Assembly: GCA_038881635.1 (NCBI GenBank) | Contig: JAVZPJ010000001.1 | Coordinates: 62,001 to 126,000, forward strand | Source of the DNA: Sulfolobales archaeon | Lineage (GTDB): Archaea > Thermoproteota > Thermoprotei_A > Sulfolobales > AG1 | Direction of reading: 5' to 3' | DNA: 64,000 bases | Shown here: positions 1-64,000 of the stretch, piece after piece | Layout of the letters: each line of letters begins with the position of its first letter | How positions within the stretch are numbered: the stretch's first letter is position 1 | The notes under the pieces: generated by a model | Databases searched by the model: none | What the model was told of the DNA's origin: nothing | The model's input: only the letters and a program-made list of their open reading frames with translations | Translations under genes and position numbers: made by a program

Positions 1-617
1 TTATAGCAACAACAGGGGATCTAAAGTTAGGAGTTCAGAGTAAAAGTGTTTGGGATCTTGATTCTCCAAGAATAATATATCTAGCGAAGCTGATAAACGA
101 TCTCGGGAGAGACCATATGAGAAGAAGAGTCTACACAGGAACTAACAAGATATTTATAGGAGCTTCTGTAAACCCATATCTAAACCCTCTAGAGCCTGAG
201 ATTTATAAGATCTCTGTTAAGAGAGATGCTGGTGCTGATTTTTTTGTCACACAACCTATATACGACGTAGATATTCTCAGAGTATTCCTATCGGGAATTA
301 GAAGACTGCTTTTAATAGATCCAAGAGAAATTGATATAGTAATAGGATTAGGAAGTATAAGTAGTAAAGAAATCGCGAGATTCCTCTTCGAGAGATCTCA
401 CGTAAAAATACCTCAAGGTATTAGAGAAGCTCTCGAAAATGAGAATAAAGAAGCTTTGGAAGAAGAGAACATAAGATTTGTGAGAAATCTTACCAGAAAT
501 ATCATTAGAGAATATCCTGAGAATCCTCCGATCTTCTATATATCAACGTTCGGAGAGGTGGATCTAGGAGTTAAAATTGGAGAGCTTGTAAGAGATGAAA
601 TAAGAACCATAATATGA
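1..617 (+). CDS. metF: Methylenetetrahydrofolate reductase family protein, 5' end outside window
   Basis: The reading frame is open from the first bases of the window, so this is the C-terminal part (about 204 codons visible) of a longer gene. The visible part has the MetF pattern: a TGD turn, a DLDS stretch, then FIGASVNP around codons 58-65 and GADFFVTQPIYD after it. In the family these lie in the TIM barrel that binds FAD and folate and reduces methylene-THF, or a modified archaeal folate, for methyl supply. An internal ATG at 117 is not the start because the homologous sequence continues upstream. The gene ends just before a GC-rich hairpin and converges on speD. Confidence 0.85.
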   Translation, partial: IATTGDLKLGVQSKSVWDLDSPRIIYLAKLINDLGRDHMRRRVYTGTNKIFIGASVNPYLNPLEPEIYKISVKRDAGADFFVTQPIYDVDILRVFLSGIRRLLLIDPREIDIVIGLGSISSKEIARFLFERSHVKIPQGIREALENENKEALEEENIRFVRNLTRNIIREYPENPPIFYISTFGEVDLGVKIGELVRDEIRTII

Positions 618-622
618 TAAAG

Positions 623-695
623 GAGGAGCCTGACCCGGAGCCGATGAGAACCAAGTATAATCCTCATCGGGGGGTGGGGTCCGGATCAGGCTCCA
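623..695. other. GC-rich long stem-loop between convergent genes
   Basis: A 73-nt imperfect palindrome in an AT-rich gap. The outer arms GGAGCCTGA and TCAGGCTCC pair over 9 bp. Next come a 1x1 mismatch, a 4-bp CCGG helix, an asymmetric internal loop that is G-rich on the right, and an 8-bp helix CCGATGAG/CTCATCGG. An AT-rich stretch follows. It could be a terminator-like structure for metF or speD, or a small structured RNA. It lacks the T-arm sequence of a tRNA although its size and 7-bp outer arms resemble one. The strand is unknown. Confidence 0.45.
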
Positions 696-820
696 TTATA
701 TTATATTGTGATAGAGGGGTTAAAACTATTTATCCTTTAATCCTGTGTAGGAGTTTAAAAGCTGATTTGAATATTGAATGAGGATTAAAAAGTGATCTAA
801 AATATGAATCTAGATATTAA

Positions 821-1186
821 TTAGATCAGACTTCTATCGGCGAAGCCTTTTTCCACCTTTGATGCTTTTAAGGCTGAGACTATGTACTCGAAGGCTTTCT
901 CAGGATCTGTATGCTCTCCGCAGGAGTATACATCTACTGTAGCAAAACTATACTCAGGCCATGTATGTATTGAAATATGACTTTCTAGAATAATACCCAC
1001 TATAGACACTCCCAAGCCTATCTTCCACGCTTTAACATCCAAGAGCTTCATCCCGCCTACTTCAGCTGCCTTTCTTACAACTCTCTCAAGATACCCTAGA
1101 TCTGAAAGGAGTTGAGGATCGCATCCATAGAGATTCCCATAGACCTGTCTTCCAACGACTCTTGGAGATTTCTTCTCTACTAACAT
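821..1186 (-). CDS. speD: S-adenosylmethionine decarboxylase proenzyme
   Basis: Makes decarboxylated SAM for polyamine (spermidine or branched polyamine) synthesis. Counted from the chosen ATG the protein has 121 residues, usual for the short archaeal class. The self-cleavage site is ESH with Ser69, the residue that becomes the pyruvoyl group. It sits in the block [20 protein letters not shown], followed by Cys89. The N-terminal [14 protein letters not shown] block is also typical. The start is uncertain: an in-frame GTG at 1246 adds 20 residues. The strong GGAGGTG signal overlaps that GTG and is badly spaced for every in-frame start. A very G-rich stretch (1220-1240) precedes the coding region. 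Confidence 0.9.
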
Positions 1187-1581
1187 AGACTCTGAAAATC
1201 TTTCGTTCTTCAGAATCCGAATCACCAGACCCCACCCCCCAATCACCTCCTTCTACATATAGATATCATTAAAAAATTTTTAAGTTTAACCCCCTGTCTC
1301 TCGCGTAGGCTTCTTCAACCTTTGATAATAGTGACTTTCTATATAAATCTTCATAGGATCAGAAGATCTCACGCTCAAAATCTTGAAGTCTCAGCAAAAG
1401 AATTTATCGAAAGATCTCCGGGATCTACAATTATTTATTCTCTGATTCATTAATTTTTCAGATTTTTTACAATAGATGTAGCTCCGAAAATATCTTTCAA
1501 AACCCGATCCTTGCATATGGAGAGAGTTGATTCCGTTAATAGCTTATAAATCTACTCAAGCTAAAATCATAGGAGATAATA
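1187..1581. other. Intergenic region holding divergent promoters
   Basis: On the minus strand it contains an AT-rich TATA-like tract near 1270-1285, then the GGAGGTG and G-rich leader of speD. On the plus strand GCTTATAAAT near 1541-1551 is a plausible TATA box for the next gene, with AGGAG at 1571-1575 as its ribosome-binding site. I see no further gene or RNA. Confidence 0.5.
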
Positions 1582-2091
1582 TTGGTAGATCTACATAGTA
1601 TAGTAGGTGATCTAAGAAATAGAATCGATGAAGTAGAAGTTTCTAGACTGAGAAGATCTGATGCCCAGGTTCTCAGCTTATTTAAAGAAGCTATCTCATT
1701 ATTACATGATGTGACATCCAAGGCTGGATGTCTTCTTAACCATTCTAATGTGAAGAATGTAGGAGCTATATGTAGTAGAAAATGGATTGCATCGATAGCT
1801 GATCAGAAGATCTACTCAGTCACAAAACTTACTAGAGGAATAGGATTTTCAATAGATCTGGTAGAGAGAAGTGTGAAGATATTCAATAGAGGCTATCTAA
1901 TGATATTTGGCAGAGATAGAATCATTGTTGTCACACCTGTGAGAGAGCTGGAGATAAATCTAAGGAATCTAGAAGGTGTTTCGGAGCATCTTCCACTCAT
2001 CTCTAAGACTTTCAGTTATACCGTAGAAATGCTTAGAAAGGCGGATGAAGATTTCAGCAGATGCATAAAATATGAAAGAATAAGATGCTAG
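1582..2091 (+). CDS. Protein of unknown function (169 aa)
   Basis: Not recognised. The frame is full-length, with AGAUCU-rich codon use like its neighbours. It starts with TTG, chosen because AGGAG lies 6 nt upstream and a TATA box about 40 nt upstream. The first 50 residues look helical and charged. The middle holds a hydrophobic beta-type stretch (YLMIFGRDRIIVVTPV, about residues 106-121). The C-terminus is helical. There is no signal peptide or membrane segment. Three cysteines (50, 63 and near 161) form no clear metal motif. It overlaps the convergent next gene by 4 bp at the stop codons, which argues that both frames are real and tightly packed. Confidence 0.7.
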   Translation: MVDLHSIVGDLRNRIDEVEVSRLRRSDAQVLSLFKEAISLLHDVTSKAGCLLNHSNVKNVGAICSRKWIASIADQKIYSVTKLTRGIGFSIDLVERSVKIFNRGYLMIFGRDRIIVVTPVRELEINLRNLEGVSEHLPLISKTFSYTVEMLRKADEDFSRCIKYERIRC

Positions 2092-2837
2092 ATCTCTAGA
2101 AGAGCATAGATAAAAACCTTATAATTATGATCTGAGAACCAGAATAAAATCAAATCTCTATTCAAGATCTTTTCAAGATCTAAAAGGATCTTGAGAAGAT
2201 CCTCTGAAACCCTCAGAATCTTATTCAAATCTCCCGCCTTATATACATGAGACCTTTCTATATAATATTCGAAAATCTTTCCAGAAGATCTTTCTATGAA
2301 TATCTTACTAGACGAAGAAAAAGGATCTATTAGTTCTACTAGTATGTAATCTCTTTCGAGTGTTAAAGGATTGAAAGGATATACAACACCGTTAAATATC
2401 ATCGAGCTAATAGGAGAAAGAATTATAGTAGTTTTTATATCTTCATCAGAAAACCTAGCAATATCGCATACTCTACGTAGGAATAGTTTCAGATCAGAAC
2501 TAGTGTTCACTATATCTATATCGTGATCTATTAGGAGAGGTCTGCTCTCTCCTATGAAGCCATACGCTATATAAGCCGCGAGTATGTTACTTCTCTCTCT
2601 AGAACTTCTCAAGAACCTCTCAACACATATCCAGATCTTCTCAGACAATCTATTTAAAATCTCTGGATCCCTTAAGCAGGATTCTAATACTTGTTGAGCT
2701 TCTAAAACGTAGACATGTTCTAAGATATGCCTCCTCAGAAGTTCTCTGACAGAGCATATTAGAGTTTGTGTAACATCTCTGCATATGTTATCTTCACACT
2801 CTATAAAGCTGTCGTACAAAAATCTCTCCCTATTCAC
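2088..2837 (-). CDS. Protein of unknown function (249 aa)
   Basis: Not recognised. It is a soluble mixed alpha/beta protein with 5 cysteines in its first 90 residues but no obvious zinc motif. A block around residues 95-125 (GFIGESRPLLIDHDIDIV, then a helix) loosely recalls the DxD strand of nucleotidyltransferase folds. The GS motif that should precede it is absent, so I do not call it one. It starts at ATG with little leader. Its stop overlaps the convergent gene before it by 4 bp. Upstream lies the G+C-richer island at 2940-3176. Confidence 0.65.
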   Translation of the reverse strand: MNRERFLYDSFIECEDNICRDVTQTLICSVRELLRRHILEHVYVLEAQQVLESCLRDPEILNRLSEKIWICVERFLRSSRERSNILAAYIAYGFIGESRPLLIDHDIDIVNTSSDLKLFLRRVCDIARFSDEDIKTTIILSPISSMIFNGVVYPFNPLTLERDYILVELIDPFSSSSKIFIERSSGKIFEYYIERSHVYKAGDLNKILRVSEDLLKILLDLEKILNRDLILFWFSDHNYKVFIYALLEI

Positions 2838-2939
2838 TAGATAGAATCAATTTCCTAACTTTTATTGATTATAGATTGAAAGAGCAGTGAGAGGGTAAAC
2901 TGAATAGACCGTGTCTATCGTAAGAGTTTCAAACCGTTT

Positions 2940-3176
2940 CAGCTGTTATAGGTTCTTAGAAGATGTATCCCGCCTCCGAAAGCTATCACACCATCATCGA
3001 GGTGGGAGGATATATGCATACCTCGAGGCGGGCTCAGTGGTGCCTGCTGATATAGCTTTTCGACGACCCTGCGAATGGTGAGCAGGTGATGAGGGAGAAG
3101 TCCATAGCTATAATACTCGAGATAGTCAAAAACACCTGAACAAACCAAAATAAGTGGCGCGGGCAACCACTAAGTA
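2940..3176. other. G+C-richer island: possible structured RNA or gene remnant
   Basis: This 393-bp gap between minus-strand genes is clearly richer in G+C than its flanks. The plus strand can pair CCCGCCTC (about 2969) with GAGGCGGG (about 3024), AAAGCTAT (about 2989) with ATAGCTTT (about 3052), and CCTGCT with AGCAGG (about 3043 and 3080). The first two pairings interleave, as in a pseudoknot. The minus strand also carries a 75-codon TTG-start frame (3166-2939). Its end, SSHLDDGVIAFGGGIHLL, resembles the N-terminal metal motif of PIG-L (LmbE-like) deacetylases but stops at once. CGC and GCG codons there differ from local usage. I cannot decide between RNA and remnant. Confidence 0.35.
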
Positions 3177-3230
3177 TTAGCTATACGATGGAAGTTTTGT
3201 AGGATCTATTCTATTTCTACAAATAAATGC

Positions 3231-3812
3231 TCAGCTTTTAATCTTAAGATCTCTATCTCCAACTTTAGGCATCGAAGATCTTATTCTCTCCTCAGCTACT
3301 AGATAGGCCTCTTCGAGAATCTTCTTAGCATCAGAGGAGGCAGAGGGGTTATACTCCATACTGTTATATATCGAGAAATCTTTCATTTCTGTAGCTACGC
3401 CTTTAAGATCCTCTTCCAAGGCTATGAACTCTATCTCCATTCCAGGGAAGACCCCCTTAATTATGTTTCTAGCTTCTCTTACAATACCTAATAAGGTTGG
3501 AAGATCCTTTGATATATCTCCGATAAGGATTATATTGTCAATTCTCAGCGATATGTTCTCAAGTACTACCTGGAAAGCTATTAAATGCTTTTTCAAGTTT
3601 CTTATCTGTGATATCTCTGAGGCTACTATATTAGCTCTCGCACTATCTTTATACTCAATAAGAGAGACAAGTCTTTCAAATAGAATCTTCTCTCTCTCAT
3701 CGAGTATAGATATCTGATTGTTAAGCTTAGCCAGCAACTGTTTTACTCTGCTATTAGCTATTGTAAGTCTCTCCATAATCTTCTCTCTCTTACCACTCTT
3801 ACTTGCAAACAT
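3231..3812 (-). CDS. cdvB: ESCRT-III family cell-division protein (CdvB paralogue)
   Basis: A 193-residue, almost wholly helical and charged protein with the layout of crenarchaeal ESCRT-III proteins. A basic helix 1 (about 10-40) forms a hairpin with a long helix 2 containing EYKDSARANIVASEISQIRNL (about 52-73). Helices 3 and 4 and an acidic C-terminal part (about 110-185) follow. In this family the hairpins polymerise into rings or spirals at midcell and are remodelled by the CdvC/Vps4 ATPase. I see no clear C-terminal MIM motif or winged helix, so it fits a CdvB1/B2-type paralogue better than CdvB itself. cdvA and cdvC are not adjacent. A TATA box (GATTTATAAG on the minus strand) lies at 3850-3861. 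Confidence 0.85.
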   Translation of the reverse strand: MFASKSGKREKIMERLTIANSRVKQLLAKLNNQISILDEREKILFERLVSLIEYKDSARANIVASEISQIRNLKKHLIAFQVVLENISLRIDNIILIGDISKDLPTLLGIVREARNIIKGVFPGMEIEFIALEEDLKGVATEMKDFSIYNSMEYNPSASSDAKKILEEAYLVAEERIRSSMPKVGDRDLKIKS

Positions 3813-3849
3813 CCTAATACCCTCTAAAGATAAAGCTTCTCGTTCTAAG

Positions 3850-3861
3850 TCTTATAAATCT
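3850..3861 (-). promoter_or_regulatory. TATA-type promoter of the cdvB paralogue
   Basis: On the minus strand, GATTTATAAGAC lies 38 to 49 nt upstream of the ATG at 3812. That spacing suits a transcript with a short leader. Confidence 0.5.
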
Positions 3862-4018
3862 TACTCCTAACAGATCCTTTAAAGCTTTTCAAAGATGCGA
3901 GTTATTTAATTTAATTAATTAGAGAATCTCTCCCTAGACTTCTGTCTTCTAAGATCTTTACTAATATTTATAAATAAATATATTTTAGATTTATATCATA
4001 TATAGATGAGGACAGGTT

Positions 4019-4414
4019 ATGTTTCAATCTATTGAAATCCCCAGATGTAAGCTACCTTCTGGTAGAGAGGTTTCTATAATAGATGTTCTCAAATTCTTCT
4101 ACGATCTTAACGAGACTGATGTGATAATACTTTTGAAACTATCTAGAGAGGGAGGAAAAACACTTGAAGAACTATCTCAGAGCATATCTATGAGTAAAGC
4201 TAGTATTAGTAGGAGTATTTCTAAGCTTCACTCTCTCGGATTCATTTCCAGGAAAAAGATCACTGGAAAAATGATCAGAGGCAGACCTAAGTATATATAT
4301 GATATAGATAGAGAAAAAGTTTTAAGAGATATACTGGAGAACATCAATAAATGCAGTGAAGTTGCGAAAAGTATCATAGATAACTTATTCCGTTCTGAGG
4401 AAAAAACTATATAG
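4019..4414 (+). CDS. Winged-helix transcriptional regulator (TrmB/MarR-like)
   Basis: 131 residues. A winged helix-turn-helix spans about residues 27-95. LEELSQSISMSKASISRSIS is the helix-turn-helix, and the wing follows as SRKKITGKMIRGRPKYIYDI. The C-terminal helix may dimerise. It is a DNA-binding regulator of the kind common in crenarchaea; its ligand and target are unknown. A strong TATA box (ATTTATAAATAA, about 3966) lies upstream. The HAD hydrolase begins 8 nt after its stop, so the two are probably co-transcribed. Confidence 0.8.
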   Translation: MFQSIEIPRCKLPSGREVSIIDVLKFFYDLNETDVIILLKLSREGGKTLEELSQSISMSKASISRSISKLHSLGFISRKKITGKMIRGRPKYIYDIDREKVLRDILENINKCSEVAKSIIDNLFRSEEKTI

Positions 4415-4422
4415 GATATATA

Positions 4423-4908
4423 TTGAAAGAGATCTGCATCTTCGATCTAGATGGAGTACTCTTCGACGTAAGTAGAAGATATTCCATAGCTCTTGAGAGA
4501 GATCCTGATAAGAAGAGTGTCTTCTGGAACATATTTTTCTCAGAAGAACTTCTAAAACTTGACATCCCCTCCAGAGAAGGCTTTAATAATCTAAGAAGAT
4601 GTCTTGAGAGAGGGTTTCTAGTTTATATAATAAGTGGAAGACCTGAAAGACTTAGAAATGCAACCATAAGACAGCTAGAGGAGTCTGGTTTATCCGATGT
4701 GATTAAGAATATAAGGATTATTCTCAGAAGAGATAGAGATCTTAGAAGATCATATGTTTTCAAGCTTGAAGTTCTAAAGAATCTCATGAGAAAGTATAGT
4801 GTGAGAGAGATTCATGATGATGATATAGAATTCTTAAGAAGAGCTAGAGAGATTCTTCCGAGAGATGTTGCGGTATTCTACTATGAAGACAATGTGAAAA
4901 CAGTCTAG
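4423..4908 (+). CDS. HAD-superfamily hydrolase
   Basis: 161 residues with the HAD signature. Motif I is FDLDGVLFD, with nucleophile Asp8 and Asp10. Motif II is IISGRPERL near residue 70. A C-terminal acidic stretch (EIHDDDIEFL, about 128-137) supplies motif IV-type Asp residues. These are soluble phosphohydrolases; the substrate cannot be inferred. The cap is minimal, as in small archaeal HAD proteins. The start is TTG, placed by the frame and its closeness to the regulator upstream. It converges on rpl2 with a 5-nt gap. Confidence 0.8.
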   Translation: MKEICIFDLDGVLFDVSRRYSIALERDPDKKSVFWNIFFSEELLKLDIPSREGFNNLRRCLERGFLVYIISGRPERLRNATIRQLEESGLSDVIKNIRIILRRDRDLRRSYVFKLEVLKNLMRKYSVREIHDDDIEFLRRAREILPRDVAVFYYEDNVKTV

Positions 4909-4913
4909 ATCTC

Positions 4914-5645
4914 TTATCTCTTTCTCCTGCCAGTCCTTCTAGCAGATATATGCCCTACCTTTCTACCTGGAGGAGCTCTTCTCGAAACTGTTGTTGGATG
5001 AGATTCGCTTTGATGAGATCCTCCGCCAAACTTATGAGAAACAGGATTCATTGCAACACCTCTAACTCTAGGCCATTTCCTAGCTTTTCTCTTCCACTTA
5101 TGATATGCTGCCCCAGCTTTTAGAAGAGGTTTTTCGATTCTGCCAGAACCGGCTGGAACTCCTATAGTAGCTCTACACTCTGCTAAGACTTCTTTAGTTT
5201 TACCGCTAGGAAGCTGTAGTATCACTCTGCCGTCAGTCTTGGCAAGCACTATTGCATAGCTTCCTGCTGTTCTTGCCAGTTTTCCTCCGTCTCCTGGAAG
5301 AAGTTCTATATTAGAGATCTTAGTACCCTCGGGAATGTATTTGAGAGGTATTATACTACCTAGGGTTATAGGAGACTTATCTCCTATAAACACCTTAGAT
5401 CCTACTGAAATCCCTTCTACAGCTATGTTATAGAACTCAACACCATTTTCAAGAACTATATGTGCTAGAGGAGTCCATCTTCCTGGATCATGAACTATCT
5501 CCTTCACATATCCTGAGAGAACACCTGAGCTTGATACAAGCTTCTCTATAGGAGGATATTTTGCCGGTGCAACTCTGAGATGTGATGGCGATCTAAATGT
5601 AGGAGATCCTCTGCCAGCTCTCTGCTGTAGAATTCTCTTACCCAT
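4914..5645 (-). CDS. rpl2: 50S ribosomal protein uL2
   Basis: 243 residues, full length. It has the typical N-terminus MGKRILQQRAGRGSPTFRSP, a central SH3/OB region ending in LLPGDGGKLARTAGSYA, and the C-terminal RGVAMNPVSHKFGGG block. The His in that block reaches the peptidyl-transferase region. uL2 is a primary 23S rRNA binder needed for subunit association. It is the last gene here of the S10-type operon and follows uL23 by 9 nt. In most archaea uS19 follows; here the cluster ends with a convergent HAD gene. Confidence 0.97.
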   Translation of the reverse strand: MGKRILQQRAGRGSPTFRSPSHLRVAPAKYPPIEKLVSSSGVLSGYVKEIVHDPGRWTPLAHIVLENGVEFYNIAVEGISVGSKVFIGDKSPITLGSIIPLKYIPEGTKISNIELLPGDGGKLARTAGSYAIVLAKTDGRVILQLPSGKTKEVLAECRATIGVPAGSGRIEKPLLKAGAAYHKWKRKARKWPRVRGVAMNPVSHKFGGGSHQSESHPTTVSRRAPPGRKVGHISARRTGRRKR

Positions 5646-5654
5646 ACAACCACC

Positions 5655-5924
5655 TCATAATACTCCTAGCTTGGTTGCTATGTCACTAGCCTTATATTCT
5701 CTACTCAGCTTTATATAAGCCTTCTTCTCCCCTGTTCTAGTTATGATTGTTCTAACTCTCTCAACCTTAACCTCGTAAAGTCTTTCAACAGCTTCTTTGA
5801 TAACCTTTTTATTAGCTCTCCGATCTACTATTAATGTTATCACGTTCTCTTTCTCAATAAGAGATAGAGCTTTCTCCGATGTCACAGGTCTTATTATAAC
5901 AGCTAGAGGATCAAGCTCGCTCAT
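5655..5924 (-). CDS. rpl23: 50S ribosomal protein uL23
   Basis: 89 residues, the normal archaeal length. It starts with the typical [21 protein letters not shown] and carries the conserved [20 protein letters not shown] strand-helix unit. It lies at the exit of the nascent-peptide tunnel, where SRP and chaperones dock. Its ATG overlaps the end of the uL4 gene by 4 bp, suggesting translational coupling. Confidence 0.96.
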
Positions 5925-6739
5925 ACGGATATCACCACATACTTCTCACTTAACATTTCTAGAGCAGGTTTTGAGATCATAGTAAGCCTTCCAGGAACAC
6001 CTCCTGGAGCTAAATGCTGAATCCCAAGCCCTCCAGGCCATATCACATCAACACCAGGCAGGTTTCTGAAAGCTTTCACAGCAGGTGAATCCGGTGATGA
6101 GAGTATTACAAGAAGACTTTTAGGTTCTACGTATCTCCTACCTCTCATCTTACCTCTCCCAGCTCTTATTCTAATTCTCTCCATAACTCTCTCAATATCA
6201 CTCCACAAACCTATCTTGACTAAGAACTCTCTGGCCGAGGATGTACTAGAGATCTTTTCAACGTCCTCGGACACCACTATAGGAAGACTTGAAATCTCTC
6301 TGGGGATCACATGCCCTCTCCTAGTCACCATATCAATTCTTCTTGTTGCTGCTAGAGCTGATACTATGGCTAGTCTCATCTCCTTTCTATTAATATCTTC
6401 ATAAACTTTTTTCTCAACCTTCGGAGGGTGTGTTCTTCTACCTCCCCTAGTCATCGGAGCGAAAACAGCTCTCCCATTATCAAGCCTGGGAACTCTAGCA
6501 ACACTATGATCAGCTCCCCAGCTCTCTCCAACCCTCCTCTTACCAGCCAGAGGATCCCTGCCTTGAGGTTGTACTCTCGCTGTAAATGCTGAGAGAAAAG
6601 CTCTTCTAATGAGATCAAGTCTTACAGGAGCTCCGAAGAGAGATGGCAGTCTCATTCTACCTACTTCAGATCCTTCTAGATTTATAATAGAAACTTCTCC
6701 TGGATCCTCTATATATGGAATTAATATTCTGAAGCTCAT
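5921..6739 (-). CDS. rpl4: 50S ribosomal protein uL4
   Basis: 272 residues, usual for archaeal/eukaryotic-type L4. The tunnel-lining loop ([20 protein letters not shown], about 59-78, then [10 protein letters not shown]) is present. The globular domain carries [13 protein letters not shown]. The protein binds 23S rRNA domain I and lines the exit tunnel. It sits between uL3 (9 nt upstream) and uL23 (4-bp overlap). Confidence 0.97.
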
Positions 6740-6748
6740 AGAAACACC

Positions 6749-7765
6749 CTACATCTTCGAATCAAGTGAGATGAATATAATCCTGGGAGGCTTGTCATAT
6801 ACTATAGAAGGAGGTCTTACAGGATATCTGAGTACTACAGGTCTCTTAGGAGGTCCTTGAATAGATCCTAGAAGCGCTACATAACTACTTCTAACCAACC
6901 CGTAATGTGGAAATCCTCCTGATGGATTTATCTTTGATGGATCGTTATCTATCATTATAATCCTCATATTATGTATAGTTCTTCTATGAAATCCCATTTG
7001 ACCAGCTTGAGGAGCCTCCGAGATAGTACCTCTCCCAGGACTTCTAGCACCAATTCTTCTAGAGCCCTTCCTATGTTTATGCCATCTAGGAAGTTCTCTG
7101 ACACCAAATCTCTTGATAACACCTTGGAACCCTTTTCCTTTCGTTACTCCTATTACATCAACAAATCCTCCTGCTGTGAAGACTTCTGATACTGAGATCT
7201 GCTGTCCTAAGATCTTTTTTGTATAATCTATTCTCTCATCAATTCTGCCTCCGCCCACGAGGATCTCTAGAAGATCCGGTTTCTTCTTCTCGAGACCTCC
7301 AGTGAGTTTTGGCTGAGTTGCCGCTATAACGGATACTCTAGCTATTCTACTTATATTCTCTTCTACGATCTTAAAGATCTTCTCATGATCATTGGGTTTG
7401 AAGGTTGATATCTTCCTATGTATCTCAAGCTCTTTAGAAGGTTCTATCCAAGCCTCTGTAAGGGTTGTAAGCCCGTATCCTGGTTTCTCTACGTAGAATC
7501 TAGCTGCTAGAGGCACTATAGGAGGTGTTTCTATAACTGTCATAGGGATGAATATCTCTCTACCATAGGTTGGACTGTTAGGTCTATCATCTATAATTAT
7601 AGCATGAGTCATACCAACTTTGTATCCTAGAAACGCTAGTAGTCTAGGCTTCTCAAAATCTATATCAGGCCAACTCTTGATCCTAGGGATCAGTCTTGAA
7701 GCTCTTTTCCTAGGTCTTACTCCTAGACTTCCACGTCTTGGAGCACTCTGCTTCCTGCGAGCCAT
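6749..7765 (-). CDS. rpl3: 50S ribosomal protein uL3
   Basis: 338 residues, archaeal length. A basic N-terminus (ARRKQSAPRRGSLGVRPRKR) is followed by FLGYKVGMTHA. The loop reaching toward the peptidyl-transferase centre includes DVIGVTKGKGFQGVIKRFGV and WHKHRKGSRRIGARSPGR. It initiates 50S assembly. It lies 40 nt downstream of the SPOUT methyltransferase and 9 nt upstream of uL4. Confidence 0.97.
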   Translation of the reverse strand: MARRKQSAPRRGSLGVRPRKRASRLIPRIKSWPDIDFEKPRLLAFLGYKVGMTHAIIIDDRPNSPTYGREIFIPMTVIETPPIVPLAARFYVEKPGYGLTTLTEAWIEPSKELEIHRKISTFKPNDHEKIFKIVEENISRIARVSVIAATQPKLTGGLEKKKPDLLEILVGGGRIDERIDYTKKILGQQISVSEVFTAGGFVDVIGVTKGKGFQGVIKRFGVRELPRWHKHRKGSRRIGARSPGRGTISEAPQAGQMGFHRRTIHNMRIIMIDNDPSKINPSGGFPHYGLVRSSYVALLGSIQGPPKRPVVLRYPVRPPSIVYDKPPRIIFISLDSKM

Positions 7766-7805
7766 CTATGGTAACCTGCACTGGTATTAGATTTGGTAAT
7801 TCAGC

Positions 7806-8702
7806 TTATATCCCTTTAGAAATATAGATCATGTTGTTAATAAGTGATAGAGTTATGAAGAGAGCTTCATAAGTTCTGATATTTCTAACACCCTGAAGAG
7901 GTGCTGTATTAATGCTGTAATTTGCTAATTCATTGAGATTCCATCCCTCTAGCTCGGCTATCTCATCAGGATCCTTGTCAGGAGACCCGAAAACTATGGA
8001 TAGATCCTTACCCTTAAGATCTCGTACAATGCTTCTGGCAAGATCCTCTGTTAGATAGGATCCCTTACGAGTTGATATTATAATAAGCGAATTTCTAAAT
8101 CTCTCTAGAGAACTCCTGAGACTGTTATTCACAGCTACATCATAAGACCAGTAATTATTCTTGAGAAAAACATCTTTCTCGATAAGATCAACTATCCTTC
8201 TATTTGAAACCGCTACAAGAACAATATCTCCTTCTCTCAGACTCCCGGTAAAATCTCTCGAAGAAGGCTTGAAGCAAAACTCACTCTCTAAACCCGCCTC
8301 TAGACAGATTACTTTTCTCTCTATCTTTGTAACCAAAGCCTCTCTAACATGATCCTTATCCAAATCCTCCTCAGATATCTGATTAGGAGTTGTAAGCGGA
8401 GGAAGAATTCCTACACCTCTCAAATCACGATCCAGAGGAATTATAAATCTCCTAAGGTAATGAGGTGTTCTCATGTAATCAAGGATCTTCTTAATAAATC
8501 GCATACTTCTATTACTTGAATCAGGATCCTTATATAAGCTGATCACATCAACTCTAAATATTCCACAAGCTCTACCAATAAGTCCTGCTACCATTGTTTT
8601 CTTTAGCAAACCCTTCTCAACATCAATTATAGAAGAAGGTATGTGAACAATCATCTTAAAATCTCTCCTAGGTATCATGTTAATAGCTTTCAGATTTTTC
8701 AA
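7806..8702 (-). CDS. SPOUT-class RNA methyltransferase (COG2106-like)
   Basis: 298 residues. The family is alpha/beta-knot methyltransferases, usually found just before rpl3 in archaea, as here. The N-terminal part (IPSSIIDVEKGLLKKTMVAGLIGRA) and the block VDVISLYKD...DYMRTPHYLR are typical. An inserted OB-like segment (REGDIVLVAVSNRRIVDLIE, about 157-176) is followed by the knot (IVFGSPDKD, then the INTAPLQGVRNIRTYEAL SAM-binding loop, about 264-281). The substrate is presumably rRNA, by context only. I chose the TTG at 8702 because GGAAGAGG precedes it at good spacing. An ATG 8 codons in is possible. Confidence 0.85.
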   Translation of the reverse strand: MKNLKAINMIPRRDFKMIVHIPSSIIDVEKGLLKKTMVAGLIGRACGIFRVDVISLYKDPDSSNRSMRFIKKILDYMRTPHYLRRFIIPLDRDLRGVGILPPLTTPNQISEEDLDKDHVREALVTKIERKVICLEAGLESEFCFKPSSRDFTGSLREGDIVLVAVSNRRIVDLIEKDVFLKNNYWSYDVAVNNSLRSSLERFRNSLIIISTRKGSYLTEDLARSIVRDLKGKDLSIVFGSPDKDPDEIAELEGWNLNELANYSINTAPLQGVRNIRTYEALFITLSLINNMIYISKGI

Positions 8703-8783
8703 GAGTCCTCTTCCAATAAATTACTAGGTTTGCTATATTACAATTTATGTTAAAGCTGTGAAGATCTATAAATGATTCATTCC

Positions 8784-8939
8784 TAAAATCTTTTTATAAG
8801 CTGGAGAATCTCTATAGTAACCTAGGTGGTTTAACTGAGCTTTCTAACTAGCGAGTGCAGAGACCTTGATCCTAGAGCATGCCTGTGCAGAGCCCAGGAG
8901 AAGGAGAGAAGTCCTTCAATAGGTTGTAGAGATGATGAG
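8784..8939 (+). promoter_or_regulatory. Promoter and about 115-nt leader of rpoP
   Basis: CTTTTTATAAGC near 8788-8799 is a good TATA box, so transcription should begin near 8822. That leaves a leader of about 115 nt, long for this genome. The rpoP frame stays open through it back to 8835 and would encode a Cys-rich peptide (Cys codons at 8856, 8880, 8886 and 8925), but with no ATG, GTG or TTG. A 16-codon ATG frame also starts at 8879. See the finding on this leader. Confidence 0.4.
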
Positions 8940-9083
8940 GTGTGTTATGTATGTCTTAGATGTGGAAAATATTTCGGATACAGTTATCTAGTTCTCTCAG
9001 AGAGACTTGTTTGTCCTTGTTGTGGATATTCTGTTGTTGCTAAAGTTAGAAGAGCTAGTGGGAGAGTTGTAAGAGCTTACTAG
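8940..9083 (+). CDS. rpoP: DNA-directed RNA polymerase subunit P (Rpo12)
   Basis: A small gene of 47 residues starting with GTG. It has the Rpo12 zinc ribbon: CYVCLRCGKYF, then VCPCCGYSVVAKVRRASGRVV to the C-terminal AY. The C-terminal half matches the family (VRCPYCGYRII-type followed by basic residues and V-K-A-I-like end). The family length is 45-50 residues, which favours GTG 8940 over an extended start. It is part of the RNA polymerase core near Rpo3/Rpo10. Cren7 follows on the same strand from its own promoter. Confidence 0.8.
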   Translation: MCYVCLRCGKYFGYSYLVLSERLVCPCCGYSVVAKVRRASGRVVRAY

Positions 9084-9118
9084 AAGGCATAAGAAGAGTT
9101 CTCAAGATTGGAAAACTG

Positions 9119-9131
9119 ATATATTTATAAA
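9119..9131 (+). promoter_or_regulatory. TATA box of the Cren7 gene
   Basis: ATATTTATAAAT lies about 40 nt before the ATG at 9167. This predicts a start of transcription near 9150 and a leader of about 17 nt. Confidence 0.6.
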
Positions 9132-9166
9132 TGCTTTCAATAGTATACTGAGTTTGGTGAATAATT

Positions 9167-9346
9167 ATGCCTTGCAAACCTATTAAGATAGTTGACAGAA
9201 CAACAGGAAAAGAAGTGGAGATTGCCCCTATAAAGATCTGGAGTGTAGGTCCTAGAGGAAGAAAAATGGTTAAACTAGGACTTTTCAAAAGTCCTGAGAC
9301 CGGAAAATATTTTAGAGCAAAAGTTCCTGACGACTACGAGTGCTAG
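9167..9346 (+). CDS. creN7: Chromatin protein Cren7
   Basis: 59 residues. It matches Cren7 throughout: a short N-terminus, then [35 protein letters not shown] and the end AKVPDDYEC. Cren7 is a monomeric SH3-like barrel that binds and bends DNA in the minor groove and is found only in crenarchaea, so it is a strong lineage marker. Differences from the usual sequence are Cys3 and the C-terminal Cys59. The gene is monocistronic, with its own TATA box. Hydrophobic groove residues (W25, L38, F40) are conserved. Confidence 0.95.
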
Positions 9347-9461
9347 AGATATGCAAAGGATCTTCGACCATTTAAATTGAAAGCATAATTTATTTAATAG
9401 ATCTGACAAACAATATTAATCCTTTTAATGATTTAATGATTCTCTTCTAATAAGAGGTCAT

Positions 9462-9617
9462 ATGATAATATTAAGAGGACAAGCTATTGCAGGCTATGAA
9501 GTGTATGAAAGAGATCTCGCTATCAAGCAAATCAGTCTAATGAAACATCTTCCACTTGCTCAAGATGTAGAGAGACTAAGAAAAAAGCCTAAATGCCGTA
9601 TCACAGCCTATATCTGA
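9462..9617 (+). CDS. Small protein of unknown function (51 aa)
   Basis: A short frame between Cren7 and the GPN GTPase. It starts at ATG with GAGGT a few nt upstream and a TATA-like TTTATTTAATAG near 9389. The product is basic, with one cysteine and no membrane segment. It begins MIILRGQAIAGYEVYERDLA. It looks like a folded soluble mini-protein, but I know no family. Support is only the promoter, the ribosome-binding site and ordinary local codon use. Confidence 0.4.
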   Translation: MIILRGQAIAGYEVYERDLAIKQISLMKHLPLAQDVERLRKKPKCRITAYI

Positions 9618-9723
9618 AGATCCAAAGCTGTGTAAATGCAAACACTTATTATAAGATCTCTCTAGAGACTTTCCCATGAATATTTTTATACCTATCCGCA
9701 GATTTCTAGTTTGAGGATAGCAG

Positions 9724-10500
9724 ATGTTCTTCATAATAGTAGTAGGATTAGCAGGTTCTGGCAAGTCAACTCTCGCATCAGCTTTTAGTGAGTGGCTTTC
9801 ATCTCATAATCTGGATCCAGCTATTATAAATCTGGATCCAGCTGCTGAAAGCCTTCAGTATACTCCTGATTTTGATATTAGAAAATATGTTGATGCTAGA
9901 GATATAATGTATAGGTATAGGCTAGGACCTAATGGAGCTCTTATAACAGCTGTCGATCTCATGGTGAATCACGTGGATGAGATAAGAGAATTTATAGATG
10001 GTAGGAAGGCTAACTATTATATAATAGATACTCCGGGGCAGATGGAAATATTCGCATTTAGAGAGACAGGTCCTCTAATTCTCGATGAGATCATAGGTGA
10101 TAGAAAAGCTGTCACAGTATTTCTAGTAGATTCATCTCTAGCCGTAAGACCTTCTTTCTTCGCTTCATCATTATTTCTGGCTCTCTCAGCCTATGCAAGG
10201 ATCAGAAGACCTCAGATAGGTGTTCTCTCAAAAGCAGATCTATTTCCGGAAGAACAGCTTGAGAGAATAATCTCATGGTCAGAAGATCCCTATCAACTTC
10301 TAACAGATCTAAAGGAAGAAAGATTAGGACTAGTTGAAGATGTGATACTAGCTCTCGCAGAATCAGGTTCTCAATCTATAGAACTTATACCAGTGTCCTC
10401 AGTAACATGGAAGGGCTTTGACGAGCTCTACGCTGCAATACAAAGAGTGTTTGCGGGAGGAGAAGATTACTATACTGAAGAACCCTCTGAGTTCTTCTAA
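9724..10500 (+). CDS. GPN-loop GTPase
   Basis: 258 residues. The P-loop is GLAGSGKS (8-15). The family-defining Gly-Pro-Asn loop is at 68-70 (RLGPNGAL). The G3 motif is DTPGQ (102-106) and G4 is SKAD. Eukaryotic GPN1-3 act as dimers in RNA polymerase II assembly and import. The archaeal form is a homodimer whose role is unproven, but its place beside rpoP and eS26 fits transcription or translation assembly. A TATA-like AATATTTTTATACC lies about 35 nt upstream. The start is ATG at 9724. Confidence 0.92.
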   Translation: MFFIIVVGLAGSGKSTLASAFSEWLSSHNLDPAIINLDPAAESLQYTPDFDIRKYVDARDIMYRYRLGPNGALITAVDLMVNHVDEIREFIDGRKANYYIIDTPGQMEIFAFRETGPLILDEIIGDRKAVTVFLVDSSLAVRPSFFASSLFLALSAYARIRRPQIGVLSKADLFPEEQLERIISWSEDPYQLLTDLKEERLGLVEDVILALAESGSQSIELIPVSSVTWKGFDELYAAIQRVFAGGEDYYTEEPSEFF

Positions 10501-10699
10501 AAATCTTATAATGGAAGCTCTAGAAGTAGAATTCTCAGAGATATATAGATCTTTCTGTTCATTCTTAGATGTTTCTACCCATTTCGATCTGGGAAGATGT
10601 ATCTTCTTCTATGGTGAGAAATCCTCTCGTACTAGAAGTCTGTTGCTCTCAACATGTTAATAAGCTCTCTAATGGTAATAATAAACCAGGCTAAGGTGT

Positions 10700-10993
10700 A
10701 TGCCTAAGAAAAGAGAGAGTAGAGGTAGAAGAAAAGGAGATAAAGGATATATAGGAAGAATACAATGCGATCAATGTGGAGCTCTTGTTCCAGAGGATAA
10801 AGCTATCTGCGTGACTAGAATGTACACACCAGTAGATCCTCAGCTAGCTATAGAGCTTGAGAAGAAGGGCGCTCTAATACCTCGATATCCTGTTAAAAGA
10901 TGCTATTGCGTGAGCTGTGCAATATTCATGGGCATTATCAAGGTCAGAGCTGAGGAGGAGAGAAAGATACCTCCGAAAAGATCTGCATTATAG
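10700..10993 (+). CDS. rps26e: 30S ribosomal protein eS26
   Basis: 97 residues. A basic N-terminus (MPKKRESRGRRKGDKG) precedes the zinc ribbon CDQCG (Cys23/Cys26) paired with CYCVSC (Cys70/Cys73). The family signature VKRCYCVSCAIFMGIIKVR is complete. eS26 contacts mRNA at the exit channel and the 3' end of 16S rRNA. Among archaea it is largely confined to crenarchaea and relatives, which supports the placement. AAGGTGT just before the ATG is the ribosome-binding site. Confidence 0.93.
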   Translation: MPKKRESRGRRKGDKGYIGRIQCDQCGALVPEDKAICVTRMYTPVDPQLAIELEKKGALIPRYPVKRCYCVSCAIFMGIIKVRAEEERKIPPKRSAL

Positions 10994-11059
10994 TAAGACT
11001 GTATCTTTATACTATTTAGAGCATATTATTTCTTAGGATCTTCTGTCCAGGTGTTTAAA

Positions 11060-12892
11060 ATGACAAGACTAGCAGTAATAGACTACGAAAGCTGTCATCC
11101 TGATAAATGCGGTGGAATGCCTTGTGTTAGATTCTGCCCAGTGAATAGAGGTGGTACGATAGCTATTGAACCTAGTAAAGAAAAAGAAGGAAAACCTGTG
11201 ATATATGAGGCTACATGTATAGGTTGTGGAATATGTGTTAAGAAATGCCCCTTTGAAGCTATAAGCATATTAAATATACCTGATGAATTGGAGAAGAAGG
11301 TAATCCACAGATATGGTGTGAATGCATTCAAACTATATGGTCTCCCCACACCCGTTGAAGGAGGGATCGTAGGGATTCTGGGTAAGAACGGTACTGGAAA
11401 AACCACAGCACTAAAAATACTTGGAGGAGAGATCCTTCCTAACCTAGGAGATTATACCAGACCTGCTGAGAAAGATGAGATCTTAAGAAGATTCAGAGGA
11501 TCAGAGATCTATAACCACTTCAGAGATCTTTTCAATAAAAAGATCAGAGTCGTACACAAAATCCAGAATATCGAGATTATACAGAGATATATTAAAGGAA
11601 GAGTCAGAGAAATCCTATCGAGAATAGATGAAAGAGGTCTTCTAAAGGATCTTGTGGAAAGGCTTATGATGCATAATATGATCGATAAGGATGTGAGAGA
11701 ACTGAGCGGTGGAGAGCTTCAGAAACTAGCTATATCAGCAGCTCTTCTCAGAGATGCCAATCTATATCTTTTTGATGAACCATCATCATATCTAGATGTA
11801 GGTGAGAGACTTAGAATAGCTATGAGTATTAGGGATTTTATTCCGAAAAATGCTAGAACTCTGGTTGTAGAACATGATCTAGCAGTTCTCGACTATATAT
11901 CAGATTATGTTTCCATAGTATATGGAGAGCCTGGAGTTTACGGGGTTTTCTCCAGGATCTACGGTGTTAGTGTTGGTATTAATAACTTCCTTCAAGGTTA
12001 TTTACCTTCAGAGAATATGATGATCCGTAGAGAGCCTATAAGATTTCTAGATAAAGAAGCTTCAGAAGATTATAGAGGTGATAAAAAGATTTTAACAGGT
12101 TGGAGTAGACTTAGGAAAAGTATTGGAGGGTTCTCTCTGGATGCTGAGGAAGGAGAGATCTATAGGTCTGAGATCTTAGGAGTTCTAGGACCCAATGCTA
12201 TTGGAAAAACCACCTTCATAAGAATAATAGCTGGCGAGATAGAACCAGATGAGGGTTTCACACATACTACAGGTCTTAGAATAAGCTATAAACCCCAGTT
12301 TATATCAATAGCATCAGTAGGAGGATCTGAGGATGAAACCGTTGAAGAATATATTAGAAGAGAAGCTCCAGATCTCCTCCAACAGGAGAGCTGGCTATAT
12401 GTAGATGTTACGAGAAAACTTGGGATTCATAAAATGCTTACGAAGAAACTTGAAGAACTGAGCGGTGGAGAGCTTCAGAAGATAGTTATTGCTAGAAGTC
12501 TCGCTAAAGATGCAGATATATATCTTCTAGACGAGCCTTCTGCACATATAGATGTTGAAGATAGGATCACGATCTCTAGAGCTATTAGAAGAAGTGTGGA
12601 GAATAGAAATAAAGCTGCCATAGTAGTGGATCATGATCTAAGTATAATTGATTTCATAGCAGATAGAGTTATAGTCTTCAGTGGAGAGCCTGGTGTTAGA
12701 GGTCTTGCTTCAAGTCCTACAGGTCTTAGAAAAGGTATGAATAAACTTCTCTCACAGCTTAAAGTCACCTTTAGAAGAGATCCTAAGACTAGAAGACCTA
12801 GAATGAATAAACCTGGAAGTTATTACGATAGACTTCAGAAAGAAATTGGAGAGTACTACTACACTCCTAAGGAGGAGACTGGGGAAGAATGA
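11060..12892 (+). CDS. ABCE1 (RLI) ribosome-recycling ATPase
   Basis: 610 residues from the ATG at 11060; an in-frame GTG 9 nt earlier is less likely because AGGTG precedes the ATG. The N-terminal part holds two [4Fe-4S] clusters (ESCHPDKCGGMPCVRFCP and CIGCGICVKKCPFEA). Two ABC domains follow: Walker A GILGKNGTGKTT, then GVLGPNAIGKTT, with signature LSGGELQK in both and hinge sequences between. With aPelota or aRF1 it splits ribosomes into subunits after termination. The second P-loop has Ala where GxNGIGKT is usual; the essential G and K-T remain. The gene converges on a ZPR1 gene with a 6-nt gap. Confidence 0.97.
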   Translation: MTRLAVIDYESCHPDKCGGMPCVRFCPVNRGGTIAIEPSKEKEGKPVIYEATCIGCGICVKKCPFEAISILNIPDELEKKVIHRYGVNAFKLYGLPTPVEGGIVGILGKNGTGKTTALKILGGEILPNLGDYTRPAEKDEILRRFRGSEIYNHFRDLFNKKIRVVHKIQNIEIIQRYIKGRVREILSRIDERGLLKDLVERLMMHNMIDKDVRELSGGELQKLAISAALLRDANLYLFDEPSSYLDVGERLRIAMSIRDFIPKNARTLVVEHDLAVLDYISDYVSIVYGEPGVYGVFSRIYGVSVGINNFLQGYLPSENMMIRREPIRFLDKEASEDYRGDKKILTGWSRLRKSIGGFSLDAEEGEIYRSEILGVLGPNAIGKTTFIRIIAGEIEPDEGFTHTTGLRISYKPQFISIASVGGSEDETVEEYIRREAPDLLQQESWLYVDVTRKLGIHKMLTKKLEELSGGELQKIVIARSLAKDADIYLLDEPSAHIDVEDRITISRAIRRSVENRNKAAIVVDHDLSIIDFIADRVIVFSGEPGVRGLASSPTGLRKGMNKLLSQLKVTFRRDPKTRRPRMNKPGSYYDRLQKEIGEYYYTPKEETGEE

Positions 12893-12898
12893 TAAGGT

Positions 12899-13396
12899 TT
12901 AGATGTTTTCTAATTCTCTAGAGAGCCTACTAGGATCTCTTATCAAGATGGTTATCTTCTCACCGTATTCCAAGACTCTTCTAAGCTTCCCAACTATATT
13001 CATGCATTCTTCTTGGTTTTCAGAATTTTCACAATACCCGCTAATTCTATCAATATACTTCTCAAGCAAGCCTTCTACAGGATATATCTCATCTCTGGCA
13101 TCAGGACCTGGATATATCTCGATCCCTAGCTCAGGTATTTCAATGATAGCATGCCTAGATTTAAGAATATATCTTCTTAGATCACTTGGATTCTCTATTC
13201 TTAATATGATCTCCTCAGGACCGTACTCTAATGGTTGGATCAGGTGTTCATCAGAGTGTTTGTACCCGCAGAAATCGCATGATATAGATCTCACCTCAAC
13301 CAATCCTATCCTTGTCTGAATCCTCTTAACTCGGTGCCAGGCTTCTCTACCGCATACAGGGCATGTTGTTTTCTCTTCAATATACGCCTCCTCCAT
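12899..13396 (-). CDS. ZPR1-type zinc-finger protein
   Basis: 165 residues. The N-terminal C4 zinc finger is CPVCGREAWHRVKRI...RSISCDFCGYKHSD (first Cys about residue 12). A beta-rich ZPR1 domain follows (GPEEIILRIENPSDLRRYIL, then ELGIEIYPGPDARDEIYPVEGLLEKY). Eukaryotic ZPR1 is a chaperone for eEF1A; archaeal single-domain forms are probably involved in the same elongation-factor biology, by family inference. Its position next to ABCE1 and eS26 fits. A promoter region is shared with the divergent gene at 13446. Confidence 0.85.
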   Translation of the reverse strand: MEEAYIEEKTTCPVCGREAWHRVKRIQTRIGLVEVRSISCDFCGYKHSDEHLIQPLEYGPEEIILRIENPSDLRRYILKSRHAIIEIPELGIEIYPGPDARDEIYPVEGLLEKYIDRISGYCENSENQEECMNIVGKLRRVLEYGEKITILIRDPSRLSRELENI

Positions 13397-13445
13397 ATCT
13401 CTACAACATATTTCTTATATAAAAGATAGAGATAAATAATTATTG

Positions 13446-13721
13446 ATGATTTGGTTCAGCTATGTGACAGGACCTAACGGGCCTAGCGTAAGGATCATCT
13501 ATACAGCTGTAGCTTATATAGGTTCTAGAAAGGAGGTTGAACTAGTTGGAGAGTTTCTAAAGTATAGGGAGAGCTTTGATGTTGATATTTTATGTATCAA
13601 TGGATATAGGGATCTCTATTATCTGGCTCGCATAGATCCAGATCTGGTTGATGTTCTGAAGAATAGCGGGGAATGCGCGTTAGTGATCTCTGCTAGGACG
13701 AAAGCTATGGGGAGCAGATGA
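13446..13721 (+). CDS. Small protein of unknown function (about 91 aa)
   Basis: Not recognised. It is a Rossmann-like or ferredoxin-like small alpha/beta protein: strands around VRIIYTAVAYIG and FDVDILCINGY, helices between, and a cysteine at the end of the last strand (GECALVISARTK). It contains YVTGPNGPSVR near the N-terminus. The next gene starts one base after its stop, so they form an operon and may work together. The start is the ATG at 13446; a TTG just before is also in frame. Confidence 0.6.
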   Translation: MIWFSYVTGPNGPSVRIIYTAVAYIGSRKEVELVGEFLKYRESFDVDILCINGYRDLYYLARIDPDLVDVLKNSGECALVISARTKAMGSR

Positions 13722-13722
13722 A

Positions 13723-14748
13723 ATGGAGGAGAGGAATTTCATAGTCCTAGGCCTAGATTTTTCTACGATCCCGCTTGTAGCGGAAATCTGCTCGAGGTAT
13801 TTAAAAAATATTTTGGTAATAGATCAATCTATCGAGCCAGGATTGTATACTGGAACATATTTATCAGGAGGATTCTCTGTAGAGAAAATCTATGTATTTT
13901 TTGATAGGAGTAGTGGAGATATTTTAAGAGAGTTAGGTGCAGATGTTAAATGTCTAAAGCCTAAAATTAGGGAGGCTAAACCAGGAGACTTATTCTATAA
14001 AGCATCTTGTTGGATGAGAAACTTGGAAGTCTGGTGGCTTCCAAAAGATCTTTCTGAGATATGTTTTGTAGAAAACGGTGTCGGTAGATTCGTTAGAGAG
14101 AAGATCTTGGGAGGATGTGCTGAGTATACATTCTATACTCCTAGGAAGATAGATGCCGAGAGAAGAATCATGGTTCTGAGAAATGGAAGAATAATCAAAT
14201 ACAAAAAGATCTTTGCATCATACCCCTTAACCAAGCTCTTAGAAGTGGTTCGAGGCATAAGAATTGATGAAGAGATCTCTAGAAGTATCTCATTATTAAG
14301 ATGGGTTGGTGTTATCAGCATAAATTTTGGAGTTAGAGGTGTCGAACCTGAGTGGGATATGGTTTCCCATGCTACGAGAGCTTCTAGAACTCATCTCTTC
14401 ATCATAGCATCCAGGATCTACAGAGGATCTGCTCCTGAAGGTTTTTACACCCTGAATTTACAAATGAGTTTTTGCGATAGAAATCCTCCTCCACCAGATG
14501 CTATTTCTAGAGGTGCTGCTGAAGCTAGGTGGGCTAAGCTTCTTGAGAGTAGGGAGAGCATTGTTTTGGAGAGAGAAAGTGTTATATCTCACATGATCCC
14601 CTACGGTTTGAGAGAGGAAGATGTGAAAATAGTTAGAGAAATTCTTTCAGAGAATAACATCCACATCCTAGGCATAAGAGGCTTGGGAAAAAGTGCAGGG
14701 GTTTATGAACAGTTAAACATGTCTAAAGATCTCATAAGCTCTATTTAA
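13723..14748 (+). CDS. Putative FAD-dependent amine-oxidase-like protein (degenerate)
   Basis: 341 residues. The N-terminus FIVLGLDFSTIPLVAEICSR...NILVIDQS has the strand-loop-helix-strand-acid order of a Rossmann FAD site. The GxGxxG loop, however, reads GLDFSTI. Later parts (RIIKYKKIFASYPLTKL, about 165-181; SRTHLFIIASRIYRG; and the C-terminal HILGIRGLGKSAGVYEQLNMS) resemble protoporphyrinogen-oxidase or UDP-galactopyranose-mutase-like flavoproteins, where the last segment closes the FAD site. The substrate is unknown. The missing glycines mean it may bind no FAD. It is the second gene of a four-gene plus-strand run ending with a PfkB kinase. Confidence 0.55.
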   Translation: MEERNFIVLGLDFSTIPLVAEICSRYLKNILVIDQSIEPGLYTGTYLSGGFSVEKIYVFFDRSSGDILRELGADVKCLKPKIREAKPGDLFYKASCWMRNLEVWWLPKDLSEICFVENGVGRFVREKILGGCAEYTFYTPRKIDAERRIMVLRNGRIIKYKKIFASYPLTKLLEVVRGIRIDEEISRSISLLRWVGVISINFGVRGVEPEWDMVSHATRASRTHLFIIASRIYRGSAPEGFYTLNLQMSFCDRNPPPPDAISRGAAEARWAKLLESRESIVLERESVISHMIPYGLREEDVKIVREILSENNIHILGIRGLGKSAGVYEQLNMSKDLISSI

Positions 14749-14780
14749 ATACTGATTGAGATAAAAGCTATTCAATTCGG

Positions 14781-15083
14781 GTGGAGTTCTTGTATCAGTG
14801 GAATCCTCGATGGGTGAGAATTAGAGTGAGTATAGAGGGTAGAACTATAGAGACTTGCAGAGATACCACTACAGGTCTTATAATATGCCCCATATGCACG
14901 GATATAAGCCGTATATGTCCTAGCGATAGAGAATATGGTAGTATCACACCTGATAAGGCTGTGTACTTCTTCACTGAAGATGATCTAAGAAATCATATTG
15001 AAGCTCATTCTAGAAGTAGTGAATGGGGTAAGATCACAACGTTTACCGAGGAATCTGAGGAAGAAGAGGAGGAAGAAGAGTGA
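14781..15083 (+). CDS. Zinc-finger protein with poly-glutamate tail
   Basis: 100 residues from GTG (GGGTG context), ending 4 bp inside the next gene. The centre has CPICTDISRICP (about 36-47) and a later HIEAH (about 72-76), which could make a Cys/His zinc site of C2H2 type. The last 12 residues are almost all glutamate, so the tail is disordered and very acidic. The short N-terminal WNPRWVRIRVSIEG stretch is aromatic and basic. The family is unknown to me, though small crenarchaeal proteins of this type are common. The acidic tail suggests docking to a basic partner. Confidence 0.65.
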   Translation: MEFLYQWNPRWVRIRVSIEGRTIETCRDTTTGLIICPICTDISRICPSDREYGSITPDKAVYFFTEDDLRNHIEAHSRSSEWGKITTFTEESEEEEEEEE

Positions 15084-15970
15084 TCTATCTTATATCAAGC
15101 TTCACAGAAGATATAATAGATCTTGGTGGAGAGAAGAGGAAAAGCTTAGGAGGCCCAGCTCTCTACGGAGGTTATACGCTACATATTCTTGGAAATAGAT
15201 TCATTATAGAAACCTCTCTAGACTCCTATCTAAGAGAGATCCTTGAGAGAGAATATCCTCAATTATCTAAAGTAATTAGAATTAATAGATCTTGCGAGAA
15301 ACATTTTATATTCAGACATTTCTACAGAGCTTCTAGAAGGATCTCATATCTAGATGAGGAGGGTTGCGAGATAGATTTTGATCTTGAAAGCTTTGAGAAG
15401 AGTGGGATCTCTTTCATAATAATCTCTCCAGTGTATAGAGAGATCTCTCTATATAATCTCGAGAGAATAACGAAAATCGGAATTCCTGTAGCAGTAGATC
15501 TTCAAGGTTTTGTGAGGTATACTGATAATGATAAGATCATAAGAACTAGTATAGGCATAGATCTTCTGAAGAAATTTTATAGGGTATCACTGATTCATGC
15601 AGGAGTTGAAGAAGTTGAGGAGCTGTCAAGAGATCCTTTAGAGTCTCTAGATATAATAGCGAGAATCACCAAGGCTATGATAGTGGTCATATCTATGGGG
15701 AGAAGAGGTTTTCTCTCAAGAGTGGATGGAGAAGGGGTGTATCATGTTGAAGCTTTAATGGGTGGTGTCAGCGGTGATGAAACAGGATGTGGAGATATAC
15801 TTCTAACATCTCTGCTATCATCTATCTTGAAGGGTTTTAGTATATCTGAAAGTCTTAGAATAGCGTCTTTTGTAGCGGGTTTGAGAGTCTTAAGAGGATT
15901 TCCTTTTCATATAGATCTCGAGGAAATCATAGGTAATATTGATAAAATTGGTATCAGAAAGATCTCTTAA
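15080..15970 (+). CDS. PfkB-family (ribokinase-like) sugar kinase
   Basis: 296 residues. The N-terminal sugar-binding half includes LGGPALYGGYTLHILG. The C-terminal signature GVSGDETGCGDILLTSLL (about 230-247) holds the catalytic Asp of the GDxxGxGD anion-hole motif. The family phosphorylates sugars, nucleosides or cofactors with ATP. The unusual N-terminal glycine pattern and short length prevent naming the substrate. The ATG overlaps the preceding gene by 4 bp, so translation is coupled. The stop lies inside the end of the convergent DtxR gene (17-bp overlap). Confidence 0.8.
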   Translation: MIYLISSFTEDIIDLGGEKRKSLGGPALYGGYTLHILGNRFIIETSLDSYLREILEREYPQLSKVIRINRSCEKHFIFRHFYRASRRISYLDEEGCEIDFDLESFEKSGISFIIISPVYREISLYNLERITKIGIPVAVDLQGFVRYTDNDKIIRTSIGIDLLKKFYRVSLIHAGVEEVEELSRDPLESLDIIARITKAMIVVISMGRRGFLSRVDGEGVYHVEALMGGVSGDETGCGDILLTSLLSSILKGFSISESLRIASFVAGLRVLRGFPFHIDLEEIIGNIDKIGIRKIS

Positions 15971-16445
15971 GATTCGAATCTTTTAGAAAACATCCTAGAA
16001 AAACTCCTTTCAGACCTTCTCCACAACCTCTATGAGGTATCTCTTGATTATGAGGGCATTTGGATGGATGTCCTAGCATTATACAGAGCTTCTCCACGGC
16101 TTCATAGGGGAGAAGATAATCGATCTTTGAAGCGATCTTGCAGGCATCATCAGGATCCAATCCTAATACCTTATGGAAGAAAATCTCAATTACACCATGA
16201 GACCACATAACATTCTCAAGACTTTCTAAACCTTTCTCGGCTATAGTATACCTACCACGATCTATCCTGGAGACAAGACCTTCATCAATAAGTTTTGTAA
16301 CATACTCATGTGCTGAGGAAGGCTTTACGCCAGCTCTATTATAGATATCTCTAAGTCTTAGACTGCTTACACCTTTCTCCAGCATCTCACTCCTCATAAT
16401 AGCCAGGTACTCATAGATTCTTCTGCTTTTCAGAATCACTCCCAT
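15954..16445 (-). CDS. DtxR-family metal-dependent transcription regulator
   Basis: 163 residues. The winged helix (about 22-75) contains RLRDIYNRAGVKPSSAHEYVTKL. The metal-binding and dimer domain follows, with LEYVMWSHGVIE-type motif here as NVMWSHGVIEIFFHKVLG, then PYEAVEKLCIMLGHPSKCPH. The conserved His and Cys of the DtxR/MntR metal site are visible (H95, C132-type region, H135). It senses Fe or Mn and represses uptake genes in the family. No transporter is adjacent, so its targets are elsewhere. The C-terminal 20 residues carry two further cysteines. Its promoter region includes AAATATATAAATC just upstream. Confidence 0.85.
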   Translation of the reverse strand: MGVILKSRRIYEYLAIMRSEMLEKGVSSLRLRDIYNRAGVKPSSAHEYVTKLIDEGLVSRIDRGRYTIAEKGLESLENVMWSHGVIEIFFHKVLGLDPDDACKIASKIDYLLPYEAVEKLCIMLGHPSKCPHNQEIPHRGCGEGLKGVFLGCFLKDSNLKRSF

Positions 16446-16480
16446 GAATATTAGAGAATACTAAAATTAAAATATATAAA

Positions 16481-16930
16481 TCAATCTTGTCTCATAACCG
16501 CCTCTATAGGGTACATCTCTCCCGAGGATAAGATCACTATAATAGTATATTGCACGTTATTCTTTAATTTATCTACGCAATCAGTTGCATTGAAAACCAC
16601 GCTAAGAGTAGTGTTGGCACCACTCTCCAGAGACCTACTCTTGGGTGATAGAAAATAGGTTGTTTCACATGAGGGAATACCCTTAATATATGCTTTCTGG
16701 AATTGAATCGTTGTTGCTCCAAGATTTCTCACGGTGACATTGAGAATGGCTTGCGTACTGTTTTTTACAAAGATCACATCTTGGAAAATCTGGATCTTGT
16801 CTGAGGATTTTATTGATGTGTAGAGAACTCCATAGATCCATGTGATAGCTAGAAGAGCTATGCTTATTACCACTGCTACAAGAATTATTGTAGTTATGAG
16901 AGAATGAATCGCTTTCAAGTATATTTTCAT
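16481..16930 (-). CDS. Archaeal type IV pilin-like protein, paralogue A
   Basis: 149 residues from the ATG at 16930. A longer frame to 16999 exists, but this start puts a class III signal right at the N-terminus: MKIYLKAIHSLITTI, with a positively charged n-region and then a hydrophobic helix of about 25 residues. Such prepilins are cut by PibD before the hydrophobic core and packed into pili, archaella or adhesion threads. The extracellular part is beta-rich and contains IPSC and NATDCV, a likely disulfide. It is clearly homologous to the pilin at 20304. TTTATAGG upstream may be the TATA box of a leaderless transcript. Confidence 0.75.
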   Translation of the reverse strand: MKIYLKAIHSLITTIILVAVVISIALLAITWIYGVLYTSIKSSDKIQIFQDVIFVKNSTQAILNVTVRNLGATTIQFQKAYIKGIPSCETTYFLSPKSRSLESGANTTLSVVFNATDCVDKLKNNVQYTIIVILSSGEMYPIEAVMRQD

Positions 16931-16991
16931 CCATATAAGGCATCCTATAAAGAGGTTAATAAGTTCTAGTATGAGATTAGAGCTTATTTTC

Positions 16992-18011
16992 TTATCCAAG
17001 CATGCTGTTGAAAAGCTTTATAACGGGATCCTCTACATAGGGGTTTTTAATATATATTCTTCTACTCTCTGATATCAGGCTGAGAAGATATTCTTTCTTT
17101 TCAACAACCTCTCCTATGATCTCAGCATCTATACCTTTTTCTCTGAGAGCTGAGAGAGCTTCATCAACTCTATCTCTAGGTACACATGCGAGAAGAGATC
17201 CTGAGCTAAGCATCTTAAGAGGGTCTATACCCATAGCTTCGGAGAGCTCTCTTGTCTCTTGAGATATAGGTATTCTCTCTATGTAAACCTCTATTGATTT
17301 ACCTGATGCATAGGCTATCTCTGCAAGTCCTGCAATGATCCCGCCCTCCGTAGGATCATGCATAGAGGAGGGAATACCTTTTGAAGCCAGTGTTAATGCT
17401 TCCTCTAATACTGATATTTTATTATAATACTCCGATGCTCTTCTAATAACACTCTCACTAACACCCTTCTCTAAGAGTATCTTCCTAAAGTCTCTTGCTA
17501 GGATTGCCGTACCCTCTATACCTGCTGTCTTAGTCATTATAACAAGATCTCCTGTCTTAGCACCTCTTGTGGTAATCACTTTATCGCTAGACCCTATGCC
17601 GAAAATAGTTGAAACTATCACAGGTCTTTTCACAGCATCTGTATACTCTGTATGTCCTCCAACAATGGCTATTGAAAGTCTTTCTGCGGCTTCGTGGATC
17701 TGTCTTGTGATCCTATCTATCTCGCTTTCTGTGGTCTGGGGTGGTAGGAATATATTTACTGAAGCCCAGGACGGTTTCACCCCTCTCACCGCTATATCAT
17801 TTGAAGGAATCATGATCCCTAGGAACCCTAGTAGATCTAGAGATCCTGTTATAGGATCAGTATGAACTACTAGAGCAAGACCTCCTCCGATATCTATGAT
17901 TGCAGCATCTTCTCCTACGCTCCCTCCAACTATGACCTTAGGATCTCGAGCACCTGTTCTTGAGAGTATGAGTCTATTAAGCTCTTCAGGTGTGAGCTTA
18001 CCTATTCTCAT
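16992..18011 (-). CDS. AIR-synthase-related protein (HypE-like)
   Basis: 339 residues with the AIRS/PurM fold. GEDAAIIDIGGGLALVVHTDPIT (about 33-56) is the ATP/metal segment of HypE and PurM. NDIAVRGVKPSWASVNIFLP follows, then VGGHTEY and HDPTEGGIIAGLAEIA. The C-terminal Cys of true HypE (PRIC, the cyano-ligand carrier) is absent. It is therefore a HypE-like paralogue rather than a proven hydrogenase maturation factor, and no other hyp gene is nearby. It lies upstream of pilin A on the same strand. Confidence 0.8.
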   Translation of the reverse strand: MRIGKLTPEELNRLILSRTGARDPKVIVGGSVGEDAAIIDIGGGLALVVHTDPITGSLDLLGFLGIMIPSNDIAVRGVKPSWASVNIFLPPQTTESEIDRITRQIHEAAERLSIAIVGGHTEYTDAVKRPVIVSTIFGIGSSDKVITTRGAKTGDLVIMTKTAGIEGTAILARDFRKILLEKGVSESVIRRASEYYNKISVLEEALTLASKGIPSSMHDPTEGGIIAGLAEIAYASGKSIEVYIERIPISQETRELSEAMGIDPLKMLSSGSLLACVPRDRVDEALSALREKGIDAEIIGEVVEKKEYLLSLISESRRIYIKNPYVEDPVIKLFNSMLG

Positions 18012-18031
18012 TCTCCGAGAATCCTCTAGAT

Positions 18032-18436
18032 CTAGTTTTCCTTACACATATCTTCAAATTTGATTCTGGAGATCTCTACAGCAATCACGTGATAAGGATT
18101 ATCTTCGTAATTCTTATTCAGCCAATCAATATTCATATCTATGATCTGTCTAATGATATCACATGGGTTTATCTCTTCTAAAAGCCATTGAGGAATCGAT
18201 CCAAAATTAATTCTGGAAGCTCTGAAATTTAGAAAGGGAAGATTATCATCGATATTTTTAGAGATCACTAAAGGTCCTGCTCTATCTATATAATAACTAG
18301 CATTATAAGTGGATCCTATGAGAACACCGTAATCCTCTCCTGGAGGTATGAACATAGTGATCTCTCTTAGAAAGTCTGTTAAAGTTATCTCACCACGTGA
18401 AAATCTTCTGAGGAGAATATCAAGTTTTTGAGACAA
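18032..18436 (-). CDS. Protein of unknown function (134 aa)
   Basis: Not recognised. It is a small soluble acidic alpha/beta protein. An N-terminal helical part (KLDILLRRFSRGEITLTDFL) is followed by strands around YGVLIGSTYNASYYID and a helical C-terminal half rich in Ile and Asn. Two cysteines (about 91 and 131) are far apart. It lies in a minus-strand run between Sec61-beta and the HypE-like gene with gaps of 20-26 nt, so it is probably co-transcribed with them. Confidence 0.65.
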   Translation of the reverse strand: MSQKLDILLRRFSRGEITLTDFLREITMFIPPGEDYGVLIGSTYNASYYIDRAGPLVISKNIDDNLPFLNFRASRINFGSIPQWLLEEINPCDIIRQIIDMNIDWLNKNYEDNPYHVIAVEISRIKFEDMCKEN

Positions 18437-18461
18437 ATGAGATACACCATGCTGTCTTGCT

Positions 18462-18635
18462 CTAGGATGGAGTTAGAAATATTCTTGCAACAGCTACCGC
18501 TGCTGTGAATGATGCTGTGATCAGAAATACGAGGAGAGGTTTTAATTGGATGAGAGGTTCCACATCTCTATAGAATGATACAAGACCTGCTGCTGTGACA
18601 GGTCCTGGACCTTCTTTCTTTCTTCTAACACTCAT
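18462..18635 (-). CDS. Preprotein translocase subunit Sec61-beta
   Basis: 57 residues from the ATG at 18635; an upstream in-frame ATG would add four residues. The cytosolic N-terminus is basic (SVRRKKEGPGPVTAAGLVSF). It is followed by VEPLIQLKPLLVFLITASF and one C-terminal membrane helix. This is the usual archaeal Sec61-beta/SecG layout. It is a peripheral stabilising subunit of the SecYE channel and can contact SRP receptor and ribosome. Archaeal versions are easily missed because of their length. Confidence 0.88.
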   Translation of the reverse strand: MSVRRKKEGPGPVTAAGLVSFYRDVEPLIQLKPLLVFLITASFTAAVAVARIFLTPS

Positions 18636-18676
18636 TGTAATACCCATCTATTAATCTATCAGGAGAGCTTATAACA

Positions 18677-19123
18677 CTAACTAAGTTTCATGTAGATGAA
18701 GAGGATTATCATGATGAATCCCAGCATATACCCAATCAAGTTTACAACCAGAGAATCACTAGAGCCTAGAGGAGTTCTAAACATTCTCTTGCTGAATGGA
18801 TAGAAGAGAGCTACTCCTCTATATGTGATCAGATCACCTAATATATGAGATATATATCCTATGATAAAGCCTGCGAGAACAGGTTTCAGAAGATCTGGAG
18901 GTGCTCCAAATAAGGTGAGAATCACATAGATCGTGATCGATATCACTATCAAAGAAGTTATATTATGGAGAAAAACCCTGTGCCTGAACCTAAGATCCAT
19001 ATCAGGAGCTGTAGATCCTACTAATCCTCCTAAGACCACTAAAACTGTTTTTTCCAGAGGAAGAGTAAATCCTGCTAGAACACTCATGCCGATTCCAAAC
19101 ATCAGATGAGCAGATCTCTTCAT
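18677..19123 (-). CDS. YdjM/DUF457-like membrane metal-dependent hydrolase
   Basis: 149 residues from the ATG at 19123, chosen because AAGGTG lies 5 nt before it. Motifs of the family are AHLMFGIG at the N-terminus, GSTAPDMDLRFRHRVFLHN (about 38-56, the Asp/His metal site) and SHILGDLITYRGVALFYPF (about 91-109). Three to four membrane helices surround them. In bacteria YdjM-type proteins belong to the phospholipase C/P1-nuclease-like membrane hydrolases. Substrate unknown. Confidence 0.8.
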   Translation of the reverse strand: MKRSAHLMFGIGMSVLAGFTLPLEKTVLVVLGGLVGSTAPDMDLRFRHRVFLHNITSLIVISITIYVILTLFGAPPDLLKPVLAGFIIGYISHILGDLITYRGVALFYPFSKRMFRTPLGSSDSLVVNLIGYMLGFIMIILFIYMKLS

Positions 19124-19186
19124 CAACACACCTTAGAATATATCACTCGAAAATATTAACTACAAAAGATCTAAAAAAGAACATGA

Positions 19187-19226
19187 TTCTAACCCCTTCA
19201 ATTCCTATCCAGACCACCTAAATCCC
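19187..19226 (+). repeat. Diverged direct repeat, copy 1
   Basis: Starts TAACCCCTTCAATTCCT and shares about three quarters of its bases with copy 2 at 19647. Confidence 0.4.
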
Positions 19227-19646
19227 ACCAAAGATCTGAGGTTAAACGGAATCCCCTGAAACCCTAAGACGGTTGTCATCCCATGAACGGAGATCATCTA
19301 CATAGAATGATTGCCCCACCCCTCATTTTCACATGGAAGTATGCTGGATTAATAATTTGTATAGAGAAATCATATATGATTTGCATTCGTTGTATTAGTT
19401 ATTTGTTGTCATAATACTGATCTCAGACGATCGATTATCATCATAAAATATTCTAACCACAAGATCTTAGATCATTTTGATTTGGGTCCCTAGAACAATC
19501 TTTTAGATATCTCCATAAGAAACAAGGGGGTGTGGGGGTCGGCGAATAGGTTATCAGTTCAATATCTTGAGAAGGAGAGGATAATTTGGATTAGGTGGAA
19601 AAAAGAAGATGTTTATAAAGATATTTCTTGAATCAAGAGGTTGTTA

Positions 19647-19686
19647 ACCCCTTCATTTCCTGTGGAGACCATTTTAAGCCCACATC
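19647..19686 (+). repeat. Diverged direct repeat, copy 2
   Basis: Starts TAACCCCTTCATTTCCT. It lies 460 bp downstream of copy 1, in the same orientation, just after the stop codon side of the alkyltransferase gene. Confidence 0.4.
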
Positions 19687-19713
19687 TTTTTATCTTCTCA
19701 AAACATGTTTTCT

Positions 19714-20058
19714 CTAAGCCCCTATAAGTTCTCTATCAATTTCTATGAGATATTCTCTAGATACAATTCTTTCTCCCGAGATTTTCACACCCTCAAGCTC
19801 TAGAAGTTTTTTCTTAAGATCAACACCAAGGCTATAGCCTCCGATCCTCAGATCACTCATTACAACCCTGTGGCATGGTATCACTATAGGATTTTTATTC
19901 TTCTTAAGAACAGATGCAACCTTTCTAGGATGAACTCCTACGACTCTTGCTATAGAGCCATAGGTTGTAACCCTGCCTACAGGGATTAACTGAACTAATG
20001 TTAGAATCAGAAAATCTCTATCGTGATCTCTAGATCTCTTCATCGTAGATCTAGACAT
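19714..20058 (-). CDS. ogt: Methylated-DNA--protein-cysteine methyltransferase (short form)
   Basis: 114 residues. The active-site PCHRVV is present with Cys62. The helix-turn-helix region VGRVTTYGSIARVVGVHPRKVASVLKKNKN (about 27-56), read in parts, matches the DNA-binding domain that flips the base, and GGYSLG lies beyond the active site. It removes O6-alkyl groups from guanine in a suicide reaction. It lacks the N-terminal RNase-H-like domain of most OGTs and is close in length to alkyltransferase-like proteins. Those lack the Cys, so this one should be active. The basic N-terminus may extend DNA contact. Confidence 0.88.
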   Translation of the reverse strand: MSRSTMKRSRDHDRDFLILTLVQLIPVGRVTTYGSIARVVGVHPRKVASVLKKNKNPIVIPCHRVVMSDLRIGGYSLGVDLKKKLLELEGVKISGERIVSREYLIEIDRELIGA

Positions 20059-20261
20059 TTAATTCTAGCCTCTGAAAAAAGATATATTAAGACTTATTAA
20101 TTGCATCTTCAAAATTTGGTGTAGTGTGCCAGATGGAAATCGATATCAGAGCTATAAATAGAATATAAAATATTCGAATAGATTATAAGCTTAGAACTAT
20201 GAAATCTATCTATAGAAGCTGATGAAGAAAGAAAAATTTTAAACGAGGTAAAAGAAGTTGT

Positions 20262-20272
20262 TAAATATAAGC
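20262..20272 (+). promoter_or_regulatory. TATA box of pilin paralogue B
   Basis: TAAATATAAGC lies about 40 nt upstream of the ATG at 20304. GAGGAG follows at 20291-20296 as a ribosome-binding site. Confidence 0.55.
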
Positions 20273-20303
20273 TTTGAAGTGTATATAGAAGAGGAGATGA
20301 AAC

Positions 20304-20762
20304 ATGAGATCTGTTAGGAAAGCAGTTTCACCCTTAATAGCAACTATAATTCTCATAGCAGTCACCCTAACAGTAGCAGTCATAGTGATAGCATGGATCA
20401 CCGGGATATTCGGAACAACAACAGGCCCCACTGAAAAACTTAAAATCTTCCAGGATGCCAGACTTGTAGTTAACCAAACCGGCAACTATGTGAATTTCTC
20501 AGTAACCATTAAGAATGAAGGTACAACTATCGTGACATTTAACAGAGTCTATATTAAAGAGCTACCTTCCTGTAGCACCACTTCTCCCACCGACATAAAA
20601 CTATCAGGTGGTAAGACTCAACTCCCAAGTGGTGATGATGGAACTTTAACGGTTCAGTTCACCAATTGTCAGGTACAGCCTGGTATAACATATAATGTTG
20701 TTATACTCACGAACGCTGGTAATGCGTATACGGTTCCTGTGACTGCCGAGCTTGGCGGGTGA
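20304..20762 (+). CDS. Archaeal type IV pilin, paralogue B
   Basis: 152 residues. The class III signal is MRSVRKAVSPLIATIILIAV: charged n-region, cleavage before the A/SPLIA helix, then a long hydrophobic helix to about residue 37. The mature domain is Thr- and Gly-rich, beta type, with NQT, NFS and similar N-glycosylation sequons. It shares IFQD, (V/A)YIK(E/G)(L/I)PSC and a second Cys near TNCQVQ with the pilin at 16481, suggesting duplication and a conserved disulfide. It is a likely pilus or adhesion-thread subunit. It has its own promoter, and a flippase gene follows. Confidence 0.88.
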   Translation: MRSVRKAVSPLIATIILIAVTLTVAVIVIAWITGIFGTTTGPTEKLKIFQDARLVVNQTGNYVNFSVTIKNEGTTIVTFNRVYIKELPSCSTTSPTDIKLSGGKTQLPSGDDGTLTVQFTNCQVQPGITYNVVILTNAGNAYTVPVTAELGG

Positions 20763-20820
20763 TTTAGCCAGTATTTATTTTCTAAATAATTTTTTCTAGA
20801 TATTTTATAGTGTGTTTTTG

Positions 20821-22332
20821 ATGTGGAGGGTTAGGATCTCTAGATCTATTGTTCTCGGCTATGTTTCTCTTATTATTAGATTCCTTTCTTCTCTTCTCTT
20901 CTCTATTATTGTCGTTAGATCTCTTTCTTCATCTGAGTTCTCTGTCTGGGTTTTCGGGTTTTCTATTCTTCCTCTATTCTCTATGGGTTACGATTTCTGG
21001 GGCTGGATCTATGCTCGTAGATATGCTCTAGGTATTAGATCAGCTCTTTACGCAGGTGTTATTCTAAATGTAGTTTACGCTGTTCTATCATCCTCTATTC
21101 TCCTGCTTCTCTCAGGTTATTTGCTAGGATATTTAGGCTCTCAATACATTTATCTCTCATTATTTGTTTTCAATCTCTCCTTGAGTGCTCTAGCATCTTT
21201 CGCCTCCTACACCTCCTCAACCCTCAGACCTGATATATTTCTTTCATCATCTCTTGTTTTTGAATTATCTAGAGTTGCCACAGCTGCTATCTTGATAAGA
21301 GCTCTGAAGATGGGGCTTTCAGGAGCTATACTCTCTCCTGCGATAGCATCACTCATATCATCTTTATATATAATAATTCTTCTGAGAAGATCAGGTCTTC
21401 TAAAGTTTTATCTAGATCACGTATGGAGAGAGATTATAAATACGCTGAGAATGTCTGTAGCAGGTGTGGCAGGTTCTATAGCGAGTGTTATGTGGAATCT
21501 TGACAGGATCTTCTTAACCATAATATCCAAATCCTATGAAGCAGTCTCATACCTAGGAGTAGGATACTCTTTGAGAGGTATTATAATTCAACTAACATCA
21601 GTTCCTTCCACAGCTATATACGCTAAACTTCTTGAGGATAGCAAGTATCCTCTCAAGGATCTCACGATGCTCACACTCTCTATATCGATACCATCTCTAG
21701 CAATAATGATCCTTCTCTCTAAACCTTTAATATCTCTCTTAAACCCTCTCTACATCAATGCTTTCATGATAACTTCTATAATGATATTCGAAGGATTCAT
21801 ATCATCACTCTCCTCTCTCATGATATCGATAGCTACGGGAATTGATAGAAGAGATCTTCAGGCTGAGAATCTTAGAGGATTTCTCTCATCCTCCATAGCC
21901 AGAGTCAGGATCGCAAATTTCATAAGAGCTACAGTATTCTCAATAACATCTCTAGCGTACTCTATAACACTCTCCCTCAGAATCCTCCCGGAAAATCCTC
22001 TGCTCTCTATGCTTATAATATCATTACTTCTTCTGATACTCTCAACATCATACATGTTCTTCTCACTATCTGAGATGAGAAAATATGTGAGAATAGGATT
22101 AAAATTAGGAGATCTAATCCCTATAATAATCTCATCAACTATGGCGATATTATATCTCTCTCTAGTGAAAGCCTATGACATAGTTATACTCTCTGTATGG
22201 AGAGATCTACCTATCCTTCTAATTCATGGACTCATAGCTCTAGGTATCTACATACTAGCTCTCTATATACTATCCGACTGGTTCAGATACTTCATAAGAA
22301 GATATGTGTTAACTCTCGTACAAAAATTCTAG
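20821..22332 (+). CDS. MOP-superfamily flippase (Wzx/polysaccharide-export type)
   Basis: About 503 residues with some 12 to 14 predicted membrane helices. It has the pattern of O-antigen/N-glycan flippases: an N-terminal SRSIVLGYVSLIIRFLSSLL helix, IIVVRSLSSSEFSVWVFGFS, and short charged loops throughout. The ATG at 20821 is preferred to a GTG 9 nt earlier. Proteins of this family move lipid-linked oligosaccharides across the membrane. Its position right after a glycosylation-prone pilin is suggestive but not proof. It overlaps the convergent AK6 gene by 4 bp. Confidence 0.75.
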   Translation: MWRVRISRSIVLGYVSLIIRFLSSLLFSIIVVRSLSSSEFSVWVFGFSILPLFSMGYDFWGWIYARRYALGIRSALYAGVILNVVYAVLSSSILLLLSGYLLGYLGSQYIYLSLFVFNLSLSALASFASYTSSTLRPDIFLSSSLVFELSRVATAAILIRALKMGLSGAILSPAIASLISSLYIIILLRRSGLLKFYLDHVWREIINTLRMSVAGVAGSIASVMWNLDRIFLTIISKSYEAVSYLGVGYSLRGIIIQLTSVPSTAIYAKLLEDSKYPLKDLTMLTLSISIPSLAIMILLSKPLISLLNPLYINAFMITSIMIFEGFISSLSSLMISIATGIDRRDLQAENLRGFLSSSIARVRIANFIRATVFSITSLAYSITLSLRILPENPLLSMLIISLLLLILSTSYMFFSLSEMRKYVRIGLKLGDLIPIIISSTMAILYLSLVKAYDIVILSVWRDLPILLIHGLIALGIYILALYILSDWFRYFIRRYVLTLVQKF

Positions 22333-22910
22333 CCACAAGATCTCTTTACGATCTCTTCTGGAGTCTCATCCTCTAAGATCCTCAGCCAATCCACGTATAG
22401 AATCTCACATTTTTCCTCTCCTGATATTATTCTTAAGATCCTCTCTACAGCTCTATCAAGATCTTCTTCCAAGATCTCACATATTTTAAAAGGATCCTGT
22501 TCTTCAACTGCGTTATAAAGACATACACCTAGTATCTCAGCCTCCACATTCTCCAAGATCTTCTCCTTAGACCAGCCTCTCTCACAAAGTCTTCTTGCAA
22601 TAATCCTAGGATCCGCTCTAAGAACAAATAATCTCCATAAGATCCCTGGCTGTATTATCTCCGCATAATGACTGTCAACAATAATATATCTATTCTTATT
22701 CTCTTCACAGATTCTTCTCAGAAAGCTATTTATCTTATCAGGATCTGCAATATAAGAATCTCTCTCATGATCATAGCCTTGGTATAGTTTTTCCTCTAAA
22801 ATCTTCTGAGATAGATCTATGTATACACCATTTAGAAGTGTAGAGAGTTTTCTTGAGACATAACTCTTCCCAACACCAGGTGTTCCTGAGACTCCTACTA
22901 TGATGCACAA
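22329..22910 (-). CDS. AK6/Fap7-type nucleoside-monophosphate kinase
   Basis: 193 residues. P-loop GTPGVGKS is at about 9-16. The family block EEKLYQGYDHERDSYIADPD (about 39-58) matches the archaeal/eukaryotic AK6 pattern Y-D-x-R-x-S-x-x-x-D, and the NMP-binding motif VDSHYAE follows. LRADPRIIARRLCERGW is the LID region. Fap7/AK6 binds uS11 and helps the last step of small-subunit maturation, and it has adenylate kinase activity. It is the last gene of the purB-gatCAB cluster (6 nt after gatB). Confidence 0.85.
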   Translation of the reverse strand: MCIIVGVSGTPGVGKSYVSRKLSTLLNGVYIDLSQKILEEKLYQGYDHERDSYIADPDKINSFLRRICEENKNRYIIVDSHYAEIIQPGILWRLFVLRADPRIIARRLCERGWSKEKILENVEAEILGVCLYNAVEEQDPFKICEILEEDLDRAVERILRIISGEEKCEILYVDWLRILEDETPEEIVKRSCG

Positions 22911-22916
22911 GATCTA

Positions 22917-24353
22917 TCACTTCTCATAGCCTAACTTCTTTCTCAGAATAGAATTAACCTTTTCAGGATCTGCTCTTCCTTGTGTGAGCTTCATCACCTG
23001 GCCTACGAGATAGTTTATAGCCTTAGGATTTCTTCTCGCATCTTCAACAGCCTTAGGATTCTCTCTCATAACTCGATCGATTAGCTCTTCAAGGATCTGA
23101 TCCTCTGAGACAACAGTTATATTTTTCTCTTCAACAAGTTTTCTAGGATCTATTCCCTCGAACATTACTCTGCCAAGAATCTCCTTCAGAATCTTTATAC
23201 TTATGATCTTCTTATCGAGAAGATCTAGAAGCTCCGCAATCTGCTCAGGTCCTGCTTTCACGAGATCAAATCTTCCACCGGCTTCATTAACTCTACCTAG
23301 AAAATCATTTATAAGAAGATCTGCAACCTTCCCAGGATTCTTATAGATTCTCACAACATCTTCAAAGAATCTTGCAAGCCATTTTCTCGAGACGAGAACC
23401 CCAGCTTCATATTCAGAGAGCTTGTACTTCTCTTCAAATCTTCTCTTCATAATCCATGGAAGCTCTGGCATAGAACTTCTTATCTTTTCTATATACTCTT
23501 CTGATATCTCTAGAGGAGGTATGTCTGGCTCTGGCATGTATCTGTATTCCTCCTCGAACTCTTTATGTCTTGCAGATACAGTGCTTCCTGTGATATCATC
23601 CCAATGTCTTGTCTCTCTTCTTATCTTTTCACCACTTTCTATAATTCTCTTCTGTCTGAGAATCTCGTATCTTATAGCTCTATCAAGATCCTTTAAAGAT
23701 CCTATGTTCTTTATTTCAACTCTCTCTCCACCTTCTACAGATATGTTCGCGTCAACTCTGAAAGATCCCTCTAGAGAAGGATCTGTTATATCAAGATGAT
23801 CCGCAAGCTCTAAAAGTTTTTCAACAAATTTAACAGCCTCCTCAGCACTTTCAAGATCTGGTTCTGTGGCTACCTCGATTAGAGGGATTCCAGATCTGTT
23901 GTAATCTATTAGAACATAAGAGCTTTTCCAAGGATCTCTCTCCGGATAGACTATCTTCGCAGGATCTTCTTCTATATTAATTCTTCTTATACCAATCTTC
24001 TTTCTAACACCTCCAACCTGGATCTCTAGAGATCCTCCGTAAGCTATAGCTGAGATCCTACCATATGTGAATTGAGATATCTGATAGCCCTTAGGAAGAT
24101 CTGGATAGAAGTAGTGTTTTCTCGAGAAGATAAGATGAGAAGAGATCTTAGATTCGAGAGCTAGCGAGAGCATTAAAGCCTTCTCAATAACATAAGAATT
24201 AGGCTTGGGAAGAACCCCTGGAAGTCCTAGACATATTGGACATATGTTTCTATTAGGAGGAGATCTCCTATAATCTGAGGAGCATGAGCAAAAGAGCTTA
24301 GTCTTAGAAGATGTGACTTGAAGATGTATTTCAAGACCTATTACAGCTTTCAT
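22917..24353 (-). CDS. gatB: Asp/Glu-tRNA amidotransferase subunit B
   Basis: 478 residues from the ATG at 24353; the open frame extends 24 codons further into gatA but family proteins start at MKAVIGLEIHLQV. A zinc site CSCSSDY...CPICLGLPG is at about 24-44. The kinase-like cradle has HYFYPDLPKGYQISQF and the block IEEDPAKI. A YqeY-like C-terminal tail ends in TQGRADPEKVNSILRKKLG. With GatA and GatC it phosphorylates and amidates Asp-tRNA(Asn), since archaeal Gln-tRNA is normally made by GatDE. gatA ends 10 nt upstream. Confidence 0.95.
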   Translation of the reverse strand: MKAVIGLEIHLQVTSSKTKLFCSCSSDYRRSPPNRNICPICLGLPGVLPKPNSYVIEKALMLSLALESKISSHLIFSRKHYFYPDLPKGYQISQFTYGRISAIAYGGSLEIQVGGVRKKIGIRRINIEEDPAKIVYPERDPWKSSYVLIDYNRSGIPLIEVATEPDLESAEEAVKFVEKLLELADHLDITDPSLEGSFRVDANISVEGGERVEIKNIGSLKDLDRAIRYEILRQKRIIESGEKIRRETRHWDDITGSTVSARHKEFEEEYRYMPEPDIPPLEISEEYIEKIRSSMPELPWIMKRRFEEKYKLSEYEAGVLVSRKWLARFFEDVVRIYKNPGKVADLLINDFLGRVNEAGGRFDLVKAGPEQIAELLDLLDKKIISIKILKEILGRVMFEGIDPRKLVEEKNITVVSEDQILEELIDRVMRENPKAVEDARRNPKAINYLVGQVMKLTQGRADPEKVNSILRKKLGYEK

Positions 24354-24363
24354 AGTCAACCCT

Positions 24364-25818
24364 CTACACAGCCTCCTGAGGTAGTAGATTATAAAGCCCT
24401 GTCTTAAGCTCTGAAGCTCTTGCAAGCATTAAAAGATCCAGATCTCTTCCTGGAATAGATGTCAGCTGAATCCCTATAGGAAGTCCTCTCACAAAACCAG
24501 CTGGAATACTTATAGCAGGTCCTCCTATGAGATTAGCTATAACAGTCTCCATATCTGCTAGGTAGAGGAGCATAGGATCTTTAGATGTGTCGCCTATTTT
24601 AGGCGCTGGGAAAGGTGTTGTAGGAGATACAATAGCTGTTGCATCTCTAAGCATATCTCTTATTTTATCTCTTAGAATCCTTCTAATCTTAAGAGCTTTA
24701 ATATAATACTGTTCGTAGTATCCCACGCTAAGAACATGAGATCCTAAAATGATTCTCTTCTTAACCTCTTTCCCAAACCCCTCACTCCTAACCTTAGACA
24801 TGTAATAGCTCCAGTGAGTATTCTCAACATCTTTCATAAGACCGTATAAGATACCTTGATATCTAGCTAGATTAGAGCTTGCCTCAGCAGTAGCGATCAC
24901 ATAATATGCTGGAAGGGCATAAGAAGCTTCTGGAAGAGATCTCTCTATAACATCTAAGCCCTCAGAAGAGAGTTTATTGAGATATGAAGAGATTGTAGTT
25001 ACAACATCTTTCTCAACCCCCTCCCAAAGCTCTTTGATCATTATAAGAGTTTTTCCCCTCAGAAACCCTGGATCTACTTTCTCAACATAAGAGCTAAAGC
25101 TTTTCACACCATGATCTACCGAGGTAGGGTCTAGAGGATCTAATCCTGATATAACATCCATGAGAATAGAAGCGTCAAAAACGTTGCGAGTCATAGGACC
25201 AGCTTGATCTAATGAAGATGCGTATGCTATGATCCCGAATCTACTCACAAAACCGTAAGTAGGCTTAAAACCTGTGATCCCAGTATATGAAGCAGGATTT
25301 CTTATAGAACCTCCCGTATCTGTCCCCAGAGCAGCATGAGTCATATAGGCTGAGACGGCAACAGCAGAACCTCCCGAACTTCCTCCAGGCACATGCTCTC
25401 TATTCCAGGGATTTCTAGAAACTCCAAAATAGCTTGTCTCATTTGTAGATCCCATGGCAAACTCGTCTAAATTTGTTTTTCCAATAATCACCCCACCAGC
25501 TTCTTTTATTCTAAGCACTATCGTGGCATCATAGGGTGGTGTATAATTTTCGAGAATTTTAGACGCGCATGTTGTTCTTATACCCTTAGTAGATATATTA
25601 TCCTTCACAGCTATCAGAACTCCTGATAGAACTCCTCTTCTCTCGATAGATCTCTTCAGATCTTCTAGAACCTCTTTTAGAGGTCTTAGCGTTATGTACG
25701 CTCTTAGATCATTCTCATATCTTCTAATGTTCTCATAAACTCTATACACTTCTTCTTCGCATTCTGAAAAACTATTGATACATAGATCTCTTATTTCGCG
25801 AAGTGATCTAACTTTCAA
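24364..25818 (-). CDS. gatA: Asp/Glu-tRNA amidotransferase subunit A
   Basis: 484 residues of the amidase-signature family. The catalytic triad is visible: Lys in GVLIAVKDNIS (about residue 72), the cis-Ser in VPGGSSGGSAVAVSAY, and the nucleophile Ser in LGTDTGGSIRNPA. It hydrolyses glutamine and sends ammonia to GatB. It begins directly at the end of gatC and is followed by gatB. A normal family length and intact motifs indicate a working enzyme. Confidence 0.96.
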   Translation of the reverse strand: MKVRSLREIRDLCINSFSECEEEVYRVYENIRRYENDLRAYITLRPLKEVLEDLKRSIERRGVLSGVLIAVKDNISTKGIRTTCASKILENYTPPYDATIVLRIKEAGGVIIGKTNLDEFAMGSTNETSYFGVSRNPWNREHVPGGSSGGSAVAVSAYMTHAALGTDTGGSIRNPASYTGITGFKPTYGFVSRFGIIAYASSLDQAGPMTRNVFDASILMDVISGLDPLDPTSVDHGVKSFSSYVEKVDPGFLRGKTLIMIKELWEGVEKDVVTTISSYLNKLSSEGLDVIERSLPEASYALPAYYVIATAEASSNLARYQGILYGLMKDVENTHWSYYMSKVRSEGFGKEVKKRIILGSHVLSVGYYEQYYIKALKIRRILRDKIRDMLRDATAIVSPTTPFPAPKIGDTSKDPMLLYLADMETVIANLIGGPAISIPAGFVRGLPIGIQLTSIPGRDLDLLMLARASELKTGLYNLLPQEAV

Positions 25819-26124
25819 CTACCTCTCCTCTACAGTTTTCGGAGCTTTTACAAATCTACCTTCAATTCTACTAGATCTAGCCAACCATTCGAAGATCTCT
25901 TCGCCCATGTCTACAACAAGATCTTCTCTGACAGGGTTAGATTTCTCCCATACATGAAATAAAGGCTCTACAGGTCCTAGCTCGATCTCGTCGAGTCTTC
26001 TAACCAGCTTCATAAGGGTTTTTATCTCGCCTAGAAGCTCTTCAAACTCTTTTTCATTAACATCGATCATTGCAAGTCTAATACTTCTCCTAACCATCTC
26101 AGCTAGATCTCTGTCCTCGCTCAT
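25819..26124 (-). CDS. gatC: Asp/Glu-tRNA amidotransferase subunit C
   Basis: 101 residues from the ATG at 26124; an earlier in-frame start at 26142 adds 6 residues. It is the small subunit that wraps around GatA. The family pattern EMVRRSIRLAMIDVNEKEFEELLGEI...RLDEIELGPVEPLFHV (given in parts) is clear, and the C-terminal FVKAPKTVEE is typical. It is adjacent to gatA with no gap. Confidence 0.9.
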   Translation of the reverse strand: MSEDRDLAEMVRRSIRLAMIDVNEKEFEELLGEIKTLMKLVRRLDEIELGPVEPLFHVWEKSNPVREDLVVDMGEEIFEWLARSSRIEGRFVKAPKTVEER

Positions 26125-26166
26125 AAAGGTATTACTCCCCAAACTATTTCTCTGAACAGACTTTTA

Positions 26167-27510
26167 TTAGCATCTATTAACAGCGTTTAGATAGTATTCT
26201 ACGGCTCTACCTATGATCTCTTTGTAGGAACCCAGATAACTCTCAGGCTTGAGAAGCTTCTCTATTTCTTCTATGGAAAAATATCTTCTAATAAGATCAT
26301 CTTCTAAGAGAATATCCTTAAAATCTCTCTCAGAGGAGATAGTCTTCATGCTTATTTCATGAAGTTTTCTGAAAGCTTCTTCTCTTGATACTCCTCTCTC
26401 TACTAGCTTGAGCGCTATTCTCTCGCTAAATATCACACCTCTGCTAAGATTGAGATTTCTCTCGATAGATCTCTTATCAATCTTAATCTCTTCTAATAAT
26501 CTTGTAAAATCTTCTAGCATCTGATCTATTGTTAGAAAGAGATGAGGTATGAGAATCCTTTCAGAACTCATATTAGTGAGATCTCTTTCATGCATTATAA
26601 CTATGTTCTCCAGAAAAGCTGTAGAAAGAGATCTGGCAACTCTAGCTAGACCTGAGATTCTCTCAGATCTCATGGGATTTCTCTTATGAGGCATGCTACT
26701 ACTATCATACCCTTTAGAGAGCTCGTAAACCTCGTTAATCTCGCTTCTACTTAGCTCTCTTATCTCTAAAGCAAACCTATCTATCTGAGATGCTAAAATA
26801 GCCATAATGAATGCTATCTCTGCGAAACCGTCTCTAGAATAGATTTGTGTTGATATCTCGTGAGTTGGAAGACCTATATATTTTGAGAAAAGTTTCTCAA
26901 TCTCAAGACCTTTATCCTCCCATGCTCCCATAACTCCTACGGCTCCAGAGATCTTACATTTCAAAACTCTTTTCTCGCTATCACAGATCCTTTCATAAGA
27001 TCTAGAGATCTCATAGAGATAGTTTGCAAATTTAAAACCTAATGTTATAGGCTCGGCATGCTGTCCATGAGTTCTTCCTATAACAATTAGATCTCTATAA
27101 TAATTGGAGAGATCTGCTAGTCTCTCCAGGATTCTTCTAAGCTTGCTCTTGATCACTTCTAGAGATTCTCTCAGAATTAAAATCCAAGCACTATCGATAA
27201 TATCACCGCTACTAGCTCCGTAATGAATGAACCTGCCACAATTACCGCACTCTCTTTCTATGGCACTTATCATAGCGTTTATTTCATGACCGTATAATTT
27301 CTCGTAGGCATTGATCTTCTCAGGATTTACATTCCTAGAACACTCTAGAAGTTCTCTATAACATTCAGATGGTATTACTGAGAGCTCTGAGAGAGCTCTT
27401 GCTAGTGTCATTTCCACCTCTATATATTTTCTAAGAATATTCTCTCGAGAGAAGATCCTTCTCATCTCATTAGATCCATATCTCCATTCAAATACGCATA
27501 CTTCACTCAT
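26167..27510 (-). CDS. purB: Adenylosuccinate lyase
   Basis: 447 residues of the fumarase/aspartase superfamily. Signature blocks are IHYGASSGDIIDSAW (about 94-108), VIGRTHGQHAEPITLGFKF (about 146-164) and the flexible catalytic loop SSSMPHKRNPMRSE (about 273-286) with its serine. It splits SAICAR in purine synthesis and adenylosuccinate in AMP synthesis. It is the first gene of the minus-strand cluster with gatCAB, 42 nt upstream of gatC, and is divergent from a kinase gene at 27562. Confidence 0.95.
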   Translation of the reverse strand: MSEVCVFEWRYGSNEMRRIFSRENILRKYIEVEMTLARALSELSVIPSECYRELLECSRNVNPEKINAYEKLYGHEINAMISAIERECGNCGRFIHYGASSGDIIDSAWILILRESLEVIKSKLRRILERLADLSNYYRDLIVIGRTHGQHAEPITLGFKFANYLYEISRSYERICDSEKRVLKCKISGAVGVMGAWEDKGLEIEKLFSKYIGLPTHEISTQIYSRDGFAEIAFIMAILASQIDRFALEIRELSRSEINEVYELSKGYDSSSMPHKRNPMRSERISGLARVARSLSTAFLENIVIMHERDLTNMSSERILIPHLFLTIDQMLEDFTRLLEEIKIDKRSIERNLNLSRGVIFSERIALKLVERGVSREEAFRKLHEISMKTISSERDFKDILLEDDLIRRYFSIEEIEKLLKPESYLGSYKEIIGRAVEYYLNAVNRC

Positions 27511-27561
27511 ATAGATCTCCTATATTCTAAAATTTCATATTCTACTTATACAAAAATATGT

Positions 27562-28173
27562 TTGAGAGTATTGAGAGAGATAGTCTGTGATCTGAGGAGT
27601 GTAAGAGCTATACTGATCGCAGGAATGCCAGGATCTGGAAAAAGCCTTGTATCAGATGTAGCAAGAGAATGTGGTTTACCAGTATATGTTATGGGTGATG
27701 TTGTCAGAGAAGAGATCCTGCGAAGAGGTCTAGAGCCTTCCCCTGATAATTTTAGAAAGATTGCTTCAGATCTAAGACTTGAGAAAGGATCTGATATAAT
27801 AGCTAGGCTTACTCTTTCAAGAATATGTGAAGCAGGTATTAAAAAAGATATTATTATTATAGATGGAATAAGATCTCTTGACGAGCTGAGATTCTTTAAA
27901 AACCACTTCAAAACATGTATTATACTTGCTGTTCATGCAAGTCCTAGAACCCGTTTTATGAGGCTTTATAAAAGAGGGAGAGAAGATGATCCCAGGACTT
28001 GGAGTGATTTTGAAGCTAGAGATCTTCAGGAGCTTTCCATAGGTATAGGATCAGTGATTGCTCAGGCTGATATAATGCTTGTCAATGAAGGAGAGGATCT
28101 AGAGAGTTTCAGGAGGTCAGTTAGAGAGGTTATAGAGAGAATTACAGGGGTTAAGTGTTCTCAGAATTCTTAG
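27562..28173 (+). CDS. Dephospho-CoA-kinase-like nucleotide kinase (UPF0200 type)
   Basis: 203 residues. P-loop LIAGMPGSGKSLVSDVA is at about 18-34. The next block, GLPVYVMGDVVREEILRRGL, is typical of this archaeal family, and SPRTRFMRLYKRGREDDP is a LID-like basic region. Substrate unknown; UPF0200 proteins are conserved throughout archaea. The frame starts at TTG with a TATA-like CTTATAC about 20 nt upstream, so the message may be almost leaderless. It overlaps the convergent translin gene by 23 bp. Confidence 0.8.
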   Translation: MRVLREIVCDLRSVRAILIAGMPGSGKSLVSDVARECGLPVYVMGDVVREEILRRGLEPSPDNFRKIASDLRLEKGSDIIARLTLSRICEAGIKKDIIIIDGIRSLDELRFFKNHFKTCIILAVHASPRTRFMRLYKRGREDDPRTWSDFEARDLQELSIGIGSVIAQADIMLVNEGEDLESFRRSVREVIERITGVKCSQNS

Positions 28174-28837
28174 TATTCTTAAGAGCTTCTATAAGATCTC
28201 TTCTAGTTCTGATATCACTATATAAAGTCTCTAGATCCTCGATATTTCTTCTTAGAACGTCGATCTTATGTCTAAAGCCTGGAGCTATGGCATCTGGAAG
28301 ATCTATTGGACTTAAGAGATTGTATATTTCTCTCATTAGATCTATGATTTTTCTCGAGCTCTCCAAATCCCATTCTCCGATTAGATTTATAGCTATTCTT
28401 CTCAGCTCTCCTGTCATATCTAGAACTCCTAAAACTACTGCTTCGGGAGGTATCTGGGAAGGACATTCTATATTCAGATCTAGTGAAGCTCTAGCCAGAT
28501 ATACTGCTTCACAGTATTCTACAAGACTTTGAAGTCCTAGTCCTCCTCTCACGAGATCTTGCTCTTTATTATATATCTCTAGCAATCTTGATACAAGATG
28601 ATTGCATGTTTCTAGCTCTCTGATCCCTCTCTCGATATCTTTTGATACTATGTAAGAAATAACTCTTCCAGAACATCTTATGATCTCTCTTGAAAGTCGT
28701 ATAATTTCTTCCCTAGTAAAATCTCTACTTTGAAGACTTTCTAACGCTCTACCTAGGGTGTTTCTCAGATCCTCTCTAAATCTATTTGTAATGCTAGGTT
28801 TCATGATATTATCAGCATCTTCTTTATATGATTGCAT
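28151..28837 (-). CDS. Translin-family nucleic-acid-binding protein
   Basis: 228 residues, all helical. It has the translin/TRAX layout: REEIIRLSREIIRCSGRVISYI (in parts) near the N-terminus, the glycine of VRGGLGLQSLVEYCEAVYLARA in the middle, and VVLGVLDMTGELRRIAINLI before the C-terminal helix. The eukaryotic relatives form an octameric RNase (C3PO) that processes tRNA fragments and siRNA passenger strands. Archaeal members bind single-stranded nucleic acid and may cut RNA. Neighbours are a D-aminoacyl-tRNA deacylase and tRNase Z, in keeping with RNA metabolism. Confidence 0.85.
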   Translation of the reverse strand: MQSYKEDADNIMKPSITNRFREDLRNTLGRALESLQSRDFTREEIIRLSREIIRCSGRVISYIVSKDIERGIRELETCNHLVSRLLEIYNKEQDLVRGGLGLQSLVEYCEAVYLARASLDLNIECPSQIPPEAVVLGVLDMTGELRRIAINLIGEWDLESSRKIIDLMREIYNLLSPIDLPDAIAPGFRHKIDVLRRNIEDLETLYSDIRTRRDLIEALKNTKNSENT

Positions 28838-28881
28838 CTATATAAAATTCTAATTCTTATATTCTTCCTGAGTATAATAAG

Positions 28882-29721
28882 ATGATGATCGGTTTCGCCT
28901 ATAGTGTTCAAGACCCTGCTGGGAGAGGTATTGCAGAAAGTCTATCTAGAAGGCTTAGGATCTCATGTAGCAGTGTAGAGGATTTGAAAGCTTCTATAGT
29001 ATGTGATTCTAGGATCAGGGTCATAGGTTTCATAGATGATGTCACAAGCTTTGAATATCTAGATCAATATTTTCCAGAGACTGATCTCATAGCCATTCTC
29101 TCAAGACATAGATCGGAATCAGAGATACCCAGCCTTACAGTACACTACACGGGGAATCCCAGGAGAAGCAATCTCTATGGAGGAAATCCTATGGAGCTAT
29201 CATATACAAGACCTTCTATATCAAATGCTTTTCTAAGAAACATTAAAGATGTTGCTATGGAGAGAGGTTTGGATAGAGATTATGAGATAAGCTTTGAAGC
29301 CACTCATCATGGTCCTACCACTAATAGAAAACCTCTAGTCTTTCTAGAGATAGGTTCTACAGAGGATCAGTGGAAGGATCCTGTGCTTCATGATGCGTGG
29401 GTTGAAGCGATAGCCAGAACTTTATCAGGCTTGAGGGTAAATTGTAACGGTGTAGCAATAGGTGTGGGAGGTACTCATTATTCTGAAAGATTTACGAGAT
29501 TAAGCATTGAAGAGGGGGTGTGCATGAGTCATATAATTCCTAGGTATGCTTTAAAAGAGCTTTCCGAAGAAGATCTTATTTTAATAGTGGATCAGGCTAT
29601 TAGAAAGACCTTGGAGAAGGTGGAGCTTCTTGTAGTAGAGAGGAAATCTCTCAGCTCTTCACATATTAGATCTTTAGAGGAGAAGTTTTCTAGAGAGGGT
29701 ATAGAGGTTAGAAGAATATGA
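28882..29721 (+). CDS. dtdA: D-aminoacyl-tRNA deacylase, archaeal/plant type (DTD2)
   Basis: 279 residues. The family pattern is complete: YSVQDPAGRGIA at the N-terminus, LSRHRSESEIPSLTVHYTGN (about 72-91), SFEATHHGPTT (about 137-147, the catalytic and zinc His residues), FLEIGSTEDQWKD and GVGGTHYSERFT. It hydrolyses D-amino acids mischarged on tRNA and, in plants, aldehyde-modified aminoacyl-tRNA. tRNase Z overlaps its end by 4 bp, so the two are translationally coupled. Confidence 0.95.
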   Translation: MMIGFAYSVQDPAGRGIAESLSRRLRISCSSVEDLKASIVCDSRIRVIGFIDDVTSFEYLDQYFPETDLIAILSRHRSESEIPSLTVHYTGNPRRSNLYGGNPMELSYTRPSISNAFLRNIKDVAMERGLDRDYEISFEATHHGPTTNRKPLVFLEIGSTEDQWKDPVLHDAWVEAIARTLSGLRVNCNGVAIGVGGTHYSERFTRLSIEEGVCMSHIIPRYALKELSEEDLILIVDQAIRKTLEKVELLVVERKSLSSSHIRSLEEKFSREGIEVRRI

Positions 29722-30479
29722 TTAAAATATATTTTCTAGGTACCGGAGCTGGCTCTCCAACTCTCATGAGATGGGCTCCTTCAATTGCTATCTCAAACGA
29801 GGGTGAGATAGGTCTTCTAGACTGCGGAGAAGGCTGTCAGCTAAGGCTTCAAGATGCTGGCATATCTATTCAAAGGATAAGATTTATAGCCTTAACACAT
29901 ACCCATGGAGATCACATCTCAGGACTTCTTCCACTGCTTCAATCTATGACTCTTCATGATAGAAAAAACACTCTAGATATCATAGCTCCTCTTATGATAA
30001 AAGATCTTGTTGATTCTTTTCTAAGAATATCAGGTCACAAGCCCTCTTTCAACATAGAGTTCAGAGATCCTCTTTCTACTAATACTTATAATAGAGTCAG
30101 TGTTAAAGGTTTTAGATCTTGCCACACAATAGAGAGCTATGGATATCTAGTAGAAGCTAGATCTAGAAGAGGTTTTGTTAGAATATGCTACACCGGAGAT
30201 ACAGAGTTTTGTAGAGAAGTGATCGAAAGGTGTAGAGGAGTTGATATTATGATTCATGATTCAACATTCTCCTCAGAACACTCTCAAGAAGCATTGATCT
30301 CAAGACATAGCACCGCCGAGGATGCTGCTAGAGCTGCTGCGGAATCTGGTGCAGAAAGACTCTACCTATTTCACATAAGCTCTAGATACAGCGATCTAGA
30401 GGAGATCCTTAGAGAAGCGAGAAAAATTTTTAAAAACACCTACATTGCTAATGATCTGGATACTATTGTTATATTGTAA
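29718..30479 (+). CDS. rnz: tRNase Z (short form)
   Basis: 253 residues, metallo-beta-lactamase fold. The signature HTHGDH is at 61-66. Further metal ligands are seen in CHTIESYGY (about 135), YTGDTEF (Asp about 157) and LFHISSRY near the C-terminus. It cuts precursor tRNA just 3' of the discriminator base. The short form works as a homodimer. It is coupled to dtdA and ends 3 bp from the convergent Glu/Trp mini-gene. Confidence 0.94.
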   Translation: MIKIYFLGTGAGSPTLMRWAPSIAISNEGEIGLLDCGEGCQLRLQDAGISIQRIRFIALTHTHGDHISGLLPLLQSMTLHDRKNTLDIIAPLMIKDLVDSFLRISGHKPSFNIEFRDPLSTNTYNRVSVKGFRSCHTIESYGYLVEARSRRGFVRICYTGDTEFCREVIERCRGVDIMIHDSTFSSEHSQEALISRHSTAEDAARAAAESGAERLYLFHISSRYSDLEEILREARKIFKNTYIANDLDTIVIL

Positions 30480-30482
30480 AAA

Positions 30483-30644
30483 TTACTCCTCTTCTTCTTC
30501 CTCCTCCTCTTCCTCCCACTCTTCTTCTTCCTCTTCTCCCCACTCCTCTTCTTCTTCCTCCTCCCACTCCAGTTCTTCTTCTTCCCATTCTTCCTCTTCT
30601 TCTTCCTCCTCTTCTTCCTCGAATCTCAAAGGCTTTGGCACCAT
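30483..30644 (-). CDS. 53-residue glutamate/tryptophan mini-protein
   Basis: On the minus strand, an ATG at 30644 opens a 53-codon frame ending with TAA. After the N-terminus MVPKPLRF the rest is a Glu-only tract broken by four Trp, one Leu and one Gly: E11-W-E4-L-E-W-E7-W-G-E6-W-E10. By my count 39 of 53 residues are Glu. GGTGG lies 4 nt before the ATG, and a TATA box TTTATAAGC is at 30676-30684. Both support expression. The same DNA read on the plus strand gives poly-Ser and is a shadow. I know no such family. It must be disordered and very acidic, perhaps a nucleic-acid mimic or chaperone-like buffer. Confidence 0.7.
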   Translation of the reverse strand: MVPKPLRFEEEEEEEEEEEWEEEELEWEEEEEEEWGEEEEEEWEEEEEEEEEE

Positions 30645-30675
30645 GAACCCACCACAGAATAACGCATTATGAGAG

Positions 30676-30684
30676 CTTATAAAT
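30676..30684 (-). promoter_or_regulatory. TATA box of the Glu/Trp mini-gene
   Basis: On the minus strand, TTTATAAGC lies in the context ATTTTATTTATAAGC. It sits 32 to 40 nt before the ATG, leaving room for a short leader that carries GGTGG. Confidence 0.55.
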
Positions 30685-30710
30685 AAAATTTTGAAGAGAC
30701 TTCCACAGAT

Positions 30711-32096
30711 CTATGCTCTTCTCACTATTAATAGAAAATCTTTCTTCGCGACTACCACAATTCTATCTCCAGGTTTTATATAATCCTTTTCTGAGATCGC
30801 TCTCCAAAGCTCTCCTTCAACTAGAACGAAGCCTTCTTTCTCAGGTGTTATCTCATCTCTCGCGACACCCTCCTTACCAGTAATCTCAAATATTCTATGC
30901 CTGATTCTCATGGATCTGACGAGTTGTAGTGCTATGAAAGCTCCTATAGATCCTGCTCCTACACCTATTCCCAGGGATGCATAGTATAGTGAAGTTAAAA
31001 CTCCTTCGGTTCCTGACACGAGTATTTCTCTTCCTACTACTGGGAGGAACATTCCTCCTAATCCTAGTAAGATTAAACCTGAAACTATGAGAATACCTCC
31101 ATCGCTCCCTCCTAAGATTATTCCTCCTCCTAGAAATGCTATTCCAAGGACTATCATTATAACTGATATTAAACTGATATTGAATCCAGAGCCTAGAAGA
31201 CCTAGAAAGAGGAATATAAGTGCTATAGGTATTCCTATTAAATGTCCTGATGCTATCGAGAATATTATCGAAAATACTGCTATAGTAATCATTATACCAC
31301 TGATCGTGGGATCTGAGAAGAGACTTAGAACACTACATGTGATACACTCAGGAGCATTTTCCAATCTCTCTATATTGAGCACGTATGTTACATCTCCTAT
31401 CTTTACCTCTCTCCCTCTAATCTTGTTCACGAGATCTTCTAGAGATACAGCATTTAGATCTGCTACCTTATATCTTACTGCTTCAACACCGTTCACAACC
31501 GTGGCATTTAGTATGAATTCCCTTACCAGGGTCGCGTTTCTCCCTCTTATCTCAGCTATGTCGGTATACTTTTTTATGAGAGGATTTATGATCTTAGGCT
31601 CTGTAATAGGTGTGATCTCGCCTGTAGGACCTATGGTCACAGGTTGTGCATCACCTATATTAGCATGTGGATTCACAGCAAGTATGTGTGTGGGTATGAG
31701 TATTAGAGTAGCTCCGCTATAACTATCTCCTGATGCAAATCCTATTACCGGTACTTTAGAGTTCATTATCATATCTGTTATATCCATTGTATCTCCTAGA
31801 AAGCCTCCTGGAGAGTTTGTATCCATAATCAGCGCAGCTCCTTCTGATTCAGCTTTATCTAATGCTATTCTAAGATAGTTTTTAACTCCCTGATCAATGG
31901 TTCCTCTCACATAGGCTACATAGGCTTTTGTAATAACAGAAGTCTGGTTCTGGAGATCTATAAAACCTCTGTTATATGTGATCTGGGAAGCATCAGAATT
32001 ATTTGATAATAACAATAGTAGGAAGAGTATTAAAACAAAGACCAGAGATCCTCTGAAAAATCTCTTGGAGAAGCTAGAATATTTTAGTCTCATCAT
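30711..32096 (-). CDS. nfeD: NfeD-type membrane-bound serine protease (ClpP-like)
   Basis: 461 residues. A signal or anchor helix (about 15-31) precedes a ClpP-fold extracellular protease domain: AALIMDTNSPGGFLGDTMDI, then GDSYSGATLIL with the likely nucleophile Ser127, and Lys168 as candidate base. Four to five membrane helices follow (about 255-390). A cytosolic OB-fold NfeD domain ends the protein (VEGELWRAISEKDYIKPGDRIVVV, about 426-449). Archaeal homologues cleave the C-terminus of the partner stomatin. The stomatin gene is just upstream and overlaps by 4 bp. Confidence 0.92.
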   Translation of the reverse strand: MMRLKYSSFSKRFFRGSLVFVLILFLLLLLSNNSDASQITYNRGFIDLQNQTSVITKAYVAYVRGTIDQGVKNYLRIALDKAESEGAALIMDTNSPGGFLGDTMDITDMIMNSKVPVIGFASGDSYSGATLILIPTHILAVNPHANIGDAQPVTIGPTGEITPITEPKIINPLIKKYTDIAEIRGRNATLVREFILNATVVNGVEAVRYKVADLNAVSLEDLVNKIRGREVKIGDVTYVLNIERLENAPECITCSVLSLFSDPTISGIMITIAVFSIIFSIASGHLIGIPIALIFLFLGLLGSGFNISLISVIMIVLGIAFLGGGIILGGSDGGILIVSGLILLGLGGMFLPVVGREILVSGTEGVLTSLYYASLGIGVGAGSIGAFIALQLVRSMRIRHRIFEITGKEGVARDEITPEKEGFVLVEGELWRAISEKDYIKPGDRIVVVAKKDFLLIVRRA

Positions 32097-32917
32097 TTCT
32101 GCTGTACCTTCGATCCTTCTCCTTCTCTAGAACCTTTGGATATCGGTGTTTGACTCAAGATACTTGCCAGTGCTGTTGCTAATGCTGTGCTATCGCTTCT
32201 ACTGGTATCTGTGATAACTATTAAAGCTCTCTCTTTAGCTATCTCAACAAATGTTTGAAGCTCTCTCAATCTAACTCCGATTGGATAGTCTTGGTAGAGT
32301 TGTGCTGCTTCTCTCATTATAGATGCAGCCTGTCTCTCTCCCTCGGCTTCTATTACTCTAGCTCTTCTAATTCTCTCGGCTTGAGCCTGAAGAGACATTG
32401 CCTTTATAAGCTCTTCTGGAAGGACGACATCTCTTATAGTTACTGCAACAACCTTAACACCCCAAGCTTCCGTCATTTCATCGAGTATCATTTGAATTCT
32501 CTTGCTAACCTCTTCTCTATGAGAAAGCAGCTGATCAAGTTCTACGGTACCTATTACATCTCTTAATGTTGTCATGGCTAGTTGTGTCACTGCATAGTTG
32601 TAGTTTGAGACTTTTACAATAGCCTTCACAGGATCATCAACTCTATAGTAGACTACTGCATCTACCGAGACACTTACATTATCTCTAGTTATAACAGCCT
32701 GCCTAGGCACATCAACAGTGTTAACTCTCAGATCCACTTTAAAGAACTGGTCTACTATGGGTATTATGAAAAACAATCCAGGGCCTGCAACACCTTTTAA
32801 TCTTCCTAATCTAAATATAACTGCTCTCTCATATTCTCTCACGATCTTTATAGCCGCAGCTAGGAATGGGATGAGTATTATCAGCAGAGCTATTATAAGA
32901 TATAGAAACCCATCCAT
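32093..32917 (-). CDS. Stomatin/SPFH-domain membrane protein
   Basis: 274 residues. A single N-terminal membrane helix (about 4-24) is followed by the SPFH domain: EYERAVIFRLGRLKGVAGPG, the VPRQAVITRDNVSVSVDAVVYYRV block, and AMTTLRDVIGTVELDQLLSHRE. A coiled coil follows (AQAERIRRARVIEAEGERQA). The C-terminus carries a hydrophobic patch and a basic tail. It oligomerises on the membrane and is the usual substrate or partner of the adjacent NfeD protease. GAGGGTGG just before the ATG is the ribosome-binding site of this two-gene operon. Confidence 0.93.
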   Translation of the reverse strand: MDGFLYLIIALLIILIPFLAAAIKIVREYERAVIFRLGRLKGVAGPGLFFIIPIVDQFFKVDLRVNTVDVPRQAVITRDNVSVSVDAVVYYRVDDPVKAIVKVSNYNYAVTQLAMTTLRDVIGTVELDQLLSHREEVSKRIQMILDEMTEAWGVKVVAVTIRDVVLPEELIKAMSLQAQAERIRRARVIEAEGERQAASIMREAAQLYQDYPIGVRLRELQTFVEIAKERALIVITDTSRSDSTALATALASILSQTPISKGSREGEGSKVQQK

Positions 32918-33034
32918 AGTACCACCCTCATTTTATTAACTGTTATTAAGCTAATAACATAGTATTGATCTGTGTTCTTTATTATTTCAATCTTCTTGAA
33001 GAGTTAAAATCCAACCTTTAGAATAGATAGGAGA

Positions 33035-33493
33035 TCAACTCTTAAGATACTCTGTAAGAGCTTTGTCTCCAGATGCCTCTCTATATAGATCTTCTATTTT
33101 CAGTCCTTCTGAGAAGATCTTTCTATCAATCTTGTATCTGCCACTCTCTATCTCCTCGAGCATTTCCAGAGGTATAAAAATCCAATCAGTTTTATTAATG
33201 ATCTTCACCGCAATAAAAGCTCTTCCCCCAGATCTTCTCGTGAATTCTTTTAACTTCTCAACCTGATATCTCTCTAGGTATATATTTTCCTCCTTTTCTC
33301 TGGTTTTTATCTCGAAGACATATATCTTTCCATTCTTTATCGCAATGAGATCAGGATACACAAGTCTTTTAACCTTCGCACCACTGGCAGGTCCTCTCAC
33401 AACTGCAAAACCAAGCTTCCAGAATTTTCTTGCAAGATCTCTTTCTCTCTCGAAAGCTTTTTTAGTTTGAGATCCTTTAGTTTTCTCACTCAT
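33035..33493 (-). CDS. hjc: Holliday junction resolvase Hjc
   Basis: 152 residues. Nuclease motifs are an N-terminal Glu/Arg segment (AFERERDLARKF), GFAVVRGPASGAK, then PDLIAIKNGKIYVFEIKTRE with the catalytic D...ExK (about 48-68). It cuts four-way DNA junctions symmetrically as a dimer. Its ATG overlaps the end of the PINA ATPase gene by 4 bp, so both are made together. In Sulfolobus the corresponding two proteins are reported to interact in branch migration and resolution. The C-terminal 30 residues are an extension beyond the core fold. Confidence 0.94.
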   Translation of the reverse strand: MSEKTKGSQTKKAFERERDLARKFWKLGFAVVRGPASGAKVKRLVYPDLIAIKNGKIYVFEIKTREKEENIYLERYQVEKLKEFTRRSGGRAFIAVKIINKTDWIFIPLEMLEEIESGRYKIDRKIFSEGLKIEDLYREASGDKALTEYLKS

Positions 33494-35064
33494 ACACTCT
33501 TTTCACTCACTCTAACTCTGAGCACCACGTTATACTTCTTCTCTAGTTTTTTCTTTAGTTTCACAAAATTCTTCCCAAGACTAGCGATTCTGGTTCTAGG
33601 TATACTGATCCAAAGAATCTCTCCTTCTCTCTCTATCTCGGCCTCTGGCATGTGTCTCTTTATTTCTTCGTACATCTTCCTATCTCTACTACTTCCGCTC
33701 TCCTCTCTGATTCTTCTCACAGGAACTATAACAGTCTGCTCTCCAAATGTGTATATCTCATACTCTAGCTCTCCACTTTCAACGTCTCTGACCTCTACAA
33801 CTGGTCTTGCAAGTTCTATTTCTTTTAATCCTGTTGGAAGCTTAACTGTAAGCTCTAATTCATAGATCTTCTCAACCCTACCTTTATTTATGAATATAAC
33901 TGTGTCAACTATACTAGGTATCATCCCGAGATCTACTCTCCTGAGAAATCTCTGTATAGCATCTATAGGACTTGTAGCATGAAGAACGCCAACCATTCCA
34001 ATTCCCGCAAGTCTTAGATCTACATAGAGTTCGAAATCTCTATCATCTCTCATCTCATCAAAAACTGTGTAGTCAGGTCTGCTCAGCAAAAGTATGTCAT
34101 GAAGTTCTTCGGAAGAACCTTTGCTCTTAGAATACTGAGAAACCTCGTCTGGTAGATGCATATCTCTAGGACTTTCTATGGTCTTCACGATCTTACCTTT
34201 CTCAATATAGAACCTGGCAAGAGCTTGTGCAAAGGTGGTTTTACCCATTCCCGGAGCTCCTGCAATGAGTATTCCCTCAGCCTTCTCAAGAAATCTCTTT
34301 ATAAGCTTCTCGTTTAGATTATAACTTTCTAGAGTAGGCATTGCAACAGGTCTTGTGATTGTTACCTCTAATGTATCACTCAAAGGAGGTCTTACGATAA
34401 CTATTCTATAGAGTCCTACTTGTATGATTGATGAGTAAGGTCTCTCGCTCTCTAGAAAACCTCTTCCTCTTACCTTAACCTCCTCAAGTATCTCGCTAAC
34501 TATTCTCTCAACTTCTTCAGAAGTCAGAGGTTTGCTGTCGAGGTATTCAAAGAACCACCTGGCCGGGCTACCTTTCTTAGCTCTAGGAGGTGCTCCTGCT
34601 TTTAAATGTACTGACATGGTGGTATCATCGAAGTATTTCTCGAATAGAAGCTTCTCTTTACCTCTGCTGATTCTAACAACCTCCAAACCAAGGGTTTCGG
34701 CTATTTTCTCTTGAAGAGGATCTGCTGTTATGAGGATTCCTCCTATCTCATAGGCATAATCTCTAGCAAGCTGCTCTAAACTTCTACCAGCTCTGATCCT
34801 CTCGAGATCGCTTATGATTCTAACTTCAATTCCCTCAGACTCTAGATGATCTCTTAATCTAATGAACTCATCGAGAGCTCTTGAAGCTTGCGAATCCCCT
34901 TCTTTTATTCTCTCCTCAAGTTTTTCTATTAGAGATCTTAGTATGTGAACCTCTTTGTTCTCTGTATTTTCAAGTCTTTTTCTAATGATCTCCACTATGC
35001 TCTCATCTATCTCTAGCAGAGCTGAATAGTCTATCACATATATTTGTTTAAATGCTTCTCTCAA
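33490..35064 (-). CDS. PIN-domain ATPase PINA
   Basis: 524 residues. An N-terminal PIN-like nuclease domain (about 8-140) includes YVIDYSALLEID and ILITADPLQEKIAE. A PilT/VirB11-like ATPase core follows with Walker A GAPGMGKTTFAQ (about 272-283) and DEMRDDRDFELYVDLRLAGI. The C-terminal KH-like region is basic (about 455-524). PINA of Sulfolobus is a hexameric helicase that promotes branch migration and binds Hjc. The 4-bp overlap with hjc here fits that partnership. The start is TTG; no better start lies nearby. Confidence 0.9.
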   Translation of the reverse strand: MREAFKQIYVIDYSALLEIDESIVEIIRKRLENTENKEVHILRSLIEKLEERIKEGDSQASRALDEFIRLRDHLESEGIEVRIISDLERIRAGRSLEQLARDYAYEIGGILITADPLQEKIAETLGLEVVRISRGKEKLLFEKYFDDTTMSVHLKAGAPPRAKKGSPARWFFEYLDSKPLTSEEVERIVSEILEEVKVRGRGFLESERPYSSIIQVGLYRIVIVRPPLSDTLEVTITRPVAMPTLESYNLNEKLIKRFLEKAEGILIAGAPGMGKTTFAQALARFYIEKGKIVKTIESPRDMHLPDEVSQYSKSKGSSEELHDILLLSRPDYTVFDEMRDDRDFELYVDLRLAGIGMVGVLHATSPIDAIQRFLRRVDLGMIPSIVDTVIFINKGRVEKIYELELTVKLPTGLKEIELARPVVEVRDVESGELEYEIYTFGEQTVIVPVRRIREESGSSRDRKMYEEIKRHMPEAEIEREGEILWISIPRTRIASLGKNFVKLKKKLEKKYNVVLRVRVSEKSV

Positions 35065-35165
35065 TCTCTAGCACTACTCCTTATTAGAGATATTTTTAGA
35101 AGGGTATAAGCTGTTTATCGTATAGAACACTATAGATATTAAGAGTATGTATTTTATCTGAGGTA

Positions 35166-35177
35166 GGCTTATATATC
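35166..35177 (+). promoter_or_regulatory. Promoter of the complex I operon
   Basis: GGCTTATATATCC lies about 45 nt before the TTG of the first nuo gene. GCCGGTG at 35207-35213 is the ribosome-binding site. No other strong TATA box is seen up to 45395. Confidence 0.5.
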
Positions 35178-35219
35178 CTCAAAATAATATTATATCGGAA
35201 ACACTCGCCGGTGTTATAG

Positions 35220-35588
35220 TTGATCGATTTGTACTCTCTGATAGTGATTGCACTCCTCATAATTCTATCTTTACTTATCCCTCTACTAGCTTATATAGTT
35301 ACGGCGGTTATCTCTCCTAGGATCAGCTTTCCAACTAAAAGAGAGAGATTTGAGAGCGGTAATCCTCCGATCGGGAGAGCGAGAGGTTATTTTCTGATGC
35401 AGTATTATCCATATCTTCTAATGTTTACTTCTTTAGAACCTCTTCTGATAATGCTTCTCTTTCTAATTCTCATTCCTTATACTAGCACACTTGTTTATAT
35501 TTTAATCTCCTTGATTGTTATAATAATTCCATCTTTTGTGTACGCGTATAAACATGCGGAGGAGATAGATCTATGGAGAGAGGATTAG
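35220..35588 (+). CDS. nuoA: Complex I subunit A (NuoA-like)
   Basis: 122 residues, three membrane helices. The conserved loop between helices 1 and 2 reads FPTKRERFESGNPPIGRARG, with ESG in place of the usual ECG. The second and third helices match NuoA (LLMFTSLEPLLIMLLF has the membrane Glu). It links the peripheral arm to the membrane arm. The start is TTG with GGTG at good spacing. It overlaps nuoB by 16 bp. Confidence 0.85.
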   Translation: MIDLYSLIVIALLIILSLLIPLLAYIVTAVISPRISFPTKRERFESGNPPIGRARGYFLMQYYPYLLMFTSLEPLLIMLLFLILIPYTSTLVYILISLIVIIIPSFVYAYKHAEEIDLWRED

Positions 35589-36136
35589 AGAGAGGTAGTG
35601 TAGTGTTTGTAGGTCAGATCGACGTGTTTGTTAAAAAGGTTATATCATCTCTCATAGAAAGAAGACCTGTAAAAGATATCATTGAATGGGGCGTCATGTA
35701 TTCTTTATGGCCCGTTCACCTCATGACAAGCTGTTGTGGTGTTGAACTTGCTGCAGGATATGCTCCCAGATATGATATAGAGAGATATGGATCGCTTCCT
35801 TTCGTCTCTCCTAGGCAGACTAATCTCATAATCATAGAAGGAACTCTGACCAGGAAGATGGCGCGCGTCGCCAGAATCACCTGGGAACAGATGGCTGACC
35901 CCAAGTTCGTGATTGCTATGGGTGCTTGCGCTATTGATGGAGGTCTCTTCTGGAATAGCTTTAACATTGTAAGAGCTAATGAAGTCCTGCCCGTAGATGT
36001 CTACATACCGGGATGTCCTCCAAGACCTGAGGCTCTTGCGAGGGCTATTCTAATGCTTCAAGATAAGATCAGGAGTCAGGGTGTTAAGAGAGAGGATATA
36101 GAGCTTCTGGAAAGATATGTGGGTAAGAGGTCTTAG
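35573..36136 (+). CDS. nuoB: Complex I subunit B (NuoB-like)
   Basis: 187 residues. All four ligands of cluster N2 are present: Cys54-Cys55 (TSCCGVEL), Cys119 (MGACAIDGG) and Cys148 (PGCPPRPEAL). It passes electrons to quinone at the junction with NuoD. GYAPRYDIERYG is the quinone-pocket loop. Start overlaps nuoA; nuoC follows after 2 nt. Confidence 0.95.
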   Translation: MERGLERGSVVFVGQIDVFVKKVISSLIERRPVKDIIEWGVMYSLWPVHLMTSCCGVELAAGYAPRYDIERYGSLPFVSPRQTNLIIIEGTLTRKMARVARITWEQMADPKFVIAMGACAIDGGLFWNSFNIVRANEVLPVDVYIPGCPPRPEALARAILMLQDKIRSQGVKREDIELLERYVGKRS

Positions 36137-36138
36137 GA

Positions 36139-36681
36139 TTGGCTCAGGTGCAGCCCACTCAATCTTCTTCTGTCATATCTAAGGATTCTGATCTTGAGAT
36201 GCTGCTACATATTTTAGAGAACAAACTACAGAATATCATCATAAGACTTTATCCTGATAAGAGTGGAAGAGCTATTTATATAGAAGTCTCACCAGATAAA
36301 ATCAAGGATCTCGCTTTAAAACTGTTAGAGCTGGGATTCGAACATGTTAAATCGGTGACAGGAGTTGATTATCCCAGTGAGAATTCTATAGAAGTCTTAA
36401 TCCATGTAGGTTCTTATCTGAGGACTTTGAGGAAGTATATCGTGATTATCAAGACCAGACTTGATAGAAATAATCCTAGGATTTCTACGCTTACCGATGT
36501 ATGGCCTAGTTCTGAGTTTCATGAGAGAGAAGCTTGGGAGATGTTTGGTATTTATTTTGAGGGTCATCCAGATCTTAGAAGATTGCTTCTTCCAGAGGAT
36601 TTTGAAGGGGTATGGCCTCTTAGAAAAGATTTTCACATTAGAACTAGAAAACCTGGAGAGGTGGAGCCTCCGTGGAAGTAG
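36139..36681 (+). CDS. nuoC: Complex I subunit C (NuoC-like)
   Basis: 180 residues, 30-kDa subunit type. Signature SSEFHEREAWEMFGIYFEGHPDLRRLLLPEDF (about 131-163, read in parts) and the C-terminal WPLRKDFHIR are complete. The start is TTG just after nuoB. The N-terminal 20 residues are Ser/Gln-rich. It overlaps nuoD by 10 bp. Confidence 0.94.
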   Translation: MAQVQPTQSSSVISKDSDLEMLLHILENKLQNIIIRLYPDKSGRAIYIEVSPDKIKDLALKLLELGFEHVKSVTGVDYPSENSIEVLIHVGSYLRTLRKYIVIIKTRLDRNNPRISTLTDVWPSSEFHEREAWEMFGIYFEGHPDLRRLLLPEDFEGVWPLRKDFHIRTRKPGEVEPPWK

Positions 36682-37919
36682 AGAAAGTGTCTGAAGAAAC
36701 TCTCAAAGAGATCTCCAGAGAAATGTTTGTGGTTAGAGATACTGGTGTAAAAGAAGAGGGAGAAAGGCTTCTAGAGCTTCAGATAGGTCCTGCTCATCCT
36801 GGCTCGGGGCATATGAGGATTTTAGCTTGGGTTGACGGGGATATCGTTGTAAGATGCGATCCTGATATTGGTTTCGTTCATAGAACTATTGAGAAGCTTA
36901 GTGAGAATAGGGCTTATATAAAGACTATACCTCTTGTAGAGAGACCTAGTCTTCTTGATACAACTCCTATGACTATAGGTTATGTTAATGCTGTTGAGAA
37001 GCTTATGGGCTTGGAAGTTCCTCCTAGAGCTAGGTATCTGAGAACCATATTGGCTGAGATTACTAGGATAGCAAGTCATTTCTACGGTATAGGAATTCTA
37101 TCTATATTTTTAGGTCATTCCACAGGGTATATGTGGGCTTTTGGAGATAGAGAGATAATGATAGAACTTGCTACAATGCTTACAGGAGCTAGAATAACAT
37201 ACGCCTATGTGATTCCTGGAGGGGTGAGGAGGGATATGCCTCAGAACTTTCCAGACCAGCTTGAGAAAGGGTTAAGATATATTGAGAGGAGGTTGAAAGA
37301 ATGGGAGAAGATATTTCTAATGAATCCTGTTGTTGAAAGAAGACTTAGAGATATAGGTATTTTAAAACCTGAGATTGCGAGGATCTACGGTGTTACAGGG
37401 CCTAATCTAAGAGCCTCAGGTGTTGACTTCGACGTTAGAATGGCAGAACCTTATGAGGCTTATGATGAAATTGATTTCATGATACCTGTAGCAGAAGAGG
37501 GTGACGCCTACGCCAGGGGTCTGGTGAGGTTTAAAGAGATTGAGCAGAGCATAAGTATTATAAGACAGGCTCTGAAGAAGATCCCTGATGGAGAAATAAT
37601 ATCACCTCAAATCTCAAGACTTTTCAACCCGCTTATGAAGAAGATCTATAGCGAGAGTAGAAGAGTGAAACTTCCAAGTCTCATGGCCACTCTCAAGCCT
37701 CCTAAGGGAGAGGCTGTTGCAAGAGTTGAGGCTGGCCGGGGTGAGGCTCTGTTCCATATTGTAAGTGATGGCTCTCCTAATCCTTATAGGTTTAGGTTTG
37801 TGACTCCATCATTTAGAAATGTAATATTATTTAAGTATCTGATCCCTGGACATAGAATAGCTGATATACCAGCTATATATGGTTCTCTGGATTACTTCCC
37901 TCCGGAGGCTGACAGATGA
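36672..37919 (+). CDS. nuoD: Complex I subunit D (NuoD-like, 49-kDa)
   Basis: 415 residues, related to the large subunit of NiFe hydrogenases but without the Ni-binding cysteines. It has QIGPAHPGSGHMRILAWVDG (the quinone-site His region), IGFVHRTIEKLSENRAY, EITRIASHFYGIG and the C-terminal LIPGHRIADIPAIYGSLD. It starts at GTG inside nuoC and overlaps nuoH by 4 bp. Confidence 0.95.
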   Translation: MEVEKVSEETLKEISREMFVVRDTGVKEEGERLLELQIGPAHPGSGHMRILAWVDGDIVVRCDPDIGFVHRTIEKLSENRAYIKTIPLVERPSLLDTTPMTIGYVNAVEKLMGLEVPPRARYLRTILAEITRIASHFYGIGILSIFLGHSTGYMWAFGDREIMIELATMLTGARITYAYVIPGGVRRDMPQNFPDQLEKGLRYIERRLKEWEKIFLMNPVVERRLRDIGILKPEIARIYGVTGPNLRASGVDFDVRMAEPYEAYDEIDFMIPVAEEGDAYARGLVRFKEIEQSISIIRQALKKIPDGEIISPQISRLFNPLMKKIYSESRRVKLPSLMATLKPPKGEAVARVEAGRGEALFHIVSDGSPNPYRFRFVTPSFRNVILFKYLIPGHRIADIPAIYGSLDYFPPEADR

Positions 37920-38953
37920 TGGTGGTTTTAGGACCTATAAGTATACCTGGTAGATTCATATATGATTTCTTCCATGTATTCATTCTACCAGGCTTTCTCG
38001 TGTTACTGATCGCCGTAATACTCCTTATATGGGCTGAAAGAAAGATCGCAGGATTAGTACAGCTCAGGTATGGTCCTTTGTATGTATCTAGAAGAATTGG
38101 AGGAGCTCTTCAACTTGTTGCAGATCTCATTCGCTATTCTTTCCAAGAATTTATAATTCCTGAAAGAGCTGATAGGATTCCATTTCTAACAGCCCCAGCA
38201 CTAGCACTTCTATTCGCAATAGTGCCTATAGCATTCATACCCATAGCTCCCGGAATAGCTCCTCCAATAAATACCAGCTCTAATCTACTCATAGTTCTAG
38301 CAGTTTTAGCTGTAGCTCCCATATATGTGGTTCTAGCAGGTATTGCTTCTGATAATAAATTCTCATTTATAGGATCTCTCAGAGAAGTTTTTCTAATAAT
38401 ATCTTACGAGATACCATTCTTCATATCCATTCTTTCAATAGCCATGATCTTCAGAACACTAGATCTATCAGAGCTAGTTTATCTTCAGAGTTCCTTACTA
38501 TGGGGCGCCTTGTTAAATCCTGTCGCTGCTATAGCTGCCTACATAGCTATTCTGAGAATCACATCTAGATTCCCCTTCGAGATTAGCGAGGCTGAATCCG
38601 AGATTGTAATGGGTCCTTACACCGAGTATAGCGGGCTTATGTATGGAGTCTCAATGGGGATAAGCTATATAAAGCTATATATATACTCTCTCCTCTACAC
38701 AATCGTTTTTCTAGGAGGATGGCTTCCATTCCAAGGCGGCATGGGATTTGTAGGAGATTATATCATTGGAAGTCTTGTTATAATAGCTAAGGCTTCGATT
38801 CTTATGCTTATATCGGTATTTCTTAGAGCTGTGTATCCTAGGTACAGAGTTGATCAGGCTATAAGATTAGGTTGGTCCACGGTTTTTATACTTTCTATCG
38901 TATCTCTCATATGGTCTCTCGTTGTATCATATCTAGTAGGGAGGTGGTTATAG
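37916..38953 (+). CDS. nuoH: Complex I subunit H (NuoH-like)
   Basis: 345 residues, eight or so membrane helices. Conserved cytoplasmic loops: WAERKIAGLVQLRYGPLYV (about 39-57), LREVFLIISYEIPFFI, and PFEISEAESEIVMGPYTEYSG with the Glu cluster lining the quinone channel, then RAVYPRYRVDQAIRLGW. It couples quinone reduction to the membrane arm. Confidence 0.95.
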   Translation: MMVVLGPISIPGRFIYDFFHVFILPGFLVLLIAVILLIWAERKIAGLVQLRYGPLYVSRRIGGALQLVADLIRYSFQEFIIPERADRIPFLTAPALALLFAIVPIAFIPIAPGIAPPINTSSNLLIVLAVLAVAPIYVVLAGIASDNKFSFIGSLREVFLIISYEIPFFISILSIAMIFRTLDLSELVYLQSSLLWGALLNPVAAIAAYIAILRITSRFPFEISEAESEIVMGPYTEYSGLMYGVSMGISYIKLYIYSLLYTIVFLGGWLPFQGGMGFVGDYIIGSLVIIAKASILMLISVFLRAVYPRYRVDQAIRLGWSTVFILSIVSLIWSLVVSYLVGRWL

Positions 38954-38954
38954 A

Positions 38955-39527
38955 GTGAGGAATTTCGGAGAAATTCTGAGGAAGCTAGATCCAGATATAA
39001 TAAAGCTTGTTGAAAGTGGTAGTGATAAGACTAAGGTTCTTAAAGTGTCTCTTCCAAAACCCGGTGGGGTTGTAAAGAGAAACATTGATGCTCTATCTAC
39101 AGGTTTCAGATATATTATAAAACCTTCTAGAATGACTATAGACTACCCATATAAGGATAATGAATATCCAGAAGGTTATAGAGGTATGTTCAGAGTTGAT
39201 GCGGATAAGTGTATAGGATGCTCTCTATGCGATATAGTATGTCCTTCTGATGCTATAAGACTTCAGCTAAGAGATAAGAAGAAAGTCCCTACGATAAATT
39301 GGGGTAGATGTATATTCTGTTATTACTGTGTGGATATATGTCCTGTCGAGGCTTTTGAAACTTTCAAGCTACATGATGTCGCGTTCTATAGATTTGAAGA
39401 TATGCTTACAACTCTAGAGGAGTTCACTAAGAAACCTGAGGAGTATGTTCCTCCTAGAAGGATTTCTCCTAAGAAGTTTAGAGTTTCTCTAGATGAGAGA
39501 AAAGGATTAAGATACGAACCTTTGTAG
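38955..39527 (+). CDS. nuoI: Complex I subunit I (NuoI-like ferredoxin)
   Basis: 190 residues with two [4Fe-4S] motifs, CIGCSLCDIVCP (about 83-94) and CIFCYYCVDICP (about 117-128). In the 11-subunit archaeal complex it is the likely entry point for electrons from ferredoxin or another donor, as NuoEFG are not in the operon. The start is GTG right after nuoH. Long N- and C-terminal extensions flank the ferredoxin core. Confidence 0.93.
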   Translation: MRNFGEILRKLDPDIIKLVESGSDKTKVLKVSLPKPGGVVKRNIDALSTGFRYIIKPSRMTIDYPYKDNEYPEGYRGMFRVDADKCIGCSLCDIVCPSDAIRLQLRDKKKVPTINWGRCIFCYYCVDICPVEAFETFKLHDVAFYRFEDMLTTLEEFTKKPEEYVPPRRISPKKFRVSLDERKGLRYEPL

Positions 39528-39530
39528 GGG

Positions 39531-40022
39531 TTGAAAGTGTTGTTAGCAGATCTGCTTTCAATAATTCTCGGAATACTCGCTATAGGTAGCGGACTTATGG
39601 TGTTATTATCGAGAAACCTGGTTTACTCAGCTGTATATCTCTCCATACTAGGGCTTCTAGTAGCTTCTTTAATAGCTTTGCTAGGGCTTCCTACAATTGG
39701 CACGATTCATCTTATAGTGTATGTGGGTGCTGGTGTTCTATTCATAGTCATGACTCTTTCTCTCATAAGAGAGGAATTCTCGCGAGAGGAGATTAGGCTG
39801 AGACCTATTGCAGTTATCATGGCATTAGTTCTAGGACTCCCTCTAGCCTATCTCTCAACCTTCTTTAGCAACACAACTATCTCACTTGATAGACCTGATT
39901 ATACCTATATATCGAATTACCTCAGCACATACCCCTATGCGATAGTAGTCATGATAGTGGTCTTCGCGCTTGCCATGGTTGCATCGATATCTATAGTCAT
40001 GAGAGAGAGGAGGGGGATGTAG
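39531..40022 (+). CDS. nuoJ: Complex I subunit J (NuoJ-like)
   Basis: 163 residues with five membrane helices. The pi-bulge helix region reads HLIVYVGAGVLFIVMTLSLI (about 64-83), as in NuoJ. The last helices are linked by a longer outside loop. It starts just after nuoI and ends at the nuoK start. Confidence 0.88.
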   Translation: MKVLLADLLSIILGILAIGSGLMVLLSRNLVYSAVYLSILGLLVASLIALLGLPTIGTIHLIVYVGAGVLFIVMTLSLIREEFSREEIRLRPIAVIMALVLGLPLAYLSTFFSNTTISLDRPDYTYISNYLSTYPYAIVVMIVVFALAMVASISIVMRERRGM

Positions 40023-40346
40023 TTGAACGTATTCATGTTGGTGGCATCTATACTCTTCATGATAGCTGTATACGGTATTATATCTAGTAGAAATATTGCT
40101 AGGATACTTCTCTCTGTGGAGATAATGTTCAACTCGGTGGTTCTCTATATTCTATCACTGCTCATATCTATGCTAAGATCTCCAGATATTATTTCAGAGA
40201 TTTCAATCCTTATCATATTCGCCATAGGCTTAGCTGTTTCAGAGATCATAGTGACTTTCTCGATACTTCTAGCACTCATAAGATTTAAGGTTGTTAGAAA
40301 GATTGATACAAGAGAAATCATCATAAGAGATCTTGAGGGGAGATGA
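40023..40346 (+). CDS. nuoK: Complex I subunit K (NuoK-like)
   Basis: 107 residues, three membrane helices. The key glutamate in helix 2 is in RILLSVEIMFNSVVLYIL (about 27-44), and a second acidic residue is in GLAVSEIIVTFSILLAL. The frame starts with TTG directly after the nuoJ stop. It overlaps the next gene by 4 bp. Confidence 0.9.
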   Translation: MNVFMLVASILFMIAVYGIISSRNIARILLSVEIMFNSVVLYILSLLISMLRSPDIISEISILIIFAIGLAVSEIIVTFSILLALIRFKVVRKIDTREIIIRDLEGR

Positions 40347-41863
40347 TCTTGATCCTGCTATCCACAATTTTAATTCCTCTGATCGCTACCTTCTTCATAG
40401 CTCTCAATCCATCTATAAAAGGTGATACTGCTTCAAAGATCTCTTTTGCATCTCTTCTTTATTCTCTAGTGGTCTATATAATATTAGCAATTCTAATGAA
40501 AATGCCCTACTACGAGAAGTTGTACACGATACCTATGGTTGGTTCTATAGCTTTCATACTAGACGGGTATAACCTTCCATTTCTAGTAGGGATCTCGCTG
40601 GTAACATCTCTAGTCTCTCTATACTCCTATCCGTATATGAGTCATAGATTCCATGAGCTCGAGAGAGGTTCTTGGAGAACTTATTTTGTAAATTACAACC
40701 TCTTCTCGGTTTCAATGCTTGGAGTAGCTCTCTCCACTAATTTAATTGAATTCTATATCTTCCTAGAGATCTCTCTCATAACATCATTCTTTCTAATAGC
40801 ATTATACGGGTATGGAGAGAGAATTAGAATTGGCATTATGTACTTTATATGGACTCATGCGGGAGCTCTTCTATTTCTCATAGCCTCCTTCATCTATGGA
40901 TTGAATGCTAATACATTTGATTTCATATCACCTAATCCTCCATACTATATGCCAGGTTTCGGTGAGAGAATTCTAGGGGGATTGGCGTTCTACGTCTTTC
41001 TATTCTTCCTGGTAGGGCTTCTAATAAAACTTCCTGCATTTGGCTTCCATATATGGCTTCCTTACGCGCATGCGGAAGCTCCTACACCTGTTTCCGCTCT
41101 TCTAAGTCCTAATCTGATAGGGCTTGCTGCTCTGGGGATTCTGAGGATTCTCATAGTCTTATTCCCATCTACATATCATGTTTATCAGCTTCTGATAATT
41201 TTCTGGGCTTTCATTAGCATAATATACGGAGGTCTCATGGCATTGTTCCAGAGAGATTACAAGAGGCTTCTCGCATATAGTAGCATATCTCAGATGGGTT
41301 ATATACTCTTAGGTCTTTCAACTTTAAACCCTGCTGGACTCATAGGTGCTGTTCTCCACTATCTAACTCATGCGGTGGGTAAGGCTTCTCTATTCATGAC
41401 AGCTGGGAATATAATAGTCCAGGGGAAAGGGCTTAGAGATATAGAGAGAATGGGAGGTTTAGCCTCGAGTATGAACTTTACAGCTGGATCTGCTTTGCTG
41501 GGATTTCTCTCTATATCAGGTCTACCTCCTACCATTGGCGTTATAAGCAAGTTCTTTATAATAGCAGGGCTTGTAGAATACATGATCTCTATCTCCAGCT
41601 ATGCACCCTTATTGGTAGCGCTCATACTCATGAGCCTAATAGGTTTCGGTCTTACTCTCGTGTACAGTTTTCATACTATGAGAAGAATATTCTATGGAAC
41701 AAGTAAAGGTGGAATAGAGATTTCTGAAGCTTCTCCTAGTGCTTCTTACACAACCTTTTCAATAGCTCTCTCATCTATAGTTCTCATGATCATGATATTC
41801 ATATTCACAAATCCCCTGTATTCAGCTTATCACACTATAAGTTTTCTTACTAGTCTGAGGTGA
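40343..41863 (+). CDS. nuoM: Complex I antiporter-like subunit M
   Basis: 506 residues, 14 membrane helices. The conserved segment PAFGFHIWLPYAHAEAPTPVSALLSPNLIG (about 230-259, in parts) is the NuoM form of the proton-pumping unit. The helix-5 Glu (FYIFLEISLITSFFLIA) and the central Lys are also seen. It is one of three Mrp-antiporter-like subunits here. Confidence 0.92.
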   Translation: MILILLSTILIPLIATFFIALNPSIKGDTASKISFASLLYSLVVYIILAILMKMPYYEKLYTIPMVGSIAFILDGYNLPFLVGISLVTSLVSLYSYPYMSHRFHELERGSWRTYFVNYNLFSVSMLGVALSTNLIEFYIFLEISLITSFFLIALYGYGERIRIGIMYFIWTHAGALLFLIASFIYGLNANTFDFISPNPPYYMPGFGERILGGLAFYVFLFFLVGLLIKLPAFGFHIWLPYAHAEAPTPVSALLSPNLIGLAALGILRILIVLFPSTYHVYQLLIIFWAFISIIYGGLMALFQRDYKRLLAYSSISQMGYILLGLSTLNPAGLIGAVLHYLTHAVGKASLFMTAGNIIVQGKGLRDIERMGGLASSMNFTAGSALLGFLSISGLPPTIGVISKFFIIAGLVEYMISISSYAPLLVALILMSLIGFGLTLVYSFHTMRRIFYGTSKGGIEISEASPSASYTTFSIALSSIVLMIMIFIFTNPLYSAYHTISFLTSLR

Positions 41864-41869
41864 GTCTGT

Positions 41870-43933
41870 ATGTACGTATCTAATGTGGTTGAGATCTGGT
41901 GGGTTGATCTCATATATATAATACCTTTTCTAGGTGCGGCACTTGCAGGTTTGATCGGGCTGTTTGATAGAAGGCTTGCAGGTTTGATCGGTGTTACATC
42001 TATATTTATAAGCTCTTTACTCACAATACCTCTTCTAGTAGATATAATATCAGATCCTTCCCGGGTTATAGTATCTCCTTCTAGAACATGGTTTATAATA
42101 CCCTCTCTATCTCCTGGTATGCAACCTATTCCAGTATATCTGTCATCGTATCTTGACGGTCTTTCTATCATAATGTCTTTCATGGTTGCATGGATTTCTC
42201 TTCTCATAGCTCTCTACAGCCTGAAATATATGGAGGGAGATTATGGAGAGCATAGATACTGGCTTTTCTTCACATTCTTCGTAGGCTCTATGCTAATGCT
42301 TGTCATGACCTCAAACATAATACTCTTTATCATAGGTTGGGAGGGTACTTCTCTAGCTTCATATGCTCTCATAGGACACTGGTATCGTGATGATGATGAG
42401 AACACCTTTGTAGGAGATCGGGGTAGGAAAGCATTAGGTAGGTCTATGTTTTTCTCTCCTAGTCATTCTGGTGTGAGAGCTATCGTAATGACAGGTGCAG
42501 CTGATATAGGTCTTCTAATAGGTCTCGGCCTTATACTGGTGAGTACAGGAACAACATCTATACCAGATCTCTACTCAAGTAGTTCTCTGGCGTCTCTCTT
42601 CAATTACCTAGCCAGCTTAAAACTCCTACCTCTCTTCCTCTTCATTCTAAGCTTAGGAGCTCTTGCTAAGAGCGCTCAATTCCCGCTACATGAGTGGCTT
42701 GTCACAGCTATGACAGGTCCTGCAAGTGTTTCAGCTCTTATACATGCTGCTACCATGGTTAAGGCTGGTGTTTATTTCATGCTCAGGTTCTCACCTATAT
42801 TCCTTAATGTCTCAAGTGCAGCTGGAGATCTTGCGATTCTCCAGGTTAGAGAGTATTTCACTTTGATCATGATATTAGGTGCTTTCACAGCTTTTATGAT
42901 GGCTACGATGGCTGTTGTAGCTAGAGAGCTTAAGCTTATATGGGCTTTCTCCACGGCTTCTCAGATAGGCTATATGTTTGCTGCTACAGCGTCATCCGGT
43001 GTGATAGGAGAGCCTGGACTGGGTATTGTTGCAGGATTCTCTCATCTGTTGAGTCATGCAGTGTTTAAGGCTGCTCTATTTCTAGCTGCAGGTGCTATGA
43101 TTCATGCTGTAAATAGCAGATTTATAAATGATATGAAGGGTTTGGCGAGATATATGAGAATAACAATTTCTTCTAGCTATATAGCAGCTCTCTCTCTAGC
43201 TTCAGTACCTCCTCTAGCAGGTTTCTGGTCTAAGGATCTCGTTCTAGAGTCTGTCGGGCTTTCACCAGATTTTCTAGTATTCCTGCTACTAGTGATCACA
43301 GCTTTTATAACAGCTTTCTATTCGATCCGTGCTATAGGTTATACTTTCATGAGTTCTGAGAATGTTGAGAAGATGCATTCTCACGAGCCTCATCCTCTTA
43401 TGTATCTGCCATATCTCATATTAGCTATAGCCTCTATAGTTCTAGGCTTCTTCTGGTGGTTCTATTCATCTGTTTTCGCGCGGATTGTTTTAACTACATT
43501 GCCTCTTCCTCACAGTGATTATATTATGACGATACATTTTGATCCAGGTATTGCCATGCTTTCCATAGCTGTCAGCATTTCAGGTGTTATGGTGGCTGTT
43601 GTTCTATATCAGATCATTAAGAAAGAAGTCTATGGTTATCTAGCAGGTAGTACTGTTCTCAGAGGTCTTCACAGCTTTCTCTATGATAGATGGTATTATA
43701 ATTCGATTCTCTATATGATATTCGTGGAAGGCTTCAGCGGTCTGATAAGAGTTCTGGGATCATATGTTGAATCTATGGGTATTGACGGCTTTTATCATAG
43801 GGTTCTAGCGAGATTTGGTTCTCTCATTAGTAGAGGTCTTAGATCTATTCAGATAGGATTTGTTAATATGTATCTTATCGCGATTATTATAGGCATTTTA
43901 ATATTGATTCTTGTAGGGTGGGGTGTAGCCTGA
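41870..43933 (+). CDS. nuoL: Complex I antiporter-like subunit L
   Basis: 687 residues, the longest subunit. The helix FIIGWEGTSLASYALIGHWY (about 150-169) and AQFPLHEWLVTAMTGPASVSALIHAATMVKAGVYFMLR (in parts) mark it as NuoL. The C-terminal extension forms the long lateral helix along the membrane arm and a last anchoring helix. The spacing to nuoM is 6 nt. Confidence 0.94.
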   Translation: MYVSNVVEIWWVDLIYIIPFLGAALAGLIGLFDRRLAGLIGVTSIFISSLLTIPLLVDIISDPSRVIVSPSRTWFIIPSLSPGMQPIPVYLSSYLDGLSIIMSFMVAWISLLIALYSLKYMEGDYGEHRYWLFFTFFVGSMLMLVMTSNIILFIIGWEGTSLASYALIGHWYRDDDENTFVGDRGRKALGRSMFFSPSHSGVRAIVMTGAADIGLLIGLGLILVSTGTTSIPDLYSSSSLASLFNYLASLKLLPLFLFILSLGALAKSAQFPLHEWLVTAMTGPASVSALIHAATMVKAGVYFMLRFSPIFLNVSSAAGDLAILQVREYFTLIMILGAFTAFMMATMAVVARELKLIWAFSTASQIGYMFAATASSGVIGEPGLGIVAGFSHLLSHAVFKAALFLAAGAMIHAVNSRFINDMKGLARYMRITISSSYIAALSLASVPPLAGFWSKDLVLESVGLSPDFLVFLLLVITAFITAFYSIRAIGYTFMSSENVEKMHSHEPHPLMYLPYLILAIASIVLGFFWWFYSSVFARIVLTTLPLPHSDYIMTIHFDPGIAMLSIAVSISGVMVAVVLYQIIKKEVYGYLAGSTVLRGLHSFLYDRWYYNSILYMIFVEGFSGLIRVLGSYVESMGIDGFYHRVLARFGSLISRGLRSIQIGFVNMYLIAIIIGILILILVGWGVA

Positions 43934-43934
43934 G

Positions 43935-45395
43935 ATGGATTACATGCCTGTTCTATATATAACAATTCTAACATCTGTGGCTGTCAGTGTTTCTATAGCT
44001 ACATTCATCTCGAGGTTCTTGGGATTCTCTAGAGATCTTGTAAGAAGAATCTTTCAGATCTCTCTGGTTATAATGCTTATTCTTACGCTCTATCAAATGT
44101 ATGCACTCTATCAAAGCGAGTATACTGTAGCTTTATTATCAGGATTCAGACTCTTATCTCCTGATAATGTTTCTCTTATAGCTGTTCTAGGAATACTCTT
44201 AGGAGGATTCATAGCTTTATCTTCTTATCCGTATGAGCGGGGTGCTTACGAGATTGTATTGGCTGTATCTCTCTTAGGGATCTTGGGATCTGTGTTGGTA
44301 TCTATGGCTGTTGATTTTATAACTTTAATAGTTCTGTGGACTTTAATTTCTCTAGCTTCCTACTCTGTGATAGCTCTTGCTAGAGACCCTGAATCTCTAG
44401 ATGCTTCATCTAGGTATATAATAGTAGGTGTTCTAGCATCTCAATTCCTCTTGTTAGGAGTAGGTCTTCTTATAATATATCTAAGATCTCTTCCAGGATC
44501 TTTTTACATTTCTTCAGATGTTTCTAGGGTTCTTCCTCTAATCTCTCTAGCCTTTATATTAGGTGCTTTAGGTTTTAAACTCGGTTCAGCACCATTCCAC
44601 TTCTGGATTCCTGATGTTTATGGAAGAGCTTCTCCATATGCTATAGCTATGATCGCTGGATCTATTAAGCTTGGTCTTGTTGTTTTTCTCGCAAGACTTG
44701 TGTTGGGATTCAGAGGTTATGATCCGTTGTTCTACATGATTGCTCTGCTCAGTATCCTAAGCATGATCATAGGTAGTATTACTCCGCTAACCCAAGGCAA
44801 TATCCAGAGGATTCTTGCTTTCAGTTCTGTAAATCATATTGGATTTATATTGATTGGTGTGAGCGTTCTCAGTCTCTCGATTCCTCCATCTGGTTATTAC
44901 ATATATAGCCTAGCTATGGCTGGTATCTCTCTTCATATTCTTAGTTATGCTATGAGCAAGTCAAGTCTCTTTAGCTTGATTGGTTTTATAAGAAGTTCTA
45001 CAGGGTCTCCCGAGCTCTCGGTTATCTCCAAGAATCTTCAGAGTTCTCCTGAGTTGAGATTCTCAGCTGTGCTTCATCTCGCTAATCTGATAGGAGTACC
45101 ACCTCTTCCAGGTTTCTGGAGTAAGTTATTTATATTTCTATCAGCTGCGTATAGCGACCCTAGGCTTTATATAGCAGGTGTTCCATGGCTCGTAGTTATG
45201 GGTGTTATAGCTAGTGTGTTTTCTGTATTCTACTATCTCAATATCATAAGAGCTTTATACCTAGAGAGATCTTCGGAAAGCAATGGAGGAAGCTCTCTCT
45301 CTAGAGATGTGTTCTACCCATACATAGCTTCTATACTGCTAATAATAATAGGTAGCGTAATACCTGTTATTCTAGTTTTCATGGGCTTTCTATAG
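43935..45395 (+). CDS. nuoN: Complex I antiporter-like subunit N
   Basis: 486 residues, 13-14 membrane helices. GFKLGSAPFHFWIPDVYGRASPYAIAMIAG (about 214-243, in parts) is the NuoN form of the pump motif with its lysine, and NIQRILAFSSVNHIGFILIG follows. It is the last gene of the operon. Its stop is only about 10 nt before the promoter of the rRNA operon. Confidence 0.93.
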   Translation: MDYMPVLYITILTSVAVSVSIATFISRFLGFSRDLVRRIFQISLVIMLILTLYQMYALYQSEYTVALLSGFRLLSPDNVSLIAVLGILLGGFIALSSYPYERGAYEIVLAVSLLGILGSVLVSMAVDFITLIVLWTLISLASYSVIALARDPESLDASSRYIIVGVLASQFLLLGVGLLIIYLRSLPGSFYISSDVSRVLPLISLAFILGALGFKLGSAPFHFWIPDVYGRASPYAIAMIAGSIKLGLVVFLARLVLGFRGYDPLFYMIALLSILSMIIGSITPLTQGNIQRILAFSSVNHIGFILIGVSVLSLSIPPSGYYIYSLAMAGISLHILSYAMSKSSLFSLIGFIRSSTGSPELSVISKNLQSSPELRFSAVLHLANLIGVPPLPGFWSKLFIFLSAAYSDPRLYIAGVPWLVVMGVIASVFSVFYYLNIIRALYLERSSESNGGSSLSRDVFYPYIASILLIIIGSVIPVILVFMGFL

Positions 45396-45401
45396 GATTC
45401 A

Positions 45402-45420
45402 GCGGAAAATATTATAAGCT
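45402..45420 (+). promoter_or_regulatory. rRNA operon promoter
   Basis: CGGAAAATATTATAAGC reads as a BRE followed by a TATA box. Transcription should start about 25 nt downstream, near 45440, giving a leader of roughly 235 nt before the mature 16S rRNA. Confidence 0.6.
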
Positions 45421-45466
45421 CTGTAACACTATAGATATATCGGCATCAGTCAAACCATAACAACAT

Positions 45467-45542
45467 CCCGCGGCTCCCGGCGGCGGCTCACCCCAACAGA
45501 GGGTGAAACCCTCAGGATGAGGAGGTGGCCTCCAGCCGCGGG
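45467..45542 (+). ncRNA. Structured GC-rich element in the rRNA leader
   Basis: 76 nt closed by a perfect 9-bp helix: CCCGCGGCT at 45467-45475 with AGCCGCGGG at 45534-45542. Inside are a CACCC/GGGTG hairpin and a CCTC/GAGG hairpin with GGATGAGG-type sequence. Both ends fall in AT-rich DNA. It is tRNA-sized but lacks a T arm and anticodon arm. It may be a leader domain that helps rRNA folding and processing, or a small RNA cut from the precursor. Confidence 0.45.
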
Positions 45543-45566
45543 AATAATGAGATAACAATCATACAT

Positions 45567-45615
45567 GGGGGTCTGGGAACCTCAGAGCTATCTAGCTCTG
45601 AGAAACCCCAGACCC
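45567..45615 (+). other. Perfect two-part hairpin in the rRNA leader
   Basis: GGGTCTGGG pairs with CCCAGACCC and CTCAGAGCT with AGCTCTGAG, with a small internal loop between and an ATCT tetraloop. It stands between the leader element and the 16S processing stem. The internal loop lacks the 3-4-3 geometry of a BHB site. Confidence 0.6.
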
Positions 45616-45618
45616 GAC

Positions 45619-45654
45619 GCAGGCACCTCAGCAGGTACAAACTCCACCCAACCT
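45619..45654 (+). other. 16S processing stem, 5' strand, with BHB site
   Basis: Bases 45619-45634 pair with 47211-47226 (16 bp) and 45642-45654 pair with 47191-47203 (13 bp). Between them GTAC (45635-45638) pairs with GTAC (47204-47207). The 3-nt bulges AAA (45639-45641) and TCT (47208-47210) lie on opposite strands. This is an exact bulge-helix-bulge, the substrate of the archaeal splicing endonuclease. Confidence 0.9.
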
Positions 45655-45675
45655 CACGGCCTGCCTGCGGCCGTG

Positions 45676-47180
<1,505 letters not shown>

Positions 47181-47190
47181 TTACTCAAAA

Positions 47191-47226
47191 AGGTTGGGTG
47201 GAGGTACTCTCTGCTGAGGTGCCTGC
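47191..47226 (+). other. 16S processing stem, 3' strand
   Basis: It pairs with 45619-45654 as described for the 5' strand. The bulge TCT at 47208-47210 is the expected cleavage site. Confidence 0.9.
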
Positions 47227-47288
47227 CTAATGAGATCTGGGATCTATTCCCAGATCGAGGTGTGAGGAGTGTCAAACGCTCCTCCTAT
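47227..47288 (+). other. Spacer between 16S and 23S processing stems
   Basis: Short AT-richer spacer with a hairpin (GATCTGGGA at about 47231 with TCCCAGATC). No tRNA gene is present. Confidence 0.6.
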
Positions 47289-47322
47289 GAGCACCACACA
47301 CCCAGACACAAACCAGACCAGC
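47289..47322 (+). other. 23S processing stem, 5' strand, with BHB site
   Basis: 47289-47304 pairs with 50625-50640 (16 bp) and 47313-47322 pairs with 50607-50616 (10 bp). Between them ACAC (47306-47309) pairs with GTGT (50617-50620). Bulges of 3 nt (47310-47312 and 50621-50623) lie on opposite strands. It is an exact BHB motif for excision of pre-23S rRNA. Confidence 0.88.
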
Positions 47323-47733
47323 CTCGCCCAGGAAGCTCACGGCATTAAGCCGCGCGGTGGATGGCTCGGCTCGGGCGCCGAAGAAGGGCGCGGCAAGCGG
47401 CGATATGCCCGGGGGAGGCGCAGGCAGCCGTCGAACCCGGGATACCCGAATGGGAACTCCTGCCACGGGGATAACCCGTGGCGACCGAGACCTGGTTAAA
47501 CCAGGTCTCGGTCGGGAACCCCCCGAACGGAAACATCTTAGTAGGGGGAGGAGAAGAAACCAAACGGGATCCCCTGAGTAGGGGCGACCGAAAGGGGGAT
47601 AGCTCAAACCAAACCCGCCGGCGATAAGTCGGTGGGGATGTGGTGTTACGGGTCCTCAGCTGGGCTTCGAGCCCAGGAAGCCGACCCATGGTAGCCGAAG
47701 TGGCCTGGAAAGGCCCGCCGTAGAGGGTGATAG

Positions 47734-47782
47734 ACCAGGGTTTCAGGCGATTTCTAAAATATTGCCTGAACCCTGGGTCGAA
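47734..47782 (+). other. 23S mini-intron 1 (49 nt), domain I
   Basis: It interrupts the conserved GGTGATAG^CCCCGTAGGCG. The intron folds as CCAGGGT/ACCCTGG, a 3x2 internal loop (TTC/GA), AGGC/GCCT and an AT-rich loop. Outside the inner helix, TGAT (47728-47731) pairs with GTCG (47777-47780, two wobble pairs). The 3-nt bulges AGA (47732-47734) and AAC (47781-47783) make a BHB. Cutting after the second base of each bulge joins the exons to the canonical sequence. Confidence 0.75.
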
Positions 47783-47906
47783 CCCCGTAGGCGAAACCAT
47801 GGGGGCTTCCGCTGAGGACCAGAGTACCACGGCTTGGTTTTGCCGTGGGAAGTTGGGGGTCTCCGACCTCCAAAGCTAAATACGTCCCGAGACCGATAGC
47901 GCACTA

Positions 47907-47937
<31 letters not shown>

Positions 47938-48618
47938 GTGAGGGGGTGTGAAAAGAGCCTGAAACCGCGCGGCGACTCATGGCGTGGCCCTTAAGGAATG
48001 AAGGTGTCAAAGGAAACCCTCGTGAGAGGGGAGTACGAGACACCTGACCGGGGTCACGCCTTCCGTCTTGAAACACGGGCCGGGGAGTTCACGGCAGTGG
48101 CGAGGCTAAGGGGGTTATCCCCGAAGCCGTAGGGAAACCGACATGCCCGCAGCAGGGTTTAAATCCCTGCGAGGGGCGGGGTCTGCAAGGGCCTGGAGTC
48201 ACTGCCGTGAGACCAGAAACCGGGCGATCTAGGCGGGGGCAGGGTGAAGCCGGGGGAAACCCCGGTGGAGGCCCGAAGGGGTTCTGACGTGCAATTCGTT
48301 CCCATGACCCCCGTCTAGGGGCAAAAGACCAATCTAGCCCGGTGATAGCTGGTTCCCGCCGAAGTGCGTCTCAGCGCAGCCCCGCCGGAGGCGGGCTACG
48401 GGGTAGAGCTACGGATTGGAGAGGTATGGAGGGGAACCTCCAGCCTCTCCAGTCCAACTCCGAACCCGTGGCCGTCTTAGATGGCGGGAGTGGGGTCCTC
48501 GGGGTAAGCCTGAGGGCCGAGAGGGGAACAACCCAGACCGGGGTTAAGGCCCCTAAGTGCCGGCTAAGTGCCAACTAAAGGGCGTCCCGAGCCTTAGACA
48601 GCGGGGAGGTGGGCCTAA

Positions 48619-48665
<47 letters not shown>

Positions 48666-49497
48666 CGGGGCCCCGAAAATAGGTCGGGGCTAAGCCGGCC
48701 GCCGAGACCCCGGGGCACGGTCTCTATGAGACCGTGATCCGGTAGGCGGGCGCTCTGGTGGGGCAGAAGCCAGGCCGTGAGGTCTGGTGGACCCGCCAGA
48801 GTTGTGGATCCCGGCGGTAGTAACAGCAAAGAGGGGTGAGAATCCCCTCCGCCGGAAGGACAAGGGTTCCTCGGCAATGGTCGTCAGCCGAGGGTTAGCC
48901 GGTCCTAAGGCAGGCCGTAACACGGTCCTGCCGAAAGGGAAACGGGTTAATATTCCCGTGCCGCGGGGGTAGGTGCGGCAACGCAAGCCCCATCCCCGAC
49001 GCCTCGGGGTAGGCTGACCGAGGCAGTCGCCTCGGCTAACCACATAAGCCCGTGGAGTGCCGTAATGGCGAGAAGCGGGTGAAAGTGGGAATGGGCTCCC
49101 GTATGGGGGCTTCAGCCGAGCCCTGGGGCCCTTGAAAAGGGGATGGGGATCGATCCCCCGCGCCCGTACCGAGAACCGACACAGGTGCTCCTGGGTGAGG
49201 AGCCCAAGGCGTGTGGGGGCTAACCCGGGCTAGGGAACTCGGCAAATTGGCCCCGTAACTTCGGGAGAAGGGGTGCCTGCGGTTTTCAGGTATAACCTGG
49301 GAACCGCAGGTCGCAGTGACCAGGGGGTCCTGACTGTTTAATAAAAACATAGCTCCCCGCAAGCCCGAAAGGGTTTGTACGGGGGGTGAATCCTGGCCAC
49401 TGGCGGTTCGTGAAACCGGGGTTCAACCCGGCGAAGCGCCGCTGAAGGCCGGGGGTAACTCTGACCCTCTTAAGGTAGCCAAATGCCTTGCCGGGTA

Positions 49498-49547
49498 AGG
49501 CGGATATCCTGGCTTCTATGATAGAAAATCAGGAGTCCGCCCTCGAG
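49498..49547 (+). other. 23S mini-intron 2 (50 nt), domain IV
   Basis: It interrupts GCCGGGTA^AGTTCCGGCGCGCATGAATGG (read in parts), the stretch near E. coli position 1952, a region where long archaeal 23S introns are known. Inner helix GGCGGA/TCCGCC, a 3x2 loop (TAT/AG), CCTG/CAGG and an AT-rich TTCTA/TAGAA hairpin. BHB: CGGG (49492-49495) with CTCG (49542-49545), bulges TAA (49496-49498) and AGA (49546-49548). Cutting after the second bulge base restores the canonical rRNA exactly. It is too short for a homing endonuclease. Confidence 0.85.
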
Positions 49548-49904
49548 AGTTCCGGCGCGCATGAATGGATCAACGAGGGCCCCACTGTCCCAGCCCGGGA
49601 CCCCGTGAAGCCCACGGAGCCAGTGCACAGGCTGGCATCCCCCCGTAGGGAGAGAAGTCCTTGTGGAGCTTTACCGCAGCCTGGCATTGGCCTCTGGGCC
49701 TCGATACGTAGCGTAGGCAGGAGACTGTGAGGCAACTCTTTCGGGGGTTGCTGAGTCGCCAATGAAACACTGCCTATCGGGGCCTGGGGGCCTAACCCCG
49801 GGAAACCGGGGGACAGTGTCAGGTGGGCGGTTCGGCTGGGGCGGCACGCCCGCGAAAAGATAACACGGGCGCCCAAAGGTCGGCTCAGGCGGGTCAGAAC
49901 TCCG

Positions 49905-49936
<32 letters not shown>

Positions 49937-50143
49937 CAGGCCCTTGACAATAAGGGGCCTGGCCGGGAAACCGCGGCCTAGCGAACGCTCATGCCCCCCT
50001 CGGAGGGGGCTGGGCATGACAGAAAAGTTACCCCAAGGATAACAGGGTCGTCGCGGGCGAGAGTCCCCATCGACCCCGCGGATTGCTACATCGATGTCGG
50101 CTCTTCCCATCCTGGGGGTGCAGCAGCCCCCAAGGGTGGGGCT

Positions 50144-50195
50144 AGGCGGGTATGGGAATTATTGTATGCATACAAACTCCCAGCCCGCCCCCTAA
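50144..50195 (+). other. 23S mini-intron 3 (52 nt), inside the A-loop
   Basis: It splits helix 92 between U2552 and G2553 (E. coli numbers from memory). Inner helix GGCGGG/CCCGCC, a 3x2 loop (TAT/AG), GGGA/TCCC and a palindromic TTGTATGCATACAA tip. BHB: GGGG (50138-50141) with CCCT (50190-50193), bulges CTA (50142-50144) and AAG (50194-50196). Joining at the second bulge base gives GGGGCTGCCCGCCC, against the usual GGGGCTGTTCGCCC. The A-loop G is thus restored, with CC in place of UU. Confidence 0.75.
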
Positions 50196-50198
50196 GCC

Positions 50199-50251
<53 letters not shown>

Positions 50252-50585
50252 ACTCTACCCACGGGGGGTGCGGGCCGCCTGAGGGGAAGGCAACCCTAGT
50301 ACGAAAGGAACGGGTTGCCGCGGCCTCTAGTCTACCGGTCATCCGGCAGGGTGTATGCCGGGCAGCCACGCCGTAGGGGGTAACCGCTGAAAGCATCTAA
50401 GCGGGAACCCCTCCCCGAAAAGAGGCGGCCGTCTCACCCAGGTTCATCCTGGGTGGGCGAGGGCTCCCGTAGAAGACGGGGTTGATGGGGTGGGGGTGTA
50501 TGTCCCGAGGGATTTCCCGAGGGACGAGCCTGCCACTCCCAATAGCCCGAGGCTGTGGGCTCCTCCTGGGAGTGACTGCCCGTAG

Positions 50586-50813
50586 CTATTGCTGCGGGCT
50601 CTGGGGGCTGGTCTGGGTGTTATCTGGGTGTGTGGTGCTCTCTACTTCTTCGATTCTTCCTATTATATCATGGAATGTATTCTTACCACATACTCTGCAG
50701 TAATGATATAATGTTCTGTAGTCATCTATTTTATAGCTTACTCTAAGAATCCATTCTGTCCCACAATTTCTGCATCTAAGCTTCCAGCCTCTTTCCAACC
50801 AGATCATCTCCAC
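50586..50813 (-). CDS. Small zinc-ribbon protein antisense to the 23S trailer
   Basis: Up to 75 residues. The part with good coding character (about 1-60) has CRNCGTEWILRVSY and, 20 residues on, YCRVCGKNTFHDIIG. This is a CxxC...CxxC zinc ribbon. The N-terminus is WLERGWKLR. The last 15 residues (Thr, Pro, Gln, Ser) are read from the antisense of the 23S processing stem and are low complexity. The start is GTG at 50813 or ATG at 50807, neither with ideal ribosome-binding signals. The zinc pattern argues for a real gene; the function is unknown. Confidence 0.6.
   Translation of the reverse strand: MEMIWLERGWKLRCRNCGTEWILRVSYKIDDYRTLYHYCRVCGKNTFHDIIGRIEEVESTTHPDNTQTSPQSPQQ
50607..50640 (+). 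other. 23S processing stem, 3' strand
   Basis: Pairs with 47289-47322, with the bulge TAT at 50621-50623. A further hairpin (GCCCGTAGC/GCTGCGGGC, 50578-50599) lies between it and the mature 3' end. Confidence 0.88.
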
Positions 50814-50934
50814 AGATTCTTTGGCTTCTCGAAAACATATTTGCTTACAAAGCAGATATTATACATAGGCCCCGATGACCACGACGGGCGGTCTGAGAAT
50901 GTGAAGAGCCATTGTAGCTATGAGGGGCCTGAAA

Positions 50935-51696
50935 TCATAGAGATCTTCCTGTTGGAGAGATGATCTCGATATCAGGATCTGATTCTTCTAAATTCTTCCT
51001 AATAATCCCAGCAGTAACAGAACCTACAGCCGGTATAGACACATTAAAGATATTTGAAGCACCTATCCTAGCTCTTAAAACTCTAGAACCATGAGAATGA
51101 GCGTGGAGAACTAGATCAGGTCTTGTCTCCATTATAACTCTCTCAAAACCTCTATGCCCGAGAAACTTATATATAGACTCCGGCTCTCCTCTGAGAGTGA
51201 GATAGGTTGGGGCATAATGAAGAAGAAGAATCAGATAATAACAAGAAGCTCTAAGACTGCTTAATATGCTTCTCGCATTCTCAATCCTCCACTCATATAC
51301 ATCCCTAAGATGAGGAGCACTCCTGCTCTGCCAAGGAGTAAGCTTCTCAAGAGAACCTCTAGAGCCGAACACACAAAGCCTCACACCATTGATATCATGA
51401 TACCATGAAGAATCATCAAGCCATATAATATCGCTATATCTCTTTCTAAATTCATCATGCATCTCAGTATACTCCTCATTACCAAAAACAGATACTATAG
51501 GAGTGCTTCCATACTTACTCCTAAGAAATCTTCTAACAAGATCAAAACCTCTCACATCCCCGCGATCAACTATGTCACCGGCGAGCAGAATAATATCAGG
51601 TCTAAAACCTACTAGAGAATTCACAGAAGAAATAAAAACAGGAAAATATCGAGGAACATGAACATCCCCAAAAGCAAGAAATCTAAGAACATGCAC
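50935..51696 (-). CDS. Metallophosphoesterase
   Basis: 253 residues of the calcineurin-like phosphoesterase superfamily. Motifs in order: FLAFGDVHVPRYF (D, xH), LLAGDIVDRGD (GDxxD), VSVFGNEEYTE (GNHE-type, but with Glu for the His), LHYAPTY and HAHSHG. Acts on a phosphodiester or phosphomonoester with a two-metal centre. The GNHE to GNEE change removes a usual metal/catalytic His, so specificity or activity may differ. It is monocistronic. Confidence 0.85.
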   Translation of the reverse strand: MHVLRFLAFGDVHVPRYFPVFISSVNSLVGFRPDIILLAGDIVDRGDVRGFDLVRRFLRSKYGSTPIVSVFGNEEYTEMHDEFRKRYSDIIWLDDSSWYHDINGVRLCVFGSRGSLEKLTPWQSRSAPHLRDVYEWRIENARSILSSLRASCYYLILLLHYAPTYLTLRGEPESIYKFLGHRGFERVIMETRPDLVLHAHSHGSRVLRARIGASNIFNVSIPAVGSVTAGIIRKNLEESDPDIEIISPTGRSL

Positions 51697-51777
51697 AAGA
51701 CCACACCAGAATACATATGCTCAGGAAACTAAAAACATAAAAACTCCTTATAAGAGAGCAAAGAATAAATCATAAGG

Positions 51778-52020
51778 GTGTTTAAAACGCCTTTAATGAT
51801 GCTAGGAGTAAACACAAGAGGACATAAAGGATGGACAACACTTAGATGTAGCATATGCAATAAAAAACTAACCGTAGGAGAAGAAGTCATATATATATGC
51901 CCTAAATGCAGCTCCCAGACCCAGAACCAAAGTAAAAAAATAGCTTTCTGCAGAGCATGCGCAAGAACAACACATTATAGATGCCCATACTGCTCAACAG
52001 AACTACAGATCTATCCCTAA
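51778..52020 (+). CDS. Small double zinc-ribbon protein
   Basis: 80 residues. Cysteine pairs: CSIC (about 24-27), CPKC (about 41-44), CRAC (about 58-61) and CPYC (about 69-72). Together with nearby His they should bind two zinc ions. A TATA box (TCCTTATAAG, near 51746) lies about 25-30 nt before the GTG at 51778, which suggests a leaderless message. Internal ATGs at 51796 and 51799 are alternatives. The function is unknown. It overlaps the convergent DUF35 gene by 4 bp. Confidence 0.65.
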   Translation: MFKTPLMMLGVNTRGHKGWTTLRCSICNKKLTVGEEVIYICPKCSSQTQNQSKKIAFCRACARTTHYRCPYCSTELQIYP

Positions 52021-52487
52021 CCAGTTTTTTCGAAGTACATTATATCAGTAATAGAACCCCTCCTCTCATCTCTAAACACAGGTCTAACCCTCATACCACT
52101 CTTAATATCCTTAGGATCTGCTTTAACCTCATGGATCAAACCTCCGAACACTCCTGGAAATCTTATTAAAGCAATAACCCTAGGCTTCTCAAGTCTTCTA
52201 CCACTATCATCAACATAAATTATAGTATAGCTGCTAACATAGCCCTCCTCAACTATCTCAACAAGCTCCGAAACCTCCGAGAAACACTGAGGGCAATAGA
52301 TTTTAGGAGGCATGAATTTAAGACCGCATCTGCTACACCTAGCAGCCTTCAAGACACCCTGCCTAAGAGCTTCAAGCCATTTAACTCCTAAAGGCCCTGC
52401 CGTATAATGATACTCATTGATCTCCATATCAACAGTCTTATGATAGTGAATATGAGAACGAGATCCTAGACTCATAGAATCTTTCAA
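52017..52487 (-). CDS. DUF35 OB-fold/zinc-ribbon protein, copy 1
   Basis: 156 residues. The zinc ribbon CSRCGLKFMPPKIYCPQCF (about 51-69) and the following OB fold with GYVSSYTIIYVDDSGRRLEKPRVIALIRF are typical. DUF35 proteins bind acyl-CoA next to a thiolase-fold partner, as in the archaeal acetoacetyl-CoA thiolase/HMG-CoA synthase complex and the steroid aldolase Ltp2-ChsH2. Here it is the last gene of a four-gene set with two thiolase-like genes and overlaps the previous DUF35 gene by 4 bp. The first about 20 residues may not be translated. Confidence 0.88.
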   Translation of the reverse strand: MKDSMSLGSRSHIHYHKTVDMEINEYHYTAGPLGVKWLEALRQGVLKAARCSRCGLKFMPPKIYCPQCFSEVSELVEIVEEGYVSSYTIIYVDDSGRRLEKPRVIALIRFPGVFGGLIHEVKADPKDIKSGMRVRPVFRDERRGSITDIMYFEKTG

Positions 52488-53023
52488 GATCTCACCACCT
52501 CAAAACATTCGATATCATTAATATCTCCTCTTCTCTCCTCTTCTTTCTTCCAGCGAGCTTTCACCCTCGCATCAAAAATTCCTTGAGATACAAGATCCTC
52601 AAGATCAGCACCACAGATCCTGTGAAGAATCCCTGGAAATCTATAGCTCGAAAACCTCATCCCCGGAATATCAAGTTTTATTATACCTATGATCTCAGGC
52701 TTCTCCAGTCTCTCCATATCAGCCGAGTAATAGCTGGCAACAGCACTCACCACCTTACCCTCATCAGATGCTTCAATCCATTTATTAACAGGCTTAAAAC
52801 AATAAGCACAGAAGATCCTCGGAGGAATAAATACCATTCCACAACTCTCACAGTAAGTACCAAGGATCTTCCCCTGCTTTAACCCTTCAAAGAACCTACT
52901 ATAAGCCTCCCCAGCACTCATGTTGTATCTAGCTCTAGGCTTTGACCTCTCCTTTAAAATCTCTTTAAACTCACGATCAGAGAGATAAGTACCTCCTAAA
53001 AGACTCGAGCTCACACCACTCAC
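52484..53023 (-). CDS. DUF35 OB-fold/zinc-ribbon protein, copy 2
   Basis: 179 residues. It has the zinc ribbon CESCGMVFIPPRIFCAYCF (about 58-76), the OB fold with GKVVSAVASYYSADMERLEKPEIIGIIKL, and a helical N-terminus (SAGEAYSRFFEGLKQGKILGT) that in the family docks on the thiolase. It overlaps the thiolase-like gene before it and the DUF35 gene after it by 4 bp each, so the set is translationally coupled. The two copies probably pair with the two thiolase-like proteins. Confidence 0.88.
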   Translation of the reverse strand: MSGVSSSLLGGTYLSDREFKEILKERSKPRARYNMSAGEAYSRFFEGLKQGKILGTYCESCGMVFIPPRIFCAYCFKPVNKWIEASDEGKVVSAVASYYSADMERLEKPEIIGIIKLDIPGMRFSSYRFPGILHRICGADLEDLVSQGIFDARVKARWKKEEERRGDINDIECFEVVRS

Positions 53024-54201
53024 CTCCTAAGTACAATAACAGTGCCTACCTGCATCAGATCCCCCCACGCCTGAGCAAGTCCTGTGGTCACAGGCTTCTT
53101 AACCTGCCTCCTACCAGCTTCACCTCTTAACTGCCAGAATATCTCCGCAACCTTCATAAGACCTGCAGCCGCGATAGGATTTCCAACACCGAGAAGACCT
53201 CCACTAGGATTTATAGGCAGATCTCCATCTCTCTGAGTTAACCCCTCTCTAGTCATCTCAGCAGCCTTACACCTGGGAGCCAGCCCCAGACCCTCCATAT
53301 GATGAAGTTCTTTATAATCAAAAGGATCATAAGGTTCTGCAACATCAATCTGCTTCATAGGGTTCTCAATACCAGCCATTCTATACGCCATCTCAGCAGC
53401 AGCTTTAACATATACAGGAAATGAAAGCTCTCTGTTAGTCCAGTAAGATGAATCTAGAACAAACCCCACTCCTTCAACCCATACAGGATTATCGGTATAC
53501 CTCCTCGCAATATCCTCAGAAACCATTACAAGAGCTCCAGCACCATCGCTAACAGGCGATATGTCAAGCCTGTTAACAGGATAGACTAAAACCTCACTCT
53601 TGAGAACATCTTCAACTGTGATTCTAGCAGCAGCCTGAGCAGATGGATGATCTAGAGCGTTAGCCTTATTCTTCACAGCAACCAGAGCTATATCCTCCTT
53701 TGAAACACCGCACTTATGCATATACCTATGCATCTCGAGAGCAAAGATCCATATAAGATTAGGATTAAGAGGTTTCTCAACGAGAGGATCCCATATATGT
53801 CTGAACACAGCCTGAGGATGAGGATCAGCGGCACAGCTCATCTTCTCCTCAGCAATGATAAGAGCCTTCCTACATAATCCTGAGGCAACCATCCACCAAC
53901 CTGAGATAGGTACGAAAACACCGGTTCCACCACCAACAAGAACTCTATGATGAAGCTTCCCGAAAGCTCCAGCCCCCTCAGAATAGTACTCACCCTTCAT
54001 ATGAACTCCATCAAAAGCATCAGGAGCACTACCGCTTATAACACAATCTATATCTTTAAATTCTAAGCCAGCCTGATCAAGCGCTCTTCTAGCCGCGATC
54101 CATACTAACTCTTGAGGTGTCTCAAGAAGTCTTCTTCTAAATAGGGTAAGACCGGCACCTATTATAGCGACCCTCTTTTTAACATATAGATTGGTTTTCA
54201 T
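53020..54201 (-). CDS. Thiolase-fold protein lacking catalytic Cys and His, copy 1
   Basis: 393 residues of the SCP2-thiolase class. Fold markers include AARRALDQAGLEFKDIDCVI, the helix VPISGWWMVASGLCRKALII, DISPVSDGAGALVMVSEDIARRY, EPYDPFDYKELHHMEGLGL and LPINPSGGLLGVGNPIAAAGL. By alignment with CASGxxA the nucleophile Cys falls on a Gly in VGGGTGVF, and the GHP histidine is Asn in GNP. Claisen-thiolase chemistry is thus unlikely. Aldolase-like relatives such as Ltp2 also lack the Cys. The substrate is unknown; DUF35 partners follow. Confidence 0.8.
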   Translation of the reverse strand: MKTNLYVKKRVAIIGAGLTLFRRRLLETPQELVWIAARRALDQAGLEFKDIDCVISGSAPDAFDGVHMKGEYYSEGAGAFGKLHHRVLVGGGTGVFVPISGWWMVASGLCRKALIIAEEKMSCAADPHPQAVFRHIWDPLVEKPLNPNLIWIFALEMHRYMHKCGVSKEDIALVAVKNKANALDHPSAQAAARITVEDVLKSEVLVYPVNRLDISPVSDGAGALVMVSEDIARRYTDNPVWVEGVGFVLDSSYWTNRELSFPVYVKAAAEMAYRMAGIENPMKQIDVAEPYDPFDYKELHHMEGLGLAPRCKAAEMTREGLTQRDGDLPINPSGGLLGVGNPIAAAGLMKVAEIFWQLRGEAGRRQVKKPVTTGLAQAWGDLMQVGTVIVLRR

Positions 54202-54205
54202 GAGA

Positions 54206-55354
54206 TCACCTCGACAATATAGCTACCGTGGTAGTTCTCAGCCCAGGCCATCTTCTGCTATGAACCAGGATCTTCTCAACACCTTCGATCTGAGAAGCTC
54301 CAGCTCTTCCCTTCAGCTGCTCATACGCGGCAACAACTCTAGCTAGTCCATGAACTTCAAGAGTGTTTCCCTCGCTCAAAGCACCTCCCGAAGGATTCAC
54401 AGGCATGCCTCCTCCTCTATCAAAATAGCCTGACTCCAGATCCTTTCTAAGATCTTTTGAGAATCCAAGAGAGCTCAAAACCATGAGAGGTATATAGCTG
54501 TATCTCTCATCAAGTTCTAGAGCATTTATCTCTCTAAGAGGATTCTTGATATTGCTCAGTTTAAAGGCTTTCTCAGCAGCAGTTCTAACAATCCAATCTC
54601 TAGAAAGCTCATCAAAAGGAGGTGTAGGGGTTCCAGAAACACTCCAAATACCAGAGATCCAAACAGGATCATCTGTATACCTTCTTGCAATATCCTCAGA
54701 AGATAAAACTATAACTATGGAAGCATCAGAGAAAGGTGCTATATCATACATGCTTAAAGGATCTGCAATCGGGTCAGCAGATATATAACTATCAAGAGAG
54801 AGATTAGAAGCATAAACAGCTCTAGAACTTGAAAAACCATTCCTAAGACTTCTAACCACATACTCTCCCAAAACCTCTCTAGAAAGCCTCTCACTATCCA
54901 TAAAAGCTCTAGCCTCTATAGCATTAAGAAAATGAATACTCTCAGGATTAAGAGGTCTCAGATATATAGGATCGAATGAGAAGAGCACTATATCCCTAAT
55001 GGTAGAGATCTCACTAGGCTTTCCATGGGACTCAACAACAACAACATCGAAAGCCCCGGTCTTGATCATGGCATAAGCATTCAGAATACACTGAAGACTG
55101 TCACCGGCAACTGTAAAACCAGGCTTAAGCGCGCCACCCAATTGATCGGGCATGAATTCATTAGATATAGCCACACCCTCCCAGAAATCCTCTTGGCAAG
55201 ATATGAAAGCATCCACCTCTGTTCTAGGATTAATTCCTCCAGCATCCTCATAAGCTCTCTGAGCAGCTTCGAATATCATCTCTCTAAAAGAAAGAGAAGG
55301 AGTTGAAGATTGAAACCCGTAAAAACCCACACCTATAATAGCCACTCTACTCAT
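54206..55354 (-). CDS. Thiolase-fold protein lacking catalytic Cys and His, copy 2
   Basis: 382 residues, same class as the next gene but quite diverged. VAGDSLQCILNAYAMIKTGAFDVVVVE replaces the Cys block (Ala at the Cys position by my alignment), and MPVNPSGGALSEGNTLEVHGL has GNT for GHP. DIAPFSDASIVIVLSSEDIARRY is the shared middle part. It is the first gene of the operon, with a TATA box at 55384-55395. Two unlike inactive-looking thiolase subunits may form a heteromer. Confidence 0.78.
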   Translation of the reverse strand: MSRVAIIGVGFYGFQSSTPSLSFREMIFEAAQRAYEDAGGINPRTEVDAFISCQEDFWEGVAISNEFMPDQLGGALKPGFTVAGDSLQCILNAYAMIKTGAFDVVVVESHGKPSEISTIRDIVLFSFDPIYLRPLNPESIHFLNAIEARAFMDSERLSREVLGEYVVRSLRNGFSSSRAVYASNLSLDSYISADPIADPLSMYDIAPFSDASIVIVLSSEDIARRYTDDPVWISGIWSVSGTPTPPFDELSRDWIVRTAAEKAFKLSNIKNPLREINALELDERYSYIPLMVLSSLGFSKDLRKDLESGYFDRGGGMPVNPSGGALSEGNTLEVHGLARVVAAYEQLKGRAGASQIEGVEKILVHSRRWPGLRTTTVAILSR

Positions 55355-55662
55355 TAAAAGACCCTACAAAACATACCTTAAAAGATTATATAAAGTTTTC
55401 AGAGAGTATAGAATGTAAAACTATAAAACAGATCAGCTCTGATATAAATTTTACCAGACTTAAAAGCTCTCGAGATACACCTTTAAAACCTGCTACCACA
55501 CGTATCTAAGAACCAGCTTATTTGCATGATTACAGCCCTCTATTCTACGAATATAAAACTATGAGGTATTGGAAACATAGTAGTTGAAGAGATCAGCTGT
55601 CATAATATTTAGAAGTTCTCCTACCTAGATATAAGTGTATTAGGAAGAGCGGTGTGGTTGGA
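55355..55662. other. Divergent intergenic region
   Basis: It holds the minus-strand TATA box CTTTATATAATC at 55384-55395 of the thiolase/DUF35 operon. Near the other end are the weaker signals of the MobA-like gene (GGTGTGG just before its start). I see no further gene or repeat in the middle. Confidence 0.5.
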
Positions 55663-56547
55663 ATGTCTATATGCTGTATAATTCTCAGTGGAGGTCTAAG
55701 CAGAAGATTCAGAGAGAGCATGGGAATTGAAATAGATAAAGCTTTCTACATGCTAGAAGGAAAACCTATGATATATCATGTGTATGAGAAGATGTTAAGC
55801 TTATGCGATACTAAAGATATCATAATATCTCTCAGAGACTACGAAACAGTGAAACTCTATAGAGAAAAAATCCCGGAAGCTCAATATTCGGTAGATATAA
55901 TAGGTGGCAGTGGTCCTCTAATAGGCTTGTACTCCTCACTTGCGAGTTGCAGAGGAGAGATAGTAATATCAGCTCCGAATGACATGCCTTATATATCAAG
56001 CGGTCTCTTAAGAGATCTAGTTGATATTGTGGATAGAGAGAGATCAGATGTAGCATCTCCTATGCTATCTAACACTGTTGTTGAGAATCTTATAATAGCT
56101 TCTAAAAGAGATCCTCTTAAGAGATTCTTAAAACTCCTGATCTCGATGAAAAGATCTAAGGCCATAGATATTATCCGGGGGATGCCTAACATATATCTCT
56201 TCAATATACAAGAACACGGATACGATGATAAAACCCTTGCTAATATAAACACGATAAGAGATCTTCAGAAGCCTAGGAAACCTAGAAAACTAGTTTCTTC
56301 AGATATATCAATAGAGAGATCATTTGATCTATATGATATAGAGAATAGAATTCTAGAGAAACTTAAGAGAAGTATTTGGCATACCATATTTAAACAGGAT
56401 CCATGTGACGAATACACATACTATCTCGAGAAGAAATCATATTATATGGCATTTCAAGTATTTCTTGATCCGACGATCAGAGGACTAGAAAATATCAGAA
56501 CAATGATTAAGACAGCCTTAAAGGAATTATTCTGGGAGCAAGAATGA
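55663..56547 (+). CDS. MobA-like nucleotidyltransferase with extra C-terminal domain
   Basis: 294 residues from the ATG at 55663; a GTG 9 nt earlier is also in frame. The N-terminal 180 residues have the GT-A nucleotidyltransferase pattern: CIILSGGLSRRF (GG-x-SRR-F), EIDKAFYMLEGKPMIYHV and the metal Asp in ISAPNDMPYISSGLL. MobA attaches GMP to molybdopterin; CobY is a close fold relative. The last 90 residues (about 205-294) are an all-helical, charged domain I do not recognise, rich in Lys, Arg and Tyr. It overlaps the next gene by 4 bp. Confidence 0.75.
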   Translation: MSICCIILSGGLSRRFRESMGIEIDKAFYMLEGKPMIYHVYEKMLSLCDTKDIIISLRDYETVKLYREKIPEAQYSVDIIGGSGPLIGLYSSLASCRGEIVISAPNDMPYISSGLLRDLVDIVDRERSDVASPMLSNTVVENLIIASKRDPLKRFLKLLISMKRSKAIDIIRGMPNIYLFNIQEHGYDDKTLANINTIRDLQKPRKPRKLVSSDISIERSFDLYDIENRILEKLKRSIWHTIFKQDPCDEYTYYLEKKSYYMAFQVFLDPTIRGLENIRTMIKTALKELFWEQE

Positions 56548-57581
56548 GAGTCCTCGCAATAGATCCAGGGAGTATCACAACGTCTGTAGCAACCGTGGAG
56601 AATGACAAGATCTATAGATATAGAGAGGTTTCATCAAAAGAATTAAGTAGGAATCCAGAGATGCTTTTCGAGATGATAGAGGAAGACCAGCCAGATATAA
56701 TTGTTGCACCCTCGGGATACGGTCTTCCGCCTGTAGATATAAGAGAGTTAAATACTGAGGAGAGATTAAAAAGTCTTCTTCTGAGAGAAGATGATCCGGG
56801 TATTGAAGATCTTAAATATATATCATATTTTCTAAAGCATGTTGAGAGAATTAAGGTTCCTGTAATAGGTGTTCCAGGAATATATAATCTTGCTACAATA
56901 GATCCTTCTAAAAGGATTAATAGAATAGATCTTGGAACAGCCGATAAAACAGCTACAGCAATTCTAGCCATCTATGTGCACAGTAGAGGAGATCTTGAGA
57001 GACTTAGCAGAAGCAATATAATAGTTATGGAGCTAGGAGCCTTTACATCGGGGATAGCTGTAAAGGAGGGAAGAATCATAGATGGAGTAGGAGGCACTTT
57101 ATATCCTATAGGCTTGATATCAGGAGGAGGCTGGGATGGAGAGATCGCGGTTATTCTAGGAAGAAGGATCTATAAAAGAGATCTATTTAAAGGAGGTTTG
57201 AAGAGCATATGTGGAACAATAGATCTCGAGGAGATATACGTTAGATGTAGAGAAGGTTTTGAAAGGTATATAGATGATATAGCTAAAACAATTGCAGTCC
57301 TAGAGAGATCTATAAGAAGAGGAGGTTTAAAAGAAGATGAGATCAAGATATATCTCTCGGGTAGAGGAGCCAGGAATATAGTAGTCAAGGCTCTGAAAGA
57401 ATACGGCTATAATCCAGAGATTCTTCCAAGATTCTTCAAAGGGTCTGATGAAAAGATTAAAAGCTCAGCCGAAGGATCTGCTTTATATGGTATTCTGTGG
57501 AAGAATAATAGAGATTTTCTGAGAAGAATAGGTGTATTAGAAGACTGGATTCCCTACGATATGAAGCTTATATACTACTAG
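56544..57581 (+). CDS. DUF1464 ASKHA-fold protein (predicted butyrate-kinase-like)
   Basis: 345 residues of the actin/hexokinase/acetokinase superfamily. It starts AIDPGSITTSVATV (phosphate-1 loop). Phosphate-2 is in VMELGAFTSGIAVKEGRIIDGVGG (about 154-177), and the adenosine loop is in IYLSGRGARNIVVKAL. COG2441, its family, is called predicted butyrate kinase, but no member's substrate is certain. The overlap with a MobA-like nucleotidyltransferase suggests a shared pathway. Almost abuts a convergent gene (7-nt gap). Confidence 0.75.
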   Translation: MRVLAIDPGSITTSVATVENDKIYRYREVSSKELSRNPEMLFEMIEEDQPDIIVAPSGYGLPPVDIRELNTEERLKSLLLREDDPGIEDLKYISYFLKHVERIKVPVIGVPGIYNLATIDPSKRINRIDLGTADKTATAILAIYVHSRGDLERLSRSNIIVMELGAFTSGIAVKEGRIIDGVGGTLYPIGLISGGGWDGEIAVILGRRIYKRDLFKGGLKSICGTIDLEEIYVRCREGFERYIDDIAKTIAVLERSIRRGGLKEDEIKIYLSGRGARNIVVKALKEYGYNPEILPRFFKGSDEKIKSSAEGSALYGILWKNNRDFLRRIGVLEDWIPYDMKLIYY

Positions 57582-57588
57582 GACAACT

Positions 57589-58026
57589 CTATCTTCTTCT
57601 CATCTCACTCTCTGCTAAAAGCATTGATATCTTTGGCTTCAACTCTTCTATCTTCGCCTTAGCCTTCTCTATGAAATCATTATCAGGATTATTTGATATA
57701 AATTCTCTGCCGAGACTGGTGAGGTTAAGAATTCTACCTTGTTGGGTTGTCTCAAGAAGCCCTACATATAGCAGTGACGTGAGATCTTCTTTGAGATCCT
57801 TTGACACAGGACTTCCAGCTACCAGAACTATGTTATAACCTAGGTCCAATCCTGATTCTTTTAATTCTTTAATTATCTGAAGCAAGTTTTTCTCGGAAAC
57901 TTTTCCTAGCAGATTAATCAGATGGAGTAGTTTCAAAGCTTTCTGATTGTTCTTAATCTGATCTATAGTGATCACAGGTCTTGATACTATCTTCAGATCC
58001 TTAGACTTAGAACTCTGTTGAGACAT
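57589..58026 (-). CDS. Winged-helix-like protein of unknown function
   Basis: 145 residues from the ATG at 58026, which has GGTGG 4 nt upstream (the same GGTGGGTTCATG start context as the Glu/Trp mini-gene). A longer in-frame start to 58068 is less likely. The region about 30-115 alternates helices and beta strands like a winged helix (KLLHLINLLGKVSEKNLLQIIKEL, then LLYVGLLETTQQGRILNLTSLG). The C-terminus is a basic helix. Possibly a DNA-binding regulator. Confidence 0.65.
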   Translation of the reverse strand: MSQQSSKSKDLKIVSRPVITIDQIKNNQKALKLLHLINLLGKVSEKNLLQIIKELKESGLDLGYNIVLVAGSPVSKDLKEDLTSLLYVGLLETTQQGRILNLTSLGREFISNNPDNDFIEKAKAKIEELKPKISMLLAESEMRRR

Positions 58027-58131
58027 GAACCCACCATATAATAATAGTGATGATAACATTAAAAACATGGTAGTGAAAAAAGATAAAGATCTAGATAATA
58101 TGAATCAGAATATAATAAAGATAGAGGTGGG

Positions 58132-58812
58132 ATGCTATTGAATGATGAATGGAGTGTACTTATAAACGAGATAAGAAATTGCCAGAAATGTCCTCTTTCA
58201 AGAACAAGAATCAATGCAGTTCCCGGGGAGGGAAGTGAGAGAGCTGAGATAATGATAGTAGGAGAAGCTCCAGGAGCTACCGAAGATGAGACCGGAAGAC
58301 CTTTTGTAGGGATCGCAGGAAGCCTGCTGAGAAAGATTATGAAAGATATAGGTTTGAGAGAAGATGAGGTGTACATAACTAACGTTGTTAAGTGTAGACC
58401 TCCTAATAATAGAACACCTGAGAAAGAAGAGATCATAGCATGCAGTGATTATCTTAGAAGACAGATAAAAATGATCAAACCAAAGATAGTGATAACTCTA
58501 GGAAATGTAGCAGGAGAGTGGTTTTTTAACGAGAATAAAATGAAGTGGAATGGTATAAGCAGGCAGCATGGTAGAAAGTATGAACTAGAAGTATCAGGAC
58601 ATAGATTTAAATTAATACCTTCTTATCATCCTTCTGCAGCTGTTAGAGGTTCTGTAGATCCAGATATAATAAGAGAAGACCTTCTAAAAGCTCTAGAAGA
58701 ACTTAACAAGCAGAATAGAGGAAGTTCAGAGAGGATTAAGACATTATACGATTACCTAAGCAGAGATTCACAAACCTCTACTTCTAGAGATTCTAGTAAA
58801 GTAAAGCATTAG
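58132..58812 (+). CDS. udg: Uracil-DNA glycosylase, family 4
   Basis: 226 residues. The 4Fe-4S cysteines are visible: NCQKCPL (Cys17 and Cys20), VVKCRPPNNRTP (Cys85-type) and IIACSDYLRRQ. Motif A is VGEAPGATEDETGRPFVG, and motif B is YHPSAAVRG. It removes uracil from DNA, needed at high temperature because of cytosine deamination. The C-terminal 30 residues are a Ser/Thr/Lys-rich tail. It overlaps the convergent protease gene by 45 bp. Confidence 0.93.
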   Translation: MLLNDEWSVLINEIRNCQKCPLSRTRINAVPGEGSERAEIMIVGEAPGATEDETGRPFVGIAGSLLRKIMKDIGLREDEVYITNVVKCRPPNNRTPEKEEIIACSDYLRRQIKMIKPKIVITLGNVAGEWFFNENKMKWNGISRQHGRKYELEVSGHRFKLIPSYHPSAAVRGSVDPDIIREDLLKALEELNKQNRGSSERIKTLYDYLSRDSQTSTSRDSSKVKH

Positions 58813-60756
58813 AGAGAAAGATACTAAGATAACTACAATAGATATAATTCTTCTCATAAGATCTAGAGGTCTTAAGCTCTCTGAATAACCTATGATACTT
58901 GTGAGATTTTTATAGGTTTTCGTCTGATAGATCTCTTCACACTCGCTAGGTAGAAAAGCTTTCGAGAGAAAGATGATCTTAGGAACTTCAAGAGATCCAT
59001 AGAGTATATCTAGCAAGATGTCTTGCGACATAAGAGATGCTAAAGTCCTGAGAGCTGAGATATATAGGCTGCTGTTTACCAGCTCAGGATCTTCTAATAT
59101 GACGAAGGCTTGAAAATACATAGAATAGATCAGGCCTAGACGTGTGGCGTTTCTTCCCTCTAGAACCATAGATCTTGTGTAGTTTATATAGTTATACTCT
59201 CTAAGAACATCTTCAACACCGCTAAAACCTACAGAACTATAGATACCAATAAAAGTCGAGTACTTCAGATTGAATGAATAATCCTCTAGGATATTCTTGA
59301 TATTTATAAGCGATGCCAGCATTTCATATAATCCTATCTTATTTTCAGAGATATTCTCGAGACCTAGAGTTTTTAAGAGCATTTTTGTTTCATTCGATAC
59401 AGAATCTCTAGAGATGTTAAGACTTTCCATAAGAGACTTTATCTTAGAGGATAAAAGATCTAATGTTAAAACAGGCGTAAAGTTTGTACTCGAATTCATC
59501 ATTAGATCTCTAGTACTTCTAAAGAGATCATACCAGTAGCTTATAGATAGAGACCTCATATATGCTATCGCAAGCTCTGATATGTTATAAGGGTTCTGAG
59601 AAGAGAAATAGTTATTTCTCTCTACTAGTGAGATCAGATCAAAAATTCTATCGAGAAGTATCAGGTAGAGATTCAGTAGATAGTAAGATTCTATAGTTCT
59701 ATTATCCAGATCTTCTAGAGCTTCTCTTGATATATATAGAGATCTGTTTATACTGCTTGTAAAATCTCTATAGAGAGAGTTGAAAAGGCTTCTCTGATTA
59801 TAGTATAATATAGGGAGCTCTCTCTGGTATAATGTTGTAGCCATAATATATAGGAGATTAGTCCTCAGATAATAATATTCAGGATCCTCTGGAAGATTTT
59901 TTAGAACTCTTTCAGCTAGTATCAGATCTCTATCCATAGATAGGTTCAGATCTCTAGCCAGATTAAGAGCTCTAGAATACTCTCTATACAGTATTTCCTC
60001 ATACTTCCTCTGTATGTCTGTGTAAACACTTAAGCTTAAAGTTTCGGTAGTATAGTCTTCATAAGATCCAAAGAGATTACTCTTTAGATCATTAAATATA
60101 TAGCTAGAAAGATTTGAGACGTCGAGATTAAATAGATCTAGTATATTACCGACGGGAACTATCCTAAGACCTCTATAGGAGCTTTCCAAACCTTCATACA
60201 GATACGAAGAGAACGGTATAAATACCGTCTTAACAGACTCTATACTACTCAGAGCATTTAACTTGCTCTTAACACCACCAACCATTTCTATAGATCCGTC
60301 TAGATTTATAGCGCCAGTACCTGAGATGCTAGTGTTAAAACCGATACCGAGAGCTGATCTAATCAGAAGATAGGTTAGGAGTGCTCCAGCAGAAGGCCCT
60401 CTTACAATTGATATATCATCTGGAAAGATAATGTAGATCCTATGGTTCTCAAGGAAAGTTTTATTTACAGAACTAGATAGAATTGAAGAGAGAAATAAAC
60501 TTATTAATGTATCTGTAGCAACTGAAGATACTCCCACCACATATATGCCGCTGCCTCCTTCAATAATGTAGATAATTGTTCTCACGGCTTCTCCCCCTCT
60601 ATCTGATACAGCTGGAATATAGATCTGATATGAATAACATGTGTTATTCTGCGAGAAAACTTGTGAAGTCATTTGAAGAAAAAATCCTATTAGTATCATA
60701 AGAAGAATTATATATGATGCAACTTTAGCTCCCGCTAGTGATCTCAACCAGATCAT
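58768..60756 (-). CDS. Secreted Lon-fold (S16) serine protease, membrane anchored
   Basis: 662 residues. An N-terminal signal/anchor helix (about 13-36) is followed by an S16 protease domain without ATPase. The Ser/Lys dyad is in IVRGPSAGALL (Ser122) and MVGGVKSKLNAL (Lys163), as in Lon. A long helical domain full of N-x-S/T sequons (about 230-620) and one C-terminal membrane helix (about 637-655) follow, so the bulk is outside the cell. It matches the archaeal COG1750 class. The substrate is unknown; the helical part may recognise S-layer or other surface proteins. Confidence 0.85.
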   Translation of the reverse strand: MIWLRSLAGAKVASYIILLMILIGFFLQMTSQVFSQNNTCYSYQIYIPAVSDRGGEAVRTIIYIIEGGSGIYVVGVSSVATDTLISLFLSSILSSSVNKTFLENHRIYIIFPDDISIVRGPSAGALLTYLLIRSALGIGFNTSISGTGAINLDGSIEMVGGVKSKLNALSSIESVKTVFIPFSSYLYEGLESSYRGLRIVPVGNILDLFNLDVSNLSSYIFNDLKSNLFGSYEDYTTETLSLSVYTDIQRKYEEILYREYSRALNLARDLNLSMDRDLILAERVLKNLPEDPEYYYLRTNLLYIMATTLYQRELPILYYNQRSLFNSLYRDFTSSINRSLYISREALEDLDNRTIESYYLLNLYLILLDRIFDLISLVERNNYFSSQNPYNISELAIAYMRSLSISYWYDLFRSTRDLMMNSSTNFTPVLTLDLLSSKIKSLMESLNISRDSVSNETKMLLKTLGLENISENKIGLYEMLASLINIKNILEDYSFNLKYSTFIGIYSSVGFSGVEDVLREYNYINYTRSMVLEGRNATRLGLIYSMYFQAFVILEDPELVNSSLYISALRTLASLMSQDILLDILYGSLEVPKIIFLSKAFLPSECEEIYQTKTYKNLTSIIGYSESLRPLDLMRRIISIVVILVSFSLMLYFTRISRSRGL

Positions 60757-60928
60757 CCTCTATAAGAGGAGTCTAGCACTGGTCTCTCAGAATTTTCTAT
60801 ACGTTAGTAAGCTAATATACTGAAATTCATAAGTTTTCAGAATTAGATCCTTGTTATAATGCTAAGAGAAGGTATGCTATTTGCTTAAAGTTTTAACAGG
60901 GTACAAGAATATTGAAGAGGTGTTGTGT

Positions 60929-62398
60929 ATGAGTTTAATCGAGCGTATCCCTAAAACATTTCAACCTAGCTACGCGCCCGAATGGGGTTCTGGAGGGGTT
61001 TTTGGTCTGAAATATCATAGAGGAGTACTTTACTTCACATTAGCTTTTGAAGCAGAATCATTCTTTATAGAGAGAGACTATCAGCAGAGATATAAATACG
61101 ATCTAGTAGGACCTCAACCTGTGTCAGGCGGAGATACATATGGTGCTGTAGAGGCCGTAGATGAGAAAATATACTTCGGAGGCTGGGTTCACGCACCTGC
61201 AGTATACGGACAGAGAGGAGCAGGAGGTTCTACAATTCTATTCAATAATAAATACAGTCATGTACACGAGTATGATATTAATGAGAGAAGGGTTAGACTG
61301 CTTTGGAGAGATACTATAAAACATCCCGAGAAATGGGCTGGAGAGATCTCTGAGATAATATATGATCCTGTGTCTACAGAGCTACTACTAGCAAGAGCTG
61401 ACGGTCATGAGAATCTAGGTATATATACTTTAGACCCGAGAAGCGGAGAGGCTAAGAGACTTAGCTCCAGACCTGCTCTGAAAGGCTCTAAATACCTGGA
61501 TTATATATGTTTTGACATATCGAAGTTCGATGGTGTTGAGGGATTTCAATGTCTAGATCTAATCTCTCGAAAGATCTTGTATTATGAGCTTGAAGATGTA
61601 AAAAGAATATCTGTAGATGAAGATGGAACTCCCATATACTCTATGGGACCTGCTACCGAGGCCTATGGCAGGTTCTTTGCCTTTGTAAGGTCTGGAGTCT
61701 TTGTAGGGAATCCTGTAGAGCCTGTACTCGATGATATGAGATTTGTAAGATTATTCGACTACGGAGTCTCAGGTCTAAGTCCCAGAAGATCTAATGTTAT
61801 AAATGTTGGAGGAGGTATTCTTGTGGCTTATAATGCTAGTGTCGAGACAGCGTATCATATAGATGATCTAGGGCTTTCAAAAAGACTTAACTATGTAGTC
61901 TCACCAACAGTTCTTCTATATATAACACCTCCCGCGGCAAGGATCGTAGGTGTTCTAGGTGCTAGAGCGACTTCTCTGGAAAGTTTAGGAGATAAGATTC
62001 TAATAGGATATTCAACGACAGCAAATCTAGGAGGCAGAGATGCTACCATAATAGATTCAGGTGTAAGAGGTATTACCGTTTTAAGTGAAGATATAATATA
62101 TTCACCAAATCCTCCTTACTCAGCTAGAGTACCTCTTAGAGAGATTTCGGGAAGAACTTTCGGAGGAATCCCACTCTACGGCTATAAAGAGAAGTATTTA
62201 ACCATATACTCAAGTAAAGATCTGGTTCTCCAGATCAATGAATACGATCTAGGTTTACCTCCTCAGTTTTACGGCAGAGATCTAGTTCATGTAAAGAGCG
62301 GAAAAGATATAATAGATCTAAGAGGTTACAGACATATAGTATCATTCAAGATACATAATGGACCATCTGATGGAATAGCAGTTATAGATCTCCTCTAG
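60929..62398 (+). CDS. DUF2139 beta-propeller-like protein
   Basis: 489 residues from the ATG at 60929, which has GAGGTG upstream; the frame is open 16 codons further. It is beta-rich with repeated blade-like units (for example HEYDINERRVRLLW and AYNASVETAYHIDDLG). There is no signal peptide. It starts with ERIPKTFQPSYAPEWGSGGVFGLKYH, highly conserved in this crenarchaeal family to my knowledge. Molecular function unknown. A ROK sugar kinase follows 14 nt later, suggesting a link to sugar metabolism. Confidence 0.75.
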   Translation: MSLIERIPKTFQPSYAPEWGSGGVFGLKYHRGVLYFTLAFEAESFFIERDYQQRYKYDLVGPQPVSGGDTYGAVEAVDEKIYFGGWVHAPAVYGQRGAGGSTILFNNKYSHVHEYDINERRVRLLWRDTIKHPEKWAGEISEIIYDPVSTELLLARADGHENLGIYTLDPRSGEAKRLSSRPALKGSKYLDYICFDISKFDGVEGFQCLDLISRKILYYELEDVKRISVDEDGTPIYSMGPATEAYGRFFAFVRSGVFVGNPVEPVLDDMRFVRLFDYGVSGLSPRRSNVINVGGGILVAYNASVETAYHIDDLGLSKRLNYVVSPTVLLYITPPAARIVGVLGARATSLESLGDKILIGYSTTANLGGRDATIIDSGVRGITVLSEDIIYSPNPPYSARVPLREISGRTFGGIPLYGYKEKYLTIYSSKDLVLQINEYDLGLPPQFYGRDLVHVKSGKDIIDLRGYRHIVSFKIHNGPSDGIAVIDLL

Positions 62399-62412
62399 AG
62401 GTTTTAGAAGCT

Positions 62413-63402
62413 ATGAGGGAATTACAAGGACCGGTACTAGCATACGACATAGGAGCTACCTGGATTAGAGCTGCCATAGTAGCTGAAAGAAATGGAAATA
62501 TAGAGATCCTGGCAAGAAACAAGGTTAGAACCAAAGGCGACACCCCCGAAGAATTTAGAGAAAACTTTGAAGAAGTTCTCCAAGGGATTCCTAGAGATTT
62601 TCTGAGAGAAATTAAAGGTATAGGAATCGGAAGTATAGGACCTATGGATCTGAAGAGAGGTATTCTTACAAATCCTCCTAATATAAAAGCGAAAAATATA
62701 GATCTCAAATATATAATGAGTAAACTATTCGAGGGCAAGCCTGTATACCTGGCAAACGACTGTGTGGCAGGAGCTTTAGGTGAGTATTTCTACGGATCTG
62801 GAAGAGGGTTTGATAACATCGTTTATATAACTATTAGCACGGGTATTGGAGCTGGAGTAATAGTAGACGGAGAACCTCTAGTAGGTAAGGATGGGAATGC
62901 GCATGAGATAGGTCATCTAGTTATAGATAGATCTATTGGTATAAAATGTAGTTGCGGAGGCATAGGACATTGGGAAGGTATGTGTAGCGGTTCTGGAATC
63001 CCGAAACTAGTAGAATACATCGCTTCAAAGAAGAGATATGAAGGATCCAAACTACAGAAGATGCTTAGTGAGAGAAGTATCACTGCTGTAGAAGTCTTCG
63101 AATCATATTACACCAGAGATCCTCTAGCTGTTGAGGTGATAGAGGAATGTAATGAGATAAATGCGGCAGGGGTTGCATCAGTTATAAACGCGTATGATCC
63201 CGAGATAGTGATCTTGGGCGGTTCCGTGGTTCTTAATAATAGATGGATTGTTGATGAAATAAGAAGGAGAGTACATAAGTATTCCATAAACAGACTGCCT
63301 AGAATAGAGGTCACGAGATTTGAAGATGACATAGTTATTATAGGAGCAGCAGCACTGATTCTAGGAGAATATAACAAGAAGAAGTTTTTCAGAATAGTAT
63401 GA
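62413..63402 (+). CDS. ROK-family sugar kinase (glucokinase/hexokinase type)
   Basis: 329 residues. Phosphate-1 loop is AYDIGATWIRAAIV (about 9-22). The catalytic Asp is in LANDCVAGALGEY, TISTGIGAGVIVDG is the phosphate-2 region, and the ROK zinc site is HEIGH...CSCGGIGHWEGMCSGSG (about 177-199). It phosphorylates glucose or related hexoses with ATP; crenarchaeal ROK hexokinases are often broad in specificity. It is probably co-transcribed with DUF2139. Confidence 0.9.
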   Translation: MRELQGPVLAYDIGATWIRAAIVAERNGNIEILARNKVRTKGDTPEEFRENFEEVLQGIPRDFLREIKGIGIGSIGPMDLKRGILTNPPNIKAKNIDLKYIMSKLFEGKPVYLANDCVAGALGEYFYGSGRGFDNIVYITISTGIGAGVIVDGEPLVGKDGNAHEIGHLVIDRSIGIKCSCGGIGHWEGMCSGSGIPKLVEYIASKKRYEGSKLQKMLSERSITAVEVFESYYTRDPLAVEVIEECNEINAAGVASVINAYDPEIVILGGSVVLNNRWIVDEIRRRVHKYSINRLPRIEVTRFEDDIVIIGAAALILGEYNKKKFFRIV

Positions 63403-63740
63403 GCCCTATTCTGCCCGAGAAATGATAACTATTTTAAGGGTTCAGTTCTCATGTGAGCTCATACTACTATGATTTCATCCTCTCCCTCTCTACAGATCTT
63501 TCTTACACATTTTCTTAGAAGCGTTCTTCGAACTCCTAAAATTCATAATTGAAACCTTTTCATCTTAGATTTCACTCGGTACAGGCAGTGTTCTTGCGAA
63601 AACATGAGGAGTATTCTATCAAATTTACTGAGCAACTATTATGCGAAGATAAATCAGATATGAAGACCGAAACTTTTGAAAAAGAATCAGCCAGAGCTTT
63701 ATGTCTAAGAGAGAATGAAAAGATCCTAGTATGTAGTATA
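63403..63740. other. 338-bp gap without a convincing gene
   Basis: A 74-codon TTG-start plus-strand frame (63549-63773) has no ribosome-binding site and runs into the minus-strand gene, so I do not accept it. I see no RNA-like GC-rich structure or repeat here. Confidence 0.4.
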
Positions 63741-63986
63741 CTATTTAAATATGTTTCTCTCCAGTTCTTCTAGTAGCAGAAGGTTTTCTCTCACGAGATT
63801 TTCTCTAGAGATTTTATCAGTAGGATCTATTATTTTCTCTTCGCCTGCTATAGTTATCTTCTGCGAGATCAGACCTCTATATATCATGGATGCGAGATCT
63901 GGATATGATACTAAAGATAGATCACTGTATAGTTTTCTATAACCCTCCAAGGCTATAGGTTTCAAAAATAATCTGCTAAAGTACAT
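63741..63986 (-). CDS. Protein of unknown function, possibly truncated by window end
   Basis: 81 residues from the ATG at 63986. The frame remains open to the end of the window, so the real start may lie outside. A TATA-like TCTATAAATT at 63991-64000 could also make this a leaderless start, but it is close. The product is helical, with YRKLYSDLSLVSYPDLASMI and ITIAGEEKIIDPTDK, and ends in a charged helix LLLLEELERNIF. No family is recognised. Confidence 0.5.
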   Translation of the reverse strand: MYFSRLFLKPIALEGYRKLYSDLSLVSYPDLASMIYRGLISQKITIAGEEKIIDPTDKISRENLVRENLLLLEELERNIFK

Positions 63987-64000
63987 GTAGAATTTATAGA

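Follow-up and report, generated by a model that had tools for sequence, protein, structure and literature searches.

On the minus strand of the window, the 64,000-nucleotide stretch of Sulfolobales DNA analysed here, an open reading frame of 53 codons and a stop at 30483-30644 encodes MVPKPLRFEEEEEEEEEEEWEEEELEWEEEEEEEWGEEEEEEWEEEEEEEEEE, an almost pure Glu protein with spaced Trp residues that we call EW. The coding region itself covers 30486-30644, and its assignment draws on an orthologue in the congener G001 and on family-wide selection at the protein level. A recount returns the 39 Glu and 4 Trp that the earlier note on this DNA had given, with Glu written as 22 GAA and 17 GAG codons, and the net charge is about -37 over 53 residues. 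Across all six frames of the window, the best 40-residue stretch lies in EW and holds 34 Glu, compared to 13 for the runner-up. The Trp residues are found at positions 20, 27, 35 and 43. The spacing of 11, 6, 7 and 7 residues previously assigned to them describes the stretches between Trp and not the Trp-Trp distances, which are 7, 8 and 8. The chain ends in EEE, without a terminal Trp, and EW is present as a single copy in this genome.

The stop codon of EW (30483-30485) and that of the convergent rnz gene for RNase Z (30477-30479; gene at 29718-30479, plus strand) are separated by 3 bp, in agreement with the earlier description. On the 5' side of EW lies an SppA/NfeD-like gene (30711-32096, minus strand), which is kept beside EW in the congener G001. 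Both genes are context, and rnz stands outside the system. The two expression signals proposed earlier are present: a Shine-Dalgarno-like GGTGG at 30649-30653, 4 nt 5' of the ATG, and a TATA-box-like TTTATAAG at 30676-30683, about 35 nt 5' of the ATG, both on the minus strand. If TTTATAAG acts as the TATA box, it would leave the EW transcript with a leader of about 10 nt. Such signals are enriched across the family, with Shine-Dalgarno-like sites in 109 of 152 members (22.5 expected from shuffles) and TATA-like sites in 91 of 152 (28.7 expected), and all five members of the window's own family carry a TATA-like site; as the sequences are related to one another, these counts and those on selection given below are not independent.

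Two further loci of the window are of interest. The gene for ABCE1, the ribosome-recycling Fe-S ATPase and putative functional partner of EW, is found at 11051-12892 on the plus strand (PF04068 match G000:C1:73063), with eS26 just before it, about 18 kb from EW. Here a GPN-type GTPase, eS26 and ABCE1 follow in a row (9724-12892, plus strand) as a run of translation genes. The small CxxC protein at 14781-15083 (plus strand) had been linked to EW through its Glu tail. The tail, EESEEEEEEEE, is real, but it has no Trp and the protein is no member of the family.

The EW family and selection on its protein

A protein search with the window EW protein recovers only itself among 98 genomes and misses even the congener, probably because the low-complexity correction makes such searches blind to its relatives. 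After this search had failed, relatives were sought by degenerate DNA patterns and by synteny, and the congener locus was found through the rnz loci of relatives with a subsequent scan for acidic ORFs. In G001 the orthologue MVPRPLRFEEEEEEPWEEEEEWEEEEEEEEEEEWGEEELEWEEEEEEEPWEEEEEWEEEEEEEEEEE occupies L003:1287-1487, between the SppA/NfeD gene and rnz. The rnz proteins of the two genomes are just 60% identical, and the place of EW is nonetheless kept. The earlier note had named loss of the frame in relatives, together with lack of a transcript, as what would speak against a real gene; the congener keeps the frame, in the same place. Further members of the window's family, f1, are Glu/aromatic ORFs at other loci, as in G004 (MKRFEEEEEWEEEEEEELEEEEWEEEELEEEEEEWEEEEFEEEEEEEEEEW). 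G002 carries Phe in place of most Trp, and G003 is similar. Two base changes are needed to turn a Trp codon into a Phe codon; therefore, it is the aromatic character that is kept.

DNA patterns for Glu/Trp strings match 43 of the 197 genomes of the order, with 2 matches for the reversed control, and a looser pattern matches 87 of the 197. At the level of the phylum, W-E5-W is found in 61 of 398 genomes and its reversed control in none. Nearly all translated matches of the two stricter scans, in order and phylum, are stand-alone ORFs of about 22-73 aa. We conclude that EW is a real gene family, mostly of heat-loving archaea, with at least one member in 24 families of the window's phylum, a count that comes from sampled genomes; f1 and the like are search labels, and lineage names are those suggested by the matching loci. 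Examples are MMFEEEWEEEEEEWWEEEEEWEEEEW in f3 (Ignisphaera), MVVYFEEEWWEEEEEEWEEEEEWWEEEEEW in f9, MPIWYYREEEEWEEEEELWEEFEEEWEEEEEW in f22 (Pyrobaculum) and EEDWEDIEEEDWEDIEEEDWEEEEW in f11. Among the named carriers are Ignisphaera, Zestosphaera, Thermodiscus, Pyrobaculum, Thermofilaceae and Calditenuaceae, as well as Methanomethylicota, Nezhaarchaeota, Bathyarchaeota, Hecatellales, Thermococcus and Baldrarchaeum. That carriers are thermophilic is our impression from such hot-spring and hydrothermal-vent lineages.

EW ORFs also occur in Thermococcales and rarely in Asgard archaea. The form in the Thermococcus family begins with M-Q-P-P-K-K-K-K, followed by a Glu/Asp/Trp tail in which Trp is usually last. 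In the phylum of the Asgard MAG, a one-mismatch pattern matches just 5 of 227 genomes, some with genuine-looking acidic-Trp ORFs and others not, and patterns of this kind are thus not generically abundant. Two short Asgard-phylum ORFs, L442 and L443, combine a basic or proline-rich start (MKPPKQTKK..., MGPRLPRKD...) with a Glu/Asp/Trp tail and resemble the Thermococcus form. A sequence so simple could arise repeatedly, and the groups, above all those of Thermococcales and Asgard archaea, may have more than one origin.

Related compositions are also seen on larger proteins. The Pyrobaculum-type genome G219 (f22) has a normal stand-alone EW copy (L097) and two paralogues, L095:2501-2875 and L096:2171-2521, in which an EW tail is fused to a folded-looking domain of about 70 residues. 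In Bacteroidia MAGs (L137, L169, L240), longer Asp/Glu/Trp-rich C-terminal tails are carried by bacterial proteins, probably independently of EW. We considered and rejected a viral origin: the 15 W-E5-W matches on viral contigs are parts of other proteins or fragments, with no stand-alone Glu/Trp gene among them.

The pattern of sequence change shows that EW codes for a protein under purifying selection. When relatives of equal length are compared in 87 pairs, the differences divide as 84:77:654 over the first, second and third codon position. Because the patterns that yielded most members themselves include Glu and Trp, composition statistics are biased, and figures from outside the patterns are given alongside; outside every search pattern, the differences are 37:30:252. 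GAA and GAG are equally common, and the other all-purine codons AAA, AAG, AGA, AGG, GGA and GGG together account for only 17 of 2326 core codons outside the patterns, which argues against a mere polypurine tract. An antisense Ser frame is likewise unlikely, because any third base would be allowed there, yet 199 Asp codons face 3485 Glu codons. The mixture of GAA and GAG that had been taken to speak against a trinucleotide slip in the window gene extends to the whole family: neighbouring Glu codons differ in 1291 of 2293 pairs, compared to 1089 expected, and within a gene the same Glu codon recurs at most 2-5 times in a row, as if slippage-prone repeats had been purged. With codons alternating, single-codon runs this short and changes mostly synonymous, we rejected a microsatellite ORF. 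Rfam returned no match for EW, and an RNA family was rejected as well.

Selection also extends to the arrangement of the aromatic residues. They are mostly Trp, sometimes Phe or Tyr, and recur every 4-8 residues; in all 25 groups they are spaced more evenly than expected at random. The earlier suggestion that regular spacing reflects selection holds beyond the window. Trp is the C-terminal residue in 129 of 155 members (112 of 136 distinct proteins), compared to a share of about 15% of all residues. The terminal aromatic is absent from the window protein, G001, f5, f37 and part of f2.

The ABCE1 neighbourhood

ABCE1 is the conserved neighbour of EW across deep lineages of the phylum. In f2, f3, f7, f10, f11, f13, f14, f16, f40, f43 and f45, EW is codirectional with ABCE1 and lies no more than about 650 bp upstream of it; a few dozen bases separate the two in most f11 genomes. 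The recurring order, in the window's order and beyond it, is Urm1-like, Cgi121-like, EW, sometimes a TFS-like zinc-ribbon gene, and ABCE1, where the Cgi121 assignment is a match below cut-off (27.8 vs 40 bits). This ABCE1 link and the C-terminal Trp of most relatives had been overlooked in the earlier note. The adjacency was also checked free of any Glu/Trp pattern, by locating the ABCE1 loci of 28 further genomes through PF04068 and scanning them for acidic ORFs. EW ORFs are found in G014, G034, G449, G353 and G464, in the last two at about 0.9 kb from ABCE1. Gene contexts that join Ubl, S17, thermosome and Cgi121 were described in a 2010 study (PMC2948915), and a text search of that paper finds neither RLI (ABCE1) nor 'acidic'. 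The zinc-ribbon gene that lies between EW and ABCE1 in several lineages (for example L039:1742-2041 and L047:1652-2023) encodes a protein of about 95 aa with an RPB9-type ribbon, a weak TFS match and an acidic C-terminus, and may be a third member of the neighbourhood.

Other lineages depart from this arrangement. In f9, EW is mostly inverted or divergent beside the same neighbour genes, and in f1, f4, f5, f22, f23, f35, f37 and Thermococcales it lies away from ABCE1. With EW elsewhere in so many groups and mostly divergent in f9, the adjacency may reflect an inherited place and not a shared function. In f4 (L118-L120), EW is found behind a long HEAT-repeat protein, convergent with the gene for an aldehyde ferredoxin oxidoreductase. 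The genomes of f15 and f51 have ABCE1, and neither the phylum pattern nor the acidic-ORF scan of their ABCE1 loci found EW, so ABCE1 does not universally need EW.

From the gene orders, the ancestral place of EW is probably upstream of ABCE1 and downstream of Cgi121. Within the window's family, G003 still has EW behind the Urm1-like/Cgi121 pair, and G004 retains the other neighbour of G003; therefore, EW most likely moved to rnz within the window's genus. The terminal Trp was most likely lost in this genus as well. The rnz neighbourhood emphasised in the earlier note is thus conserved in the congener and special to this genus only.

Possible function of EW

Our preferred reading, which we hold tentatively, is that EW is a trans-acting acidic-aromatic binding peptide that serves ABCE1 or ribosome recycling. 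We infer action in trans because no codirectional ABCE1 lies directly downstream in the window, f5 and f9, and the gene neighbourhood makes ABCE1 or its ribosomal particle the likeliest client. In window-type lineages, EW away from the ABCE1 locus and with its own promoter would have no requirement for cis. The peptide would be polyanionic, with the Trp side chains between its charges kept exposed. It could dock on a basic surface of ABCE1 or of its particle (30S/50S), and at high temperature the ribosome-splitting factor would thereby stay soluble, be kept inactive or remain properly loaded. A physical precedent is APLF, whose acidic, aromatic-anchored domain acts as a chaperone of basic proteins (PMC9328677). 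EW shares with it the acidic tract with spaced aromatics, in composition and in spacing, and a plausible binding of basic surfaces. It differs in that the APLF domain is part of a larger eukaryotic protein, whereas EW is a stand-alone archaeal product of almost pure Glu and Trp with no histone link shown.

The aromatic residues have no overall helical phase (mean R 0.349 vs 0.337), with f22, f3 and f13 leaning towards one, which favours a flexible chain in which acidic spacers separate aromatic anchors. The AlphaFold2 model is a single long helix at pLDDT 91, a value that carries little weight for a poly-Glu chain. An amphipathic helix was rejected since the overall phase is absent and the predicted helix is not counted as evidence.

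The same charge and aromatic anchors would also suit a polyanion with a general role, as a chaperone of basic chromatin or ribosomal proteins at high temperature or as a nucleic-acid mimic for them, with the place beside ABCE1 merely inherited. Nucleic-acid mimicry and the buffering of basic proteins were among the functions offered in the earlier note, as was cation binding, and any of the three may still apply to EW. A net charge of about -37 in 53 residues, aromatic anchors like those that are working parts of the histone chaperone APLF (PMC9328677), the hot-spring and vent lineages among the carriers, and the EW copies far from ABCE1 are all consistent with it. However, ABCE1 adjacency is kept in 11 families while other neighbours change, and a general buffer needs neither a fixed Trp spacing nor a terminal Trp. 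We regard this general role as somewhat unlikely.

The terminal Trp brings to mind Fe-S loading. EW could be an adaptor that delivers ABCE1 to the apparatus for Fe-S insertion, with its C-terminal aromatic carboxylate in the role that the eukaryotic CIA-targeting (TCR) tripeptide plays in Lto1. In yeast, Lto1, together with Yae1, brings the ABCE1 homologue Rli1 to the CIA complex via a C-terminal Trp (PMC4523923), and such binding depends above all on the terminal carboxylate together with the aromatic side chain (PMC13082141). The conserved neighbour of EW is an Fe-S protein, the ABCE1 association resting for EW on gene neighbourhood, and the frequency of Trp-COOH is high although Trp is a minor residue. 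Other Fe-S enzymes are found next to some relocated copies: in f5 a radical-SAM methylthiotransferase, in f4 the aldehyde ferredoxin oxidoreductase. The details fit less well. The Lto1-type end is [LIM]-[DES]-[WF]-COOH, and most EW relatives end in EEW, which agrees at the acidic and aromatic positions and places Glu where the consensus has an aliphatic residue. The deca-GX3 motif for Yae1 binding is absent from EW members, which are almost without Gly, and the members that lack the terminal aromatic include the window protein. The TCR signal is reported to be almost never present in Fe-S proteins of bacteria and archaea (PMC10623007), and an adaptor role would not account for the long runs of Glu and the Trp residues inside them. 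An adaptor function is therefore rather improbable.

Position alone would allow EW to be a cis-acting leader peptide whose Glu/Trp translation destabilises or stalls ribosomes and so regulates ABCE1 downstream. Acidic nascent chains can destabilise ribosomes in E. coli, and this would suit the control of a ribosome-splitting factor. EW resembles attenuator leader peptides as a short ORF directly 5' of a larger gene in many lineages, here of ABCE1 in 11 families. In contrast to such peptides, EW is kept equally well without a codirectional gene in cis: in the window and G001 it is convergent with rnz and has no gene of its own direction immediately behind it, the window's ABCE1 is about 18 kb off, and EW and ABCE1 are not in cis in f9, f5 and other groups either. 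Regulation of this kind is very improbable. That there is no protein at all, but either a polypyrimidine/polypurine element of the DNA, such as a terminator for rnz, or an ORF of low complexity that arose by chance, draws on the pyrimidine-rich opposite strand 3 bp past the rnz stop and can be dismissed in view of the codon-position pattern, the Trp-to-Phe swaps, the kept frame, start and stop, the enriched Shine-Dalgarno and TATA signals, the near absence of other all-purine codons and of Asp codons, and the arrangements in which EW is codirectional to both neighbours.

EW can also be compared to LysW-type amino-group carrier proteins, which we take to resemble it in being small and acidic. 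Bathyarchaeal EW proteins contain a string resembling EDWGE, and EW-like tails are found on some bacterial zinc-ribbon proteins. EW differs by having no zinc ribbon and usually Trp as its last residue, and LysX/ArgX neighbours are not seen. LysW-like zinc-ribbon proteins with long Glu/Trp-rich acidic tails are present in Chloroflexi (L202, L158, L179) and in an unclassified bacterium (L175).

What the family adds

Four divergent EW members have no match in Pfam (E up to 1) or NCBIfam (0.01), where low complexity may hide matches, and two members have no credible match among PDB chains. Among the open-licence papers searched, we found none on such a family and none with EEEWEEEE in an archaeal context; a paper or annotation elsewhere is possible. 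That the EW family has gone undescribed appears to be due to standard protein searches, which handle such sequences as low complexity. What we claim as new is the family with its context; as a physical principle, aromatic anchors in an acidic tract are already known.

If ABCE1 is the partner of the binding peptide that we propose, ribosome recycling in these archaea gains a further component, and EW would bear on the delivery of the Fe-S clusters to archaeal ABCE1, which we take to be an open question. EW is also a warning that small proteins of such kind get missed. Regardless of ABCE1, it represents a natural minimal stickers-and-spacers peptide under selection across a phylum.
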